DNA of 57,029 nucleotides. Origin: Campylobacterales bacterium (GTDB taxonomy: Bacteria > Campylobacterota > Campylobacteria > Campylobacterales > Sulfurimonadaceae). Every line of letters starts with the position of its first letter. Position 1 is the first letter of the stretch. The notes beneath the pieces were generated by a model. The model was not told the DNA's origin. It was given only the letters and a program-made list of their open reading frames with translations, and did no database searches. This document shows positions 1-57,029 of this stretch, piece by piece. The translations under genes were made by a program, and so were the position numbers. The stretch covers positions 1 to 57,029 of the forward strand of contig JAPLGM010000009.1 of NCBI GenBank assembly GCA_026390165.1, written 5' to 3'.

Positions 1-134
1 AGACGATTTCCCACCGCTAAATCGCGTCGGAATTTTTAGCGTTTCTTCCGAATACTCACCGTTGAGCCTTCCGAATCATTTCCGTCGCACCTTCCGAATG
101 TTCACCGACGCGCTTTCCGGATGTTTCCGACGTC
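1..134. mobile_element. Probable terminal repeats of an IS21-family insertion sequence
   Basis: Four imperfect repeats of about 22 bases lie in tandem at roughly 45-66, 67-89, 90-111 and 112-134. Each contains CTTCCGAAT or CTTTCCGGAT followed by a TTCACCG-like block. A 7-base inverted repeat (CGCTAAA / TTTAGCG) lies just outside them at 15-41. Read on the minus strand the repeats become CGGTGA...ATTCGGAAG, which resembles the multiple transposase-binding sites at IS21-family ends. That resemblance is from memory. No transposase gene is in the window, because the contig stops inside the putative element. The exact boundary with hlyD, somewhere in 135-210, could not be fixed. Confidence 0.5.
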
Positions 135-207
135 AGCAGTATAGTCAATCTCTTTAGTAGACGTAATACTCATATCAGAATATAACTCTCTGACTAGTTC
201 ACAGTCG

Positions 208-837
208 TTATAGCACTTCCCACTCTTTGACTTCATCACGATAGGAATTGGCAAGGGATGTTTTACTCTCTATCGTCGCCTGAAGCCCCTCTATTTGGCT
301 ATATAGCTGCTCGATGCGTTGAGTTAAGATAGCGGCTTCATCTCGAAGGGCATTAGCACGTGCCGTAAACTCTCGTCGTTGATTGTCTGTAATGATACTT
401 CGCATTTGGGGATCCATTGGGGACAATTCATGAGAAAAATAAATGCTTCCTTTATGATCCCTCTCCGCAAGAAGACGGGACTCAAGGGCAAGGTATTCAT
501 AATATTGGGCCTCAATGGTTTTAAGTTGCGATGATGCTTGGGTAGCATCAAGGATAATCACGGCATCCCCTTTTTTGACATGCGCTCCGTCACTTACGAG
601 AATAGCGTGAACAATTCCCCCTTCCAAGTTTTGTATGACTTGATTATTAGAGGCAACGATCACTTTTCCAGAAGCAGGTATAGCACTCTCAAGTGGGGCG
701 AGTGATGCCCAAATACCGAAAATGCCGACAAATCCTCCCAATACGATCCATCCCAGTTTATGATACCCTGTGTCGTTGGTTTGCGGGGTAGGGTTTTTGG
801 GTGTTGATACTAATTCTCCCATGACATTTTGACTCAT
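208..837 (-). pseudogene. Truncated HlyD-family membrane fusion protein (type I secretion)
   Basis: This is the N-terminal half of a periplasmic adaptor that would link an ABC exporter to an outer-membrane channel. Visible are a membrane segment at about residues 28-48, the first lipoyl-like half (NLEGGIVHAILVSDGAHVKKG, about 70-90) and the start of the coiled-coil hairpin to residue 209. The family is normally about 430 residues. Here the reading frame stops right after EWEVL, where the hairpin should continue, and the sequence beyond it has no homologous continuation but leads into IS21-like repeats. The start codon overlaps the stop of the upstream exporter gene (ATGA type), so the two were translationally coupled. 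It is almost certainly non-functional. Confidence 0.8.
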
Positions 838-2461
838 GATTGACCTCCTTGAGGATTTTGGATAGGGGTTTTAGGGGCGAGTGTAGCGAGAACTTCATCG
901 CGCGTTCCAAAGAGTTGCAATGTCCCATCACGTATAAAGGCAATTTTATCAACAATACTCAATATTGCAGGACGATGGGTGATGAGGATGACAGTAGAAC
1001 CCCGTTTTTTTAGTTCGAGAATGGCTCCCGTAAGGGCGTGTTCTCCAGCATCATCAAGATTGGAACCGGTCTGATTGGGGTGTCATACCCCTGTGGAAGT
1101 TGCAATATCATCTCATGTACCCCAGCAACTTGAGCTGCTTCGACCACCATTTCTGGTTTAGGATCTTCATATCGGGCGATATTCTCACTGATCGTTCCAT
1201 CAAAAAGCTCAATATCTTGAGGTAAGTAACCAATATATTGCCCCAATACCTCTCGATCATAGTGGCTAAGCTCAGCACCGTCAATTCGTACTTTTCCATT
1301 TGCACACGGCCATACACCCAAGATTGCACGAGCCAATGACGATTTTCCAGCAGCACTCGGACCGATAATGGCAACCGTTTCTCCTGCTTTGATCGAGAGG
1401 CTAATGCCTCGAACGGAGGGGACTTTACTATCAGGAGGGAGGACAACAATATTTTCGACATCGATAAACCCTTTTGGTGTGGGTAGTGCTGTCGGTTTCT
1501 TGGTTACTTTGAACTCAGCGAGTAGGTTTTCCAAACGTCCGTAGGAGATTCGTGCGGAGCTAAATTGTTTCTATGTGCTGGTCATAAGATCAATCAGTGC
1601 GAGGGCACGTCCCAAGATAATAGAACCCGCTATCATCATACCGGGAGAAACTTCACCTTTGATAGCAAGATATCCTCCAATACCCAGTACGAGCGATTGC
1701 ATCAACATACGGCTAATTTTAGAGGTGTTTGACCAAATTCCCACTTCATCACTGGCATTGGATTGTTCATTTAGAAAGGTAATATAACGACCATACCAAC
1801 GTCGTCGAACATTTCCATGCATCCCCATCGCTTCGATAATTTCACTGTTTCGTAAGCTAGAATTGATGAATGATTGAGACGATTGATAATGGCGATTGGA
1901 ATCTTCTAGCCCTTTTTTTGTCCGTTTTTCATTGATAAGGGTTAAACTTATCGAGACAATGACTGCAAATATGCCAAAATATCCAAAGATTGGATGAAAT
2001 AAAAATAAGATTCCGATATAAATAGGCATCCACGGTGCATCGAAAAAAGCAAACAGTGGAGTTCCTGTAAGAAATTGCCGTATTTGTGTCAGATCACCCA
2101 ACGGTTGCGCCGTCGCTTTTCCCGGATGACGGTTAGCAAGGGCAAACATTGCATCGAAGAGCCGATTGCTCATCTTCGAATCGATGGCATTCCCGACACG
2201 AATCAGGATACGTGAGCGGACAAATTCCAACATCCCCAATACAAAAAACATGACGACAACGATGATGGTAAGCATAATGAGCGTTTCTATACTGCGACTG
2301 GCAAGTACCCGATCATACAGTTGTAGCATATACAGTGTTGGTACAAGCATTAAAAGATTGACAAAAAGGGAAACAAATGCGGCGAAGTAAAAGGACCCTT
2401 TGAGAGTCTTAATGAGTGCGATCAACTCACCTTTTTCAGGCGATGAAGCTTTAGTGAACAT
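834..2461 (-). pseudogene. Decayed type I secretion ABC exporter (PrtD-like)
   Basis: An exporter with an N-terminal six-helix membrane domain (from 2461 to about 1574) and a C-terminal ATPase (Walker A GPSAAGKSS, Q-loop YLPQDIELFDGTISENI). Two lesions are visible. First, an in-frame TAG at 1571-1573 sits between LIDLMTST and KQFSSARISYGRLENLL, where the family has tryptophan (TGG). Second, a deletion near 1066-1073 joins YDTPI to GSNLDDAGEHAL and shifts the frame. It removes the LSGGQ signature and Walker B. The remaining C-terminus (ILITHRPAILSIVDKIAFIRDG, ending GGQS) is readable in the shifted frame to 834. Without signature and Walker B it cannot hydrolyse ATP normally. Together with the truncated hlyD this is a dead export system. 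Confidence 0.85.
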
Positions 2462-2833
2462 AAGAACAATACTTTTATGTTTGATTTAATTATATGGCGA
2501 AATTTTAGCTGAATAAAAGTTAATAACTCCCCTTACACACTAGCACCACTTGAACTGTCTTAATTAGTATGATAATATCACTCCAAATACTCCAGTTACG
2601 TATGCTTCGTCAGCTCTGAAAATCAACTTTTGGTTAGTTTACAGAGTAACTTTCGGTGTTGTAAACTAGAGATTTAATCAAAAGTTTAGGTTATAGTATG
2701 CATTAATAATAAAAGCGGAGTGACATAATGGAATATGTGTTAAATATCAGTTTTTGTAAAATGATAACAGTGAAGCGTTAGGACAGACGATGGATAAGCT
2801 AAATGATGTGAAGAGAATGGAGAAAAAAATCGT
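2462..2833. other. Intergenic region with a long imperfect inverted repeat
   Basis: This 370-base gap has no convincing gene. It holds a nested inverted repeat: AACTTTTG (2625-2632) with CAAAAGTT (2679-2686), and inside it GTTTAC (2637-2642) with GTAAAC (2661-2666). Two very short reading frames lie between it and the kinase gene (2728-2781, 17 residues, preceded by GGAG; and 2790-2837, 15 residues, whose stop overlaps the kinase start). Neither can be supported as a gene from sequence alone. A TATAGT box at about 2692-2697 could be a -10 element for the kinase gene. Confidence 0.3.
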
Positions 2834-5452
2834 ATGAATAAATTACCAATTTCAGTATTGCTTGTCGAGAATGAGATAGATATTCTCGTACAGCTTTCTC
2901 TCCTCTTAAGTAGGCATGTAACGAAAGTCATTACTGCTACTAATGGACAAGAGGCGCTTGAAGCGTATCATAACTCCCCACCCGATATGATTATCAGTGA
3001 TATTGATATGCCGATAATGAACGGTATCGAATTGCTCAAAAGGGTACGTGAGAAAGATGAGAATATTCCATTTATCCTCTCAAGTGGGCTGAAGAGTCTT
3101 GATATTTTAACCAAGGCTATTGAGTATAAGATCACCGCTTTTTTACCGAAACCAATTGATATTAAGAATCTAATTCGGCAACTTAAAGCAATCGCGGAGA
3201 AAAAACAATTTAGCGAAAGAAATCATATTTTAGAGCAGTACAAACAGGCAGTGGATATTTCGGCATTGGTATCTAAAACGGATACTGAAGGTATTATTAC
3301 GTATGTCAATGATATGTTTGTGAACCTGAGCGGTTACACACGTGAAGAGTTGATAGGACACCCTCATAATATCATACGTGATCCATCCATGCCCTCGGAA
3401 GTTTTTAAAGAGATGTGGAAGACGATCAAGAATAAACAGATATGGCAAGGGATTATCCATAACCGTGCAAAAGATGGAAGTCACTACAGTGTTAAAAGTA
3501 CGATCTCTCCAATAGTGAATAAATATGGGGAAATCATTGAGTTTATTTCGATTCGTGAAGATATTACCGAGATGAAACGAGCAAAAGAGGAGGCGGAGAA
3601 TGCGGCAAAAATGAAAGGGGAATTTCTCGCCAATATGTCCCATGAAATCCGCACCCCTATGAACGGTATCCTTGGGTTTACATCGCTCTTAAATCAAACA
3701 ACGCTTACGGAAAAACAGCGTCGTTATTTGGATGTTGTCACAGGAAGTACCGAATCGCTGATGAGTATCATCAATGATATTCTTGATTTTTCCAAACTTG
3801 AAAGTGGTAAGTTTGAGCTGGATATAACTCCGATCATCCCTTTTGTCGAGTTCGAGAAAATGGCAATGCTCTTTAGTGCCAAAATGGATGAGAAACAGAT
3901 TATTTATGAACGATTGATTGATCCCACTATCCCTGAATGTATCGAAGCCGATCTTTTACGTTTACGTAAAATCCTCTCCAATCTCATCGGTAATGCCCTT
4001 AAATTTACCCCTGAGGGGGGGAATGTGACATTCTATATTAAGCTTCTCCGAAAAAATGGCAATAAAGTTGACCTTCGATTTGGCATTATGGATACAGGGA
4101 TCGGGATTCCAAAAGAGAAGCAAGCTATTATTTTCGAACCTTTTTCTCAAGCAGATGGTTCCACTACAAGACAGTTTGGAGGGACAGGATTGGGGCTTTC
4201 AATTTGTACCCATCTCGTATCGCTGATGGGGGGAACTCTTGGTGTTAACAGTGAAGCAGGGAAAGGGTCTGAATTTTATTTTGATCTTACGTTCGCGGTG
4301 TGTAAGGGCGAACATACACTAGCATCGTATTTTGATCCCCTTAAAATCGTTATTATCACAGAAAAGAGCCGTCGTCCTTGCCAGCAGAAGGTTTTTGATT
4401 ATTTACAGCAGCTGACTATCCCTTTTCGCACTATTGAGAGTGAAGAGATGGAAATTATCGATCCTGAGACTCTTTATATTCTTTTTTGTGAGGGGCAAGC
4501 GCAGTGGCTTCCCCGTATTGTTGAATCAAATACTCCTGTGATCGTTGCGTGTAGTAATTCATTGTATCCTTGCGTTGAGAGGGAAAACGTGATATGGATC
4601 AGTGATCTCAGTCGCAATCTCTCCTCTCTTTATAATGCCTTGTTGCGCATCTCCTCCTTTAGTATTAAAAAAAGCTGTCCCATAGTAGAGTATAGGAGAG
4701 ATGAATTTAAGGGGAATGTTCTTGTTGTAGAGGATAATGCTGTTACTCAAATGCTGATTAAAGAGCTTTTAGGGCAGTTTAAAATCCAACTCGATCTTGT
4801 TAACAATGGTGCTGAAGCTCTTGAACAGCTCAAAAAAGAGAGCTATAATTTGATTTTGATGGATATTAATATGCCTGTAATGGGAGGAATCGAAGCGGTT
4901 CAGGTGATCAAAGCTAGGGGGATATTAGCCCCCGTCATTGCGTTGACCGCCAATGCGATGGAGGGTGATAAGGAGCGATTGTTGGGCTATGGATTTGATG
5001 GGTATCTTAGTAAGCCGATTGTTCTTAAAGAGCTTGAATCAACCCTCTTAAACTATTTATCAGCCGTAGGGAGAGGCACTCTCAATGGGAACATTTCAAG
5101 GGTAAATCTTGATGAGACGATATTGGATATGAATGTTCTTCGGACGAATCTTATGTTAAGTGATTCGATTATTCATCGACTCCTTAAATTATTTGTAAAA
5201 ACGTGTGATGCCCCTTTGCAGAGTATGAAAGAAGCTGTTGAGGAGGGAGAGTATTCGAAACTTTTCGATTCCGCCCATTTACTTCGAGGATCAGCGAGTA
5301 ATTTAAGATTAAATCCAATTAGCGAGTTGGCACACCAGATCGAAAAGTCTCACTCGAAGAGAGAAAATACCGATTACCGCACACTATTACGAAAGTTGAC
5401 ATTTATGATCGAACAGGTTAAAAAGGAGATTAAAGTGGTGGTAGAGGGGTAG
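2834..5452 (+). CDS. Hybrid sensor histidine kinase (REC-PAS-HisKA-HATPase-REC-HPt)
   Basis: A soluble multi-domain phosphorelay protein of 872 residues. In order: a receiver with phospho-acceptor Asp56 and Lys106; a PAS domain at about 135-245 (DMFVNLSGYTREELIGHP); a dimerisation/phosphoacceptor domain with His270 in MSHEIRTPMNG; an ATPase domain with the N box around 383-392, DTGIGIP at 420-426 and GGTGLGLS at 449-456; a second receiver with Asp677; and a C-terminal HPt domain with His815 in AHLLRGSASN. No membrane segment is visible, so the input is cytoplasmic, through the PAS domain or the first receiver. The last three domains could pass phosphate to a separate regulator, but no obvious output partner is adjacent. 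It is closely similar in layout to the kinase at 20228-23224. Confidence 0.93.
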   Translation: MNKLPISVLLVENEIDILVQLSLLLSRHVTKVITATNGQEALEAYHNSPPDMIISDIDMPIMNGIELLKRVREKDENIPFILSSGLKSLDILTKAIEYKITAFLPKPIDIKNLIRQLKAIAEKKQFSERNHILEQYKQAVDISALVSKTDTEGIITYVNDMFVNLSGYTREELIGHPHNIIRDPSMPSEVFKEMWKTIKNKQIWQGIIHNRAKDGSHYSVKSTISPIVNKYGEIIEFISIREDITEMKRAKEEAENAAKMKGEFLANMSHEIRTPMNGILGFTSLLNQTTLTEKQRRYLDVVTGSTESLMSIINDILDFSKLESGKFELDITPIIPFVEFEKMAMLFSAKMDEKQIIYERLIDPTIPECIEADLLRLRKILSNLIGNALKFTPEGGNVTFYIKLLRKNGNKVDLRFGIMDTGIGIPKEKQAIIFEPFSQADGSTTRQFGGTGLGLSICTHLVSLMGGTLGVNSEAGKGSEFYFDLTFAVCKGEHTLASYFDPLKIVIITEKSRRPCQQKVFDYLQQLTIPFRTIESEEMEIIDPETLYILFCEGQAQWLPRIVESNTPVIVACSNSLYPCVERENVIWISDLSRNLSSLYNALLRISSFSIKKSCPIVEYRRDEFKGNVLVVEDNAVTQMLIKELLGQFKIQLDLVNNGAEALEQLKKESYNLILMDINMPVMGGIEAVQVIKARGILAPVIALTANAMEGDKERLLGYGFDGYLSKPIVLKELESTLLNYLSAVGRGTLNGNISRVNLDETILDMNVLRTNLMLSDSIIHRLLKLFVKTCDAPLQSMKEAVEEGEYSKLFDSAHLLRGSASNLRLNPISELAHQIEKSHSKRENTDYRTLLRKLTFMIEQVKKEIKVVVEG

Positions 5453-5543
5453 TTACGAGGTAAGGGTAACTCTAATGTAACTTTAGCCGTGCATAATTGC
5501 TTAGAGAGATAAATGATGAAATAATCACTAAACGGGGGACCAT

Positions 5544-7382
5544 ATGTTAAACAGAAGCTTAATGGAATCGGCACTTGGGGAGATTGAAGTTCTTCGGAAA
5601 TATTTGTTGGCAGCACGCGATGAGGTAGGGAGTGAACACCCACGCACTCAGAGTCTTTTGAATTTGAATCAATATATGTTGTTACGGAAAAAAGATCATA
5701 CGCAGCTGCAAGAGAAACTTTTTCATCTCTCCCTCTCCTCATTGGGGCGTTCTTACGCCCATGTTGCGGCAAGTATTGATACTTTGTATGATCAGCTCGT
5801 TTCTTCGCTTGGCGGTGAGCAGATCAGTGCGGAGTTAATGGCAGAGTTTCATCATCTCTCTATATCCGATGCTATAACCATCGCATCGTATAATAGCCAA
5901 GCCCTTTTTGGTGGGAAAACGAGTTCCAAGTTAAGCCGACAAAGTACAGCTGTTATGGTGACGCTTCCCTCTCATGCTGCCCAAAACAGTGGAATATTGA
6001 TTCATCAACTCGCTCACGCTGGTGTTAATGTCTTTCGTATCAATACGGCACATGATGATCAGCACGTGTGGAAAGAAATGGCAGATGTGATTCGCAGTAT
6101 CAATACAGAGCGTAATGCAGCCGATAAGATAAAAATTTTTGTTGATTTAGCAGGTCCTAAGATACGAACAGGGGTGATTCAAGAAGTAGAGCATCCCATT
6201 GGGATGGGGAGCAAAAGCCAAGAGAAAGAGATTATTCTTCACTGTGGCGATGGGGAGACAAGAGGGGAGAGCTTAGACCCTTTTACATTAGAAAAAATTC
6301 CAGCGCAGATGATTGTGGATAAAAAGTTTTTCAAAAAAATTGCCAAAAGGGATGCCCTTCATATTAAGGATGTCAATCATAAAAAAGCGATGATTACAAT
6401 CCGTGAGGTGAGGGGGGACTATGCTAAGGGCGTTATCCATAAGAAAATATTGATCAACAAAAAAACAAAATTGACCTTGAATCGCCATGACTCTAAGCCT
6501 CTTAATCTGCAAATACAAAAAGATCCGATTCGTTTGTTTATGGATGATTTACTCATTATTACTGAAAAAGAGGTCGAAGGGAAATCGGCACTTCTGGATG
6601 AGAATAAAAACGTACTCTCTCCTGCTATCATTGGGTGTAGTTTAAAAGGAACCCTTTCATCACTTAATATAGGGGAAAAAGTTTTTATTGACGATGGGAA
6701 GATCGGTTTGGAAGTTGTGGAAAATAATGTCGATTCGGTGACGTGTAAAGTCTTTATCTCCAAAGCAGGGGGGACACTACTCAAAGAGGAAAAAGGGATC
6801 AATTTCCCCAATACCTATATCAAAACTCCTGCACTTACCCCCAATGATAAAATGAATGCCCTTGCCGTGTTGGAATTTGCCGACAGTTTGAGCCTCTCCT
6901 TTTGTCAAAGTGGTGAGGATGTTCGTGATCTTCAACAGCTTTTACGAGAGAATAATCGATTGGACATAGGGATTATTACCAAAATAGAAACGCAACAAGC
7001 GGTGTCGAGTATGCCTGAAATTCTTAAACAGCTTCTCGAATGGGAAAAAAGCGGTGTGATGATCGCCCGCGGTGATTTAGCGATTGAAGTGGGATTTGAA
7101 AATTTGGCCTATATCCAAGAAGCATTACTCGATATTTGTGATGCAGCCCATATTCCTGTTATTTGGGCGACGCAAGTACTGGAGAGTATGATGAAAAATC
7201 ATCTTCCTAGCCGTGCAGAAGTGACCGATGCGGCAATGTCGGGACGTGCTGAGTGTGTTATGCTCAACAAAGGGGCGTTTGCTATCGATACCATCGACGT
7301 CCTTAAACGGATTCTTCATGATATGCACTCCATCTCTAAAAAAAATCGGCAACTTTTGAAAAAAGAGACTCTTTGGAATTAA
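5544..7382 (+). CDS. Atypical long pyruvate kinase-like protein
   Basis: A 612-residue protein whose C-terminal two thirds match the pyruvate kinase barrel: GVNVFRINTAHDD (about 161-173, family Arg), DLAGPKIRTG (201-210), ITKIETQQAV (catalytic Lys), GVMIARGDLAIEVG, and VIWATQVLESM...PSRAEVTDAAMSG. It differs from canonical enzymes in three ways: about 130 extra N-terminal residues with no recognised domain, an enlarged B-domain region (roughly 210-425 instead of about 100 residues), and no C-terminal allosteric domain, since it ends soon after the barrel. The expected reaction is PEP + ADP to pyruvate + ATP. It lies 63 bases upstream of nifJ on the same strand, so it feeds, or competes with, the pyruvate made by that enzyme. 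Assignment to the superfamily is firm; activity is inferred. Confidence 0.82.
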   Translation: MLNRSLMESALGEIEVLRKYLLAARDEVGSEHPRTQSLLNLNQYMLLRKKDHTQLQEKLFHLSLSSLGRSYAHVAASIDTLYDQLVSSLGGEQISAELMAEFHHLSISDAITIASYNSQALFGGKTSSKLSRQSTAVMVTLPSHAAQNSGILIHQLAHAGVNVFRINTAHDDQHVWKEMADVIRSINTERNAADKIKIFVDLAGPKIRTGVIQEVEHPIGMGSKSQEKEIILHCGDGETRGESLDPFTLEKIPAQMIVDKKFFKKIAKRDALHIKDVNHKKAMITIREVRGDYAKGVIHKKILINKKTKLTLNRHDSKPLNLQIQKDPIRLFMDDLLIITEKEVEGKSALLDENKNVLSPAIIGCSLKGTLSSLNIGEKVFIDDGKIGLEVVENNVDSVTCKVFISKAGGTLLKEEKGINFPNTYIKTPALTPNDKMNALAVLEFADSLSLSFCQSGEDVRDLQQLLRENNRLDIGIITKIETQQAVSSMPEILKQLLEWEKSGVMIARGDLAIEVGFENLAYIQEALLDICDAAHIPVIWATQVLESMMKNHLPSRAEVTDAAMSGRAECVMLNKGAFAIDTIDVLKRILHDMHSISKKNRQLLKKETLWN

Positions 7383-7445
7383 TTTAATTGTGTTTTTTTT
7401 AAATTAAGAGTAGACTACCCTATTTCACAAAAATGGAGCAATATT

Positions 7446-10400
7446 ATGACAGGAAATAAGACCATCACCGTTGACGGCAATGAAGCCGTTGCCCTCGTCG
7501 CCCATAAAATCAATGAAGTAATCGCCATCTATCCTATCACCCCCTCTTCGCCGATGGGGGAGTTTAGTGACCTCTACAGCTCAAAAGGGGAGAAGAATAT
7601 TTTCGGAACCATCCCAGAAGTGTACGAGATGCAAAGCGAGGGGGGGGCTAGCGGTGCTGTTCACGGTGCCCTTCAAGCCGGAGCCCTTACGACGACGTTT
7701 ACTGCTTCGCAAGGGTTGTTGCTTATGATCCCTAATATGTACAAAATCGCAGGGGAATTGACATCGACAGTATTTCATGTTGCGGCTCGCTCCCTTGCGG
7801 CACAGGGGCTTTCCATCTTCGGAGATCATCAAGACGTTATGGGGGTTCGTCAAACAGGATTTGCCCTCCTCGCCTCCAACTGCGTTCAAGAAGCACACGA
7901 TTTTGCCCTCATCTCCCAAGCGGCAAGCTTGTCATCTCGTATTCCATTTTTACACTTCTTTGACGGATTTCGTACTTCTCATGAAGTGAGCCGTATTGAA
8001 GCGCTAAGCGATGATGACCTTAAAGGGATGATGAATGACGAATTGATTGCAGCGCATTGCCAACGGGGTTTAACCCCTGATCGCCCTGTCCTACGCGGTA
8101 CCTCTCAAAATCCAGATGTTTATTTTCAAGGGAGAGAAAGTGTCAATAAATACTATGCGGCATTGCCCGCTATTTTGCAAGAGCAAATGGATCTCTTTAA
8201 AAAATTGACGGGGAGAGCTTATAAACTCTTCGATTATGTTGGTGCATTGGATGCCGAAAAAGTTATTGTATTGATGGGTTCAGGGGCAGAAGCGGTAGAG
8301 GAGAGTGTGGCGTATTTGAACGGACACGGTCATAAAGTGGGGATGGTTAAAGTGCGTCTCGCGTTACCGTTTGCGATTGAAGCATTTATTGATGCTCTCC
8401 CGAAAACCCTTAAATCAATAGCGGTATTGGATCGAACGAAAGAATCGGGAAGTGTAGGGGAACCTCTCTATCATGATGTTGTTACGGCATTATTTGAACA
8501 TCGTGCATCGCTCCCCTTTGGGATGCCAACGATCATTGGTGGACGGTACGGCCTCTCTTCCAAAGAGTTTACCCCTGCAATGATTATAGGAATTTATGAT
8601 GAACTTTCTAAAGATCTCCCTAAAAACCACTTTACCATCGGTATCGACGATGATGTCACCTTTACTTCACTTGAATATGATCATAATTTTATCCTCGAAA
8701 ATCCAACTCAATTTCAGGCATTGTTTTATGGGTTGGGTTCGGATGGGACGGTTGGGGCGAATAAAAATACGATTAAAATTATCGGCACCGAAACCGATAA
8801 CTACGCGCAAGGCTATTTCGTCTACGATTCGAAAAAATCGGGTTCCATGACCATCTCTCATCTCCGTTTTGGACGTGAACCGATCAAATCGACCTATCTG
8901 ATACAAAAAGCTGATTTTATCGGGGTACATCAAGCCGTATTTCTCGAAAAACTGGATTTATTGGAGATTGCTAAAGAGGGGGCGGTGTTCTTGCTCAACA
9001 CCCCTTACTCCAAAGATGAGGTGTGGAGCCATCTCCCCCGTGTCACACAAGAGAAAATTATTGAAAAAAAGATTAAGTTTTACGTCATTGACGGCTACAG
9101 TGTTGCTCAAAAAAGTAATATGGGACGACGGATCAATACTGTTATGCAGACGTGCTTTTTTGCCATTAGCGGTATTCTTGGGAGAGATGAAGCGATAGCC
9201 AAGATCAAAAAATCGATCCAAAAAAGCTACGGGGCGAAAGGTGATCTGATTGTACAGATGAATTTCGAGGCGGTGGATAATACCCTTGAAAATTTGTATG
9301 AAGTGAATGTGCCTGAAAAAGCGGATAGTGCCCAAGAACTCATCCCCGTCCTCAAAGGGGATTTGAGCCCCTTCATTGCTGAAGTGATCGGTAAAATCAC
9401 CGCCTATAAAGGGGATGAACTCCGTGTCTCTCAAATTCCCGATGATGGAACATGGCCGACAGGGACAACTCAATATGAAAAACGGAACATTGGGCATGAG
9501 GTTCCTGTGTGGGATGCCGATACGTGTATTCAGTGCAATAAATGTGTCTCGGCATGTCCTCACTCGGTTATTCGATCGACAATTTTTGATCTCTCTTTTA
9601 GGGATAATGCACCACAAGGATTTAATTCCAAACTAGCAAAAGGGAAGAAATACAGCGAAAGCGATTATTTTAACATCTCTGTAGCGGTCGAAGATTGTAC
9701 GGGATGTGCATTGTGTGTTGAAGTATGCCCCGCAAAAAATAAATCGCAAACCAATCTCAAAGCGATCAATATGGCTCCATTGGCTCCGATTAGAGAGACA
9801 GGGATTGAACAATGGGATTATTTTCTCTCGTTACCCAAAATGGATCGTTCACAACTTGACCATGATGATCTTAAAGAGTCCCAATTCCTTGAGCCGTTGT
9901 TTGAATTTAGCGGTGCGTGTCCTGGATGTGGAGAAACTCCCTATGTCAAACTTGCCTCTCAACTTTTTGGTGATCGGATGGTTATCGCCAACGCGACAGG
10001 GTGCAGTTCGATTTATGGGGGGAATCTCCCAACAACGCCGTGGAAGAAAAATGGTGAGGGGCGGGGGCCTGCGTGGTCGAATTCTCTCTTTGAGGATAAT
10101 GCTGAATTTGGATTGGGCTTTCGCCTTGCCATCGATAACCATAACGAACGTGCAAAATCTTTACTTGAGAGTTTGAAAGGCTCTCTTGATGCGACATTAG
10201 TCGATGAGATCCTCAGTGCCATCCAACACGAAGAGAGTCAGATTGAGACACAGCGTATTCGTGTCGAGAGTCTCAAAAAGGCTCTTGGTTCCTTAGACAG
10301 TAATGAGGCGAAAAGTTTACTCGATATTGCCGATTATTTGGTGAAAAAATCGGTATGGATTATGGGGGGAGATGGCTGGGCGTATGACATCGGCTACGGC

Positions 10401-11012
10401 GGACTCGATCATGTTCTCGCCAGTGGTAAGAATGTTAATATTCTCGTTCTCGATACACAGGTTTACTCTAACACAGGGGGACAACAATCTAAAGCAACCT
10501 TTACAGGTGCCGTCGCGAAATTCGCAGCAGGGGGGAAAGCGGCGATGCCAAAAGATTTAGCTGCCATGGCGATCAACTACGAAAATGTTTATGTTGCCAA
10601 AGTCTCCATGGGGGCGAATGATAAAGCAACGGTTAAAGCATTTGTCGAAGCGGAACGGTACGATGGACCTTCGATTATTATCGCCTATTCCCATTGTGTT
10701 GCGCATGGGTATGATTTGAAATATGGGTTCGATCAGCAAAAGAGAGCTGTTGATAGTGGGCTATGGCCGATATTCCGTTTCAACCCTGAAAAAGTCAAAG
10801 AGGGTGAGAATCCATTGACCCTTGATTATAAAGGGCCTAAAATCGATGTAAAAGATTTTATGTACCGTGAAACGCGCTTTAAAATGGTCGAAAAAATGAA
10901 CCCCATTTCGGCAGTTGCCTTTTTGGATACGGCTGCTCATACGGCGCAATCACTTTACAAACGGTACCAAAGTTTACACGAACACTATCAGCCTAAAAAT
11001 GAGGAGGCATAA
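7446..11012 (+). CDS. nifJ: Pyruvate:ferredoxin (flavodoxin) oxidoreductase, single chain
   Basis: A 1188-residue homodimeric-type enzyme interconverting pyruvate + CoA and acetyl-CoA + CO2 with ferredoxin. The N-terminal pyruvate-binding region is visible (AHKINEVIAIYPITPSSPMG). In the middle are two 4Fe-4S motifs, CIQCNKCVSACP (about residue 695) and CTGCALCVEVCP (about 753). The C-terminal thiamine-diphosphate part includes GACPGCGETPY, ATGCSSIYGGNLPTTPW and GGDGWAYDIGYGG, with a proximal-cluster cysteine in the HCVAHG region. Length and motif order match NifJ/PorA-type enzymes. In Campylobacterota that use the reductive TCA cycle this enzyme can run in the CO2-fixing direction; that is inference here. 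A PyrD-like gene follows after 2 bases. Confidence 0.96.
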   Translation: MTGNKTITVDGNEAVALVAHKINEVIAIYPITPSSPMGEFSDLYSSKGEKNIFGTIPEVYEMQSEGGASGAVHGALQAGALTTTFTASQGLLLMIPNMYKIAGELTSTVFHVAARSLAAQGLSIFGDHQDVMGVRQTGFALLASNCVQEAHDFALISQAASLSSRIPFLHFFDGFRTSHEVSRIEALSDDDLKGMMNDELIAAHCQRGLTPDRPVLRGTSQNPDVYFQGRESVNKYYAALPAILQEQMDLFKKLTGRAYKLFDYVGALDAEKVIVLMGSGAEAVEESVAYLNGHGHKVGMVKVRLALPFAIEAFIDALPKTLKSIAVLDRTKESGSVGEPLYHDVVTALFEHRASLPFGMPTIIGGRYGLSSKEFTPAMIIGIYDELSKDLPKNHFTIGIDDDVTFTSLEYDHNFILENPTQFQALFYGLGSDGTVGANKNTIKIIGTETDNYAQGYFVYDSKKSGSMTISHLRFGREPIKSTYLIQKADFIGVHQAVFLEKLDLLEIAKEGAVFLLNTPYSKDEVWSHLPRVTQEKIIEKKIKFYVIDGYSVAQKSNMGRRINTVMQTCFFAISGILGRDEAIAKIKKSIQKSYGAKGDLIVQMNFEAVDNTLENLYEVNVPEKADSAQELIPVLKGDLSPFIAEVIGKITAYKGDELRVSQIPDDGTWPTGTTQYEKRNIGHEVPVWDADTCIQCNKCVSACPHSVIRSTIFDLSFRDNAPQGFNSKLAKGKKYSESDYFNISVAVEDCTGCALCVEVCPAKNKSQTNLKAINMAPLAPIRETGIEQWDYFLSLPKMDRSQLDHDDLKESQFLEPLFEFSGACPGCGETPYVKLASQLFGDRMVIANATGCSSIYGGNLPTTPWKKNGEGRGPAWSNSLFEDNAEFGLGFRLAIDNHNERAKSLLESLKGSLDATLVDEILSAIQHEESQIETQRIRVESLKKALGSLDSNEAKSLLDIADYLVKKSVWIMGGDGWAYDIGYGGLDHVLASGKNVNILVLDTQVYSNTGGQQSKATFTGAVAKFAAGGKAAMPKDLAAMAINYENVYVAKVSMGANDKATVKAFVEAERYDGPSIIIAYSHCVAHGYDLKYGFDQQKRAVDSGLWPIFRFNPEKVKEGENPLTLDYKGPKIDVKDFMYRETRFKMVEKMNPISAVAFLDTAAHTAQSLYKRYQSLHEHYQPKNEEA

Positions 11013-11014
11013 CC

Positions 11015-12010
11015 ATGGAACTTACAACGACTTTTTGCACATTAACACTTAAAAATCCTCTTATTGCCAGTGCGTCACCCCTGACGGGATCATTGGAGAG
11101 CATCCAAAAGCTTGAGGCTAACGGAATTGCCGCCGTGATACTGCACTCTCTTTTCGAAGAGGAGATCAACCACGAAATGCATAAAATTGATTACTTTTTA
11201 CATGCCCATAGTAACTCGAATGCCGAAGCCTCCAGTTATCTCCCGACGGAACTTGATTTTGACAATCTCCAATCGGAGCATTACATTGAGGAGATTCGAC
11301 GGATCAAAAAAGCGGTTTCGATCCCCGTGATTGCCAGTCTTAATGGTGTCTCGATAGGGGGGTGGGTGAAATACGCTACCAAACTTCAAGAAGCGGGAGC
11401 CGATGCGTTGGAACTCAACATCACCTATGTCCCTACTTCAATTGATATGGAGGGGGGTGTTGTCGAACAAATATATATTGATACCGTTACAATGGTACGA
11501 CAACACATTACTATCCCCCTTAATATCAAAATGTCCTCCTCTTTCTCTAACCCTGCCAATATGGCAAAGCGATTTGTCGAAGCGGGGGCAGATGGGATAA
11601 CGTTGTTCGATAACCCGACACGTGTTGATGTCGATCTTGAACTTCTCACAGCCTTGCAACGCGCAAATATAACAGGCTCTGCAAATGGGAGTGAAACACT
11701 CCGTTGGTGTGCGATTCTTTATAAAAAGCTTTCGTGTACTTTGTGTGCTAATACGGGGATTCATACGGGTGAAGATGTCCTCAAAGCGATAATGAGTGGG
11801 GCAGATGCGGTTGCACTGGCTTCGGTTCTCCTAATAAAAGGGGAGGGGGAGGTAAAAAATATTCTCAACGAGGTCACCGATTGGATGCAAGCGCATGAGT
11901 ACACCTCAATTGAGCAGATGAAAGGGAGCATTTCACTACTTCATACCGATAACCCTGCCGCATACGAACGTAACTCTTATATGTATGCCTTACAGCACTA
12001 CCGCCGTTAA
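11015..12010 (+). CDS. Dihydroorotate dehydrogenase-like flavoprotein
   Basis: A 331-residue TIM-barrel protein of the PyrD family, beginning with the family pattern LKNPLIASASPLTGSLESI. Further matching parts are ADALELNITYVPT, IKMSSSFSNPANMAK, ADGITLFDN, and the C-terminal phosphate-binding region TGIHTGEDVLKAIMSGADAVALAS. The consistent pairing of this subfamily with single-chain pyruvate:ferredoxin oxidoreductases in bacteria suggests a role with that enzyme rather than in pyrimidine synthesis, though the substrate is unknown. It starts 2 bases after the nifJ stop with GGAGG just upstream, so the two are co-translated. Real dihydroorotate dehydrogenase activity cannot be excluded from sequence. 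Confidence 0.85.
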   Translation: MELTTTFCTLTLKNPLIASASPLTGSLESIQKLEANGIAAVILHSLFEEEINHEMHKIDYFLHAHSNSNAEASSYLPTELDFDNLQSEHYIEEIRRIKKAVSIPVIASLNGVSIGGWVKYATKLQEAGADALELNITYVPTSIDMEGGVVEQIYIDTVTMVRQHITIPLNIKMSSSFSNPANMAKRFVEAGADGITLFDNPTRVDVDLELLTALQRANITGSANGSETLRWCAILYKKLSCTLCANTGIHTGEDVLKAIMSGADAVALASVLLIKGEGEVKNILNEVTDWMQAHEYTSIEQMKGSISLLHTDNPAAYERNSYMYALQHYRR

Positions 12011-12024
12011 AGCGGTGGTTAGTG
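11996..12024. terminator. Putative bidirectional stem-loop between convergent genes
   Basis: CACTA-CCGC pairs with GCGG-(4-base bulge)-TAGTG around a short loop. The structure overlaps the end of the PyrD-like gene (stop 12008-12010) and abuts the stop of the convergent gene at 12019. The + strand shows a T-rich stretch after it (TAGTTTCTTT). It is short and imperfect, so only moderately likely to terminate. Confidence 0.35.
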
Positions 12025-12795
12025 TAGTTTCTTTGTGACTCCATAAAGAGTTTCACACTGTTCCCATCCCCCCTCTACTGTCTCAAACCAATTTAAAAAC
12101 TTCGTTACATTTTCAGCTCTAAAAAGTGATCCGTGTTGCGGTGCAATGGTCGAAACTTCATGAACACGGACACAGTGTACCCATGCACGGCAAAAACGGT
12201 TTCCTGCCATATAACGTGCATGAAATCCTTCAAGATAGGGGCGGTGTTCGTCGAAATCATTGACATCTTTATTGAGATTCTGAGGAGAGGAAATGGCCGC
12301 GCCGATGTCCCCCGAAAAGAGAATTTTGGATCGGCTGTCATAGAGGGAAAAATTACCGGGTGAGTGAAGAAAATGGGCAGGGATAAATTGTAAAAAATCA
12401 TTTTTGAATTTGATTCTTGCCCCATGATCTTCCAATGCGACGATTCGCCCCATATCCATCAATCCGTAATGTCCCATAAATCTAACCCATAATTGTGACA
12501 TTACCAACTGTGCTGATGTGGCAACGCTCCATTGGCTAATGGAGCCTGCGACATCGGGGTCTTGGTGCGAAAAAAAGATGTATTTGAGTTTGGACGGGTC
12601 AATATGGCGTGATACTGCATCATAAAGCTCATCAAAAATCGCGCCACATCCGGGATCAATGAGAATTGCACTCTCATTTTGAAGTATCAAGTATTGGTTA
12701 ACGGAGAGAGAGTAATCCTGATGCTCCTCATCTTCGAGAGCAAACATAATACATTTGTGGGATCCATCATCGTACAACAGTGTTTCGTTGTTCAT
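12019..12795 (-). CDS. Oxygen-binding diiron protein (ODP-like, metallo-beta-lactamase fold)
   Basis: A 258-residue MBL-fold protein resembling the stand-alone diiron domain of flavodiiron proteins. Metal-ligand motifs are visible: HQDPD at about 77-81 (family HxExD type), HFLHSPGNFSLYD, SGDIGAA, and PQHG near the C-terminus. There is no flavodoxin domain, so it probably does not reduce O2 with flavin electrons by itself. Related ODPs act as O2 or redox sensors for chemotaxis kinases in spirochetes. Its start codon overlaps the stop of the receiver-PilZ gene (ATGA type), so the two are translationally coupled. The pairing suggests an oxygen- or redox-linked signal to a c-di-GMP effector; this is inference. 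Confidence 0.8.
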   Translation of the reverse strand: MNNETLLYDDGSHKCIMFALEDEEHQDYSLSVNQYLILQNESAILIDPGCGAIFDELYDAVSRHIDPSKLKYIFFSHQDPDVAGSISQWSVATSAQLVMSQLWVRFMGHYGLMDMGRIVALEDHGARIKFKNDFLQFIPAHFLHSPGNFSLYDSRSKILFSGDIGAAISSPQNLNKDVNDFDEHRPYLEGFHARYMAGNRFCRAWVHCVRVHEVSTIAPQHGSLFRAENVTKFLNWFETVEGGWEQCETLYGVTKKLH

Positions 12796-14300
12796 AATTG
12801 CAATCCCTTAAATTCACGTATCAGTACCAATTGGCGTTTTGACACATAATCGATTAGAGTTTTTTTCCCTTGAGCGTGTAGGTCATAGATAAAAACCACC
12901 TCAAATCGGTGATTTACCTCGGCAATTCGGAACACTACCGCAGGGGTGTTGATAATGACGGGGCGCAATTCATTGGTGATTACCATATCAAGAATGACAC
13001 TTTTATTGACCGTAAATCCTGAAGGAAGTAAAGATAACTGTATTCTCATCCCTTTAATGGAAACATCTGAAATCTTTAAATCACTCCCAAATTTACGCCC
13101 CTCATACAATATAGTAACTTGCATCGCTGCATCTGGGACTACTCGTATTGCGTCGCGACGTATGGGTGAAGTTTGCACCAATGTATAATTTATAAATTGA
13201 ACGGTTTGATTGTCGAAATCAATCCGTTTTATCCCCTTGGCTTCAATAGTTAAGGGAAAAAGGTCAGATGTTAGATAAAACATCTCTGCCAATTGAATTG
13301 CTTTGAGTTGGATATAAGGAGTTTTAAGAGAAGCTTTTTGCTCTTCAACACTAATGATTAATCCATCGTTAGTGATAGTAAGCCCTTTATAGAAATTGTG
13401 TACCTTGATCTTCGCCCCACTGCGCAGCGCCATTTCAAGCAATCCTCGAACCATATTCTCATCTTTTATAAGACGTTCGTGCTCTAGTGCATTAGGATCA
13501 TAAAGCTTGAGTAATCCCAATTCAGTAACATCATTAAAAGATAAAACAGAATAGCCCTCTTTTTCAGGGATAGTTTGAAAACTGAGTATAAAATGGTGCG
13601 ATACATTATCGGTAGAGGCAATTTTGGTATTGAATAATCTACCGATATGGGTTGAAATCTCATCGAACCACTCTATTTCATCATGATTATACAAAAAACC
13701 GTTGTGTTTAAGTAATAGTTGTTCAAATGTGGCAAACTTTTTTTTCAACTCTTCAATAGTCGTAACCCCGAAAAAATCGAGACAGGGATGATTGGCCATT
13801 ACAACGCTACGATTGTGCAGTAATAGCAATAAATTGTTTTGATAGTTAAAAATAGTATGAAGATTAGCATTAAATAGTTTTTGATGCAATGCCTCATCCA
13901 AAACCTTTACACACCGCTCTAGCGTTACGAGTATTTCATCAATTTTAAGAGGTTTTTTCAGATAATCAAACACTCCTAATTGTATGGAACGATGGAGAAA
14001 GGAAATTTCATCATACGCAGTAGTCACGATGATTTTTGTTTCAGGTTCGATTTTCAATATTGCCGCTACCATACTTAATCCGTCCATTTTAGGCATGGTG
14101 ATATCGGTAATAACGATTTCTGGACGATGCTTTTCAAACAGTTTTAGTCCCTCTTCACCATCCAATGCGCTATAAAAGGTGTCGAAAAGTTTTTTAAACA
14201 TAATAGTAGCTTGCGCATTTAACCCTTCATTATCTTCGACGTACAAAAGCGAATAAGGATGAAGTAAACTGCGTAAATGCTTAAGTGCGTTAGCATCCAT
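12792..14300 (-). CDS. Response regulator with C-terminal PilZ (c-di-GMP-binding) domain
   Basis: 502 residues. The N-terminal receiver (about 15-130) has Asp66 in VITDITMPKMDG and a KKPLK lysine motif. The middle (about 150-280) looks PAS-like (LLLLHNRSVVMANHPCLDFFG; FQTIPEKEGYSVLSFNDVTEL), followed by a region of unknown fold. A C-terminal PilZ domain starts with RRDAIR at 381-386 and DVSIKG at 412-417, the two halves of the c-di-GMP-binding signature. The protein could therefore integrate phosphorylation and c-di-GMP. No kinase gene adjoins it. The next gene in the same transcript is the diiron protein. Upstream, 215 bases separate it from the divergent rnpB gene, including a perfect GGGTAA-A-TTACCC palindrome at 14452-14464 that could be an operator. 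Confidence 0.88.
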   Translation of the reverse strand: MDANALKHLRSLLHPYSLLYVEDNEGLNAQATIMFKKLFDTFYSALDGEEGLKLFEKHRPEIVITDITMPKMDGLSMVAAILKIEPETKIIVTTAYDEISFLHRSIQLGVFDYLKKPLKIDEILVTLERCVKVLDEALHQKLFNANLHTIFNYQNNLLLLLHNRSVVMANHPCLDFFGVTTIEELKKKFATFEQLLLKHNGFLYNHDEIEWFDEISTHIGRLFNTKIASTDNVSHHFILSFQTIPEKEGYSVLSFNDVTELGLLKLYDPNALEHERLIKDENMVRGLLEMALRSGAKIKVHNFYKGLTITNDGLIISVEEQKASLKTPYIQLKAIQLAEMFYLTSDLFPLTIEAKGIKRIDFDNQTVQFINYTLVQTSPIRRDAIRVVPDAAMQVTILYEGRKFGSDLKISDVSIKGMRIQLSLLPSGFTVNKSVILDMVITNELRPVIINTPAVVFRIAEVNHRFEVVFIYDLHAQGKKTLIDYVSKRQLVLIREFKGLQL

Positions 14301-14506
14301 CGCTAATCTCCATCTCTATTATTTTATTATGATAGTATCATTAATTCAATTATTTTTTAGCCAAAATCGATTAATTTTTAGGAAAAATAGTACAGAGTTT
14401 TCATCGATTCGTGTATCATATAGCTTGGGGATGTAATCGAATTAAATTTATGGGTAAATTACCCTAGGCCGATAATGATTCAATAAAGAGTTAAGCGGGT
14501 TTTCTC

Positions 14507-14512
14507 TATAAT
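14507..14512 (+). promoter_or_regulatory. -10 box for rnpB
   Basis: TATAAT lies 4-6 bases before the likely first base of RNase P RNA (about 14516-14518). No clear -35 hexamer is seen at the expected distance, which is common in Campylobacterota sigma-70 promoters. Confidence 0.6.
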
Positions 14513-14515
14513 TAT

Positions 14516-14850
14516 GGAAGGTACACAGGTGATAGCTTGAATGTAAATTCAAGAGGAAAGTCCGGGCTGCTGTAGGACACGGTTCCATCTAACGGATGGC
14601 CACGGTAACGTGAGGGACAGTGCAACAGAGAGTAAACCGCCAAAATTTCGGTTTTGGTAAGGGTGAAACGGCGGGGTAAGAGCCCACCAGTCTCATAGGC
14701 AACTATGAGAGCTATGTAAACCCAACCGCGCAGCAAGAAACAGATGGTTAGCGTCCTACATTGCTATTGTTTCGCTAGAAGCTGTGAGTGATCACAGCGG
14801 TAGATTAATTATCACTTTATCCAGAACCCGGCTTATGTGTACCTACTTCC
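14516..14850 (+). ncRNA. rnpB: RNase P RNA (class A)
   Basis: The catalytic RNA of ribonuclease P, which matures tRNA 5' ends. Conserved blocks are readable in order: GAGGAAAGTCCGGGCT, CACGGTAACGTGAGGGACAG, CAACAGAGAGTAAACCGCC, GGTAAGGGTGAAACGGCGGG, TAAGAGCCCACCAG, AAACCCAACC, and the closing CCAGAACCCGGCTTA. The 5' GGAAGGTACACA pairs with the 3' TGTGTACCTACTTCC as helix P1, which sets both ends. At about 335 nt the length is typical of a compact bacterial type. Its last 20 bases are repeated exactly at 16359-16378, showing that the 3' end served as an integration site. Confidence 0.95.
14829..14848 (+). repeat. Attachment-site-like direct repeat, left copy (inside rnpB 3' end)
   Basis: The 20 bases CGGCTTATGTGTACCTACTT are identical to 16359-16378. 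The flanking bases differ, so the identity is bounded. An integrase remnant lies immediately inside. This is the pattern left by site-specific integration into the 3' end of an RNA gene. Confidence 0.7.
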
Positions 14851-14876
14851 CTTGTAAGCGCCTGTACGACGGGGTT

Positions 14877-15131
14877 TCAGAGCTTCCTAATTTCCGACTG
14901 TGACCATATTGTGTCAAATAAATCGAAATTTTTACCCAAATCAATCGTTTTTGAATCAATCACACTTGCATAATAGGATAGTGTAATTCTCGGTGACGAA
15001 TGACCCAATAATCCTGCAAGTTCATTTATACTCACAATACTATTTTGTAGCATGATCGTTGCAAAGGTATGACGTGTCGAATATAATTTTCGTTTCTCCA
15101 TGCCACACCGTTTGAGAAGATTCCACCATCT
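14877..15131 (-). pseudogene. C-terminal remnant of a tyrosine recombinase (integrase)
   Basis: About 85 codons encode the catalytic end of a phage-type integrase: WWNLLKRCGMEKRKLYSTRHTFATIMLQ, then LAGLLGHSSPRITLSYYASV. The RHTFA box, the GHSS motif (second basic/His residue) and a tyrosine in LSYYA are present. The frame is closed by TAA (15132-15134) directly upstream, and no N-terminal or first-arginine region is found, so at least two thirds of the gene is lost. An ATG-initiated short frame begins at 15101. It lies 26 bases from the end of rnpB, with its C-terminus toward it, as expected for an integrase next to its own attachment site. Confidence 0.75.
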
Positions 15132-15214
15132 TTATAAAATGTTAGCATGAAACAACCGTGATATCTATTCAATAGAATTGACTTATACACATTTGCAAAA
15201 TCACACAATGATGT

Positions 15215-15490
15215 TTATGGCAAAGACCACTGAGAAAGCAACCACATCCCTTCAAATAAAACAAACTGCACAACCAATATTACCCAAAACGTTTTTTGGT
15301 ACTTTTGACTTTTATGACGGAAGAATTTTTGAGCAAATACCGCACCGACACTTCCGCCTATCATAGCAAGGATGAAAAGGGTTTTTTCACTAATACGTCT
15401 ACGGTTGGTGTGGGCAAGAAATTTATCATAGCCAAATACCAAAAAAGTTACTAGATTAAAGAGTGTGAATAGGAGAATAAGTGCTTTCAT
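15215..15490 (-). CDS. DUF1294 family small membrane protein
   Basis: 91 residues with three hydrophobic segments (about 3-22, 38-58 and 68-86) and the family pattern FGYDKFLAHTNRRRISEKTLFILAMIGGSVGA followed by RHKSQK. Function is unknown. The start overlaps the stop of the upstream GIY-YIG gene by 4 bases, so the two are coupled. Both lie inside the segment bounded by rnpB-derived repeats, and so were probably brought in together. Confidence 0.75.
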   Translation of the reverse strand: MKALILLFTLFNLVTFLVFGYDKFLAHTNRRRISEKTLFILAMIGGSVGAVFAQKFFRHKSQKYQKTFWVILVVQFVLFEGMWLLSQWSLP

Positions 15491-15768
15491 ACGTAGAACT
15501 TCGGATTAGAATGTATTAGGGCAGTTTTTTGATCTCGAGTTAATTTTTTGATTGCTTTTTCACGCTTTAAGGCAGAAGGCTTATCACCGCAATCCTCATG
15601 ATAGATTAACTCCACAGGACGACGGCTTCGAGTATATTTCGCCCCTTTAGCCGAGGTGTTATGCTCATTGATACGTCGCTTAAGTTCTGTCGTAATACCA
15701 GTGTAGTAGGTATCGTCACTACATCGAAGAATGTAGATACTATAAGAGGACATAAGGATGGTATTCAT
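15487..15768 (-). CDS. GIY-YIG nuclease superfamily protein (UPF0213/YhbQ type)
   Basis: 93 residues containing the single GIY-YIG domain: YSIYILRCSDDTYYTGIT (the Y-I-L and Y-T-G positions), then LKRRINEHN and GAKYTRSRRPVELIYHED, ending with a basic helix ALKREKAIKKLTRDQK. These small proteins are stand-alone nuclease domains of unclear biological role. The start could be at 15768 or at the sixth codon (15753); neither has a strong ribosome-binding site. It is coupled to the DUF1294 gene within the putative integrated segment. Confidence 0.85.
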   Translation of the reverse strand: MNTILMSSYSIYILRCSDDTYYTGITTELKRRINEHNTSAKGAKYTRSRRPVELIYHEDCGDKPSALKREKAIKKLTRDQKTALIHSNPKFYV

Positions 15769-15815
15769 AAGAGAAGTATAGCAGTAGAAGATGAAAGTTG
15801 TGACCCTAAAGCATA

Positions 15816-15905
15816 ATAAAGCATAGCGTTTCAGTCACAGAAGTACCTCACCCTCCCCCTAAAATAGGGTGTAAAAAGTAACATGGATTATGTGCTACCT
15901 GCTTT
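15816..15905. repeat. About 90-base repeat, copy A
   Basis: It starts with the 25 bases 15816-15840, identical to 16294-16318, and continues with a hairpin core (CCCTAAAATAGGG type) and ends with TTATGTGCTACCTGCTT, a diverged form of the rnpB 3' end. With copy B it flanks the HTH gene. On the minus strand it lies just after that gene's stop and could act as its terminator. Confidence 0.65.
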
Positions 15906-15906
15906 T

Positions 15907-16281
15907 TTACGCCGCACTACTACCAAATCCAAACTCCACCCGAAAATCAGTTGCTTGAACGGTTGGGATGAGGTTGTTTTTTTCTTTGTGCAATTCAACG
16001 ATTCCATAGCGTTCTAATGTTTTGAGAGTACGTGAAAGATTCGATTTTTTTCGACCTGTCAAAGATTCAAGCTCTGTTAAAGATTTCGGGTGTTTTTCAT
16101 CAATTATTTTTAGAAGTTCTTGATTTTTGTTGCTAAGAATTTGAGCGAGTGACTTGATCGATTCAAACCATACTTTCGGTTCATCTACTTTGGGCTTGTA
16201 TGCCCCTTTGGCAATGGCAATGGTACGTTGGATGTAATCGGTTTTATTCATAATTCCGACATATAAAATTTTAGATTTCAT
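15907..16281 (-). CDS. Winged-helix DNA-binding protein (HVO_A0114/MarR-like)
   Basis: About 124 residues. The middle carries a winged helix: SLAQILSNKNQELLKIIDEKHP, then SLTELESLTGRKKSNLSRTLKTLERYGIVEL and a wing. This layout matches the family often found as the DNA-binding partner of a small toxin-like protein, but no such partner is adjacent here. I chose the start at 16281 because AAGGA stands about 8 bases before that ATG; a longer frame to 16302 begins inside the flanking repeat. The gene is bracketed by two copies of a 90-base repeat and looks like a small inserted cassette. Confidence 0.75.
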   Translation of the reverse strand: MKSKILYVGIMNKTDYIQRTIAIAKGAYKPKVDEPKVWFESIKSLAQILSNKNQELLKIIDEKHPKSLTELESLTGRKKSNLSRTLKTLERYGIVELHKEKNNLIPTVQATDFRVEFGFGSSAA

Positions 16282-16293
16282 AATTTTTTCCTT

Positions 16294-16385
16294 ATAAAGC
16301 ATAGCGTTTCAGTCACAGTAGTGCTTCAAACCCCGTAAAATAGGGGGTTTGAGTAATACGGCTTATGTGTACCTACTTACCTTTT
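16294..16385. repeat. About 90-base repeat, copy B
   Basis: It begins with the same 25 bases as copy A and contains a stronger hairpin (AAACCCC-GTAAAAT-AGGGGGTTT, about 16328-16350). It ends in the exact 20-base rnpB 3' copy at 16359-16378. The stop codon of the kinase gene at 16373 lies within it. Confidence 0.65.
16359..16378 (+). repeat. Attachment-site-like direct repeat, right copy
   Basis: An exact copy of the last 20 bases of rnpB (14829-14848), 1530 bases away, in the same orientation. It marks the probable distal boundary of the integrated element. Confidence 0.7.
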
Positions 16386-17656
16386 GGAATCTTCAATCCA
16401 AAGGTACTTCCCTCTCCGAGTTTACTCGAGACAAAAACCTCTCCGCCGAGCAGTTCTTCAACGATTTTTTTGGTCATATAGAGTCCAATCCCTGATCCGC
16501 CTGCTTGAACTTTGAGCTGAGAATCAAGCCTCTCGAACGGTTTAAAGAGTCTGCTCTTCTCGTCATCATCGAAACCTATTCCCGTATCGCTCACAGTAAT
16601 TACAACATACTCTTTCTCCTCATAGGCACCCACTGTGATTAATCCGTTTTCTGTATACTTCACCGCGTTGCTTAAATAGTTCAATATAGACTGTTCAACT
16701 CTTCGTCTATCGCTGCAAAGTTCTATTGCGTGGTCAAGTTCAATCTGTAAAGAGAGATTTTTTTTCTTTATGCTCTCTTCTACCATTCTTGCAACTTCAT
16801 CAACCAGCGCATTTAGTTCAAACTGCTCCGGCACTGCCTCGATGTGGCCTGCTTCGATCTTGGAGATATCGATAACATCTACGATCATACTGAGCAGATG
16901 TTTGGCAGCCCCATTGATACGCCCTAAATAATCTTTCTGTTTTTCCTCTATTTTACCGACCATTCCGGTTAAGATAAGTGTTGTGAAGCCGATGATAGCA
17001 TTAAGCGGCGTGCGCAGTTCATGAGACATACTGGCGATAAACATCGATTTCATAGTGTCTAGCTCTTTTAGTCTCTCATTGGCAAGTCTTAGTTCTGATG
17101 TACGAGCATCAACTGTTTTTTCCAGAGTTTGACTATACTCTTGAAGTTGTTGTTGTTGATCTTCAATCTTATTTTTACTGTTTTGAAGGTCAACGATCTG
17201 TCTGTACTGTGTCAGAGCCGTACGCATTGTCGTATACAGTCTGTCCGTTGTAAGTTCTGTTTTTTCTTTGTAATCATTGATATCATAATTGTCAATGACA
17301 AAGCGCTCAGGCGCTTTTCCAGGCTGTCCGGTACGAATGATAATCCTTGTCAAAGGGTCCTTTAACTCTTTGCGCAAAAATTCAACTACATCAAATCCTG
17401 CATGGTCTGTTTCCATCACAATATCGAGTAAAATAACGGCGAAAGATTGCTTCTTCAGTATCTCTATCGCTTCTTTGGCACTATAGGCAGAAGTGATTGC
17501 AAGTGTTTTGCGTGAAAGTATAAAATCATTGAGTGCAAGTTTGGTAAAAGAATGAACCCCTGCGTCATCATCGACAACCAAAATATTCCATCTGTCCGTC
17601 TCGGTTTGTGAAGGAGCGTTTACCTCTTCTTCTGCGAATAACAATTCATCACTCAC
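16373..17656 (-). CDS. Receiver-histidine kinase (REC-coiled coil-HisKA-HATPase)
   Basis: 427 residues, soluble. The N-terminal receiver has Asp78 in VILLDIVMETDHAGFD and a long tail containing GQPGKAPERFVIDNYDINDY, typical of receivers that precede DUF3369-type or kinase modules. A coiled coil follows at about 155-205. The phosphoacceptor is His212 in MSHELRTPLNAIIGF. The ATPase domain shows SNAVKYTENG, DTGIGFDDD and GGSGIGLYMTKK. The last residues coincide with the rnpB-derived repeat, so the final codons may have been replaced on integration, but the catalytic domain is complete. No dedicated partner regulator is next to it. The upstream gap to pgk is 352 bases. Confidence 0.9.
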   Translation of the reverse strand: MSDELLFAEEEVNAPSQTETDRWNILVVDDDAGVHSFTKLALNDFILSRKTLAITSAYSAKEAIEILKKQSFAVILLDIVMETDHAGFDVVEFLRKELKDPLTRIIIRTGQPGKAPERFVIDNYDINDYKEKTELTTDRLYTTMRTALTQYRQIVDLQNSKNKIEDQQQQLQEYSQTLEKTVDARTSELRLANERLKELDTMKSMFIASMSHELRTPLNAIIGFTTLILTGMVGKIEEKQKDYLGRINGAAKHLLSMIVDVIDISKIEAGHIEAVPEQFELNALVDEVARMVEESIKKKNLSLQIELDHAIELCSDRRRVEQSILNYLSNAVKYTENGLITVGAYEEKEYVVITVSDTGIGFDDDEKSRLFKPFERLDSQLKVQAGGSGIGLYMTKKIVEELLGGEVFVSSKLGEGSTFGLKIPKGK

Positions 17657-17717
17657 TTTTTTCCTTCCTATTTTTTACTCAAATATATCGTATATTTTTA
17701 TATTCTATTCTAATAAT

Positions 17718-17797
17718 ACTCACCTTACGCATAGTTACGTTTTAATTTTTGACCCACTATTATAGAATAAATTTTGGTTTGTGTCCGTAAGGTGAGT
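17718..17797. repeat. Inverted repeat in the 352-base gap before pgk
   Basis: ACTCACCTTACG (17718-17729) and CGTAAGGTGAGT (17786-17797) are perfect inverted copies 56 bases apart. A third partial direct copy (AATACTCACCTT) occurs at about 17823-17834. Nothing else in 17657-18008 looks like a gene. It may be a transcription-factor target or the footprint of a small lost element. Confidence 0.45.
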
Positions 17798-18008
17798 TAC
17801 TTCATCCGCCTTTTTTCATGGAATACTCACCTTTTTAATCTGCGTATATTGCAATAATATCTATAATTCAAAACAACTAAAACTACTAATCAAAACAATA
17901 TCATATCTTAAGAAAACAGTGTTGCAGTGGCGGTCTTGTGTAATAGGTGTGTAATTGTTTTCTGACATGATAAAATAGCACAGTAAAAACCATAAAAAAA
18001 GGATTATC

Positions 18009-19217
18009 ATGATTAGCAATATAGTTACAATGGGTGGGGTGAAAAGCCTTAAAGATATTGATGTAACGGGTAAAAGAGTTCTAATCCGTGTCGATTTTAA
18101 TGTTCCGATGGATGCGCAATTTAATATTTCTGATGATAGCCGTATCCGAGCGGCTCTCCCTACGATCAACTATTGTATTGATCATAATGCTTGTTCCATT
18201 ACATTGGTGAGTCATTTAGGTCGTCCAAAGGGGGGGTATGATGAGCGTTACACCCTTCGCCATATCCAAAAACGGCTGGAGCGTCTACTGCAAAAAAAAG
18301 TTGAGTTTATTGATGATTTTGAAGCGTCCAAAGAAGAAATTGCAAGCTGTTCGCTTGAAAGGGTTTTTCTTCTTGAAAATATCCGCTTTTATGCGGGGGA
18401 AAAGAAAAATGACCCTGAGTTTTGCAAACAGTTGGCTGAGCTGTGTGATGTCTATGTGAATGATGCCTTCGGGACATCTCATCGGAAGGATGCCTCGACC
18501 TACGGGATTGCCGATTTTGTCGAAACCAAAGTGGCTGGATTTTTGATGATGAGGGAGATCGAAGCATTTACCAAAGCGCTTGAAAAACCGATCCGTCCCA
18601 TTGCACTGGTCGTAGGAGGGTCTAAAATCTCCTCCAAAATTACCCTCTTGACCTCGGTTATGCAAAAAATTGATAAGCTACTTATCGGTGGGGCAATGAG
18701 CAACACCTTTTTACAAGCACTCGGATATGAGATGAAAGCTTCATTGGTGGAAGTCGATTATGTTGATGTGGCAAAAAAGGTACTCGAAGAGGCAAAAGCC
18801 AATAACGTCAAGGTTTACTTACCTGTGGATGTCGTCATCACCGACTCGATAGAAAATCCGATAGATGTGCGAGTGACACCGGTACAAGATGTATTGGAGG
18901 GATTTCATGCCGTGGATATTGGCCCCGCAACACTCAAGCTTTTTTCCGAAGCCATCGAGCTCTCAAACACTATCATTTGGAACGGACCGATGGGGATTTA
19001 TGAGATTAGCCAATTCTCAAAAGGAACCTATAAACTTGCTACCGTTATTGCAGAAAGTTATGCTTACAGTATCGTCGGTGGCGGAGATACAGCGGATGCC
19101 GTTGAGAGAGCGGGTGAAAAAGAGAAGTTCAGTTTTATCTCCACCGGCGGAGGTGCGAGCCTAGAGCTGTTGGAGGGGAAAGTTCTTCCCGGATTCGAAA
19201 AGCTTGATCGGAATTAG
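18009..19217 (+). CDS. pgk: Phosphoglycerate kinase
   Basis: A 402-residue glycolytic/gluconeogenic enzyme interconverting 1,3-bisphosphoglycerate + ADP and 3-phosphoglycerate + ATP. Matching parts are VLIRVDFNVPMD near the N-terminus, SHLGRPKGGYD, VNDAFGTSHRKDAST, VVGGSKISSKI, NGPMGIYE, GGGDTADAVE and FISTGGGASLELLEG. Length is standard. The start has AAAGGA just upstream. The 3' end overlaps the convergent small gene by 4 bases. A possible -10 (GATAAAAT) precedes the start by about 35 bases. Confidence 0.97.
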   Translation: MISNIVTMGGVKSLKDIDVTGKRVLIRVDFNVPMDAQFNISDDSRIRAALPTINYCIDHNACSITLVSHLGRPKGGYDERYTLRHIQKRLERLLQKKVEFIDDFEASKEEIASCSLERVFLLENIRFYAGEKKNDPEFCKQLAELCDVYVNDAFGTSHRKDASTYGIADFVETKVAGFLMMREIEAFTKALEKPIRPIALVVGGSKISSKITLLTSVMQKIDKLLIGGAMSNTFLQALGYEMKASLVEVDYVDVAKKVLEEAKANNVKVYLPVDVVITDSIENPIDVRVTPVQDVLEGFHAVDIGPATLKLFSEAIELSNTIIWNGPMGIYEISQFSKGTYKLATVIAESYAYSIVGGGDTADAVERAGEKEKFSFISTGGGASLELLEGKVLPGFEKLDRN

Positions 19218-19471
19218 AGACGTAAAGAAATTCTTTCATATTTTGTTTTTAGTATAAGAAACTCTTTATGAAGAGCTTCGTACTCTTTTTTATAATCAAT
19301 AATCTCTTCTGGAGATTTACTTTCAGGGGTGGAGAGGATATAGGTTACCTCTTTCTCCCCCTCTTTTTGAACGACCGTTTTAAGTTCACCATTCATTGTT
19401 TTTTTAATAACGGTATGGATACTGAGCCGCTTTTGTGCCGCGTATTTTGGAATGCCAATAAGCTCTTCCAT
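19214..19471 (-). CDS. Small protein of unknown function
   Basis: 85 residues, no recognised domain. The N-terminal part (LIGIPKYAAQKRLSIHTVIKKTMNGE) could be a short helix-turn-helix-like segment; the C-terminal third is charged and predicted helical (KKEYEALHKEFLILKTKYE). It begins 7 bases after the stop of the PhnA-like gene on the same strand, so the two probably form an operon. Its stop overlaps the end of pgk by 4 bases. Coding status is supported by the tight spacing and protein-like composition only. Confidence 0.6.
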   Translation of the reverse strand: MEELIGIPKYAAQKRLSIHTVIKKTMNGELKTVVQKEGEKEVTYILSTPESKSPEEIIDYKKEYEALHKEFLILKTKYERISLRL

Positions 19472-19477
19472 AACTAT

Positions 19478-20050
19478 TTAGTTACTTTTCTTCATGTATT
19501 CGGCAACCAAAACAATTTGTGTTCCGTTAATTTTTCCCTCAATAAACTTTGCGTCATCGGTAAGGTGGATATTTTTGACAATGGTTCCACGCTTGGCGGT
19601 AAATCCTGCCCCTTTAACGTCCAAATCTTTGATAAGGGTAACGGTGTCTCCTTGATTCAAGATCGTTCCATTGCTATCGCGGTGAACGACGCTTGCCTCA
19701 CTTGCGTTGGATGCTACTTTTAACATTCCTGCATCGGCCCATGTTTTGACATCCTCTTCAAGATACATCATATCCAGTAAATCTTGAGCACCGAGTGCAT
19801 TTAATAGGCGATAAGACATTACTTGTACAGCAGGCGTTGAACTCCACATGCTGTCATTAAGACATCGCCAGTGATCAGTATCAAGATTTTGCGGATTTTC
19901 GATTTGGTTTTGGCATGTAGGGCAGATATAGATGGATTGCTCTGCCGTCCCATCACTTGGGAGAACTTGATAAAGCCGAAGATCATCCGTTGAAGTACAA
20001 AGCTCACATTGATTATTGCTTCTTTGAATTAATGTTTCTTTTACGCTCAT
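19478..20050 (-). CDS. PhnA-like zinc-ribbon protein
   Basis: About 190 residues from the chosen start. An N-terminal zinc ribbon has two cysteine pairs (CELC and CPTC, about 28 residues apart). The C-terminal half is the PhnA SH3-like domain (DSNGTILNQGDTVTLIKDLDVKGAG ... KRGTIVKNIHL ... GKINGTQIVL). PhnA proteins were named for phosphonate genes but their role is unclear. I chose MSVKETLIQ at 20050 because AAAGGATAATT directly precedes it; a frame from 20116 adds 22 unlikely residues. Confidence 0.88.
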   Translation of the reverse strand: MSVKETLIQRSNNQCELCTSTDDLRLYQVLPSDGTAEQSIYICPTCQNQIENPQNLDTDHWRCLNDSMWSSTPAVQVMSYRLLNALGAQDLLDMMYLEEDVKTWADAGMLKVASNASEASVVHRDSNGTILNQGDTVTLIKDLDVKGAGFTAKRGTIVKNIHLTDDAKFIEGKINGTQIVLVAEYMKKSN

Positions 20051-20227
20051 AATTATCCTTTTGAATTGATTGATCGTATTATCGCAAATTTTTGTTAAAA
20101 AGAGGGTAGGGTTCATCTATTGGAGGGCTCTATTGGTACTAAACTACTAAAATATTTGACGGTGATTTTGATCAGCTAGTATTAATTAAGTAAATGTTAT
20201 AATAAAACAAAAAAGATTATAATACGT

Positions 20228-23224
20228 ATGATAAGTATCTTCTTCCCTTTTGCTCATTTTGTCCTCTCTTTTTGTATTCTTCTTTTGAGTATTTCACCCC
20301 TTTTTGGATCGGATAAAATCCTCAAACTAGGGGTTTATGCTTTTCGTACCCCAGCAGAGATGGAGCAACGATTCCGTCCATTGGCGAAGTACCTTAGTGA
20401 TAATTTAGAGGGATATGATGTCACGTTAAGGGTTCTTTCTCCCCGTGAAATGGAACATGCAATCGAAAAAAATGAACTCGATTTGGTCCTCACGAATCCA
20501 GTTCACTACATTGAGTTAAGTCAAAAGTTTCAAATGACGGGTGCTATTGCCACGATGGTTCCATTAGAGGGGGGGCTTCCGTCGTATAAGCTTGGAGGGA
20601 CGATATTTGCCCTAAAATCGAGCGGATTTCATGGAGATCTTAAAGAACTCCAAGGAGAACGGTTCGCTGTATTCGGCCCCCATTCATTAGGGGGGTATTT
20701 GGCTTCGCTTTATGAGTTTAAAAAAGAGGGGATGGACTATAACGCTATTGGAAAAATTATTAGTACCTCTAAAAGTCACGATGACGTTGTCAAAACAGTG
20801 ATGGAGGGGAGAGCTGATGTCGGTTTTATCCGTAGCGGCGTATTAGAATCAATGGAGAAGAAAGGGTTGATTGATTTAAGAAAAATTCAAATCCTCCATC
20901 CTCAACATCATCAAGGGTTTAACGTTGCCACCTCAACGGAAGCGTATCCCGAATGGCCATTTGTTGCAATGCCTCAAGTGGAGTCCGATGCTGCACGTCG
21001 ATTATCGAGCCTTTTGCTTGGAATTGAGCCAAACGATCCCGTAGCACGCCAAGCAAAGATTTATGGCTTCTCGGTTCCTGCGGACTATAAGCCAGTGGAG
21101 CAGATGATGCGTGAATTGGAAGTATTCCCTTTTGATAAACATCAACCGCTTACGTTGATGAGAGTATGGAGAGAATATTCATGGCAAATCTCATCTGTGC
21201 TACTATTTACACTGATGGGAATCCTTTTCACCCTGCGACTCAATCGAATCAATGAACGGCTATTTAAAGAGGAGTTTGAACTCAAAAAGGTCAATATTTC
21301 TTTGCAGGAGTTCCAAGATGCATTGGAAAAAGAGAGGGCTTTCGTTCAGGGAATTTTAGATAGTGTAGAAAATATTGTGATGATTGCCCGTGCAGGGGCT
21401 GTTTTTCAGTTTAATAGCCGTTTTTATGAGACGTTTGCGTATGATAATTTGGATTCATTTTTAAAGAACCATAGCTCTATTTGTGAACTTTTTATCGCCA
21501 AAGAGGGGTTTCTATCAACTGAAAACGAGATGGAGCAGTGGTTTTCATCGGTTGTTGATGCCCCCGATCAATTGCATAAAGTGGCAATGAAAGACCGACA
21601 TGGAGAAGAGAAAATCTTTTCAGTCAAAATAAGGGAGTTGTTATTTGATAAAGTAAAGTATATGATTGTCACTTTCAACGATATTACCCTAATTGAAGAG
21701 GCACGCCGCAGTGCTGAAGAATCCCAAAGAGCTAAAGCTGAATTTTTGGCGACTATGAGTCACGAAATCCGTACCCCGATGAATGGAATTTTAGGCTTTA
21801 CGTCGCTTCTCGCACAAACCGCATTAACATCAACTCAGCAAAAATATCTCGATATTGTGAGTGCCTCGACGAATACGTTGCTAGGCGTTGTCAACGATAT
21901 TCTCGATTTTTCTAAAATCGAAAGTGGCAGGTTGGAACTCGATCCCGTTGTTGTGGATCTAAAACAAGAGATGTTACTCCACTTCAGTTTTTATGAACCG
22001 ATCGCGTCCCAAAAAGAGATTGAATATACTCTGAATTTACCTGAAAATATCCCTGTGTGCGTCAGTATAGATATGCTTAGACTCAAGCAAGTACTCAGTA
22101 ACTTAATCGGTAATGCCCTTAAATTTACCCCTAATAAGGGGAGCGTATCTTTCGGATTAACTCTTATTAGACAAACAAATGAGAGTGCCGATATACGGTT
22201 CTTTATTACCGATACGGGAATTGGAATCTCTCTTGAAAAGCAGCAAAAAATCTTCGAAGCATTTGGACAAGCTGATAGCTCGACGACACGCGAATATGGC
22301 GGTACAGGATTAGGACTCTCCATTAGCGCCCAGCTGGTAGAATTATTTGGAAGTCAACTTGAAGTACATAGTATTTTAGGGCAGGGGAGCACATTTTATT
22401 TTACCCTCTCTGTACCACTGTGTGATTCTCATAGCCTCACCCTCTCGCATGAGCCATCCATACTCCTCCCATCGGATTCTATAAAAAATTACGGTTCTCT
22501 CTCGGTGCTGGTGGCAGAAGACCATGAGGTTAACCGTCTTTTGATGAGAACGCTTTTAGAAGAGGCAGGAGTCACATTCGATTTTGCTGAAAATGGAGAG
22601 ATTGCCATCGCCATGGCTCAAAAGCATCCGTATGATATTATTTTTATGGATGTCAATATGCCTATTATGGATGGTATCAAAGCGACAGTATTTTTGCGAA
22701 AAATGGGGGTAAAGACACCAATTATTGCATTGACTGCCAATGTAATGGACGGGGATAGAGAATATTTTATCAATGTAGGGATGGATGATTATCTCTCCAA
22801 GCCGATTGACTTTAATGCTTTTAATCAACTTTTATCCCGATATTCTCTACCTAACGCTAAGATTGAGGTGGCAAATAAAATTCAAAATGACGAAGAAAAT
22901 CCGACAGCTCTTTTAATATCAGAACTGAATTTAGACAAAGAAGTGGTTTCTCGATTATTCGCCCTTTTTGAGGAGAGTATGGTGCGTGAAATAGCTAATC
23001 TTACTCAGGCAATTCAGAATAAAAATTATTTTGAAATAGGGAAAGTTGCTCATAAGATCAGTGGAGCGGCAGCAAGTTTGTATTTACATCCGATTCACAA
23101 GATAGCCCAAGTTATAGAGAATATGGGAATGAGTAAAGAGGAAGAAGGGGATTACGACTCTCTTTTGGTAGAATTGAAATTAGAGATACAACATCATTTA
23201 GCAAGGGTAAAGGGTGGCAAATAA
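20228..23224 (+). CDS. PhnD-type periplasmic-sensing hybrid histidine kinase
   Basis: 998 residues. A signal/anchor segment (about 8-27) precedes a periplasmic PhnD-like binding domain (about 30-300: LVLTNPVHYIEL, RADVGFIRSGVLE). One transmembrane helix follows at about 320-337, then a PAS-like region (375-490), a phosphoacceptor domain with His512, an ATPase (SNLIGNALKF, DTGIGI, GGTGLGLS), a receiver with Asp808 and an HPt domain with His942. PhnD-type domains in sensors bind small oxyanions; the tetrathionate sensor TtrS uses one. A sulfur or phosphorus oxyanion is therefore a reasonable ligand here, by inference. No cognate regulator or oxidoreductase is adjacent. The 3' end overlaps the convergent acpS by 27 bases. 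Confidence 0.9.
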   Translation: MISIFFPFAHFVLSFCILLLSISPLFGSDKILKLGVYAFRTPAEMEQRFRPLAKYLSDNLEGYDVTLRVLSPREMEHAIEKNELDLVLTNPVHYIELSQKFQMTGAIATMVPLEGGLPSYKLGGTIFALKSSGFHGDLKELQGERFAVFGPHSLGGYLASLYEFKKEGMDYNAIGKIISTSKSHDDVVKTVMEGRADVGFIRSGVLESMEKKGLIDLRKIQILHPQHHQGFNVATSTEAYPEWPFVAMPQVESDAARRLSSLLLGIEPNDPVARQAKIYGFSVPADYKPVEQMMRELEVFPFDKHQPLTLMRVWREYSWQISSVLLFTLMGILFTLRLNRINERLFKEEFELKKVNISLQEFQDALEKERAFVQGILDSVENIVMIARAGAVFQFNSRFYETFAYDNLDSFLKNHSSICELFIAKEGFLSTENEMEQWFSSVVDAPDQLHKVAMKDRHGEEKIFSVKIRELLFDKVKYMIVTFNDITLIEEARRSAEESQRAKAEFLATMSHEIRTPMNGILGFTSLLAQTALTSTQQKYLDIVSASTNTLLGVVNDILDFSKIESGRLELDPVVVDLKQEMLLHFSFYEPIASQKEIEYTLNLPENIPVCVSIDMLRLKQVLSNLIGNALKFTPNKGSVSFGLTLIRQTNESADIRFFITDTGIGISLEKQQKIFEAFGQADSSTTREYGGTGLGLSISAQLVELFGSQLEVHSILGQGSTFYFTLSVPLCDSHSLTLSHEPSILLPSDSIKNYGSLSVLVAEDHEVNRLLMRTLLEEAGVTFDFAENGEIAIAMAQKHPYDIIFMDVNMPIMDGIKATVFLRKMGVKTPIIALTANVMDGDREYFINVGMDDYLSKPIDFNAFNQLLSRYSLPNAKIEVANKIQNDEENPTALLISELNLDKEVVSRLFALFEESMVREIANLTQAIQNKNYFEIGKVAHKISGAAASLYLHPIHKIAQVIENMGMSKEEEGDYDSLLVELKLEIQHHLARVKGGK

Positions 23225-23587
23225 TTTGATAGGGATTTCCCCCTGTTCCAAAGCAACAACGGCAATTGCATACTCGCCATCGTGAGTAATCGAGACAGAG
23301 ATATCGGTGATATTAAAAGCCTGCTGTACACGCTGACTTAGCGCGACGAGAGGTGCCCCTTTGGGCGATTTTGAGAGAAATATATCGTGAAAACCGCACT
23401 CATGACCGATTCCACACCCAAGAGCTTTTGAGCACGCCTCTTTCGCTGCCCAAAATCCTGCGGCATTACGATGATTTTTGATAAGCTTAATCTCTTCCGT
23501 AGTGAGAAATTTTTTCAATCCTTGATCTCCAAAACGCTCAATAAAGCGTCTCATTCGATCGATTTTAATGAGGTCAATACCGATCAT
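23198..23587 (-). CDS. acpS: Holo-[acyl-carrier-protein] synthase
   Basis: 129 residues. It transfers 4'-phosphopantetheine from CoA to the serine of apo-ACP. Motifs: MIGIDLIKIDRM (metal-binding Asp), then FWAAKEACSKALGCGI, and SITHDGEYAIAVVAL at the C-terminus. Length is standard. It follows fliL on the same strand after 6 bases, an order seen in Campylobacterota. Confidence 0.96.
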   Translation of the reverse strand: MIGIDLIKIDRMRRFIERFGDQGLKKFLTTEEIKLIKNHRNAAGFWAAKEACSKALGCGIGHECGFHDIFLSKSPKGAPLVALSQRVQQAFNITDISVSITHDGEYAIAVVALEQGEIPIKLFATLYPC

Positions 23588-23593
23588 GGGAGA

Positions 23594-24169
23594 TTATTGA
23601 ACCACAAAATCAGTAAAGTAAATACCCTTAACTTTGCCATCATGAAGTCGAGTGTTAAGTTCTGCAACAATACCCTCTTTTAGTTTTTCTTTTCCCTGCA
23701 AAGTTGAAATTTCTTCTAATGATTTAGAGGATAGCTGACGAATGATGATATCACGAAAGATAGGCTTTTTCTCTTCCAGTTCAGGGCTAAGCTCCTCCCC
23801 CTCCATCTCCAATGTCATTTCAACTTTAAGATAACGCCGACCACTTTCAGAGAGGAGGTTAACCGTAAACGTCTCAAGTGGGAACATCAATCCAGCTTCC
23901 GTTCCCCCTTCTGCAGCATGATCCCCCTCCGCTGCTGGAGCCTCTTTAGCAGCCTCTTCTTTACTATCACCATGCGCTGATGTTTCTTTTTTCGCGCCAG
24001 CAGTTGCTTCCGCTTCAGAATTTCCTGACATCATCGCGACAACGACTCCGCCTATAACTAATATTAAAACTAAAACAACAATGATAATAATCAGTAACAT
24101 ATTCCCCGATTTTTTTTTCTCACCACCCTCTACTTCTTCTTCTTTTGGTTCTTTCGCTTTATCAGCCAT
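23594..24169 (-). CDS. fliL: Flagellar basal-body protein FliL
   Basis: 191 residues. A charged cytoplasmic start (about 1-22), one membrane helix (about 23-47, rich in I/L/V), an Ala/Glu-rich linker (about 50-90) and the periplasmic FliL domain (FPLETFTVNLLSESGRRYLKVEMTLE ... IFRDIIIRQLSSKSLEEI ... VKGIYFTDFVVQ). FliL surrounds the stators and supports flagellar motor torque. The motor link fits the chemotaxis operon 1 kb away. Confidence 0.94.
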   Translation of the reverse strand: MADKAKEPKEEEVEGGEKKKSGNMLLIIIIVVLVLILVIGGVVVAMMSGNSEAEATAGAKKETSAHGDSKEEAAKEAPAAEGDHAAEGGTEAGLMFPLETFTVNLLSESGRRYLKVEMTLEMEGEELSPELEEKKPIFRDIIIRQLSSKSLEEISTLQGKEKLKEGIVAELNTRLHDGKVKGIYFTDFVVQ

Positions 24170-24274
24170 CCGTTGCTCCTGTAATAATTAAACTATAATG
24201 ATTATTGTACCTTTAAACCTTTGAAATTTTATCAGATTTATGTAAACTTAGAGGAGCAAAGAGGGGTTATAACT

Positions 24275-25069
24275 ATGATAGAATTATTTTTTGGGTTGAT
24301 TGGTCGTCCTTTTTTGGCTATTTTTGAGTCAATAGAGAGATTTGGTGTTTTTATCCTTTTTCAAATAGCCTTATTAAGGCTTTATCCCAGAGCTTTTAAA
24401 AGACCTAAGCTTCTTCTAACACAAATAGATATTATAGGGGTTGGATGTGTTGGTGTTGTGACCCTTACGGGAGTATTTACCGGGATGGTAGAGGCGATTC
24501 AGCTCTATGGTGGGTTTCATCAGTTTGGAATGGAGAGTTTCATCGGGTATACGATTTTTCTTTCAATCACAAAAGAGTTAGGTCCCGTTTTTGCATCCTT
24601 AATGCTCATCTCACGCTCAATTAGTGCAATGGCGGCGGAGCTTGGGACAATGCGTGTATCGGAGCAGATTGATGCTATTGATATTTTGGGGGTTGACTCA
24701 AAAGAGTATTTATTGGTTCCCCGTATTTTAGCGACGGTTATCTCCCTCCCTTTATTAGTCATTTGGTTTGACTTTGTCGCTGTCTCATCTGCCTATTTGA
24801 TTTCAACGGGCGCATTGGGAATCAATCCTGTCGCTTACCAAGATACGGTTATGCGTTTGGGTGAGTTTAATGACATTATGACGGGTGTGATTAAAGCGGC
24901 GGTATTTGGATGGATTGTGAGTATGATTGGGAGTTATATCGGATTCCATACGAGTGGAGGGGCACGTGGTGTTGGACAATCTACCATTTATGCAGTAGTT
25001 TATTCGGCAGTAGCGATTTTCGTCACGAACTACTTTCTTTCATCGTTGTTTTTGTATTTGGATTGGTAG
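24275..25069 (+). CDS. MlaE-family ABC transporter permease (lipid transport)
   Basis: 264 residues from the ATG at 24275, with about five membrane segments. Family motifs include TGVFTGMVEAIQ, SITKELGPVFASLMLISRSISAMAAELGTM, VSEQIDAIDILGVDSKEYLLVPR and GVIKAAVFGWIVSMIGSYIGF. MlaE-type permeases move phospholipids between membranes together with an ATPase (MlaF) and an MCE protein (MlaD). Neither partner is next to this gene: fliL is divergent upstream and cheY follows after more than 100 bases. A TTG-initiated extension to 24221 exists but the ATG is preferred because a purine-rich stretch precedes it. Confidence 0.92.
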   Translation: MIELFFGLIGRPFLAIFESIERFGVFILFQIALLRLYPRAFKRPKLLLTQIDIIGVGCVGVVTLTGVFTGMVEAIQLYGGFHQFGMESFIGYTIFLSITKELGPVFASLMLISRSISAMAAELGTMRVSEQIDAIDILGVDSKEYLLVPRILATVISLPLLVIWFDFVAVSSAYLISTGALGINPVAYQDTVMRLGEFNDIMTGVIKAAVFGWIVSMIGSYIGFHTSGGARGVGQSTIYAVVYSAVAIFVTNYFLSSLFLYLDW

Positions 25070-25142
25070 GAAAGATTAATTGATGTATTGTAATAAATAA
25101 TAATATTTAACTAGTTAAAAATATTAAATTTTAGTTATATTT

Positions 25143-25148
25143 TATAAT
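25143..25148 (+). promoter_or_regulatory. -10 box for the chemotaxis operon
   Basis: TATAAT lies about 45 bases before the first gene, in a very AT-rich leader. No clear -35 is seen. It is the only good promoter-like element before a run of 11 close-packed genes. Confidence 0.45.
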
Positions 25149-25191
25149 AGAATGATAGAATAGTTCAATAATAAATTGTAAGGAGGTGATG

Positions 25192-25551
25192 GTGGCTAAT
25201 ATATTAATTGTCGATGATTCAAGTTTAATTAGAAGTGTTGCTACATCAGCAGCAAAAGAGGCAGGACATAATCCTATCATTGCTACTAACGGTAAAGAGG
25301 GGTTAGATATGATAGCACTTCATCAAATTGACATTATTTTTTCGGATGTCAATATGCCGATTATGGGTGGACTTGAGATGGTTGAAAATATAAAAGCGAA
25401 TCCCAACTACAAATTCATCCCTATTATTATGCTCACTACCGAGAGTGATGAAACATTAAAAGCAAAAGGGAAGGCGTTGGGCGTTAAGGCTTGGATGTTA
25501 AAACCTTTTAATAAAGAAAAATTCTTTACGGCACTTCAAAAACTACTTTAA
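25192..25551 (+). CDS. cheY: CheY-type single-domain response regulator
   Basis: About 119 residues, a single receiver domain: acidic pair in LIVDDSS, phospho-acceptor Asp52 in FSDVNMPIMGG, LTTES with the conserved Thr, and Lys104 in MLKPF. The likely start is the GTG at 25192, because AGGAGG (25181-25186) stands 5 bases before it; ATG at 25189 would leave only 2 bases. It is the first gene of the chemotaxis operon and is presumably phosphorylated by the CheA two genes downstream. Whether it acts on the flagellar switch or on another output is not visible. Confidence 0.92.
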   Translation: MANILIVDDSSLIRSVATSAAKEAGHNPIIATNGKEGLDMIALHQIDIIFSDVNMPIMGGLEMVENIKANPNYKFIPIIMLTTESDETLKAKGKALGVKAWMLKPFNKEKFFTALQKLL

Positions 25552-25566
25552 CAAAAGTGAGACAGT

Positions 25567-25839
25567 ATGAATACGGTCGACTATGAAAAACTGACTATTT
25601 ATGAAGTTGAGTCATTTCATAAAATTCTATTGCAGTGGTGTGCTAAAGCCCAAACGGTTTTAGTACTTGATTTTGAGCGTGTGCAAAAGATAGATATTGC
25701 CGCGATACAGCTTTTACTCTCAGCACAAAAAACGTGCCATAAAAAATCCTCTGAACTTATTTTGGAAAATTTATCATCATATTTACGCGAAACATTACGT
25801 GTAGCTGGTTGTGAAACGCTATTTAAAGGGTTAACATGA
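25567..25839 (+). CDS. STAS-domain protein in chemotaxis operon
   Basis: A 90-residue anti-sigma-factor-antagonist-like fold: TVLVLDFERVQKIDIAAIQLLLSAQK, then LILENLSSYLRETLRVAGCETLF. In classical STAS antagonists a phosphorylatable Ser/Thr follows the ID motif. Here the sequence is IDIAAI with no Ser/Thr, so phospho-switching is unlikely. It sits between cheY and cheA, and its stop overlaps the cheA start (ATGA). STAS genes recur in this class of chemotaxis operon; their role is unknown. No anti-sigma kinase is present. Confidence 0.85.
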   Translation: MNTVDYEKLTIYEVESFHKILLQWCAKAQTVLVLDFERVQKIDIAAIQLLLSAQKTCHKKSSELILENLSSYLRETLRVAGCETLFKGLT

Positions 25840-27971
25840 CAGAAGAACTTCGACTTTTTTTAGAAGATAGTGATGAACAATTAGGCTTTATGGAAGCCTC
25901 CTTGGTAAATATGCAAGAGGAGGGGGTAAATGAAGAGGATATAGGGGCTTTGTTTCGAGCAATGCATACCATCAAAGGGACTGCCGGCATGTTTGGTTTT
26001 GATGATGTGGTAGCGTTTGCCCACATTGCAGAAAATTTGCTCTCTGAGGTGAGATCGTATAAAGTTCCATTAACACCTGAAATGATCAACCTCTTTTTAC
26101 TGTGCAAAGATCACACCGAAACACTAATCGATACCGCAGTGGATCAAAAGCCTGTTAGTGATGAATTGCGAAAAGCCAATGATGACTTAGTGGCACAGCT
26201 TCTTACGTTTACCCCTGGCAGCTTCAAGGCTCACTCTCAGGGAGATAAAGACTCCGTAACCAATACATCAAGAGTAGAAATAGCGCAAGAGAAAAACCAA
26301 AATACCCTTTGGCATATCAGTCTTGGATTAAAACCAGACTTTTTTAATACGGGGATGGATGTCTTACATCTGATCTCTTTCTTAGACGGGTTGGGTACGG
26401 TTACTAAAAAAGCTATTTTTACCGAAAACATCCCCCTTTTAGAAAATTATAATCCTATCGAAGCGTATATCGGATTTGAAGTGCAACTGGATACTTTGAG
26501 TGATGAGGTGGCAATCGAAGAGGTGTTTGAATTTGTAGCTGATGATATCGAACTTCAGATATTTAATGTGACGGATAAAGAGGAACTTTTACGTTGGATT
26601 GAGAACGTGGAAAATAAGCAAAATAGGGTGAAATTTTTAATCTCTAATGGTTTTTTTGATAAAACTGATTTTGTAACTGTTCAAGAGGAGAGAGTGATCG
26701 CTCCTGTGGTTACCGCTTCTGCTCCTACAATAACCCCTGCTAAAATTCACGAAAAAATAGAGGAAATCTCTTTTGGACAAGATGAATCGAAATTAATTTC
26801 TAAAAAAGAGCCCCATAAAAGCTTCTCATTGCGCGTTGACTCCAGTAAGATAGACCAGCTTATCAATCAAATGTCTGAGATGGTTATCGCAAATGCCAAG
26901 ATTGCACAACGGGCAGATAAGCTTGATGACACAGAACTCAGTGAATCGACAACGATTATGAGTGAAATGCTCGAAGAGGTACGATCGAGTGTTATGAATA
27001 TCCGAATGGTACAAGTGGGAGACAGTTTTGCAAAATTCCGAAGAATCGTAGGGGATGTTGCCAAAAAACTGGGTAAAGAGATTGACTTTATTATTAAGGG
27101 GGGGGAAACTGAGCTTGACAAAATGGTTGTTGAGAAAATTTCTGATCCTATTATGCACATGCTCAGAAACTCGGTTGATCATGGTATTGAACTCCCTGCC
27201 CAGAGAAGAGCTATTGGAAAATCGGATAGCGGAACCGTTACCCTGAGTGCCTATCCCGATGCGGGGACGATCGTTATCAAAATAGTCGATGATGGTAAAG
27301 GGTTGGACAAAGAGAAAATTTTGGCTCAAGCTATAGCCAATGGAACTATCCCTCACAATCAAAATTTAACGGATAAGGAGATATTCAATCTTATTTTTGC
27401 CGCAGGCTTAACAACCGCAGATCAGGTCTCCGATATTTCAGGTCGTGGTGTGGGGATGGATGTTGTTAAACGAAATATTGAGGAGTTGCGCGGTACGGTT
27501 GAAATTGATTCCATAAAAGGGGAGGGTTCCACATTTACCATAAGACTACCGCTAACTTTAGCGATAATAGATGGCTTTTTAATTCAATCGGGAGATACCA
27601 AGTATATTATCCCCTTGGAAATGATACAAGAGTGTATAGAACTGAGTCCTGCCTACAAAAAGCAAATGAAGGGGAATCATTTTATTAATTTAAGAGATTC
27701 TATCTTACCACTTTTGGATATTCGTACCTATTTTGATGAGTCTGAAAGTAAGAGTCAACGTGAAAATGTGGTGGTTATCCGATACGGAGAGTACAAAATG
27801 GGTCTTCAGGTCGATGAGCTTTACGGCGAGTTTCAAACGGTCATAAAACCATTGGGTGAAGTATTTAGAAATGTCCCAGGGATTAGTGGCGGAACCGTTC
27901 TTGGCAGTGGCGAGATTGCCCTTATCTTTGATATTCCAAAATTAATGGAATATAAAATCAAAAACAGCTAG
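25836..27971 (+). CDS. cheA: Chemotaxis histidine kinase CheA
   Basis: 711 residues. The N-terminal HPt (P1) domain has His44 in MHTIKGTAGMFGF. A region of about 150-300 may be a regulator-binding (P2-like) domain but is not clearly recognised. The dimerisation domain starts near 330 (RVDSSKIDQLINQMSEMVI). The ATPase domain shows MLRNSVDHGIE, VDDGKGLD and GRGVGMDVV. The C-terminal CheW-like domain is at about 570-705. There is no C-terminal receiver, unlike the main flagellar CheA of many Campylobacterota, which fits a second, separate chemosensory system. Confidence 0.95.
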   Translation: MTEELRLFLEDSDEQLGFMEASLVNMQEEGVNEEDIGALFRAMHTIKGTAGMFGFDDVVAFAHIAENLLSEVRSYKVPLTPEMINLFLLCKDHTETLIDTAVDQKPVSDELRKANDDLVAQLLTFTPGSFKAHSQGDKDSVTNTSRVEIAQEKNQNTLWHISLGLKPDFFNTGMDVLHLISFLDGLGTVTKKAIFTENIPLLENYNPIEAYIGFEVQLDTLSDEVAIEEVFEFVADDIELQIFNVTDKEELLRWIENVENKQNRVKFLISNGFFDKTDFVTVQEERVIAPVVTASAPTITPAKIHEKIEEISFGQDESKLISKKEPHKSFSLRVDSSKIDQLINQMSEMVIANAKIAQRADKLDDTELSESTTIMSEMLEEVRSSVMNIRMVQVGDSFAKFRRIVGDVAKKLGKEIDFIIKGGETELDKMVVEKISDPIMHMLRNSVDHGIELPAQRRAIGKSDSGTVTLSAYPDAGTIVIKIVDDGKGLDKEKILAQAIANGTIPHNQNLTDKEIFNLIFAAGLTTADQVSDISGRGVGMDVVKRNIEELRGTVEIDSIKGEGSTFTIRLPLTLAIIDGFLIQSGDTKYIIPLEMIQECIELSPAYKKQMKGNHFINLRDSILPLLDIRTYFDESESKSQRENVVVIRYGEYKMGLQVDELYGEFQTVIKPLGEVFRNVPGISGGTVLGSGEIALIFDIPKLMEYKIKNS

Positions 27972-28002
27972 TTAAAAAAACACAACTAAAAAAGGACATA
28001 CA

Positions 28003-30529
28003 ATGGAAAGTGTCAACATAAATTTAAATTTAGCAGAATTCGGCATCAACGAATATGATGTTGCCAAATATATCCGCATGGGTCTTGATTGTGAAAAGAA
28101 TCTTGCAGCTTTCAGTAAAGAGGCAGTAATCACGCTCAATGAGATTTCTAGCGGTAGTTTAGGTGCTAGAATTGATGTAGCACGATATGAGGGTGTATAC
28201 AAAGAGGTGGCGAATTCTGTTAACAGTATTGCGGATATTTTTACAGGATTTATGAACAGTTTGCCGATCCCTGCTATCGCATTTGATAAAAATTTCACTA
28301 TTAAATGGGGAAATACTTTAGCGGAGACCATTACCAAAAGCGGTAAGAATGGGATGATAGGGACGAAATGTTATAACCAATTTCATGCCGATGATTGTAA
28401 CTCTGCAGCTTGTGCCTGTGATAAGGCGATGAGAACGGACAGTATGTGTGATCACGAGTGTCAGGCCAAACCGGTCGGTCTGACCCAAACATTGGATATC
28501 AAATATTTCGGTTTGCCGTTAAAAGACATGAATGGCTCTATCGTCGGTGCATTTGAATACATCCTAAATCAAACCGATGCCCAAGAGAAAGCCAGAGAAG
28601 TTGATAAAATTGTCTCCTACACCAACAATGAGATTAATACATTGCAAAACATTTTGGATAATGTGGCCAAAGGGGTATTAAATACCTACTACGTTCCGGT
28701 TCCAACACAAGATACTGCCTTGGTCGATGCCAACAAAACGTTTAGTGCGCTATCCGTCTATACAACCCGCACCATCGATAATCTCAAAAGCATGATTTCC
28801 AACTTTGAAATAGCCAGTACGGCAGTCACAGCCGGTGAACTATCAACCCGAGTGGATGGAAAAGGGCTGGAGGGTGGATACCAAATAATCGTAACAGCCG
28901 TTAATAACTTATTATCAGATGTTGAAGGGGCATTCCAAGAGGTAAATGTCAGTATGGAACGTCTCGTAGGCGGTAACTTTACCGATAAAATCACTAAAGA
29001 GTACAAAGGGGATTACGGCGTCAGTAAAAATGCGATCAATAACGTTGCCTCTAAAATGGGAACTGATGCTCTCGAACTTCGAAGCAGCCGCCGCAGGGGT
29101 ACAAGCAGGTATCTTAACCTCACGGGTTAAATCCGAAACTCTTCCGGGCGGATACGCTGCGATTATCGGTGCTGTTAATAACTTCATCGGCGATGTTGAA
29201 GGGGCATTCCAAGAGGTAAATGTCAGTATGGAACGTCTCGTAGGCGGTAACTTTACCGATAAAATCACTAAAGAGTACAAAGGGGATTACGGCGTCAGTA
29301 AAAATGCGATCAATAACGTTGCTACCGATAAAATCACTAAAGAGTACAAAGGGGATTACGGCGTCAGTAAAAATGCGATCAATAACGTTGCCTCTAAAAT
29401 GGAACTGATGCTCTTCAACTTCCAGACGGCAGGAGCAGCTGTTTCGGTTGGAGACTTGAAAATAGAAGTAAACAAAGAAGGTTTCGTTGGCGGATACCTC
29501 ACCATTATCAATGCTGTCAATAGCTTACTGCGTGATGTGGATGGTGCATTTGCCGATACTATCAATGGCTTAAAAGAGTTAGAAAGTGGTAACTTAACCT
29601 ATAGAATTATGAAAGAGTATAAAGGGGATTATGACGCAGTGAAGCAATCTGCAAATAATTTGGCTGCTCAGCTTGAAGATATGGTTTCTAAAATTAATGC
29701 TAGTGCAGCAGAGTTTACGATTGCTGCAGAAGGTGTCAGCTCTTCGTCTCAGGCCCTTTCTGCCGGTGCAACGCAGCAAGCAAGTTCTCTTGAAGAGACA
29801 AGTGCGGCACTTGAAGAGATGAGCGGAAGTGTTGCTGAATCGGCTAAAAATGCACAGCAAACCAATGAGATGGCAGAAGATGCAGCCAAAATGGCGATAG
29901 AGGGGGGTGCAGCGGTTACCAAAACCGTTGAAGCGATGCAGTCTATTAGTCAAAAAATCGGTATTATCGAAGATATCGTATATCAAACAAACCTCTTGGC
30001 ACTCAATGCAGCGATTGAAGCAGCGCGGGCGGGGGAACATGGTAAGGGGTTTGCCGTTGTTGCAGCAGAGGTACGGAAATTGGCAAAACGCTCTCAGATT
30101 GCTGCTCAGGAGATTTCTGAAACGGCGAGTCAAAGCGTGAAAGTAAGTGAGCTTGCCGGTAGGTTGATTGGTGATGTTGTACCAAAAATTCAAAATACAG
30201 CAAAACTGGTGAAAGATATCGCGAATGCGGCAAAAGAGCAAGATGTCGGTATCAGTCAAATATCAACGGCTATGACACAGCTCGATCAAGTAACGCAAAC
30301 AAACGCGGCATCGTCTCAAGAGATGGCAGCTGCTAGTGAAGAGCTTAGTTCACAAGCGAATAACTTAACACAAATGATGCAGTTCTTTAAGATTTCGGAT
30401 ACGAGAGGCGGAGGCACTGGTGGTTCTCAAAACACACTTGCACCAAGAAGAGGTACACAAGCACCAATAGCGGGTAAAGAGAAACATGCAGGCAGCGGGT
30501 TAGACTTACGAAATTTTGATCGTTATTAG
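28003..30529 (+). pseudogene. Soluble methyl-accepting chemoreceptor, frameshifted (PAS, repeated HAMP, signalling domain)
   Basis: With one base removed the frame encodes about 841 residues. It has no membrane segment, so it is a cytoplasmic receptor. A PAS domain at about 75-185 contains a cysteine-rich stretch (GTKCYNQFHADDC, AACACDK, MCDHEC). It is followed by at least four HAMP-like units (GxLxxRV ... GGYxxIIxAVNxL) and a signalling domain with [21 protein letters not shown] near 668. The frame breaks near 29058-29060, where GGG replaces the GG found in the parallel repeat at 29401-29402. Without correction the gene splits into 28003-29130 and a second frame through 30529. It may be a consensus error in repetitive DNA or a real mutation. 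It lies between cheA and cheW. Confidence 0.85.
28918..29391 (+). repeat. Exact internal repeats in the chemoreceptor gene
   Basis: 131 bases at 28918-29048 are identical to 29192-29322, an offset of 274 bases (91 codons plus one). In addition 29254-29322 and 29323-29391 are a perfect 69-base tandem duplication, in frame (23 codons, starting [10 protein letters not shown]). HAMP units repeat in such receptors, but nucleotide identity over this length implies very recent duplication, gene conversion or misassembly. Confidence 0.85.
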
Positions 30530-30537
30530 GGATTACT

Positions 30538-31038
30538 ATGAGTCATGAAGATGCGCATGAAAAGAGTGAAATAGGGCAAGACCAATACCTTCTATTTTAT
30601 GTAGGGGGTGATGTCTACGCGATCAAAGCGTTAAGCACAAGTGAGATTGTCGAATACACAACGATCACCAAAGTCCCTTTAATGCCCTCTTTTGTCAAGG
30701 GGGTAACCAATATCAGAGGCAATATTGTCCCTGTTATCGATTTGCGGGATCGTTTTAATCTTGGTCAAACAGAAGTTCAAGCAAAAACATCAATTGTTGT
30801 TATTAATTATAAGACAGAGAATGAGACGACTCAGCTTGGTATTATAATTGATGAAGTGTATGAAGTAGATGATATAAATAGCGATCAAATCAAAGATTCT
30901 CCGGCATTTGGTGCAAAAATCGATAAAAAATTTATATCGCATATGGGTAAGTATCAGGGGGATTATATCGCTATTTTGGATACGCAGGCCATTTTGAATA
31001 CGACTGAATTATCGAAGCTAGTAAAGGGGTGTGCATGA
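30538..31038 (+). CDS. cheW: Chemotaxis coupling protein CheW
   Basis: A 166-residue single CheW domain: YLLFYVGGDVYAIKALSTSEIVEYTTITKVP, then FVKGVTNIRGNIVPVIDLRDRF and LGIIIDEVYEV. It links receptors to CheA in signalling arrays. It starts 8 bases after the receptor gene, and its stop overlaps the cheV start (ATGA). Confidence 0.95.
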   Translation: MSHEDAHEKSEIGQDQYLLFYVGGDVYAIKALSTSEIVEYTTITKVPLMPSFVKGVTNIRGNIVPVIDLRDRFNLGQTEVQAKTSIVVINYKTENETTQLGIIIDEVYEVDDINSDQIKDSPAFGAKIDKKFISHMGKYQGDYIAILDTQAILNTTELSKLVKGCA

Positions 31039-32000
31039 ATGATTATGATGATGAGCTAGAAGATATTACGAAGTCGGGTTTTGATGATATTGAGGAAGAT
31101 GAAGATGAACTGGATATTATAAAACTCGTGAGTACCAATGCTAATGATACGAGTCAATATCTTATCTTTGTGGGAAGCGACGACCAATATTATGCAAAAA
31201 ATGTCTCTAAAATAGAAGAGTTGCTTGTTTATAAAGATTTGGATATGGTAAAAAATACAGGCGATGGACTCATCGTAGGTACTGCCGATATTCGCGGTAA
31301 TATGACATCGATTGTCAACTTTGACAAGTGGTTTGGTAATAAAGTTTTGGATGACAAAGAGTATGAGTTGATTATTTTGGCTCATTATGGTGGACACAGA
31401 ATGGGGATCGTCGTCAAAAGGGTAGAATATATTGTTAATATACCTGCTGAGACGATGTTTGACAACTCTGAAAACAATGATAAAACCTCTTTTATCACGA
31501 AAGTATTGGTTTCTGGAAAAGAAAAACTGTGCCTTATTTTTGATAGCGACAAATTGCTTTTAGATGTTTTTGATAAAATTGACAGCCAAAGTTTATCCCA
31601 TACGAAAGAGTTGAAGGCTATTAAAAATACAAATAAGAAAATTATTTTTGCCGATGACAGCCGTTTTATCCGTAAAATGGTGCAAGAGCTTTTCGAATCG
31701 TTAAATGTCAGTTATGAAATTTATGAAAATGGGAAAGCCCTTATAGAGGGGATTAAAGATATTCCTGTGGATGATATCGGATTGTTTATAACCGATTTAG
31801 AGATGCCTATTATGGGGGGTAGAGATGTTATCCGAATTATTAGAGAAAACAGAAATTATGCTTCTATAAAAATCATTGTACACACCAATATGTCCAATGA
31901 TAATATGGAAGATGAGTTGAAAAAAGCGGGTGCCAACGTTATAATTGGTAAGGTAAATATGCTTAAACTTGGTGAGGCGATTAAAGATTTGATTATTTAA
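31035..32000 (+). CDS. cheV: Chemotaxis coupling protein with receiver (CheV)
   Basis: About 321 residues from the ATG at 31035 (a GTG at 31029 is less likely because the ATG overlaps the cheW stop). An acidic N-terminus precedes a CheW-like domain (about 45-190: SQYLIFVGSDDQYYAKNVSKIEELL, VGTADIRGNMTSIVNFDKWF) and a C-terminal receiver with IIFADDSRF and phospho-acceptor Asp in LFITDLEMPIMGG. CheV couples receptors to CheA and takes phosphate for adaptation. Campylobacterota often have several. Confidence 0.92.
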   Translation: MNDYDDELEDITKSGFDDIEEDEDELDIIKLVSTNANDTSQYLIFVGSDDQYYAKNVSKIEELLVYKDLDMVKNTGDGLIVGTADIRGNMTSIVNFDKWFGNKVLDDKEYELIILAHYGGHRMGIVVKRVEYIVNIPAETMFDNSENNDKTSFITKVLVSGKEKLCLIFDSDKLLLDVFDKIDSQSLSHTKELKAIKNTNKKIIFADDSRFIRKMVQELFESLNVSYEIYENGKALIEGIKDIPVDDIGLFITDLEMPIMGGRDVIRIIRENRNYASIKIIVHTNMSNDNMEDELKKAGANVIIGKVNMLKLGEAIKDLII

Positions 32001-32008
32001 GGTAATAC

Positions 32009-32833
32009 ATGGCAACCCCAATATTAGAAGATGCTGAATTCCATGTTTTTCAAAAACTTATCTTTAAAGAGGCGGGGATTGATCTCAATGACAGCAAAAA
32101 ATTATTGGTGCAAAGCCGGTTATTAAAGCAGTTACTCACATATGGATTTGAAACGTATGCACAATATCTTCGTTTGGTACAGATCAACCAGCTTGAAAAA
32201 ATCGAAATGGTGAATCTTTTAACGACAAACGAAACCTATTTCTTTCGAGAAATAGAGCATTTTGAATTTATACAAAAAGAGCTATTGCCTGTTTATCCTA
32301 TTAAAACTAAATTTCGTGTTTGGAGTGCAGCGGCTTCTGTCGGGGCAGAGGCGTATAGCACGGCAATGCTTCTGGATACAATCCTCTTAAAAGCAAGCTG
32401 GGAAATTGTCGGTACGGATATAAATTCAGAGGTTATCAAAAAAGCAAGGGTAGGGCTTTACCCTGAAAGTTGGGTGGATAAAATTCCTTCCCATTTACGT
32501 AAAATGTACTGTTTGAAGGGGAGAGGTGAGAGTCAGGGGAAGTTTTTAATAGATCGATCCTTGATTCCTAATATGCGGTTTGAGCAAGCAAATTTACTAG
32601 AGTTATCCAATGATTTGGGAAAATTCGATTTAATATTTTTGCGCAATGTGCTGATCTATTTTGACAATGCGACGAAGCAAAAAGTAGTGGATGGTGTCAT
32701 AGACCATCTTGTCCCTGGAGGGTATTTTTTTATTTCTCATACTGAAAATTTAAATATGATAAATACAAATAGACTTGAGCAGGTTAAAACAGCAATATAT
32801 CGTAAAAAGGATAATCTTATTGAAAAAGAGTAA
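32009..32833 (+). CDS. cheR: Chemoreceptor glutamate methyltransferase CheR
   Basis: 274 residues. The N-terminal helical domain includes LLTTNETYFFREIEHFEFI, followed by the SAM-binding fold (VWSAAASVGAEAYSTAM, VGTDINSEVIKKA, LIFLRNVLIYFD). It methylates receptor glutamates using S-adenosylmethionine and is opposed by cheB further down. The last 14 bases overlap the TTG start proposed for the ParA-like gene. Confidence 0.95.
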   Translation: MATPILEDAEFHVFQKLIFKEAGIDLNDSKKLLVQSRLLKQLLTYGFETYAQYLRLVQINQLEKIEMVNLLTTNETYFFREIEHFEFIQKELLPVYPIKTKFRVWSAAASVGAEAYSTAMLLDTILLKASWEIVGTDINSEVIKKARVGLYPESWVDKIPSHLRKMYCLKGRGESQGKFLIDRSLIPNMRFEQANLLELSNDLGKFDLIFLRNVLIYFDNATKQKVVDGVIDHLVPGGYFFISHTENLNMINTNRLEQVKTAIYRKKDNLIEKE

Positions 32834-33650
32834 TTTGAAAATTGTGGTTGTTTCAAGTAAGGGTGGAGTAGGGAAAAGCACTATTTCAATGCAATTGGTT
32901 GCCCCTTTTTTATACGAGCAAAGTAATAAAGAACCGGTTTCTTTTTATGAGTTTGATGATGAAAACAGTGACTGCCTAAGTTATGGGGACAGTAAGCTGA
33001 CAAAAAGAAAAATAATGGAAGTCTCTTCCCCTATTTTACGGGAAGAGTTAACCGAGCTATTTGCAAAAGATGAAGCGGCCTGTATTGATATCGGTGGAAA
33101 TAAAACAACCACCATTGTTTTGGATGCCCTTAATGAAAGTGGAATGATCCATTTTGTTGACTTGGTTATCATCCCCCTTTTAGACGGTGAGCAAGATGGG
33201 ATTAATGCGGTCGTTGTTTATTCTATTTTAAAAGATATGAGACCCGATCTTAAATTTGTTTTTGTATTAAACAGAGCTAAAAATCACCGTTATATTGAGT
33301 ATCAGTTTGATAATTTTTTTGGAGATGTGAGGGGGATCTTTCAGAATAACAACTCGGTCAAAAATTGCGTATTTGATAATCATGATGATAATTATATTGT
33401 GATGTTGGATGATGATATTATCAAGTACAGCAGACGATTCGGACTCACTATCTATGAAATAGCCCATCACAATCAAGATTTTATTGCATTGCTAAAATTA
33501 AATATGAGTACGTTTAGCCATGAACAAGAGATAAAGTTAATTAGTTTTAAAAATTACATTAAAAAAGCATCCGATACCTATTATGAGGATGTATTAAAAT
33601 TGGGCTTTGATAAACTTAAATCTATTTTGGAGAGTACACATGATAACTAA
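32820..33650 (+). CDS. ParA/MinD-like ATPase in chemotaxis operon
   Basis: About 276 residues from TTG at 32820 (AAGGATAATCTTA precedes it); a longer frame from 32775 lies wholly inside cheR. The deviant Walker A motif KGGVGKST is present, and ACIDIGGNKTTT serves as the switch I/Walker A' region. VDLVIIPLLDGEQDG replaces the usual P-loop partner region and FVFVLNRAKNHRY the base-recognition part. ParA-like ATPases position chemosensory clusters in other bacteria (PpfA, ParC). A similar role for the soluble receptor cluster encoded here is inferred from position. No ParB-like partner is recognisable, but the next gene overlaps by 11 bases. Confidence 0.83.
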   Translation: MKKSNLKIVVVSSKGGVGKSTISMQLVAPFLYEQSNKEPVSFYEFDDENSDCLSYGDSKLTKRKIMEVSSPILREELTELFAKDEAACIDIGGNKTTTIVLDALNESGMIHFVDLVIIPLLDGEQDGINAVVVYSILKDMRPDLKFVFVLNRAKNHRYIEYQFDNFFGDVRGIFQNNNSVKNCVFDNHDDNYIVMLDDDIIKYSRRFGLTIYEIAHHNQDFIALLKLNMSTFSHEQEIKLISFKNYIKKASDTYYEDVLKLGFDKLKSILESTHDN

Positions 33651-34545
33651 ACTACATAGCCACTATTTACAATTTCTAGCTCAAAATTGTAATATTTTAT
33701 TGCTAAGCAATAAAAGCTACGAAGCCTTTAACAATGTACAAACTTTTTTTGCCAGCGGTTCCCAAAGAAATATGGAAGATGCTGAATTAGAGAATATTAA
33801 TATTACGTTGATGGAGAATAAGTTTGATATTGTTCTTTTGGATACAACAGATAATGTAGTCCAAGCTAAACGATTTCATAAGGCTTTGTCTCTCTACAGC
33901 GATCGTATTGTTGTCCTCAGTATTATAAATGAGCATATTGACAATAATGTTATTGATTTAATAAAAATAAGCGACAATATCCTGTTTGATACGTTCACTT
34001 TCGAAGAGTTAAAAGACAAATTGGTTCAAATTTTAAGTGTTTTTTACACGATTATCTCAATCGGTCGTCGGGAAGTCAATTTAAAACTCGGTTCATCCAA
34101 CGTCAATGTATTGGGCAGTTTTTTAGATTTTTATGAGGGGAGTTCTCTCTTTATTGTTGATGAACTTATTGAGCTCAATCAGCGATTAAAAGCGGGCGAA
34201 TTATCGAAAGAATTGCTTACCGAGATAGGTCAAAAGATTTTAGAAATTGGGGAGATATTTTCAAAACACACCTTACTTATTGGGGTATCGCCAACTTTTA
34301 AAGATTTTGGGAACTTTCTAATAGAGTTAGATTTTTCTACCCTTAAACCTAGCGGATTAAAAGGGTTTGATTATTTAAGTGACATCATCAATGATTGTAA
34401 CAAAAATTTAATGGATATGTTTGTGGATAGAATTTTTCAAGACATTCATCTTTTTGAATATTCATTGGAGAATAACATTGAGTTTATGAAAAATAAGTTA
34501 TTTTCTGATGAAACTGAAGATAACAGTAAATTGGATTTTTTTTAA
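33640..34545 (+). CDS. Uncharacterised chemotaxis-operon protein with DIH domain and LDFF tail
   Basis: About 301 residues from the ATG at 33640, overlapping the ParA-like gene by 11 bases and cheB by 1. The N-terminal 110 residues look receiver-like in pattern (NILLLSNKS, FDIVLLDTTDN, IVVLSII) but lack the usual acidic pair. The C-terminal half is predicted helical and ends with FQDIHLFEYSLENNIEFMK, an acidic linker and SKLDFF. This end resembles those of the proteins at 35596-37260 and 37261-38739. The FQDI element recalls the phosphatase helix of CheZ and the terminal peptide recalls its CheY-binding tail, so a CheY-phosphate-binding role is possible but unproven. I do not recognise a named family. 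Confidence 0.75.
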   Translation: MITKLHSHYLQFLAQNCNILLLSNKSYEAFNNVQTFFASGSQRNMEDAELENINITLMENKFDIVLLDTTDNVVQAKRFHKALSLYSDRIVVLSIINEHIDNNVIDLIKISDNILFDTFTFEELKDKLVQILSVFYTIISIGRREVNLKLGSSNVNVLGSFLDFYEGSSLFIVDELIELNQRLKAGELSKELLTEIGQKILEIGEIFSKHTLLIGVSPTFKDFGNFLIELDFSTLKPSGLKGFDYLSDIINDCNKNLMDMFVDRIFQDIHLFEYSLENNIEFMKNKLFSDETEDNSKLDFF

Positions 34546-35591
34546 TGATAAAAGTATTTGTAATTGATGACTCTGCGGTTGTACGAAGCGCTTTTAAAAG
34601 GATATTTGAAAAAGTAGCAGATATAGAGCTTATCGGTTCTGCCCCAAATCCGGTAGATGCTTTTAATATATTTAAAAAAGTTGGGTTGCCGGATGTTTTC
34701 ATATTGGATATTGAGATGCCAAAAATGGACGGATTGGAGTTTTTACAACTGATTAATCAGCAAAAACCTGTTCCCGTTATTATTTGCTCTACTATGGTGG
34801 GAACTGGCAGCAGCGCGGCGGTAGATGCCCTTCGCATGGGTGCTGTTGATATTGTTCATAAACCAAACGTCAATTTAGGAAAGTTTTTTGATGATGCAAC
34901 CGATGATTTTTTAGAGAAAGTGAGAGCCGCATCTCGGGCAAGAGTACATTTTAATTCTCATATTGCGACTAAAAAATATACGTTAGCTGATGATGAGTAT
35001 GGTAAAAATTCGGCGCTCCCCGCATCCAAAAAAATAGTGGCTATCGGTTCATCTACGGGTGGAGTTCAGGTTATAGAAGAGATTGTCCGTTATTTAAAGC
35101 CAAATCATCCCGCCATTGTCATAACCCAGCATATGCCAGCCGGATTTACAAAATCGTTTGCCGAGAGACTCGATTTTCTAGCCCCGTATTCGGATATTAG
35201 AGAAGCTTCGGAGGGGGATAAACTATTGCCGGGGCGGATCTTGATCGCACCCGGAGATCTCCATATGGAGGTAAAAAAATCAGGTTTTAGCTATGAAGTT
35301 ACACTAAAAGATTATCCGAGAGTCAGTTCCCATAAGCCCAGTGTTAATGTCCTTTTTGCTTCGATGGCAAAAGAGGTTGGCTCTCAAGGAGTAGGTATTA
35401 TCTTAACGGGAATGGGGGAAGACGGGGCAGCTAAGCTTTTAAGTATGAGAGAAGCCGGTGCCACAACCTATGCGCAGGAGGAGAGTTCCTGTACCGTGTA
35501 TGGAATGCCAAAAAAAGCGGTTGAATATGGTGCCGTTAAAATTTCTTTGTCTATATTTGAAATAGCCAATATGATCAATAATTTAAGGTAA
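34545..35591 (+). CDS. cheB: Chemotaxis methylesterase/glutamine deamidase CheB
   Basis: 348 residues. The N-terminal receiver has Asp55 in VFILDIEMPKMDG and a KP motif (VHKPNV). The C-terminal catalytic domain has the serine near 170 (AIGSSTGG), His196 (TQHMP) and Asp293 (GMGEDGA), the three catalytic residues. It removes methyl groups from receptors and is activated by CheA. Its presence beside cheR means this receptor system has full adaptation. Confidence 0.96.
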   Translation: MIKVFVIDDSAVVRSAFKRIFEKVADIELIGSAPNPVDAFNIFKKVGLPDVFILDIEMPKMDGLEFLQLINQQKPVPVIICSTMVGTGSSAAVDALRMGAVDIVHKPNVNLGKFFDDATDDFLEKVRAASRARVHFNSHIATKKYTLADDEYGKNSALPASKKIVAIGSSTGGVQVIEEIVRYLKPNHPAIVITQHMPAGFTKSFAERLDFLAPYSDIREASEGDKLLPGRILIAPGDLHMEVKKSGFSYEVTLKDYPRVSSHKPSVNVLFASMAKEVGSQGVGIILTGMGEDGAAKLLSMREAGATTYAQEESSCTVYGMPKKAVEYGAVKISLSIFEIANMINNLR

Positions 35592-35595
35592 CACA

Positions 35596-37260
35596 ATGAA
35601 AAATAATATTTTGCTATATACTGAAAATTCTTCTTTATTAATGGACCTTTTATCGGATGAGTTTAATATAAGTATAGCAAAATCAAAAGAAGAGATGCTT
35701 CATTTATTACAAGAGCACTCTTTTCAGCTTCTTATTATGTCCGGTGAATATATACTCAGAGGCGATACGTATGGGTACAAAAGCCTTCGTGATCATCCGA
35801 TATTTCACGATATCCCAGTTATCGCGTATAAAGAAATTGTTAATGACAATTTACTCACAAAACTCTATTCACTTAATATTAAAGGGTATATCGAATATCA
35901 CCCTACAAAAGAGAATTTACTAACTAGAATCAAGGATGTTTTACATAGGTCTAATCCCTATATAGGGATGCCAATAGACCGATTTATTAAAGCATTCATA
36001 CGATATGAAGAAGCAATCAATGATGTCTCTAATGTCGTTTATTTGAGCAACTATCTTATTGCGCACTATACGCTAGATAATAAGAAAGCTCAAGATATTA
36101 AAAATTCTATTATTCTTTTAGCGATTGCATTTAAGAAGAATAAGCTGGATAAAATTATTTGTTTTCTCCGTGATATATCACTATCACCCTATTTAGAAAG
36201 AATAATGAACAATTATAAAAATCCTCTATCTATAGATGAGTATATTATAGTGATTTCGCTACAGTATGGAAATTTAGATTATAATGATAAATACAAAATT
36301 GATGTGAATAGTTTAAATGATGAGATGGTTGCTGTTGCCAAAGAAGCGATGCAAAAAAGGAAAATTTATATCTCCTGCAGTCACGATATCTATGCTTTTT
36401 GGGAACGATTAGATGAAGTGCTTAATACGTATTCTAAACTTTCATTAGAAAATTATCATCTCTATCTCCATTATATTTTTAAAATTTTATACAAAGCTTT
36501 GGTCAATTATGGGGCTTTGGAAGCAGAGTTTGATAATTTATTTGAAGATGTTTTAAAGGTTGTTATCATTCCAAAAGGGTGCACGGATGCTAAGATGGGC
36601 GCGTGTATTGACTCTTTTGAGATCGAAAATAATAATGTTTCTTTTGAAAAAGTAACGATCGATGCAAAAATAGCTCTTTTGATTAATTTAAATAAAGTTA
36701 CGGATATCTTGCCGATCGCTCCTCCTAAGGAGAAAAAAATAGTTGATACCTCAATACTCCATTTAATGCACTATAAAGATGAATCAAAAATAAGTGCAGT
36801 TGATTTTTTAAAAGATTTTGAAATCGATAGTGATTTATTGGATGATTTGGCGGACAACGAAAGAGAAGCTAAAAGTTTTCTTTATTTTAAAGAAAGTTTA
36901 ACGCAAGAGATGCTTGAATTGGTTTATAGAACATACATAAAGTATACCCGTTTGATTAACAGTACTATAGTATTTGAAAACTTAGCCTATTCCATAGGGG
37001 CTCTTGCCGAGGTGATTGCTAAAGTCGATCTAGAGTCTCTTGATGAACAGAATCAAAAAATCTTAAAAGAGCATGTTATCGGAATTATTGACGATCTTGG
37101 CTCTTGGAGAAAACATATATTTATCATGCAAGATACACCAGATATTCATTATTTAGACGCTTCGCTTTTAGATAACTGTTCAGAGATAGAAGCTCTGATA
37201 AACCCACAAGTAAAAGAGAGTCAAGCTGAGGAAGACGAGAGTGATTTGGAGTTTTTTTAA
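35596..37260 (+). CDS. Uncharacterised protein: degenerate receiver, helical core, DIH domain and DLEFF tail
   Basis: 554 residues, last gene of the operon, 5 bases after cheB. Residues 1-115 follow the receiver pattern (NILLYTENSSLL; FQLLIMSGEYIL; DIPVIAYKE; YIEYHPT), but the acidic pair is gone and Ser stands at the phospho-acceptor position (about 49), so it is a pseudo-receiver. The centre is helical without recognised motifs; a cysteine-containing stretch GCTDAKMGACIDSFEIEN is conspicuous. From about 415 to the end it resembles the protein at 37261-38739: a helical region, SWRKHIFIMQDTPDIHYLDASL, an acidic linker and the terminal DLEFF. Function unknown; the operon position suggests signalling output or array organisation. 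Confidence 0.78.
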   Translation: MKNNILLYTENSSLLMDLLSDEFNISIAKSKEEMLHLLQEHSFQLLIMSGEYILRGDTYGYKSLRDHPIFHDIPVIAYKEIVNDNLLTKLYSLNIKGYIEYHPTKENLLTRIKDVLHRSNPYIGMPIDRFIKAFIRYEEAINDVSNVVYLSNYLIAHYTLDNKKAQDIKNSIILLAIAFKKNKLDKIICFLRDISLSPYLERIMNNYKNPLSIDEYIIVISLQYGNLDYNDKYKIDVNSLNDEMVAVAKEAMQKRKIYISCSHDIYAFWERLDEVLNTYSKLSLENYHLYLHYIFKILYKALVNYGALEAEFDNLFEDVLKVVIIPKGCTDAKMGACIDSFEIENNNVSFEKVTIDAKIALLINLNKVTDILPIAPPKEKKIVDTSILHLMHYKDESKISAVDFLKDFEIDSDLLDDLADNEREAKSFLYFKESLTQEMLELVYRTYIKYTRLINSTIVFENLAYSIGALAEVIAKVDLESLDEQNQKILKEHVIGIIDDLGSWRKHIFIMQDTPDIHYLDASLLDNCSEIEALINPQVKESQAEEDESDLEFF

Positions 37261-37278
37261 TTAAAAAAATTCCAAATC
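37243..37278. terminator. 36-base near-perfect palindrome at convergent stops
   Basis: The two convergent genes end at 37260 and 37261 with no gap. Both encode ...DLEFF-stop, and the codons used make the junction symmetrical: 17 of 18 pairs match around 37260.5. The hairpin ends in a run of T on either strand, so it can act as a bidirectional terminator while coding for both C-termini. Confidence 0.6.
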
Positions 37279-38739
37279 TTCTTCCACTTCATTGGATTCA
37301 GTTTGGGCACTATTTTGCTCAAATGAGTTTTTTAGCTCTAAAATAGTGTTATATAAAGAGCTATCTAAGTAATGGATATCTTCAGTGGTTTGTGTAATAA
37401 ATACGTGCTCTTTCCAGTTAATTAAATCATCAAGTATACTTTGCATTGCTGCTTTGATCATATATCCATTTGAATCAATATGCTCTTGCGATAACTCGTG
37501 TAAATACTTCGATGTCAATTCAACGGCATCGGCTAAATCAGAGAACTCAATAAGCCTAATGAGTTGATTTGCGTATAATTTAAATATAGCTGCTATCGTT
37601 TCCAGTGTTGAATGTTTTTGAGAATATTCGAACTCATACAGCTCGCTTTGTATATCAATCTCTAATTCGTTTAGCTCTTCGAGATCGTCTGCTATCGTGT
37701 CTCTAAGCGTTGTAATATAATTTGTGGCACTTATTTTATAGTTATGGGTGCGTCTTAACAGCATTTCATTTGTCTCAAGTGAAGTTTTTTCAAGAATTTT
37801 TTCAACTTTTTGTTTTTCTTCCTCGGGAGTAGTAAAAATATTTCTTGTTAAGAACTCTTCTAATATCTCTTTATTCGCTTTAAGTTTTTGTTTTTGATAC
37901 TCAATCATACGAATTTGTTTTACTTGAATCGTTATATCATTCAGCACTATAATATAACCTATTCCATCTACCGTTGGAATTTTAATTTCATGTTTGCGAG
38001 GCATATAGAAGAATGGGGTATTTTCATTTTTGAAAATTATTCTTTGCTCATTATCCGTATTATCCCGAATTTTTTTAAATGATATTTTTTCTCCATTATT
38101 AGATAAAAATATGGATTCAATTCTAGCAATATCATCGCCTATGGCCACTTCGAGATTCTTTTTTAGTAACATTTCTGTTAGTAATTCATTTAGATAGACT
38201 ATTTTTTGATTATTATCTACAACAAAAACAGGAGATGGCATACTTTGTAAAAAATATTGAGCTGTCTTTTTGACTGCTTTTGAGATTTTTTCATTTTGAA
38301 GTTTTATATGGTATTTTTTTGCATCTATTTTATTCTTTAGCTCTGAAAGCATATCGTATAGCGTAGTTATAACATTATCTTCATAAATAGGCTTAAGCAT
38401 ATAGTGGTTAACGCCATTACTGATTGCTCTAGTGAATTTATCAACATCAGTGAATCCAGAGATAATGCAAATGGGGATGTCACGAGATATTTCTCTGATT
38501 TTTTGTGTCATATCTAAGCCATCCATTCCAGGCATTTCGATATCGGTAAATACTATATCAATAGGTTTATTTTTAAAAATAGCTAGCCCTTCTAGGCCAT
38601 TGTCAGCACTGTAAACAGTATGGAAAAACTGTTTGAATACTAATTTCATACTATCTCTAATATCTTTTTCGTCTTCAACATACAGTACTGTGAACTCTCT
38701 GCCAAGCTCTTTTAATTTTAATAGTATTTGCCCATCCAT
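37261..38739 (-). CDS. Response regulator with PAS-like region, DIH domain and DLEFF tail
   Basis: 492 residues. An intact receiver (about 15-135) has LYVEDEKD, Asp66 in VFTDIEMPGMDG and LKPIY. A PAS-like region follows (about 165-285: SPVFVVDNNQKIVYLNELL; GYIIVLNDIT), then a coiled coil (about 290-345). The C-terminal 150 residues are helical and end with NWKEHVFITQTTEDIHYLDSSL, an acidic stretch and EEDLEFF. The last part resembles that of the convergent gene at 35596-37260. This gene is transcribed towards the chemotaxis operon and has its own promoter region. Receiver phosphorylation by the local CheA is plausible but not shown. Confidence 0.85.
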   Translation of the reverse strand: MDGQILLKLKELGREFTVLYVEDEKDIRDSMKLVFKQFFHTVYSADNGLEGLAIFKNKPIDIVFTDIEMPGMDGLDMTQKIREISRDIPICIISGFTDVDKFTRAISNGVNHYMLKPIYEDNVITTLYDMLSELKNKIDAKKYHIKLQNEKISKAVKKTAQYFLQSMPSPVFVVDNNQKIVYLNELLTEMLLKKNLEVAIGDDIARIESIFLSNNGEKISFKKIRDNTDNEQRIIFKNENTPFFYMPRKHEIKIPTVDGIGYIIVLNDITIQVKQIRMIEYQKQKLKANKEILEEFLTRNIFTTPEEEKQKVEKILEKTSLETNEMLLRRTHNYKISATNYITTLRDTIADDLEELNELEIDIQSELYEFEYSQKHSTLETIAAIFKLYANQLIRLIEFSDLADAVELTSKYLHELSQEHIDSNGYMIKAAMQSILDDLINWKEHVFITQTTEDIHYLDSSLYNTILELKNSFEQNSAQTESNEVEEDLEFF

Positions 38740-38825
38740 CTAAACTTCCTATGTGCAGTTCAAAATTTTCTTTTAGTTTGTCAATATAGCATATTAAACT
38801 AAAATTAAATATTTTACTAAATCCT

Positions 38826-39491
38826 TTACTTTCCAACTTCGTTAAGTGGACGAAATTGATACGTATCGGGATCATAATAGTCGATAGCTCCTGTTTCGAT
38901 ATCATAATACCACCCATGGATAAAGAGATTTTCTTCATCGGCGAGTTTTTTAACGTAGGGATAGGTGAGAAGATTTTCGATTTGAGTAATGATCGAGAGA
39001 CGTTCGGTTGCACGGAGTAACTCTCTCTTATCGGCACTCTCCCCTAACGCGAGGGTTGCCATTGATTTGGCTTTTTCCCCTAATGTTAGCCATTTGGCAG
39101 TATGAATCATTGATGGGTTACATGAGGGCTTGTAAAGTGCTTCAATAGCACCGCAATGGGAATGACCGCATATAATAATTTCAGAGACTTCCAAGACTCC
39201 CACAGCATATTCAATACCTGCCGCAGTTGAGTGAAAATCTTCATCAAGCTTATAGGGGGCCACGAAATTTCCAACATTACGAACAACGAAAAGATCCCCT
39301 GGAGTCGATTGGACGATGAGATCAGGAATTACACGCGAATCAGAGCATCCAATAAATAGAGTTTTTGGACTTTGACCCTCTTTAGCAAGATTCAAGAGAT
39401 ACTCTTCATGTTTTTTAAAGTACGTTTGCTGAAACGTCTCATTCCCCTCTGCAAACTTTTTAAGTCGCTGGATATTTTGATTTAATGGCAT
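38826..39491 (-). CDS. Beta-class carbonic anhydrase
   Basis: 221 residues, interconverting CO2 and bicarbonate. The zinc ligands and the catalytic dyad are all visible: Cys49, Asp51 and Arg53 in IGCSDSRV, then His110 and Cys113 in CGHSHCGAIEAL. VVRNVGNFVAP completes the active-site region. The rest (DIETGAIDYYD near the end) fits the bacterial type. For an autotroph, bicarbonate supply is the obvious use. The start overlaps the upstream small gene by 10 bases, so they form one transcript. Confidence 0.95.
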   Translation of the reverse strand: MPLNQNIQRLKKFAEGNETFQQTYFKKHEEYLLNLAKEGQSPKTLFIGCSDSRVIPDLIVQSTPGDLFVVRNVGNFVAPYKLDEDFHSTAAGIEYAVGVLEVSEIIICGHSHCGAIEALYKPSCNPSMIHTAKWLTLGEKAKSMATLALGESADKRELLRATERLSIITQIENLLTYPYVKKLADEENLFIHGWYYDIETGAIDYYDPDTYQFRPLNEVGK

Positions 39492-39754
39492 TCTTTGATC
39501 CCTAAAGAGTTTAATATTTTTTCAAAAACAGCTCCCCCTTCACGGTCACAATCATCATGATATTCGATTGTAATCATCCGTTTATCTCCTGTAACAGCTC
39601 CACTGTAAATATTAGCCTCTATGGAGCACAGTGGCGTAGATTCCGCGATGGCTTTTTCGATTCGAAGGTGATCCTCTTCGGTTGAATAGGCAAGGGAGAG
39701 TTTCGAATAACGTTCTTCGGATTTGTGATCTGCGATAATGGAGCATTTTGGCAT
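39482..39754 (-). CDS. Small protein of unknown function upstream of carbonic anhydrase
   Basis: 90 residues, no membrane segment or recognised domain. It begins MPKCSIIADHKSEERYSKL and ends GIKECH. Two cysteines at the extremes (positions 4 and 89) and a His/Asp-rich stretch (EYHDDCDREGG) could bind metal. The 3' end overlaps the carbonic anhydrase start by 10 bases, so translation is coupled. It starts about 40 bases after radA on the same strand. Confidence 0.65.
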   Translation of the reverse strand: MPKCSIIADHKSEERYSKLSLAYSTEEDHLRIEKAIAESTPLCSIEANIYSGAVTGDKRMITIEYHDDCDREGGAVFEKILNSLGIKECH

Positions 39755-39793
39755 GATAAATTTCCTTAGGTTTAATGTACTTATTATAGCTAC

Positions 39794-41152
39794 TTAGAGT
39801 TGAAACCACTCCAAAAGTTTACTGACTTCGTCAATCTCATAACATTTAAGGGCGGTTTTTTCAAGCGGCTTTTTGGGAACGAGTGCCTTGCTGATTTGCT
39901 GAGAGTGGGCCTCTTTGAGGCGCTGATCGAGTTGATACACTTCACGAATATCCCCTACAAGAGAGACTTCACCGATAAAGACGGTCTCTTTAGAAATGGC
40001 GCGATTACGAAAACTGCTGATAATAGCCGCTAATATTGCCAAATCAGCAGAGGTCTCGGTAATTTTAATCCCCCCTGTAATATTGACAAAAACATCATAG
40101 CTATTGAGGGGAATTTCGAGCTTACGTTCTAGCAGGGCTAAGAGCATATTAAGACGGTTATTATCAAACCCTGTCGCTTGACGTTTAGGATTGGGGGCGT
40201 GAGTATCGCTTACCAATGCTTGTACTTCGAGGACGATAGGGCGTGATCCCTCCATAATGACGGTAAGGGCGGAACCGCTTTGGGATTTATTACGGTTGAA
40301 AAAACGAGAAGAGAGGTCTTTTGCCGACATTAATCCTTCACTACGCATCTCAAATACCCCTATCTCGCTAGTAGGACCAAAACGGTTTTTAAATCCTCTT
40401 AAAATGCGAAGTTCATGACCGCTATCCCCTTCAAAATATAAAACGACATCCACCATGTGTTCCAACACACGGGGTCCCGCTATGGAACCCTCTTTCGTGA
40501 TATGACCGATAAGAAAGATAGCGATGCGACGCTCTTTGGCAATGCGCATCAGCTCAAAAGTGATTTGGCGTACTTGTGTCACCGATCCGGGGGCGGATGC
40601 GATGGTTTCGGAATAAAGGGTTTGGATGGAGTCGATAATGATGCACTCGTAGCTTCGTTCATGGAGTTCGCTTAGCACTTGCTCAAGTCGTATTTCGGCG
40701 AGGAGATAGAGATTATCAACATTCGCCCCCAGACGATTCGCACGGAGTTTAATCTGCCCCTCACTCTCTTCACCGCTGACGTAGAGAACATTACGGTTTT
40801 GTTTCGCCAGATTTGAACCGATTTTGAGGAGGAGAGTTGATTTCCCCACCCCAGGGCTTCCTCCGATAAGGACAAGTGACCCCGGAACAATCCCACCGCC
40901 TAGAACCATATCGAGTTCCGCATCATCGCTGCTATAACGCTCTGTTGTCTCTTCTACTATTTTTGTGATCTCTTTGGCTTTGGAAGCAGCCGATGGGGAT
41001 GAGGATGAGGTGAGTTTGACAATATCTTGTTGTTGCTCATTGAGCTCTATAAAGCTATCCCATCCACCGCAATTAGTACATTTTCCCATCCATTTTGGGG
41101 TGGTAAATCCGCAGTGTTGACATTCGAAGAGGGTTGTTTTTTTCTTGGCCAT
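39794..41152 (-). CDS. radA: DNA repair protein RadA (Sms)
   Basis: 452 residues. An N-terminal zinc finger (CQHCGFTTPKWMGKCTNCGGW) is followed by a RecA-like ATPase with Walker A GGSPGVGKST and Walker B IIIDSIQT. The family KNRFG motif (GFKNRFGPTSEIGVF) and a Lon-like C-terminal domain follow. RadA is a branch-migration helicase in recombinational repair. Length is standard. The mazF gene lies 3 bases upstream on the same strand. Confidence 0.96.
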   Translation of the reverse strand: MAKKKTTLFECQHCGFTTPKWMGKCTNCGGWDSFIELNEQQQDIVKLTSSSSPSAASKAKEITKIVEETTERYSSDDAELDMVLGGGIVPGSLVLIGGSPGVGKSTLLLKIGSNLAKQNRNVLYVSGEESEGQIKLRANRLGANVDNLYLLAEIRLEQVLSELHERSYECIIIDSIQTLYSETIASAPGSVTQVRQITFELMRIAKERRIAIFLIGHITKEGSIAGPRVLEHMVDVVLYFEGDSGHELRILRGFKNRFGPTSEIGVFEMRSEGLMSAKDLSSRFFNRNKSQSGSALTVIMEGSRPIVLEVQALVSDTHAPNPKRQATGFDNNRLNMLLALLERKLEIPLNSYDVFVNITGGIKITETSADLAILAAIISSFRNRAISKETVFIGEVSLVGDIREVYQLDQRLKEAHSQQISKALVPKKPLEKTALKCYEIDEVSKLLEWFQL

Positions 41153-41155
41153 TGT

Positions 41156-41488
41156 TTATCTTTCGTATTCAAATATTTCTTGAAGTTTAAGGCAAATCTC
41201 TTCAGCAATATTTGACTCAATTGTGCCAATTTTTTTGAGAAGACGTTGTTTATCAACACTACGAATTTGATCCAGTAGAATTAGTCCCTCTTTATTATCA
41301 AGACTGATTTTAATTCGCATAGGAAAATTAAATCCTTTACTTGTTAGAGGTGCAACGATAACGGTACGCAAAAGATTCATTTCATTGGGAGAAATGATAA
41401 CGCAGGGGCGTGTTTTTTGTATTTCACTGCCCAAGGTAGGATCGAGGGATACAAGCCAAATATCAAACCGTTTAATCACCACTCCCAT
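41156..41488 (-). CDS. mazF: MazF/PemK-family endoribonuclease toxin
   Basis: 110 residues with the MazF fold: VIKRFDIWLVSLDPTLGSEIQKTRPCVIISPNEMN, VIVAPLTSKG, and LDQIRSVDKQRLLKKIGTI. The conserved Arg in KTRPC and the Thr of APLTS are catalytic or RNA-binding in the family. It cleaves mRNA and is held inactive by the upstream antitoxin, whose stop overlaps the toxin start by 13 bases. The pair lies between radA and ftsY. Confidence 0.92.
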   Translation of the reverse strand: MGVVIKRFDIWLVSLDPTLGSEIQKTRPCVIISPNEMNLLRTVIVAPLTSKGFNFPMRIKISLDNKEGLILLDQIRSVDKQRLLKKIGTIESNIAEEICLKLQEIFEYER

Positions 41489-41727
41489 CCCTCAAAGTCG
41501 AGGTCATTACCGAGAAAAGTTTCTTCTTCTAATGTTGGATTTTCAAGTAGTGCTTTTTTAATTTGTTCTTCCCATCCCTCACGCGGTTTTTTTTGGATGG
41601 GTTTGAGGAGAAGCCCTTGTGAGGTGACCTCAAATTCGAGAGAGGTGTTTTCTAAATGGGCTTGTTTAATGATTGCTTTTGGGATACGAACCCCTTGAGA
41701 GTTGCCGATTTTGATGAGCATGGTCAT
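41476..41727 (-). CDS. mazE: MazE/AbrB-family antitoxin
   Basis: 83 residues. The N-terminal swapped-hairpin DNA-binding domain is clear (LIKIGNSQGVRIPKAIIKQA). The acidic C-terminal tail (EEETFLGNDLDFEGWEW) is the expected toxin-binding part. AGGAGT lies 6 bases before the start. It should repress its own promoter by binding the palindrome at 41749-41773. Confidence 0.92.
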   Translation of the reverse strand: MTMLIKIGNSQGVRIPKAIIKQAHLENTSLEFEVTSQGLLLKPIQKKPREGWEEQIKKALLENPTLEEETFLGNDLDFEGWEW

Positions 41728-41748
41728 GGCGTACTCCTAATTAGTAAT

Positions 41749-41773
41749 TATGTAATCATAAAGTAATTACATA
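41749..41773. promoter_or_regulatory. Palindromic operator upstream of mazEF
   Basis: TATGTAAT (41749-41756) and ATTACATA (41766-41773) are perfect inverted copies with a 9-base spacer, overlapped by two direct AGTAATTA copies. The position 20-45 bases upstream of the mazE start is right for an autoregulatory site. Confidence 0.6.
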
Positions 41774-41792
41774 GTGATGTCAATGGTAAATA

Positions 41793-42680
41793 TTAATTAT
41801 TTTTTTCTTCCCTAAAAATCGCATCTAAAATCCCATCCACAAACTCATATTTGTTAAAGGGGATCAAATGCTCAGGCTGTTCACCGACGCCGATATAAAG
41901 GATAGGGAGTTCAAGGGCGTAGGCGATACTAAATACAGACCCCCCCTTCGCTGTTCCATCGAGTTTTGTAATAATAATTCCATCGATACCGATCATCTCA
42001 TTAAACGCTTTGGCTTGCGCAATAGCAGAACTCCCCTGTGTTCCATCAAGAACGAGAATTTTATGATGAGGTGCACCTGTATGGGCTCTATCACAGATAC
42101 GGACAATTTTTTTGAGCTCATTTCCGAGATTGGTTTGGGTATGAAGTCGCCCCGCTGTATCAATGATCACCTGCTCAAATCCGCGTGCTTTGGCCGATTC
42201 GATAGTATCGTATGCTACCGCAGAGGGATCATGCCCTTGACGAGAGGAGACGATAGGAACTTCCAGTTTATCCGCCCAACGGGTAAGTTGTTCAATAGCG
42301 GCAGCACGGAAGGTATCAGCAGCTCCCAGTATTACTCTATCTCCATTGTTGAGATGGCGTTGTGCGAGTTTAGCAATCGTCGTTGTTTTCCCCGCACCAT
42401 TGACACCTATAACAAGGGTGACCGTCGGTTTTTCGGGATTATCGGGGAGGGTGTTCTGAGCAAAACTCAGTGTTGCAAGAAGTTTGGAACGCAACTGTTC
42501 ACGGGTAATCTCATTTTGGTACAACTCTCGCAAAATTATTTCGACAAGATCATATTCTACATCAGCTTCGAGGAGGATATACTCTAGCTCCTCTTTGGTG
42601 ATTTTAACTTTTTTTTCAGGGATGATAGAGCTAATAGCCTCAAGTGTTTTTTGGAGCCCTTTTTTGATAAAACCAAACAT
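41793..42680 (-). CDS. ftsY: Signal recognition particle receptor FtsY
   Basis: 295 residues. Only the NG part is present, without the long acidic A domain of the E. coli protein. GTPase motifs: LVIGVNGAGKTTTIAKLA (G1), DTFRAAAIEQL, DTAGRLHTQTNL (G3) and TKLDGTAKGG (G4). It docks ribosome-bound SRP at the membrane. The start lies 2 bases after the stop of the TlpA-like gene on the same strand, so both are in one operon. Confidence 0.96.
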   Translation of the reverse strand: MFGFIKKGLQKTLEAISSIIPEKKVKITKEELEYILLEADVEYDLVEIILRELYQNEITREQLRSKLLATLSFAQNTLPDNPEKPTVTLVIGVNGAGKTTTIAKLAQRHLNNGDRVILGAADTFRAAAIEQLTRWADKLEVPIVSSRQGHDPSAVAYDTIESAKARGFEQVIIDTAGRLHTQTNLGNELKKIVRICDRAHTGAPHHKILVLDGTQGSSAIAQAKAFNEMIGIDGIIITKLDGTAKGGSVFSIAYALELPILYIGVGEQPEHLIPFNKYEFVDGILDAIFREEKNN

Positions 42681-42682
42681 AC

Positions 42683-43234
42683 TTATTTTCCTAACGCTTG
42701 CGCAATGTCACTATCGATCATCTCTTCAGGGGTAGCGCCTACATAGTGGGTGATGTATTGACCATTTTTGTATAATATCATAAGGGGGATAGGAAAATTT
42801 TGCCCCACTCCGATGGTTGCAGCAATGGCGCGTGCGAGGTTTTGATTCTCGGCTTTGTTGGAAATGAGATAATTACCGCCATATTTTTGTTTGAATTTTT
42901 CAAGCTCATCATTCGAAACATCGTCTTCGATGGTGATTCCCATAACGATCAGTTTATCGCCATATTTTTTTTGAAGATTCCCCAAATGAAGCACTTCAGC
43001 ACGGCATGGAGGACAATAGGTTGCGAAAATGTCGAATAAAACGACGTTCTCTTTTCCCGCATCAAGGGTAAAGTTGGCTCCCCGTTTCTCAACGTTGTAC
43101 GATTTTCCGTTGGTATCAAGAAGTTTGAATGATGCGGTTGAAACCAATGTTTCATCAGTGGATTTGTCACTGCCGCATCCGCTAAAGAGGAGTGTAATAG
43201 AGATCAGAGGGATAAATAGAGTTGTAAAACGCAT
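42683..43234 (-). CDS. TlpA-like thioredoxin-fold lipoprotein
   Basis: 183 residues. A lipoprotein signal peptide ends in LLFSGC (Cys20). The thioredoxin domain has the redox motif CPPC in IFATYCPPCRAEVLHLG and a cis-Pro region (FPIPLMILY). It is anchored in the cell envelope and probably reduces disulfides of c-type cytochromes or other exported proteins, by family analogy. It is co-transcribed with ftsY. Confidence 0.9.
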   Translation of the reverse strand: MRFTTLFIPLISITLLFSGCGSDKSTDETLVSTASFKLLDTNGKSYNVEKRGANFTLDAGKENVVLFDIFATYCPPCRAEVLHLGNLQKKYGDKLIVMGITIEDDVSNDELEKFKQKYGGNYLISNKAENQNLARAIAATIGVGQNFPIPLMILYKNGQYITHYVGATPEEMIDSDIAQALGK

Positions 43235-43290
43235 AGATAACCTTTGTAATTAGCTAGAATATGGGAATTATATCAAGTAAAGGTTTAGAC

Positions 43291-43911
43291 GTGACCAAAA
43301 GTGATTTCCGCTGTGAGTGTTTGCAAAAACTTCGAAGTCTCCCCCCTTCGGGGAAAAGAGTTCGTGATGCCCGTGTCAATGAGCATCTCTTAAGCGTAAT
43401 TCGTCATACACACGCAAAACGAATATTATTTTATTGGCCTTTTGGATTTGAAGCGGATATACGTAAAACTATTTTTAAATTGCGCTCTGAAAAGTTATTA
43501 TACTTGCCTTTTATGGAGGGTGTCAGTTTCAAAATGGTACCATTAAGATTACCATTGGAGCGTAAAGCTTTTGGGATTTATGAGCCAAGGGTATCGACTA
43601 TAAATATAAGATTAATTGATATAGCTATTGTCCCTGTTATAGGTGTAGATGGCGTGGGCGGTCGAATAGGTTTCGGCAAAGGTATGTATGATCGTTTTTT
43701 TCCCACACTAAAATCGAAACCGTTAACACTTTTCGTGCAGTCCAGTCGTTGTGTTTCACCGTTATTTTTATGTGACGAGTATGATATACGAGGCGATTTG
43801 CTAATCACACCAGATGGGGTGCATAGACTAAAGGATTTTTATGATAAACAGCCTTCTCGTAAGCGGTGGAGCAGCCACCCTAGGAGGGGTAGTCGGATTT
43901 TTAATTTCTAA
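43291..43911 (+). CDS. 5-formyltetrahydrofolate cyclo-ligase
   Basis: About 206 residues from the GTG at 43291 (AAAGG stands 7 bases before it; an ATG at 43261 has no such site). It converts 5-formyl-THF + ATP to 5,10-methenyl-THF. Family parts: LFYWPFGFEADI, LYLPFMEG, AFGIYEP, and VIGVDGVGGRIGFGKGMYDRFF with LITPDGVHRL near the end. The last 71 bases overlap the start of the RNase Y gene in another frame, so the tail after KDFYDKQ is basic and not family-like. Confidence 0.92.
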   Translation: MTKSDFRCECLQKLRSLPPSGKRVRDARVNEHLLSVIRHTHAKRILFYWPFGFEADIRKTIFKLRSEKLLYLPFMEGVSFKMVPLRLPLERKAFGIYEPRVSTINIRLIDIAIVPVIGVDGVGGRIGFGKGMYDRFFPTLKSKPLTLFVQSSRCVSPLFLCDEYDIRGDLLITPDGVHRLKDFYDKQPSRKRWSSHPRRGSRIFNF

Positions 43912-45412
43912 AAAAATATCCTCTGCACATTTTGAGCTTTATACGGCGCAAGCCCGTGCAAAAGCTTCTGTTATCGAAGCGGAAGCACAAATTTTACTGG
44001 AGCGAGCAGCGTCTAGATCTCGCGAGATTGAAAAAGAGGCTCTTCTTAAATATGAGGATGCTTATAGTCGTGTCAAGGCTGATTTAAGCGACCAAGAGGC
44101 TAAAGTCCAGCAAATGGAACGTGACTTTGAGGCTTTTCGTCAAAGGGAATTGACTGTTATCCACTCTATGCGTAGTGCAGTTGATAACGCACGGCTCAAT
44201 CTGGAACGTAATGGACGTGCATTAGAGAAATTAAAAGAAGAGTACCGTCAAAAAATAGAACAAGTTACCTCAGTCTTGGAGGGGCGCGCAGCCCTTTCAG
44301 CGCAAGAGGCTAAATTAATGTTACTGGAACAAGTGCGTCAAAATTCGAGGGGAGAATTGGCTCGATTAACACGCGAACTTGATGAACAAAGTAAAGATCA
44401 GCTTAAACGCAAAGCGGATTATATTCTGGCTCAAGCGACGTCCCGTTTTGCGGGAGAGTTTGCATCCGAACGGCTTATTAGTGTGATCCATTTGGAAAGT
44501 GATGAGCTTAAAGGGCGTATCATTGGGAAAGAGGGGCGCAATATCAAGTCGTTGGAGATGATTAGTGGTGTGGATATTATTATTGATGAAACTCCTAATA
44601 CTATCCTAGTTAGTTCGTTCAATCTTTACCGTCGCGCCATTGCAACGAAAACAATTCAGCTTCTTGTCGAAGATGGGCGCATTCAACCCTCACGAATTGA
44701 AGAAATTTTTCAAAAAGTGAGTGATGATTTTGAAGAGGCGATTGTACGCGAAGGGGAGGAAATTGTTTTTGATCTTGGATTGGGAACAATGCACCCTGAG
44801 CTTTTACGGCTTATTGGACGGCTTCGTTATCGTGCGAGTTATGGTCAAAATGCGTTGGCGCATACTCTCGAAGTGGCTCATCTTGCAGGACTTATGGCAC
44901 AAGAGATGGGGGGGGATGTACGGCTTGCGAAGCGAGCTGGAGTGTTGCATGACATTGGTAAATCCCTGACGCAAGAAGCTGCCGGTGGGAACCATGTCGA
45001 TTTGGGTGTTGAAGTGTGTCGTCGTCTTGGTGAAGATCCTGTTGTTATTAATGCCATTTATGCGCACCATGGGCAAGAGGAAATTAAAAGTATTGAATGT
45101 GCGTGCGTATGTGCAGCCGATGCCCTTTCCGCAGCGCGTCCTGGTGCACGGCGTGAAGTATTGGAGAGTTTTTTACGTCGTGTGAGTGATATTGAAGAAA
45201 TAGCCATGCAAAAATTCGGTGTTAAACAAGCTTACGCTATCAATGCAGGGCGCGAAGTACGGGTTATTGTCAATGCGCAAAGTATCAGTGATGATGAGAG
45301 TGCATTGTTGGCACGTGAAATTGCTGATGAAATTGGTCAAAAAGTGCAATTTCCTGGTGAAATAAAAGTGAATGTGATTCGTGAAAGCAGAGCAATAGAG
45401 TTTGCGCGTTAA
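43841..45412 (+). CDS. rny: Ribonuclease Y
   Basis: 523 residues. An N-terminal membrane helix (about 3-22) is followed by a long coiled coil (about 30-190) and a KH RNA-binding domain (GRIIGKEGRNIKSLEMISGVDIIIDETP). The HD phosphohydrolase domain has HTLEVAHLAGLMA and VLHDIGKS. It is a membrane-bound endoribonuclease starting mRNA decay. AAAGGA precedes the start. It overlaps the cyclo-ligase gene by 71 bases. Confidence 0.96.
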   Translation: MINSLLVSGGAATLGGVVGFLISKKISSAHFELYTAQARAKASVIEAEAQILLERAASRSREIEKEALLKYEDAYSRVKADLSDQEAKVQQMERDFEAFRQRELTVIHSMRSAVDNARLNLERNGRALEKLKEEYRQKIEQVTSVLEGRAALSAQEAKLMLLEQVRQNSRGELARLTRELDEQSKDQLKRKADYILAQATSRFAGEFASERLISVIHLESDELKGRIIGKEGRNIKSLEMISGVDIIIDETPNTILVSSFNLYRRAIATKTIQLLVEDGRIQPSRIEEIFQKVSDDFEEAIVREGEEIVFDLGLGTMHPELLRLIGRLRYRASYGQNALAHTLEVAHLAGLMAQEMGGDVRLAKRAGVLHDIGKSLTQEAAGGNHVDLGVEVCRRLGEDPVVINAIYAHHGQEEIKSIECACVCAADALSAARPGARREVLESFLRRVSDIEEIAMQKFGVKQAYAINAGREVRVIVNAQSISDDESALLAREIADEIGQKVQFPGEIKVNVIRESRAIEFAR

Positions 45413-45476
45413 TAAGGATTGTATCCTTTTAGCGCTCTTGTGCAATATTTTCATGGCATTTCAAACCCATTTACTC

Positions 45477-46355
45477 TTAATGGTCACTTTGGGAATCATC
45501 GTATGGATCAAGGTGAATCAGAGGATGTACCGTATTATTAGGAAAAGAGTTTCGTAATCCCAATTCAATTTTATCCCCCACAAGATGAGCATCAAAAAGG
45601 GAGGTGCTCACACTAAAAACAGCGTGAACGCTGATATAAATATCAGAACCTGAACGGCGTGTGAGTAGATCATGATACGAAGTAATATCAGTTTCTTTAT
45701 CCAAAATAGTAGTGATTTTTTCAATATTCTCTGGCTCAAGGGCAGCATCAAGGAGCATTAAGATACCTTCACAGATGATGGGATAAGCGGAGTAAATCAT
45801 ATATACTGCAATCCCAACTCCCAAAATTGGATCAATCAAAGTGTATTGGGTAAATGAGATAATTATAAGAGAGATTAAAACAGCACCATTGCTAAAAAGA
45901 TCGGTTTTGTAGTGCAAGGCATCGGCAGAGATGACCATATTTCCTGTTTTTTTTGCAACAATACTCAGAAAAAGAACCAATCCAGCGGTAATAATCATCG
46001 ACCCAACCATAACCGATATAGAGAAGTCGAGGTGTTCTATAGGAGTATTTTGCACCATTTTTGAGATGGCTTCATAGAGGATAAAAAGGGCGGAGAGGCT
46101 AATAATTGTCCCCTCAATAACAGCGGCAAGCGGTTCAAGTTTACGCCGTCCGAAATTAAACTTTTCATCAGGTTCTTTCTCCGAATTGTGAAGAGCAAAA
46201 TAATTGAAAGAAGAAACAACCATATCAAGAAGGGAATCAACAGCAGAGGCCAATACGGCAACAGAACCGCTGAGAATACCAACAGTAAGCTTAAAGGCAA
46301 CGAGGACAAGGGCAACACTTGTAGAGATTAGGGTGGCTTTTTTTTCAATACGCAT
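45477..46355 (-). CDS. Cation diffusion facilitator (Zn/Fe efflux type)
   Basis: 292 residues with six membrane segments and a C-terminal cytoplasmic domain. Metal-site motifs are visible in TM2 (SAVDSLLDMVVSSFNYFAL) and TM5 (ADALHYKTDLFSNG), in FieF/MMT1-like spacing. It would export divalent metal in exchange for protons. The terminal HPLIHLDPYDD may bind metal. It is convergent with rny and divergent from cmoB. Confidence 0.93.
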   Translation of the reverse strand: MRIEKKATLISTSVALVLVAFKLTVGILSGSVAVLASAVDSLLDMVVSSFNYFALHNSEKEPDEKFNFGRRKLEPLAAVIEGTIISLSALFILYEAISKMVQNTPIEHLDFSISVMVGSMIITAGLVLFLSIVAKKTGNMVISADALHYKTDLFSNGAVLISLIIISFTQYTLIDPILGVGIAVYMIYSAYPIICEGILMLLDAALEPENIEKITTILDKETDITSYHDLLTRRSGSDIYISVHAVFSVSTSLFDAHLVGDKIELGLRNSFPNNTVHPLIHLDPYDDSQSDH

Positions 46356-46408
46356 GGGAGAATTTTACCGAAAGATTGTTAAAATGATCCCTTTTAGAGG
46401 AGTATTTT

Positions 46409-47302
46409 GTGGATTTACCTACTATTCGCCAAGAGCGTGAAAAATGGATGACGTGGAAAAATATTGCGCCACTACGAGAAGCAATAGGATTACTTCCGAA
46501 CGTCAATGCAACACTTATACAAGGGGATACGGTAACACTCCGAAGTGAAGAGGTTGTTGATATTGTAGAGCTTGAAAGAACTGCTCGTCTCATGATGCCA
46601 TGGCGGAAGGGCCCTTTTGATCTCTTCGAGCTTTTTATCGACACGGAGTGGAAGAGTGATCAAAAATATAATTTTCTCCGTCCCCATTTTAATCTACAGG
46701 GTAAAAAAGTAGCCGATATTGGATGTAATAATGGTTATTATATGTTCCGGTTTCTTGAGGATTCCCCTGCAAAAATTGTAGGATTCGATCCATCGGCACT
46801 TTTTAAATCGCAGTTTGATTTCATTAACCATTTTGTAAAAAGTGACATTGTGTATGAATTGTTAGGGGTGGAACATCTCCCGTTTTATGAAGAGAAGTTT
46901 GATATCATTTTTTGTCTTGGGGTTTTGTATCATCGTAGTGATCCTATAGCGATGCTTAAAGCTTTATATGCAGGACTTGAATCCGGTGGTGAACTTTATC
47001 TCGATACGTTTATTATTGAGGGTAAGGAGCCTTACGCATTATGTCCAAGTGGAAGTTATTCGAAGATTACGAATGTCTATTTTGTTCCTACGTTAAAAGC
47101 GTTGGAAAATTGGTGTATTCGTGCAGGGTTTAAAACATTTGAGGTGTTGGGGTCGGTCGTGACTACATCCGATGAGCAGCGAAAAACCGATTGGATTGAG
47201 TCTCAAAGTCTTGAAGACTTTCTCGATCCAAAGGATAGGTCTAAAACAGTAGAGGGGTATCCAGCACCTGTGCGCGGATATGTCCGACTTAAGAAGGGGT
47301 GA
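46409..47302 (+). CDS. cmoB: tRNA U34 carboxymethyltransferase CmoB
   Basis: 297 residues. It uses carboxy-SAM to convert 5-hydroxyuridine to 5-carboxymethoxyuridine at tRNA position 34. Motifs: [23 protein letters not shown], the SAM-binding [25 protein letters not shown], and [25 protein letters not shown] at the end. The start is GTG with GGAG 10 bases before it. cmoA is not in this window. Confidence 0.95.
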
Positions 47303-47304
47303 AT

Positions 47305-47772
47305 ATGGCAAAAGATAAGGTTCAAGACAGTATTGACGACAGCTTGCAGATGGTTAACAACCAACACAGCAGTTTAATGACGCATCTAAAAATTAATAGT
47401 GCTTTTAGTGGTGAAATTGTAAAGCTTGATCGTGGATACGCGAAAGTTGTTCTGGATACGAGTGAGGTGATGCAAGCCGATGATTTTGGATTAATCCATG
47501 GGGGCTTTATTTTTAGTGCAGCTGATTTTGCGGCTATGGCAGCTGTGAATGAACCTAATGTTGTTTTGGCCTCTTCGAACTGTCTGTTCTTAGCGCCTGT
47601 TCGACTGGGGGATAGCGTCGTTTTTGAAGCGACTGAGCATCAAAAAGAGGGACGCAAGCGTACCGTTAGTATTAAGGGATATGTACTTGATATCAAGGTC
47701 TTTGAAGGGGAGTTTAAAACCGTTATTACTGAACATCATATTCTTCGATTGGATCTTCTGAAAAATATTTAA
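47305..47772 (+). CDS. Hotdog-fold thioesterase (PaaI-like)
   Basis: About 155 residues from the ATG at 47305. The hotdog pattern is visible: ADDFGLIHGGFIFSAADFAAMAAVNEPN, then LFLAPVRLGDSVVFEA and VSIKGYVLDIKVFEGEF. The conserved HGG and following acidic position match acyl-CoA thioesterases. The substrate is unknown. It starts 2 bases after the cmoB stop, so the two are coupled. Confidence 0.87.
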   Translation: MAKDKVQDSIDDSLQMVNNQHSSLMTHLKINSAFSGEIVKLDRGYAKVVLDTSEVMQADDFGLIHGGFIFSAADFAAMAAVNEPNVVLASSNCLFLAPVRLGDSVVFEATEHQKEGRKRTVSIKGYVLDIKVFEGEFKTVITEHHILRLDLLKNI

Positions 47773-47788
47773 GAAGGGGAGCCGTAGG

Positions 47789-48382
47789 CTATAGCCTATT
47801 GAGCCAATAGTTGACATTTTGCTGTTCATGAAAAAGGGTGGTTTTTTCTCCGTGCCCTGGATAAAGGGTTTTATCCTCATTTAATAACTTCATTTTTTCT
47901 AAACTTTTTTTCATGTCGGTGGGGCTTGAATAGGGAAAATCATATCGCCCTATGGAGTCTTTAAACAAAAAATCACCACTAAACATTACATCCCCAATTT
48001 CGATCATCGAACATCCAGGACAATGTCCAGGAAAATGGTGAAATCTTACCTCAATCCCTTCTAAAGTGTAGCATTGATCTCCATCCACTTGAACATCAGG
48101 GATTGATGGGGGGAGGTCAGGCATCCATGTACTATTGCTGAGGAGAAATACGTCCCCTTTTGGGGTATAAAGAGGAATTTTGAGCTTCTCTTTGAGTTCT
48201 TTATTGCTCCAAACATGATCGAAATGACCATGGGTGTTGAGAATGGCAATAGGGTGAGTGACATGTTCCATGACCCAGCTTGTTGCATCAACTCCGGGGT
48301 CGATAATTATCTCTTTACCTTCGATGCGGATAATATAACAGTTGGTTTGATAGGGTCCCATAGGGTGTTTTAAAATTTCCAT
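47789..48382 (-). CDS. Metallo-beta-lactamase-fold hydrolase (glyoxalase II-like)
   Basis: 197 residues with the two-metal motif THGHFDHVW, then HFPGHCPGCSMIEIGD, FSGDFLF and YPGHGEKTT. The small size and lack of a C-terminal helical domain fit YcbL-type hydrolases rather than full glyoxalase II. It probably hydrolyses a thioester; the substrate is unknown. Confidence 0.9.
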   Translation of the reverse strand: MEILKHPMGPYQTNCYIIRIEGKEIIIDPGVDATSWVMEHVTHPIAILNTHGHFDHVWSNKELKEKLKIPLYTPKGDVFLLSNSTWMPDLPPSIPDVQVDGDQCYTLEGIEVRFHHFPGHCPGCSMIEIGDVMFSGDFLFKDSIGRYDFPYSSPTDMKKSLEKMKLLNEDKTLYPGHGEKTTLFHEQQNVNYWLNRL

Positions 48383-48451
48383 CGTTTCACTTTGATTTTT
48401 AAAAGGGATATTTGAATTTAAAAGATTAAAATTGATTGTAGCTTAAGTATA

Positions 48452-48477
48452 CGTTCCAAAGAGTGAGCTTTGGAACG
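48452..48477 (-). terminator. Stem-loop downstream of the superoxide reductase gene
   Basis: CGTTCCAAAG (48452-48461) pairs perfectly with CTTTGGAACG (48468-48477) across a 6-base loop, 25 bases after the stop of the gene at 48503. No U-tract follows on the minus strand, so it may stabilise the mRNA end rather than terminate. Confidence 0.55.
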
Positions 48478-48502
48478 GGAAAAATTTGAAGAACTGTAAG
48501 GT

Positions 48503-48922
48503 TTAGCTACAGTGTCCACCACCGCAACATGCTGAAACTTCAGCTACGTCTACGACAACAGGAGTTGATTCCCATACACCGTGTTTTGTACAATAACCGT
48601 GTGCAATAAGAGTTAATTTTTTACCCGTTGGAACGATGTTAAAGGTTACTTCTGCATGATTTTTTTCATTTCCAAGTGTTCCTGCAACAAAATCAGCACG
48701 TGCCAATAATGTTTCACCATTGTACAATGCAATGTTTGCGATGTAATGGTCGAAATCATCGGGGTGAGAGTATTCATTTCCCATTTTTACCGTAACGGCA
48801 AATTTCTCACCTTTTTTTGCTTCGTCAGCACACTGGATAAAAGGGGAGTGGCGATCAATATAATCTTTTTTTGATTCACGTTCTACAGTGTCGATATCGA
48901 CGTAACGGTTGATAGTTGGCAT
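48503..48922 (-). CDS. Superoxide reductase (neelaredoxin type)
   Basis: 139 residues. It reduces superoxide to peroxide at a mononuclear iron. Ligand motifs: HSPFIQ near residue 25, HPDDFDHYIANIALY in the middle, and CTKHGVWES near the C-terminus, giving the expected four-His/one-Cys site. There is no N-terminal desulforedoxin domain, so it is a one-iron enzyme. The last residues, ACCGGGHCS, add three cysteines and a histidine not needed for the iron site. Confidence 0.92.
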   Translation of the reverse strand: MPTINRYVDIDTVERESKKDYIDRHSPFIQCADEAKKGEKFAVTVKMGNEYSHPDDFDHYIANIALYNGETLLARADFVAGTLGNEKNHAEVTFNIVPTGKKLTLIAHGYCTKHGVWESTPVVVDVAEVSACCGGGHCS

Positions 48923-49047
48923 GAAGTTCCTTTGTGTCTTTTTTGAATGAAGGTATTGTACACTTCCAAACTTTTAAACTTCCTCAGCTCCAATACTGTA
49001 TTAGTGCCTTAATTTTTGACAAAGCAAGCGCTGTTTTCAAGGAGAGG

Positions 49048-49839
49048 TTAAAGTGAAAAACTTTTGGACATTGTCTCTCTTATTGCATCAAGTGATAGTG
49101 TTCCATCAATAAAGAGGTGGTTAGCAAGAACTCCTTGTTCGAGGAGCATATCAGAACCGTCTTTGTAGGGGAGTTTGGCTTTTTGTACTTCTCGTAAAAA
49201 AGGGGTTACTTTTCCATAAATAACATCGACGGCATAGGTAGCATTGGAGAGTAGTTTTGATAATAGGGAAGAGGGTAGGGGTAACTCTTCATCACATAAG
49301 CCTGCGGAGGTGGTGTTGATAATGAGCTCGTAGGTTGATAGTGGGAAGTTATCCCAACTGTAGGATAAAAACTCATTGGCTTTAAAATAGTCCAAACGAT
49401 TTTCTGAACGATTTAAAATGGTAGGGATAATACCATTCTGACGTAAAACGGTTGCCAAGGCGCGTGCCGTCCCCCCAGCACCGATTATAAGTGCATTTGT
49501 GAGAGATCCAAAGCTTTGGAGTGCAGTCATAAATCCATCCGCATCGGTGTTGTAGCCGATCAAGCGCCCCTCTTCGAGAACGAGGGTATTGACAGCACCG
49601 ATGTGTTGCGCCATCCCTCTCACTTCATCACATAAAGCGTAAGCAACTTCTTTGTGCGGGACAGTGACATTGGCTCCGCTAAGGGCTTTAGCATAAAAAA
49701 CATCGCGCAACGATGCACCATCAACAAGATGGGTACGGGTGTAACAGGCATCTATTTGGTACGCTTTAAAAACGCTGTTGTGCATCAAGGGTGAGCGAGA
49801 GTGACTGACGGGATCCCCAAAAATGGTAAAGAGTTTCAT
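49048..49839 (-). CDS. aroE: Shikimate dehydrogenase
   Basis: 263 residues. It reduces 3-dehydroshikimate with NADPH. Motifs: FGDPVSHSRSPLMHNSVFK, NVTVPHKEVAYALCD (catalytic Lys), GAGGTARALATVLRQNG (nucleotide-binding), and NTTSAGL. It overlaps the trpE stop by 1 base, so both aromatic-pathway genes form an operon. Confidence 0.95.
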   Translation of the reverse strand: MKLFTIFGDPVSHSRSPLMHNSVFKAYQIDACYTRTHLVDGASLRDVFYAKALSGANVTVPHKEVAYALCDEVRGMAQHIGAVNTLVLEEGRLIGYNTDADGFMTALQSFGSLTNALIIGAGGTARALATVLRQNGIIPTILNRSENRLDYFKANEFLSYSWDNFPLSTYELIINTTSAGLCDEELPLPSSLLSKLLSNATYAVDVIYGKVTPFLREVQKAKLPYKDGSDMLLEQGVLANHLFIDGTLSLDAIRETMSKSFSL

Positions 49840-51251
49840 TACAAGGGATCGATTAAATCATCAAGGGTGCTTGTAAGTGCCCCCAATTTATTGGTGACTT
49901 CGAGATATTCAAGTTCATGAATGGAATCGGCAACAATCCCTGCCCCTGCTTGGAGAATGATATGATCGGGTTTAATGAGGGCGGTACGGATGGTGATTGC
50001 ACTGTCCATATTCCCATCAAAACCAAAATAGCCGATGGTACCGCTGTAAAATCCACGCTTAACCCCTTCGTAGAGAGCTATAAGCTCCATGGAGCGAATT
50101 TTAGGGGCTCCCGTCATCGTTCCTGCTGTAAAAGTAGCGGCAAGAAGGTCAAACATATCTTTATCTTCTCGCAAAGTAGCATGAACGTCAGAAACAATGT
50201 GCATAACGTGGGAATAGCGCTCAACGTGCATCATGTCTTCAACTCTAACCGTTCCTGTTTGGGCAACCCGTCCTACATCATTTCGTCCCAAGTCAATGAG
50301 CATTAGATGCTCCGCTAGCTCTTTTGGATCTGAGAGAAGCTCCTCTTCAAGCTCTAAATCCCGTTGTTTACTTCCTCCGCGTTTACGCGTTCCTGCGATA
50401 GGGCGCAAGAGGATATCCCCATCACTGAGCCTCACCATCACCTCAGGAGAACTCCCCACGATACTGAAATTTTCGTATTCCATAAGATACATATAGGGTG
50501 AGGGATTCTTGATTCGTAAAACACGATAGAAGCTAAAAGGGTCAACCTGTGCATAGCGAATATAACGGTTGGTCATTAAAATCTGAAAAACATCACCGCT
50601 TTTAATCATCTCTTTTGATTTATCGACCATCTCAAAAAAGTGCTCTTTCGTATGGATGAACCCTCCCCCCATATCCTCTTTAATCGGGAGAAGAGGCGAA
50701 TAGTGATAAGAGGATTTAAGAAGAGTTTCTAGGGTGTTAAAATGGCTATTCATACTCTCCATTGCTGTAATAAGTGTAATAGTGGAGTTTTTATGGGAAA
50801 CAACAAGGGTTAGTTTTGGAAGGATTAAATCCATATCGGGAACGTTCGTTTGATCTTCAAGGAGAGCCATAGAGCGTTCGAGAATAGGTTCAAACACCTG
50901 TACCATATCATATCCGATATAACCGATAAAACCATCAACATATCCAACCCCCAAAGAACGGGTCATTTCACGATGATACTCTTGATCGATGTTTTGGTAG
51001 TACTCTTTTAGAAAATCAAAGGGGGAGGCACTACTGACGTGACATTCTCCAGTGGCATCGGTATAAAGGGTCTCTTTTTGATTATAAGTGAGACGCTCCC
51101 GTGCACCGATGACAATAATGGTGTAATTTCCATCACTGTTTCCGGCACTTTCAAATAAAAAGCTAACCTCATTTTGAAAGTGTGTTTTGATTTTTTCATA
51201 AATCGCAATCGGTGCAAACTGATCGAGAGTAAAACGCCTAGAATAAATCAT
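49839..51251 (-). CDS. trpE: Anthranilate synthase component I (or PabB-like chorismate enzyme)
   Basis: About 470 residues from the ATG at 51251, which has AAGGGATAAT before it; a longer frame to 51329 reads back through the SPOR gene end. Chorismate-binding motifs: SPSPYMYL-type NPSPYMYLMEY, PIAGTRKRG, LIDLGRNDVGRV, and FTAGTMTGAPKIRSMELI, ending AGAGIVADSIHELEYLE. FLFESAG near the N-terminus resembles the tryptophan-binding LLES motif, favouring TrpE over PabB. No glutamine amidotransferase (TrpG) is adjacent. Confidence 0.88.
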   Translation of the reverse strand: MIYSRRFTLDQFAPIAIYEKIKTHFQNEVSFLFESAGNSDGNYTIIVIGARERLTYNQKETLYTDATGECHVSSASPFDFLKEYYQNIDQEYHREMTRSLGVGYVDGFIGYIGYDMVQVFEPILERSMALLEDQTNVPDMDLILPKLTLVVSHKNSTITLITAMESMNSHFNTLETLLKSSYHYSPLLPIKEDMGGGFIHTKEHFFEMVDKSKEMIKSGDVFQILMTNRYIRYAQVDPFSFYRVLRIKNPSPYMYLMEYENFSIVGSSPEVMVRLSDGDILLRPIAGTRKRGGSKQRDLELEEELLSDPKELAEHLMLIDLGRNDVGRVAQTGTVRVEDMMHVERYSHVMHIVSDVHATLREDKDMFDLLAATFTAGTMTGAPKIRSMELIALYEGVKRGFYSGTIGYFGFDGNMDSAITIRTALIKPDHIILQAGAGIVADSIHELEYLEVTNKLGALTSTLDDLIDPL

Positions 51252-51252
51252 A

Positions 51253-52119
51253 TTATCCCTTTGTTTTGAATGCTTTAGCTTCAATGTTTTGGCGAATGTT
51301 ACCGATTGCATCTTGGACTGCTTTCTCACCTTGGAAAGGACCGACTAAAATTTTACTGGTTTCACCTGATTTTTGTGTTGTGTATTTCATTCCACTGGCG
51401 TTTAGACGATCAAAGAGCGCTTTATTTGGCTCTTTAGTGAAAGAGCCAACTTGAACATAAAAAGTTCCTCCACTATTACTTGTACTTGCGGTTGGTGCAG
51501 CTTTTGTTTCAGATTTTATCTCTGTTGCCTTCGTTGGTGTTGTCGCAACAGCTTTTACTTTTGGAGTAATAGTTGGCTGAACTACTTTTTTTACTTCTTG
51601 TGTCACGCTCTTGGCTTCTATCATTTTTACAGTAGGTTTTGCCACTTTAACCGGAACAGCCTCAGTAACAATTTTAGGAGTGATTGCTTTTTGAACAGGA
51701 ACTTGTGCCACTGGAGAAGATTGAACCATTGTTTTGGTTACTGTTGTTGGCTCAGGTGCAGGTGTTGTTGACGCTCTAACAACGCTCTGGGACACGGGAG
51801 TATTTTGCAACGACTCCTCTTTTATTTTTTGAGCAACTTGACCTAAATCTTCTTCTTTTGCGGACTCATTTCCTTCTTGAATTACTTCAACCGGTTCAAA
51901 AAGAGGATCATTAATAATCTCTGTAGGAGCTGTTGGTGCAGGCGGTACAATTGCTTGGGGAGCTTTCTGAACTTCATTATTTTTCAAAGAGTTCATAACA
52001 ACCAACACGATGATGAGGATAAGGGTTATCGTAGCGATAGCTAAAAGTAATTTTTTACTTCCTGCACTTGCGCCACCTTTATTTAAAATGATGTCATTGA
52101 GTTCGTTTTTTTCTTCCAT
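51253..52119 (-). CDS. SPOR-domain membrane protein
   Basis: About 288 residues from ATG at 52119 (GGAG lies 7 bases before it; an ATG at 52131 is also in frame). One membrane helix (about 24-42), a long Pro/Thr/Val/Lys-rich periplasmic linker and a C-terminal SPOR domain (GGTFYVQVGSFTKEPNKALFDRL ... ILVGPFQGEKAVQDAI). SPOR domains bind denuded peptidoglycan at division sites. It is just upstream of trpE with 2 bases between the stop and the trpE start. Confidence 0.9.
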   Translation of the reverse strand: MEEKNELNDIILNKGGASAGSKKLLLAIATITLILIIVLVVMNSLKNNEVQKAPQAIVPPAPTAPTEIINDPLFEPVEVIQEGNESAKEEDLGQVAQKIKEESLQNTPVSQSVVRASTTPAPEPTTVTKTMVQSSPVAQVPVQKAITPKIVTEAVPVKVAKPTVKMIEAKSVTQEVKKVVQPTITPKVKAVATTPTKATEIKSETKAAPTASTSNSGGTFYVQVGSFTKEPNKALFDRLNASGMKYTTQKSGETSKILVGPFQGEKAVQDAIGNIRQNIEAKAFKTKG

Positions 52120-52164
52120 TGTATTCTCCATAGTGTAGTAAAGATTTTAGATCAACCAAAATAT

Positions 52165-52234
52165 TTGCCTCGATAGAGGCAAGCTTTAGTAGCCCAAGTG
52201 GCTAACGGAGCTATCGGGATTTTATTCCGATAGC
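52165..52234. other. Two consecutive stem-loops between DUF1882 and SPOR genes
   Basis: TTGCCTC-GATA-GAGGCAA (52165-52182) and GCTATCGGGA-TTTTA-TTCCGATAGC (52210-52234) are both well-formed hairpins. The second ends 3 bases after the DUF1882 stop, consistent with a transcription attenuator or processing site between these same-strand genes. Neither has an obvious U-tract. Confidence 0.45.
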
Positions 52235-52236
52235 GT

Positions 52237-52779
52237 CTATAGATGCTTTGACCATGAAGCACCACGCTCTTTAGCGTATACTTCGTATGGTAAGTTTAGA
52301 ATGTTATATTCGCTTGGTAAATCATCAGCAGGAAACATTCTCCATTGTTTGGGCTGCTTGGCAGCGAGCTTCATCGACAGTGTTTTTCCCAACTGTATCG
52401 CCTCTTGAAGCGTTGTATGCCCTTTATGGATATACACATGCAAATGCCCTGGAGTTTTGGTCTCAAATGCGGTAAAGTTGATGAATCCCTCTTCTCTAAG
52501 CAATAACTGTGCCTTATGATAGAAGCGTTGTGTATCCGTACCATTATAGTCAATAACAATATTTTCAACTTTGTTAAATTGATTGATAAGGGAGTGAGCG
52601 ATAGTAATCTGTTTTTTTAGATGCTGATCAATAAGAGATTGAGTGAGCATTTTCGGTATTTTTTCGTATTTATTAAAAAAAGTACGCCCTTTAAATTCAA
52701 TCTTATTCACTACGGTATCATGCTTAATCCAGTAATGGTCGGAGACAATTTTAATTAGCTTCATATCCATTGATGTCAT
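52237..52779 (-). CDS. DUF1882-containing protein of unknown function
   Basis: 180 residues, soluble. It carries the pattern [29 protein letters not shown] at the N-terminus, then a primase-like or archaeo-eukaryotic-fold-like stretch ([26 protein letters not shown] ... [15 protein letters not shown]). The gene sits next to glyA and lysS in other Campylobacterota, e.g. the Helicobacter order as I recall it. Function is unknown. AGGAGT lies 8 bases before the start at 52779. Confidence 0.8.
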
Positions 52780-52829
52780 TGAAAATACTCCTAATATTTT
52801 TCCTCATGAAAAGAGGAAAGTGGGATAGA

Positions 52830-54077
52830 TTAATAGGTAGATTGTGTGTAAATAATAAATCCGCGTGCTAAAATTTTGAGCTCTTCTTTAATTGAGGCTT
52901 GTTTTTCAGTATTCTCGATATCATCTAAAACATCAGCAATTTTGTTGGCAATGAGTTCGAACTCTTTCTCTTTCATTCCACGAGAGGTGAGGGCAGGGCT
53001 TCCAACACGAATACCCGATGTAACAAACGGTGAGCGTGTTTCACCTGGAACCGTATTTTTATTAACGGTGATCCCTGCACGTCCAAGGGCAGCATCTGCC
53101 TCTTTTCCACTAAATGGCTTATTCAAGAAGGATACAAGGACGAGATGATTATCGGTTCCGCCACTGACGATGTCATACCCTCGTTTCATCAATACATCGG
53201 CAAGAACGGCAGCATTTGCTTTGACTTGCTTCGCATATACTTTCCACTCAGGAGAGAGATTGAACTTGAATCAAACTGCTTTTGCAGCGATAACGTGAAC
53301 CAATGGTCCTCCTTGAAGTGCAGGGAAGATAGCCGAATTGATTTTTTTCGCAATGTCTTCATCGTTCGTCATAATCATACCACCGCGAGGCCCCGCAAGT
53401 GTTTTATGGGTTGTTGTTGTAACGATATGGGCGTGTGGGAATGGGTTAGGGTGCTCACCAGCACACACAAGACCTGCGATATGGGCGATGTCCGCAAATA
53501 AAAGTGCACCCACCGCATCGGCGATTTCACGAAATTTGGCAAAATCGATTTCACGAGCGTAGGCTGACGCACCACAAACGATAATTTTAGGCTGAACAAT
53601 TTTTGCAATATCGAGAACGCGATCGTAGTTAATACGACCGTCTAGCTCAACCCCATACGAAAAGCTATGGTAGTTTTTACCCGAAAAACTTACTTTTGAA
53701 CCGTGTGTTAAGTGTCCACCATGGCTGAGATCCATACCAAGAAGTTTATCTCCTGCTTGCAATAGTGCAGCATAGACAGCACCGTTAGCCGATGAACCTG
53801 AATGGGGTTGGACATTGGCAAAGTTACAGCCAAAAAGCTCACATGCTCGATCAATCGCCAGTTGTTCTACGCCATCCGCATATTCGCATCCGCCATAATA
53901 ACGTTTGGCGGGATACCCTTCAGCATACTTGTTCGTAAAAACAGATCCCATCGCTTCCATTACGGCAGGGAGGGTGAAATTTTCAGAGGCAATCATCTCT
54001 AAATGGTCAGTTTGACGCTCCAACTCTTGTTCGCACAACGTGTAAATTTCGTTATCGTATTCTTTTAAAAAACTCAT
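52830..54077 (-). pseudogene. glyA: Serine hydroxymethyltransferase with an in-frame UGA
   Basis: The whole frame is 415 codons, the normal GlyA length, and converts serine + THF to glycine + 5,10-methylene-THF in the family. Motifs: [66 protein letters not shown] (PLP lysine) and [10 protein letters not shown]. At 53271-53273 a TGA stands between IAAKAV and [15 protein letters not shown], where the family has glycine. A single G-to-T change in GGA explains it. The frame continues unbroken to 52830. Other genes here end in TGA, so UGA is a stop in this organism. Either a consensus error or a real lesion. Confidence 0.9.
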
Positions 54078-55585
54078 TCTTCGTCTCCATTGTTGATTTG
54101 GTTTTGGGGTTTCATAGCAGGGAAGAGTAAAACATCCCGGATCGAGTGTTGGTTGGTTAGCATCATGACAAGGCGATCAATTCCGATCCCTTGACCTGCT
54201 GTAGGTGCCATTCCATACGAGAGGGCAGTGACGAAATCTTCATCCATTTCATGGGCTTCATCATCACCTGATTCTTTGGCAGCCATTTGACCTTGAAAAC
54301 GCTCCAGCTGATCGAGTGGATCGTTGAGTTCACTAAAGGCATTAGCAATTTCACGCCCCGCAATGAAGAGCTCGAAACGATCGGTGAGTTCAGGGCGTTC
54401 ATTATTGCGACGCGCCAAGGGGGAAATCTCAACCGGATAATGGGTGATAAAGGTTGGATTAATCAGTTTGCCCTCGACGAATTCATCAAAAAGTTCCCCT
54501 TGAAGCTGACCAAGATTGAGGGTCGTTTTAGCTTCAAGTTTATGGGATCGAAGATACTCTAAAATTGCTTCTTTATCGTTAACAATTGCTTCAGGAACGC
54601 CACCGATGATACTAAGGCTTTTTACCAGTTCGATTTCAGTAAATTGGTCAAAATCGATTTCTAGTTCACCGTAAGGGAGACGTTTTGGGAGGTTAAGGTG
54701 GTCGAACAGATACTCGAAATACTCTTTAGTAATATCAATTAAATCTTTGTAGGTTTTATAGGCCCAGTAAAATTCGATGGAGGTAAATTCAGGATTATGC
54801 GTTGCATCCATCCCTTCATTACGGAAGTTACGGTTGATCTCAAATACCGCTTCAAATCCACCGACGATAAGACGTTTGAGGTAGAGTTCAGGAGCGATAC
54901 GTAAATAACGGTCAATCCCCAGTGCATTGTGATGGGTCACAAACGGTTTAGCATTTGCACCGCCTGCGATGGGATGCATCATAGGGGTTTCAACTTCTAA
55001 GAACCCTTTATCTTCAAAGAAACGGCGGGTTAAGCTGATAACTTTTGAGCGAATATGAAATGTTTTTCGTACTTCAGAATTCATAATAAGATCAAGATAG
55101 CGTTGGCGATAGCGCATCTCTTTATCGGTAATTCCGTGAAATTTTTCGGGGAGAGGAGAGATTGCTTTGGTTAGTATTTTAAGTTCATTTGCATGGAGAG
55201 AGAGCTCGCCGTGCTGCGTGACAAACGGATAGCCACTCACTTCAATAATATCTCCTACTTCGATGAGTTTTTTAAAAACATCATTATAAAAATTTTCAGG
55301 AAGATTGTCACGTGCTACATAAATTTGAAGCATTCCACTTTCATCTTCAATTTTTAGAAAGCTCGCTTTTCCCATCAAACGATAAAGCTTAATACGTCCC
55401 GCTACGATATAGTGACGATTCTCATCCCGTTTTTCTTCTTTGTGGAGAAGATCTGAATTGACATTGTGAAACTTTTCAATCGTCGTATTTCGGTTGGAAT
55501 CGTTGGTATAGGGATCTATCCCCATCTCACGAAGAGTGTTGGCTTTTTCGATCCGTTGTTGAACGTATAAATTATCAAATGTCAC
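54074..55585 (-). CDS. lysS: Lysyl-tRNA synthetase (class II)
   Basis: 503 residues. An N-terminal OB-fold anticodon-binding domain ([25 protein letters not shown]) precedes the class II core: motif 1 around [22 protein letters not shown], motif 2 [21 protein letters not shown], motif 3 [13 protein letters not shown]. Length is standard. It overlaps the glyA start by 4 bases. Confidence 0.97.
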
Positions 55586-55600
55586 GGTAGATTTCCTTTG

Positions 55601-56080
55601 TTATTTCATTTTATTTTGGCATTCTTGGCAAATACCGTAAATTTGCATGGAGTGCTCTTGCATTAAGAAACCCAAATTTTCGGCAATCTTTTTTTGCTTA
55701 AGTTCAATTGCTTCATCGACAAATTCACTGATAGTGCCACACTGGGTGCAAATAATATGATCGTGATGATCCTTAGCCCCAAGTTCGTATTTTTTCCCCT
55801 GAGCACCAAAGGAGAGGGAGGTTACCATCGCTGAATCTTCTAGGAGGGAAAGGGTACGATAGACAGTAGCAATCCCTGTATTAAGATCAGGATGTTTTTC
55901 TTGAATACGATGATGCAGTGCTTCCGGAGTCAAATGTTCATCTGATTTGTAAAGCATCTCTAAAATAACTTCCCGCTGGATAGTGAATTTTAGACCATTA
56001 GTTTTTAATAATTGTTTGAAATCATTGAGAAGATTGGCATATTCAATAGTGCGTTCGGTAAAATCAGTTGATGCACCCAT
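55601..56080 (-). CDS. fur: Ferric uptake regulator
   Basis: 159 residues. An N-terminal winged helix (LKTNGLKFTIQREVILEMLYKSDEHLTPEALHHRIQ; GIATVYRTLSLLEDS) precedes the dimerisation domain with a regulatory site (AKDHHDHIICTQCGTISEF) and a second zinc pair (CQECQNKMK). It represses iron-uptake genes when Fe(II) is bound. It is 3 bases after cvpA and 15 bases before lysS. Confidence 0.95.
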   Translation of the reverse strand: MGASTDFTERTIEYANLLNDFKQLLKTNGLKFTIQREVILEMLYKSDEHLTPEALHHRIQEKHPDLNTGIATVYRTLSLLEDSAMVTSLSFGAQGKKYELGAKDHHDHIICTQCGTISEFVDEAIELKQKKIAENLGFLMQEHSMQIYGICQECQNKMK

Positions 56081-56083
56081 CCC

Positions 56084-56647
56084 TTAGTTCCTTTTTTCTT
56101 TATGTGGAACAGTTGATGTATTTTCTTCACTTTTATTGGTATCCATTAGTCCGGTCACCTCCGATGTCTCGATATGTAAAATGAAATTACCCGTTGCAAA
56201 CATTGGCTCAAAAAAGATACTTTGTTTCATCTTTTCCCCAAAATTTTCACGTATTGCTGTCACACTAAAGAGAGCATAAATAATAATTGACATGATAAAG
56301 AAAAATTTACTTGCGCCAACACCAAAGCCAAGGAGAGCATCTAAGCTTCCTAACCCGCTAAGTGACGTCAACCGTTTAAATGTCGCCCCTAAAGCAACCA
56401 TAAAGAGCCAAAAAATGGCGACTGTAAAAACAAAACCGACAAGATTGATAGCAGCTACTGTTTCGAAATGAAAGAGAACGTCATTGAGAAACTTACCGAG
56501 AGCCGCCCCGATATGAGAGGCAACAAATAGACCCCCAACAATCCCTACAAGTCCAAATAATTCTTTCCAAAAACCATTCATCAACCCCTTGAGACCTAAT
56601 AATAAAACGATAGAACCTACGGCAACATCAAAGTAATTTAGATCCAT
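56084..56647 (-). CDS. cvpA: CvpA-family membrane protein
   Basis: 187 residues with four hydrophobic segments (about 5-25, 28-48, 65-90 and 108-130) and the family pattern NYFDVAVGSIVLLLGLKGLMNGFWKELFGLVG at the N-terminus. CvpA proteins are linked to colicin V export and envelope integrity; the molecular role is unclear. It is the first gene of the cvpA-fur-lysS-glyA operon. Confidence 0.9.
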   Translation of the reverse strand: MDLNYFDVAVGSIVLLLGLKGLMNGFWKELFGLVGIVGGLFVASHIGAALGKFLNDVLFHFETVAAINLVGFVFTVAIFWLFMVALGATFKRLTSLSGLGSLDALLGFGVGASKFFFIMSIIIYALFSVTAIRENFGEKMKQSIFFEPMFATGNFILHIETSEVTGLMDTNKSEENTSTVPHKEKRN

Positions 56648-56685
56648 TAGAACTCCACGAGACAGGCTATTTATAAAGTGGCGTA

Positions 56686-56691
56686 ATTATA
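56686..56691 (-). promoter_or_regulatory. -10 box for the cvpA operon
   Basis: TATAAT on the minus strand, about 40 bases before the cvpA start. No -35 hexamer is clear. It is the best promoter candidate for the operon. Confidence 0.4.
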
Positions 56692-56746
56692 CTTTCTAAA
56701 ACCTAAATATAGCTTTTCTTATAATGCCAAATCTACAAAAATTAAA

Positions 56747-57028
56747 TTAACTTAAATCTCGCTTCATTAGCTTGAAATTAAAGTTTTTCTTTCTTGTAGT
56801 ATTCGGTGGTGAGTACGGATAGCTTTTAGAGCCTTTGAGCTCGTCTCCTAAATAGTACCCCTTCGAATAACCTATGACGTAGTTAAGAGTAGCCCATTCC
56901 AATACTAATCACCATTTAACAATGCCATATTTCAAACGCACCATTGAAAATAGCACTAAAGATTCACCCAAATCATAAGTTGTATCAATCATTTTTCGAC
57001 CAATATTTTCAATCTTGTTTAGATGTAA
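56747..57028 (-). pseudogene. Partial reading frame at the window edge, interrupted by UGA
   Basis: A 93-codon frame enters from beyond the right edge, meets TGA at 56909-56911 and continues in the same frame to TAA at 56747-56749. The first part reads IGRKMIDTTYDLGESLVLF and KYGIVKW; the part after the stop reads WATLNYVIGYSKGYYLGDEL and YPYSPPNTTRKKN, which has protein-like composition. I do not recognise a family. It could be a decayed gene, a gene ending legitimately at the TGA followed by non-coding DNA, or a consensus error. The rest of 56648-56746 holds only the cvpA promoter region. Confidence 0.35.
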
Positions 57029-57029
57029 A

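Follow-up and report, generated by a model that had tools for sequence, protein, structure and literature searches.

Plant AHP6 and Pseudomonas FimL are HPt-like proteins that have no phospho-accepting histidine and modulate phosphorelays by docking. The proteins described here, which share a helical C-terminal domain with a D-I-H motif (the DIH domain or module), can be likened to these two by description, but are fused to receivers and carry a tail. CheZ, which removes phosphate, is built on a long helical hairpin and forms a dimeric four-helix bundle. The DIH module and the CheA P1/HPt domain (PF01627) are alike in predicted five-helix fold, register and chemotaxis context, whereas the phospho-His/Lys/Gly site is missing from the DIH module, which gives no Pfam Hpt match, and the conserved DIHYLD hinge and C-terminal tail of the module are absent from CheA P1. 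For the pentapeptides of the NWETF type, by which chemoreceptors tether CheR, the rule xZxxZ has been given, with an aromatic residue needed at position 2 (PMC7390727). CheO and ChePep are Campylobacterota-specific chemotaxis proteins, CheO being reported chiefly in host-associated genera and having no known domain (PMC9665402); likened by description only, they and the DIH family are lineage-specific additions to the chemosensory array. No description of the DIH domain was found in a partial coverage of the literature on Campylobacterota chemosensory classes, CheZ, CheX and CheO.

The window, by which the whole analysed stretch of 57,029 nucleotides from a Campylobacterales bacterium is meant, contains a chemosensory operon with genes for CheY (25186), a STAS-like protein, CheA, a chemoreceptor (in two frames), CheW, CheV, CheR, a ParA-like ATPase, protein A and CheB. 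Protein A and the two proteins that follow the operon, B and C, were the subject of the analysis, and genes B and C converge tail to tail. The relevant features are as follows.

25186..35591, forward strand: chemosensory operon holding A (Pfam)
33640..34545, forward strand: protein A, 301 aa, with a divergent predicted pseudo-HPt domain and the tail KLDFF
34105..34503, forward strand: predicted pseudo-HPt (CheA P1-like) domain of A, model residues 46-178 (AlphaFold2, pLDDT 83.0)
34528..34542, forward strand: tail KLDFF of A (from the sequence)
35596..37260, forward strand: protein B, 554 aa, with a C-terminal DIH domain and the tail DLEFF
36787..37212, forward strand: putative pseudo-HPt/DIH domain of B, by alignment to C, limits approximate
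37243..37257, forward strand: tail DLEFF of B (sequence, DNA pattern search)
37261..38739, reverse strand: protein C, 492 aa, with a receiver (18-126), a PAS-like region (about 163-274), a DIH domain and the tail DLEFF
37324..37707, reverse strand: predicted pseudo-HPt domain of C, model residues 43-170, i.e. protein residues 345-472 (AlphaFold2)
37264..37278, reverse strand: tail DLEFF of C (sequence, DNA pattern search)

A sequence-only reading of this stretch had proposed that the three proteins share one uncharacterised domain and one tail. The strings on which it relied are present where it had placed them: the C-termini read SKLDFF, SDLEFF and EEDLEFF, the segments FQDIHLFEYSL, PDIHYLDASL and EDIHYLDSSL precede the acidic linker, and W-(K/R)-x-H-(V/I)-F-I occurs in two of the three (WRKHIFI in B and WKEHVFI in C). 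The common region is larger than a motif, comprising about 150 residues plus the tail, and BLASTP matches, all C-terminal, connected B with C (31% identity over 159 residues, E=7e-17), A with C (E=1.4e-4 over 209 residues) and A with B (E=0.008). The resemblance is beyond chance and the domains are homologous, with A as the outlier both in score and in motif (DIHLFE versus DIHYLD, and no W-x-x-H-x-F-I). As had also been claimed, the domain is uncharacterised in that no Pfam or NCBIfam family covers it. Upstream of it, no Pfam match was obtained for the N-terminal two thirds of B and no Pfam receiver match for the N-terminal region of A, a faint receiver-like trace being visible in the ortholog of A only; as receivers, the N-termini of A and B gave weak traces and no significant match.

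When the genome was searched with C and the proteins were read, at least six further copies of the family were found, bringing the total for this single genome to nine or more. These paralogs are listed below by locus.

L014: 475 aa, tail DMEFF
L015: 459 aa, tail EMEFF
L016: 323 aa, tail AIEFF
L017: 496 aa, tail FELF
L013: 441 aa, tail FEFF, motif degenerate (SIDFMD)
L130: 349 aa, tail DIDFF, motif very degenerate

With a family profile, homologs were recovered in 18 of 200 Campylobacteria genomes, distributed over 10 of 47 genera. A separate scan, run on species genomes, retained 80 loci and confirmed 100 relatives; nearly all of the loci bear the names of Sulfuricurvum, Sulfurimonas, Sulfurospirillum or further Campylobacterota. 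DIH proteins also lie, with a different CheA type, on contigs titled as other phyla (L088, labelled Sulfurivirga, and L023, labelled Desulfurellales), which may reflect transfer or mislabelled metagenome-assembled genomes. The original observation was a true one, and the proteins belong to a real, undescribed Campylobacterota family.

The tail conserved at the C-terminus is [LMI]-E-[FL]-F. Among 84 scanned members the last residue was F in 82 and E stood at position -3 in 77; the pattern by which these members were selected did not include the tail. The invariance of the motif among scan members is partly due to selection, since the scan demanded Qx[AT]xDIHY[LI]D; the 30 distinct members found by the profile survey, which had no motif requirement, form a motif-unbiased set. 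In this set the tail was kept in 25 members, and Asp152 was found in 28, His154 in 29, Asp157 in 29 and Trp140 in 28, with Gln148 in only 18. A search of the 2.6 Mb genome with the DNA pattern [DE]-hydrophobic-[DE]-[FL]-F-stop gave six matches, all six of which end family proteins. Conservation of the terminal FF, the lack of which would have refuted the sequence-only reading, is strict among the relatives of B and C, but does not extend to A: its one ortholog recovered at full length (L038:2771-3679) has the motif DIK and ends in LEYFND. Tail and motif tend to be lost together: the tail was retained in 97 of 100 members with a canonical motif and in 8 of 15 with a degenerate one (Fisher p=1.4e-5 before kinship correction, an optimistic value as the members are related). 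Since tail loss accompanies degeneration of the motif, hinge and tail are read as one functional unit.

A receiver domain begins 59 of 73 full-length relatives, as it does C, and the other domains encountered were PAS, one protoglobin and one EAL. That the family travels with chemotaxis genes was borne out, many members being encoded in chemotaxis operons, where they adjoin CheY-CheW-receptor-CheA-CheR or follow CheA-CheR-HATPase-(153-158 aa CheD-like)-CheB; several (L016, L061, L078) are located outside such operons. Locus L038 keeps the order of the window, CheW-CheV-CheR-A-CheB-B, without the ParA-like gene. In the window, this gene (32775-33650) lies within the chemotaxis operon, overlaps cheR and A, and encodes a ParA/MinD-like ATPase that resembles the array-positioning ATPases ParC and PpfA. 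At three related loci (L019:4754-5406, L052:981-2069 and L086:3-701), a further DIH protein is encoded beside cheB and/or immediately upstream of B, where the window has no such gene.

The module of C was modelled with AlphaFold2 from 76 sequences (pLDDT 83.8, pTM 0.76), which gave predicted helices at residues 44-71, 74-92, 95-113, 116-146 and 155-180, with DIH located in the gap or hinge that separates the last helix, E, from helix D. Foldseek alone returned nothing significant for this model, with no match at E<0.001. After VIA realignment of the Foldseek candidates, CheA P1 occupied ranks 1-6 (Z 12.4-14.2 over 103-131 residues; best match Z 14.2, over 122 residues), followed by designed four-helix bundles at Z 9.9-11.9. 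For the domain of A, which was predicted separately, CheA P1 occupied ranks 1-7 (Z 9.9-11.1), with the first clearly unrelated row at 8.7. The CheA P1 matches of both models span all five helices, and the two predicted domains show the same fold rather than unrelated ones; the models rest on overlapping rows of the family alignment, and middling Z values are easily obtained with helical bundles.

On the sequence level, a search of the family profile against 177,635 PDB sequences was topped by two designed proteins, 6fes and 2lch/3u3b (E=0.0018 and 0.0024), which we take to be redesigns of the CheA P1 domain of Thermotoga, an assumption with which the string LVHTMK agrees. HHalign of the DIH profile against local HPt profiles was not significant (best P 0.006, probability 6%), with the register right, and against P1 alone gave a spurious short match. 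Whole CheA proteins did not rise above noise among 720 neighbouring ORFs searched with the DIH profile, and Pfam Hpt was not among the families listed for the 76 members, nor was it found in A, B or C. Taken together, the models and the weak sequence evidence suggest that the DIH module probably has a P1-type fold. The other reading of these data, a dimerisation helix bundle with a generic partner-binding tail that matches P1 merely through a common four-helix arrangement, draws on the non-significant HHalign and Foldseek results; it appears rather unlikely, as CheA P1 tops the rows of both models, with five helices aligned and a single register.

By structure offset, hand alignment and profile alignment alike, the phospho-histidine of P1 falls on module residue 86. 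This position is variable, being His in 1 of 76 and 1 of 30 members, and for this reason the module is considered a pseudo-HPt. Helix B is weakly conserved (0.36), whereas values of 0.65-0.78 are seen where helix D ends, in the hinge, where helix E starts and in the tail, which suggests that the module probably transfers no phosphate and binds through a new face together with the tail. CheA or a receiver would be the likeliest partner, since in chemotaxis operons the module is found behind receivers and since it imitates P1. The sequence-only reading had considered the three to be receiver-binding proteins; judging from the models this is possible, because the predicted HPt-like fold is one that docks on receivers. 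The poor conservation of helix B, the classical receiver-docking face, speaks against receiver binding of the ordinary HPt type.

A possible explanation, which we favour with somewhat less than even confidence, is that A, B and C belong to a family of sensor-gated adaptors, the pseudo-HPt output module of which docks on a chemosensory partner. The output module would consist of the five-helix CheA P1 fold with its phospho-accepting histidine lost, the D-I-H-Y-L-D hinge that joins helices D and E and is nearly invariant, an acidic linker and the [LMI]-E-[FL]-F tail. This module would be exposed or hidden by the input part, which takes different forms (a receiver, a receiver with PAS or with other domains, in one case a protoglobin, and degenerate or unassigned N-termini). 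Once exposed, the module might dock on a conserved partner in the chemosensory apparatus through two surfaces, the hinge with the face of helix E and the tail, and the docked module might compete with or position receivers or the genuine CheA P1, so that it adjusts the flow of phosphate but carries none itself. Given a P1-type fold, a docking or decoy role in chemosensing has about an even chance. A broader reading is more speculative and rather unlikely: an undescribed class of pseudo-HPt modules may plug many cytoplasmic sensors into the arrays by mimicking CheA P1, via the DIH hinge and a universal tail, and would thereby add to receptors and CheV an input route that needs no phosphate. What was found is an output domain that is conserved but unannotated, has a strict motif at its C-terminus, is present in at least nine copies in one genome and sits inside chemotaxis operons. 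If it is a mimic of CheA P1, bacteria would have in it a parallel to the plant pseudo-HPt inhibitors, and it would account for the way in which Campylobacterota with several chemosensory systems feed them receiver and PAS inputs.

For the tail, the main rival to such docking is that it is a CheR/CheB docking pentapeptide of the NWETF class, placed on soluble regulators to recruit or titrate the adaptation enzymes. DIH tails share with the receptor tethers the x-hydrophobic-x-x-F spacing on an acidic flexible end, chemoreceptors of related clusters end in DDLKEF and the adjacent HATPase proteins in [DE]MKEF, and the receptor of the window ends in NFDRY beside a CheR with the GxGxxxG beta-subdomain loop of the Salmonella type. 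However, position 2 of the last five residues, for which an aromatic is required (PMC7390727), is aromatic in 6 of 84 members and L/I/M/V in 78, the carriers are soluble regulators, and the DIH tail is constant beside both CheR types, whereas the receptor tails vary with CheR type. The tether reading is held to be unlikely.

CheZ-like phosphatase activity, in which the DIH helix would insert a catalytic residue into CheY-P while the tail tethers CheY, had been suggested from the sequence and is now regarded as highly improbable. The gross order is alike (helices, D-I-H, acidic linker, hydrophobic terminus), the genuine Campylobacterota CheZ (PF04344) contains QDIH and A contains FQDIH, and a glutamine, Gln148, precedes Asp152 by four residues in 74 of 76 members. 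The latter drops to 18 of 30 in members found without motif selection, however, and the catalytic D-x-x-x-Q of CheZ (QDIHRQ in 30 of 30) is absent, its glutamine position (i+4) being L/I in 76 of 76 DIH members. The tails also differ ([LMI]E[FL]F versus the DIEALIxSLGKK type of CheZ), HHalign with 30 CheZ sequences gave a probability of 1.1%, and DIH lies at a helix hinge in the model. The predicted architecture of the DIH module, a compact five-helix bundle in its monomer model, is a different one; CheZ chains were absent among the Foldseek matches listed, which excludes nothing. The claim that no recognisable CheZ accompanies the system holds for the operon but not for the genome, which encodes an ordinary CheZ candidate with the motif QDIHRQ on another contig (L009:1492-2199), adjoining a U32 peptidase in the cheZ-trhP order reported for F3 in the phylum (PMC9321776). 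With E 0.0016 this protein does not reach the Pfam threshold for CheZ, so that default annotation would miss it. The likeness between FQDIH (A) and QDIH (CheZ) is best put down to coincidence, and the CheZ interpretation should be dropped, as an annotation that is tempting but very probably wrong; A, B and C would more probably act by docking to the chemotaxis machinery than by taking phosphate off in the manner of CheZ. Least likely of all is a working HPt with its phospho-acceptor moved to the His of DIH, for although His and Asp157 are each kept in 29 of 30 unbiased members and both models are P1-like, the ortholog of A reads DIK and the L013 paralog SIDFMD, the site lies at the predicted hinge and not on helix B, and the HPt Lys/Gly partners are missing.

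Several observations concern the receptors and their neighbours. The chemoreceptor of the window is split into overlapping frames (28003-29130 and 29030-30529) inside repeated HAMP_2 blocks with a 43-residue repeat, owing to a frameshift or an assembly error in the tandem repeats. Receptor tails vary by cluster (30500-30529 in the window, the L038 receptor fragment, and loci L047-L096): NFDRY and DFDRY, which fit the published xZxxZ rule, occur beside a CheR of the Salmonella type, and DDLKEF in related clusters whose CheR is without the GxGxxxG loop. Finally, HATPase proteins of approximately 300 aa (L031:1273-2202, L047:1319-2212 and L051:1358-2245) end in MKEF, like receptors, and have no recognisable phospho-accepting His box (KNxFNNP versus HExxNP); they are possibly pseudo-kinases with the same docking tail.
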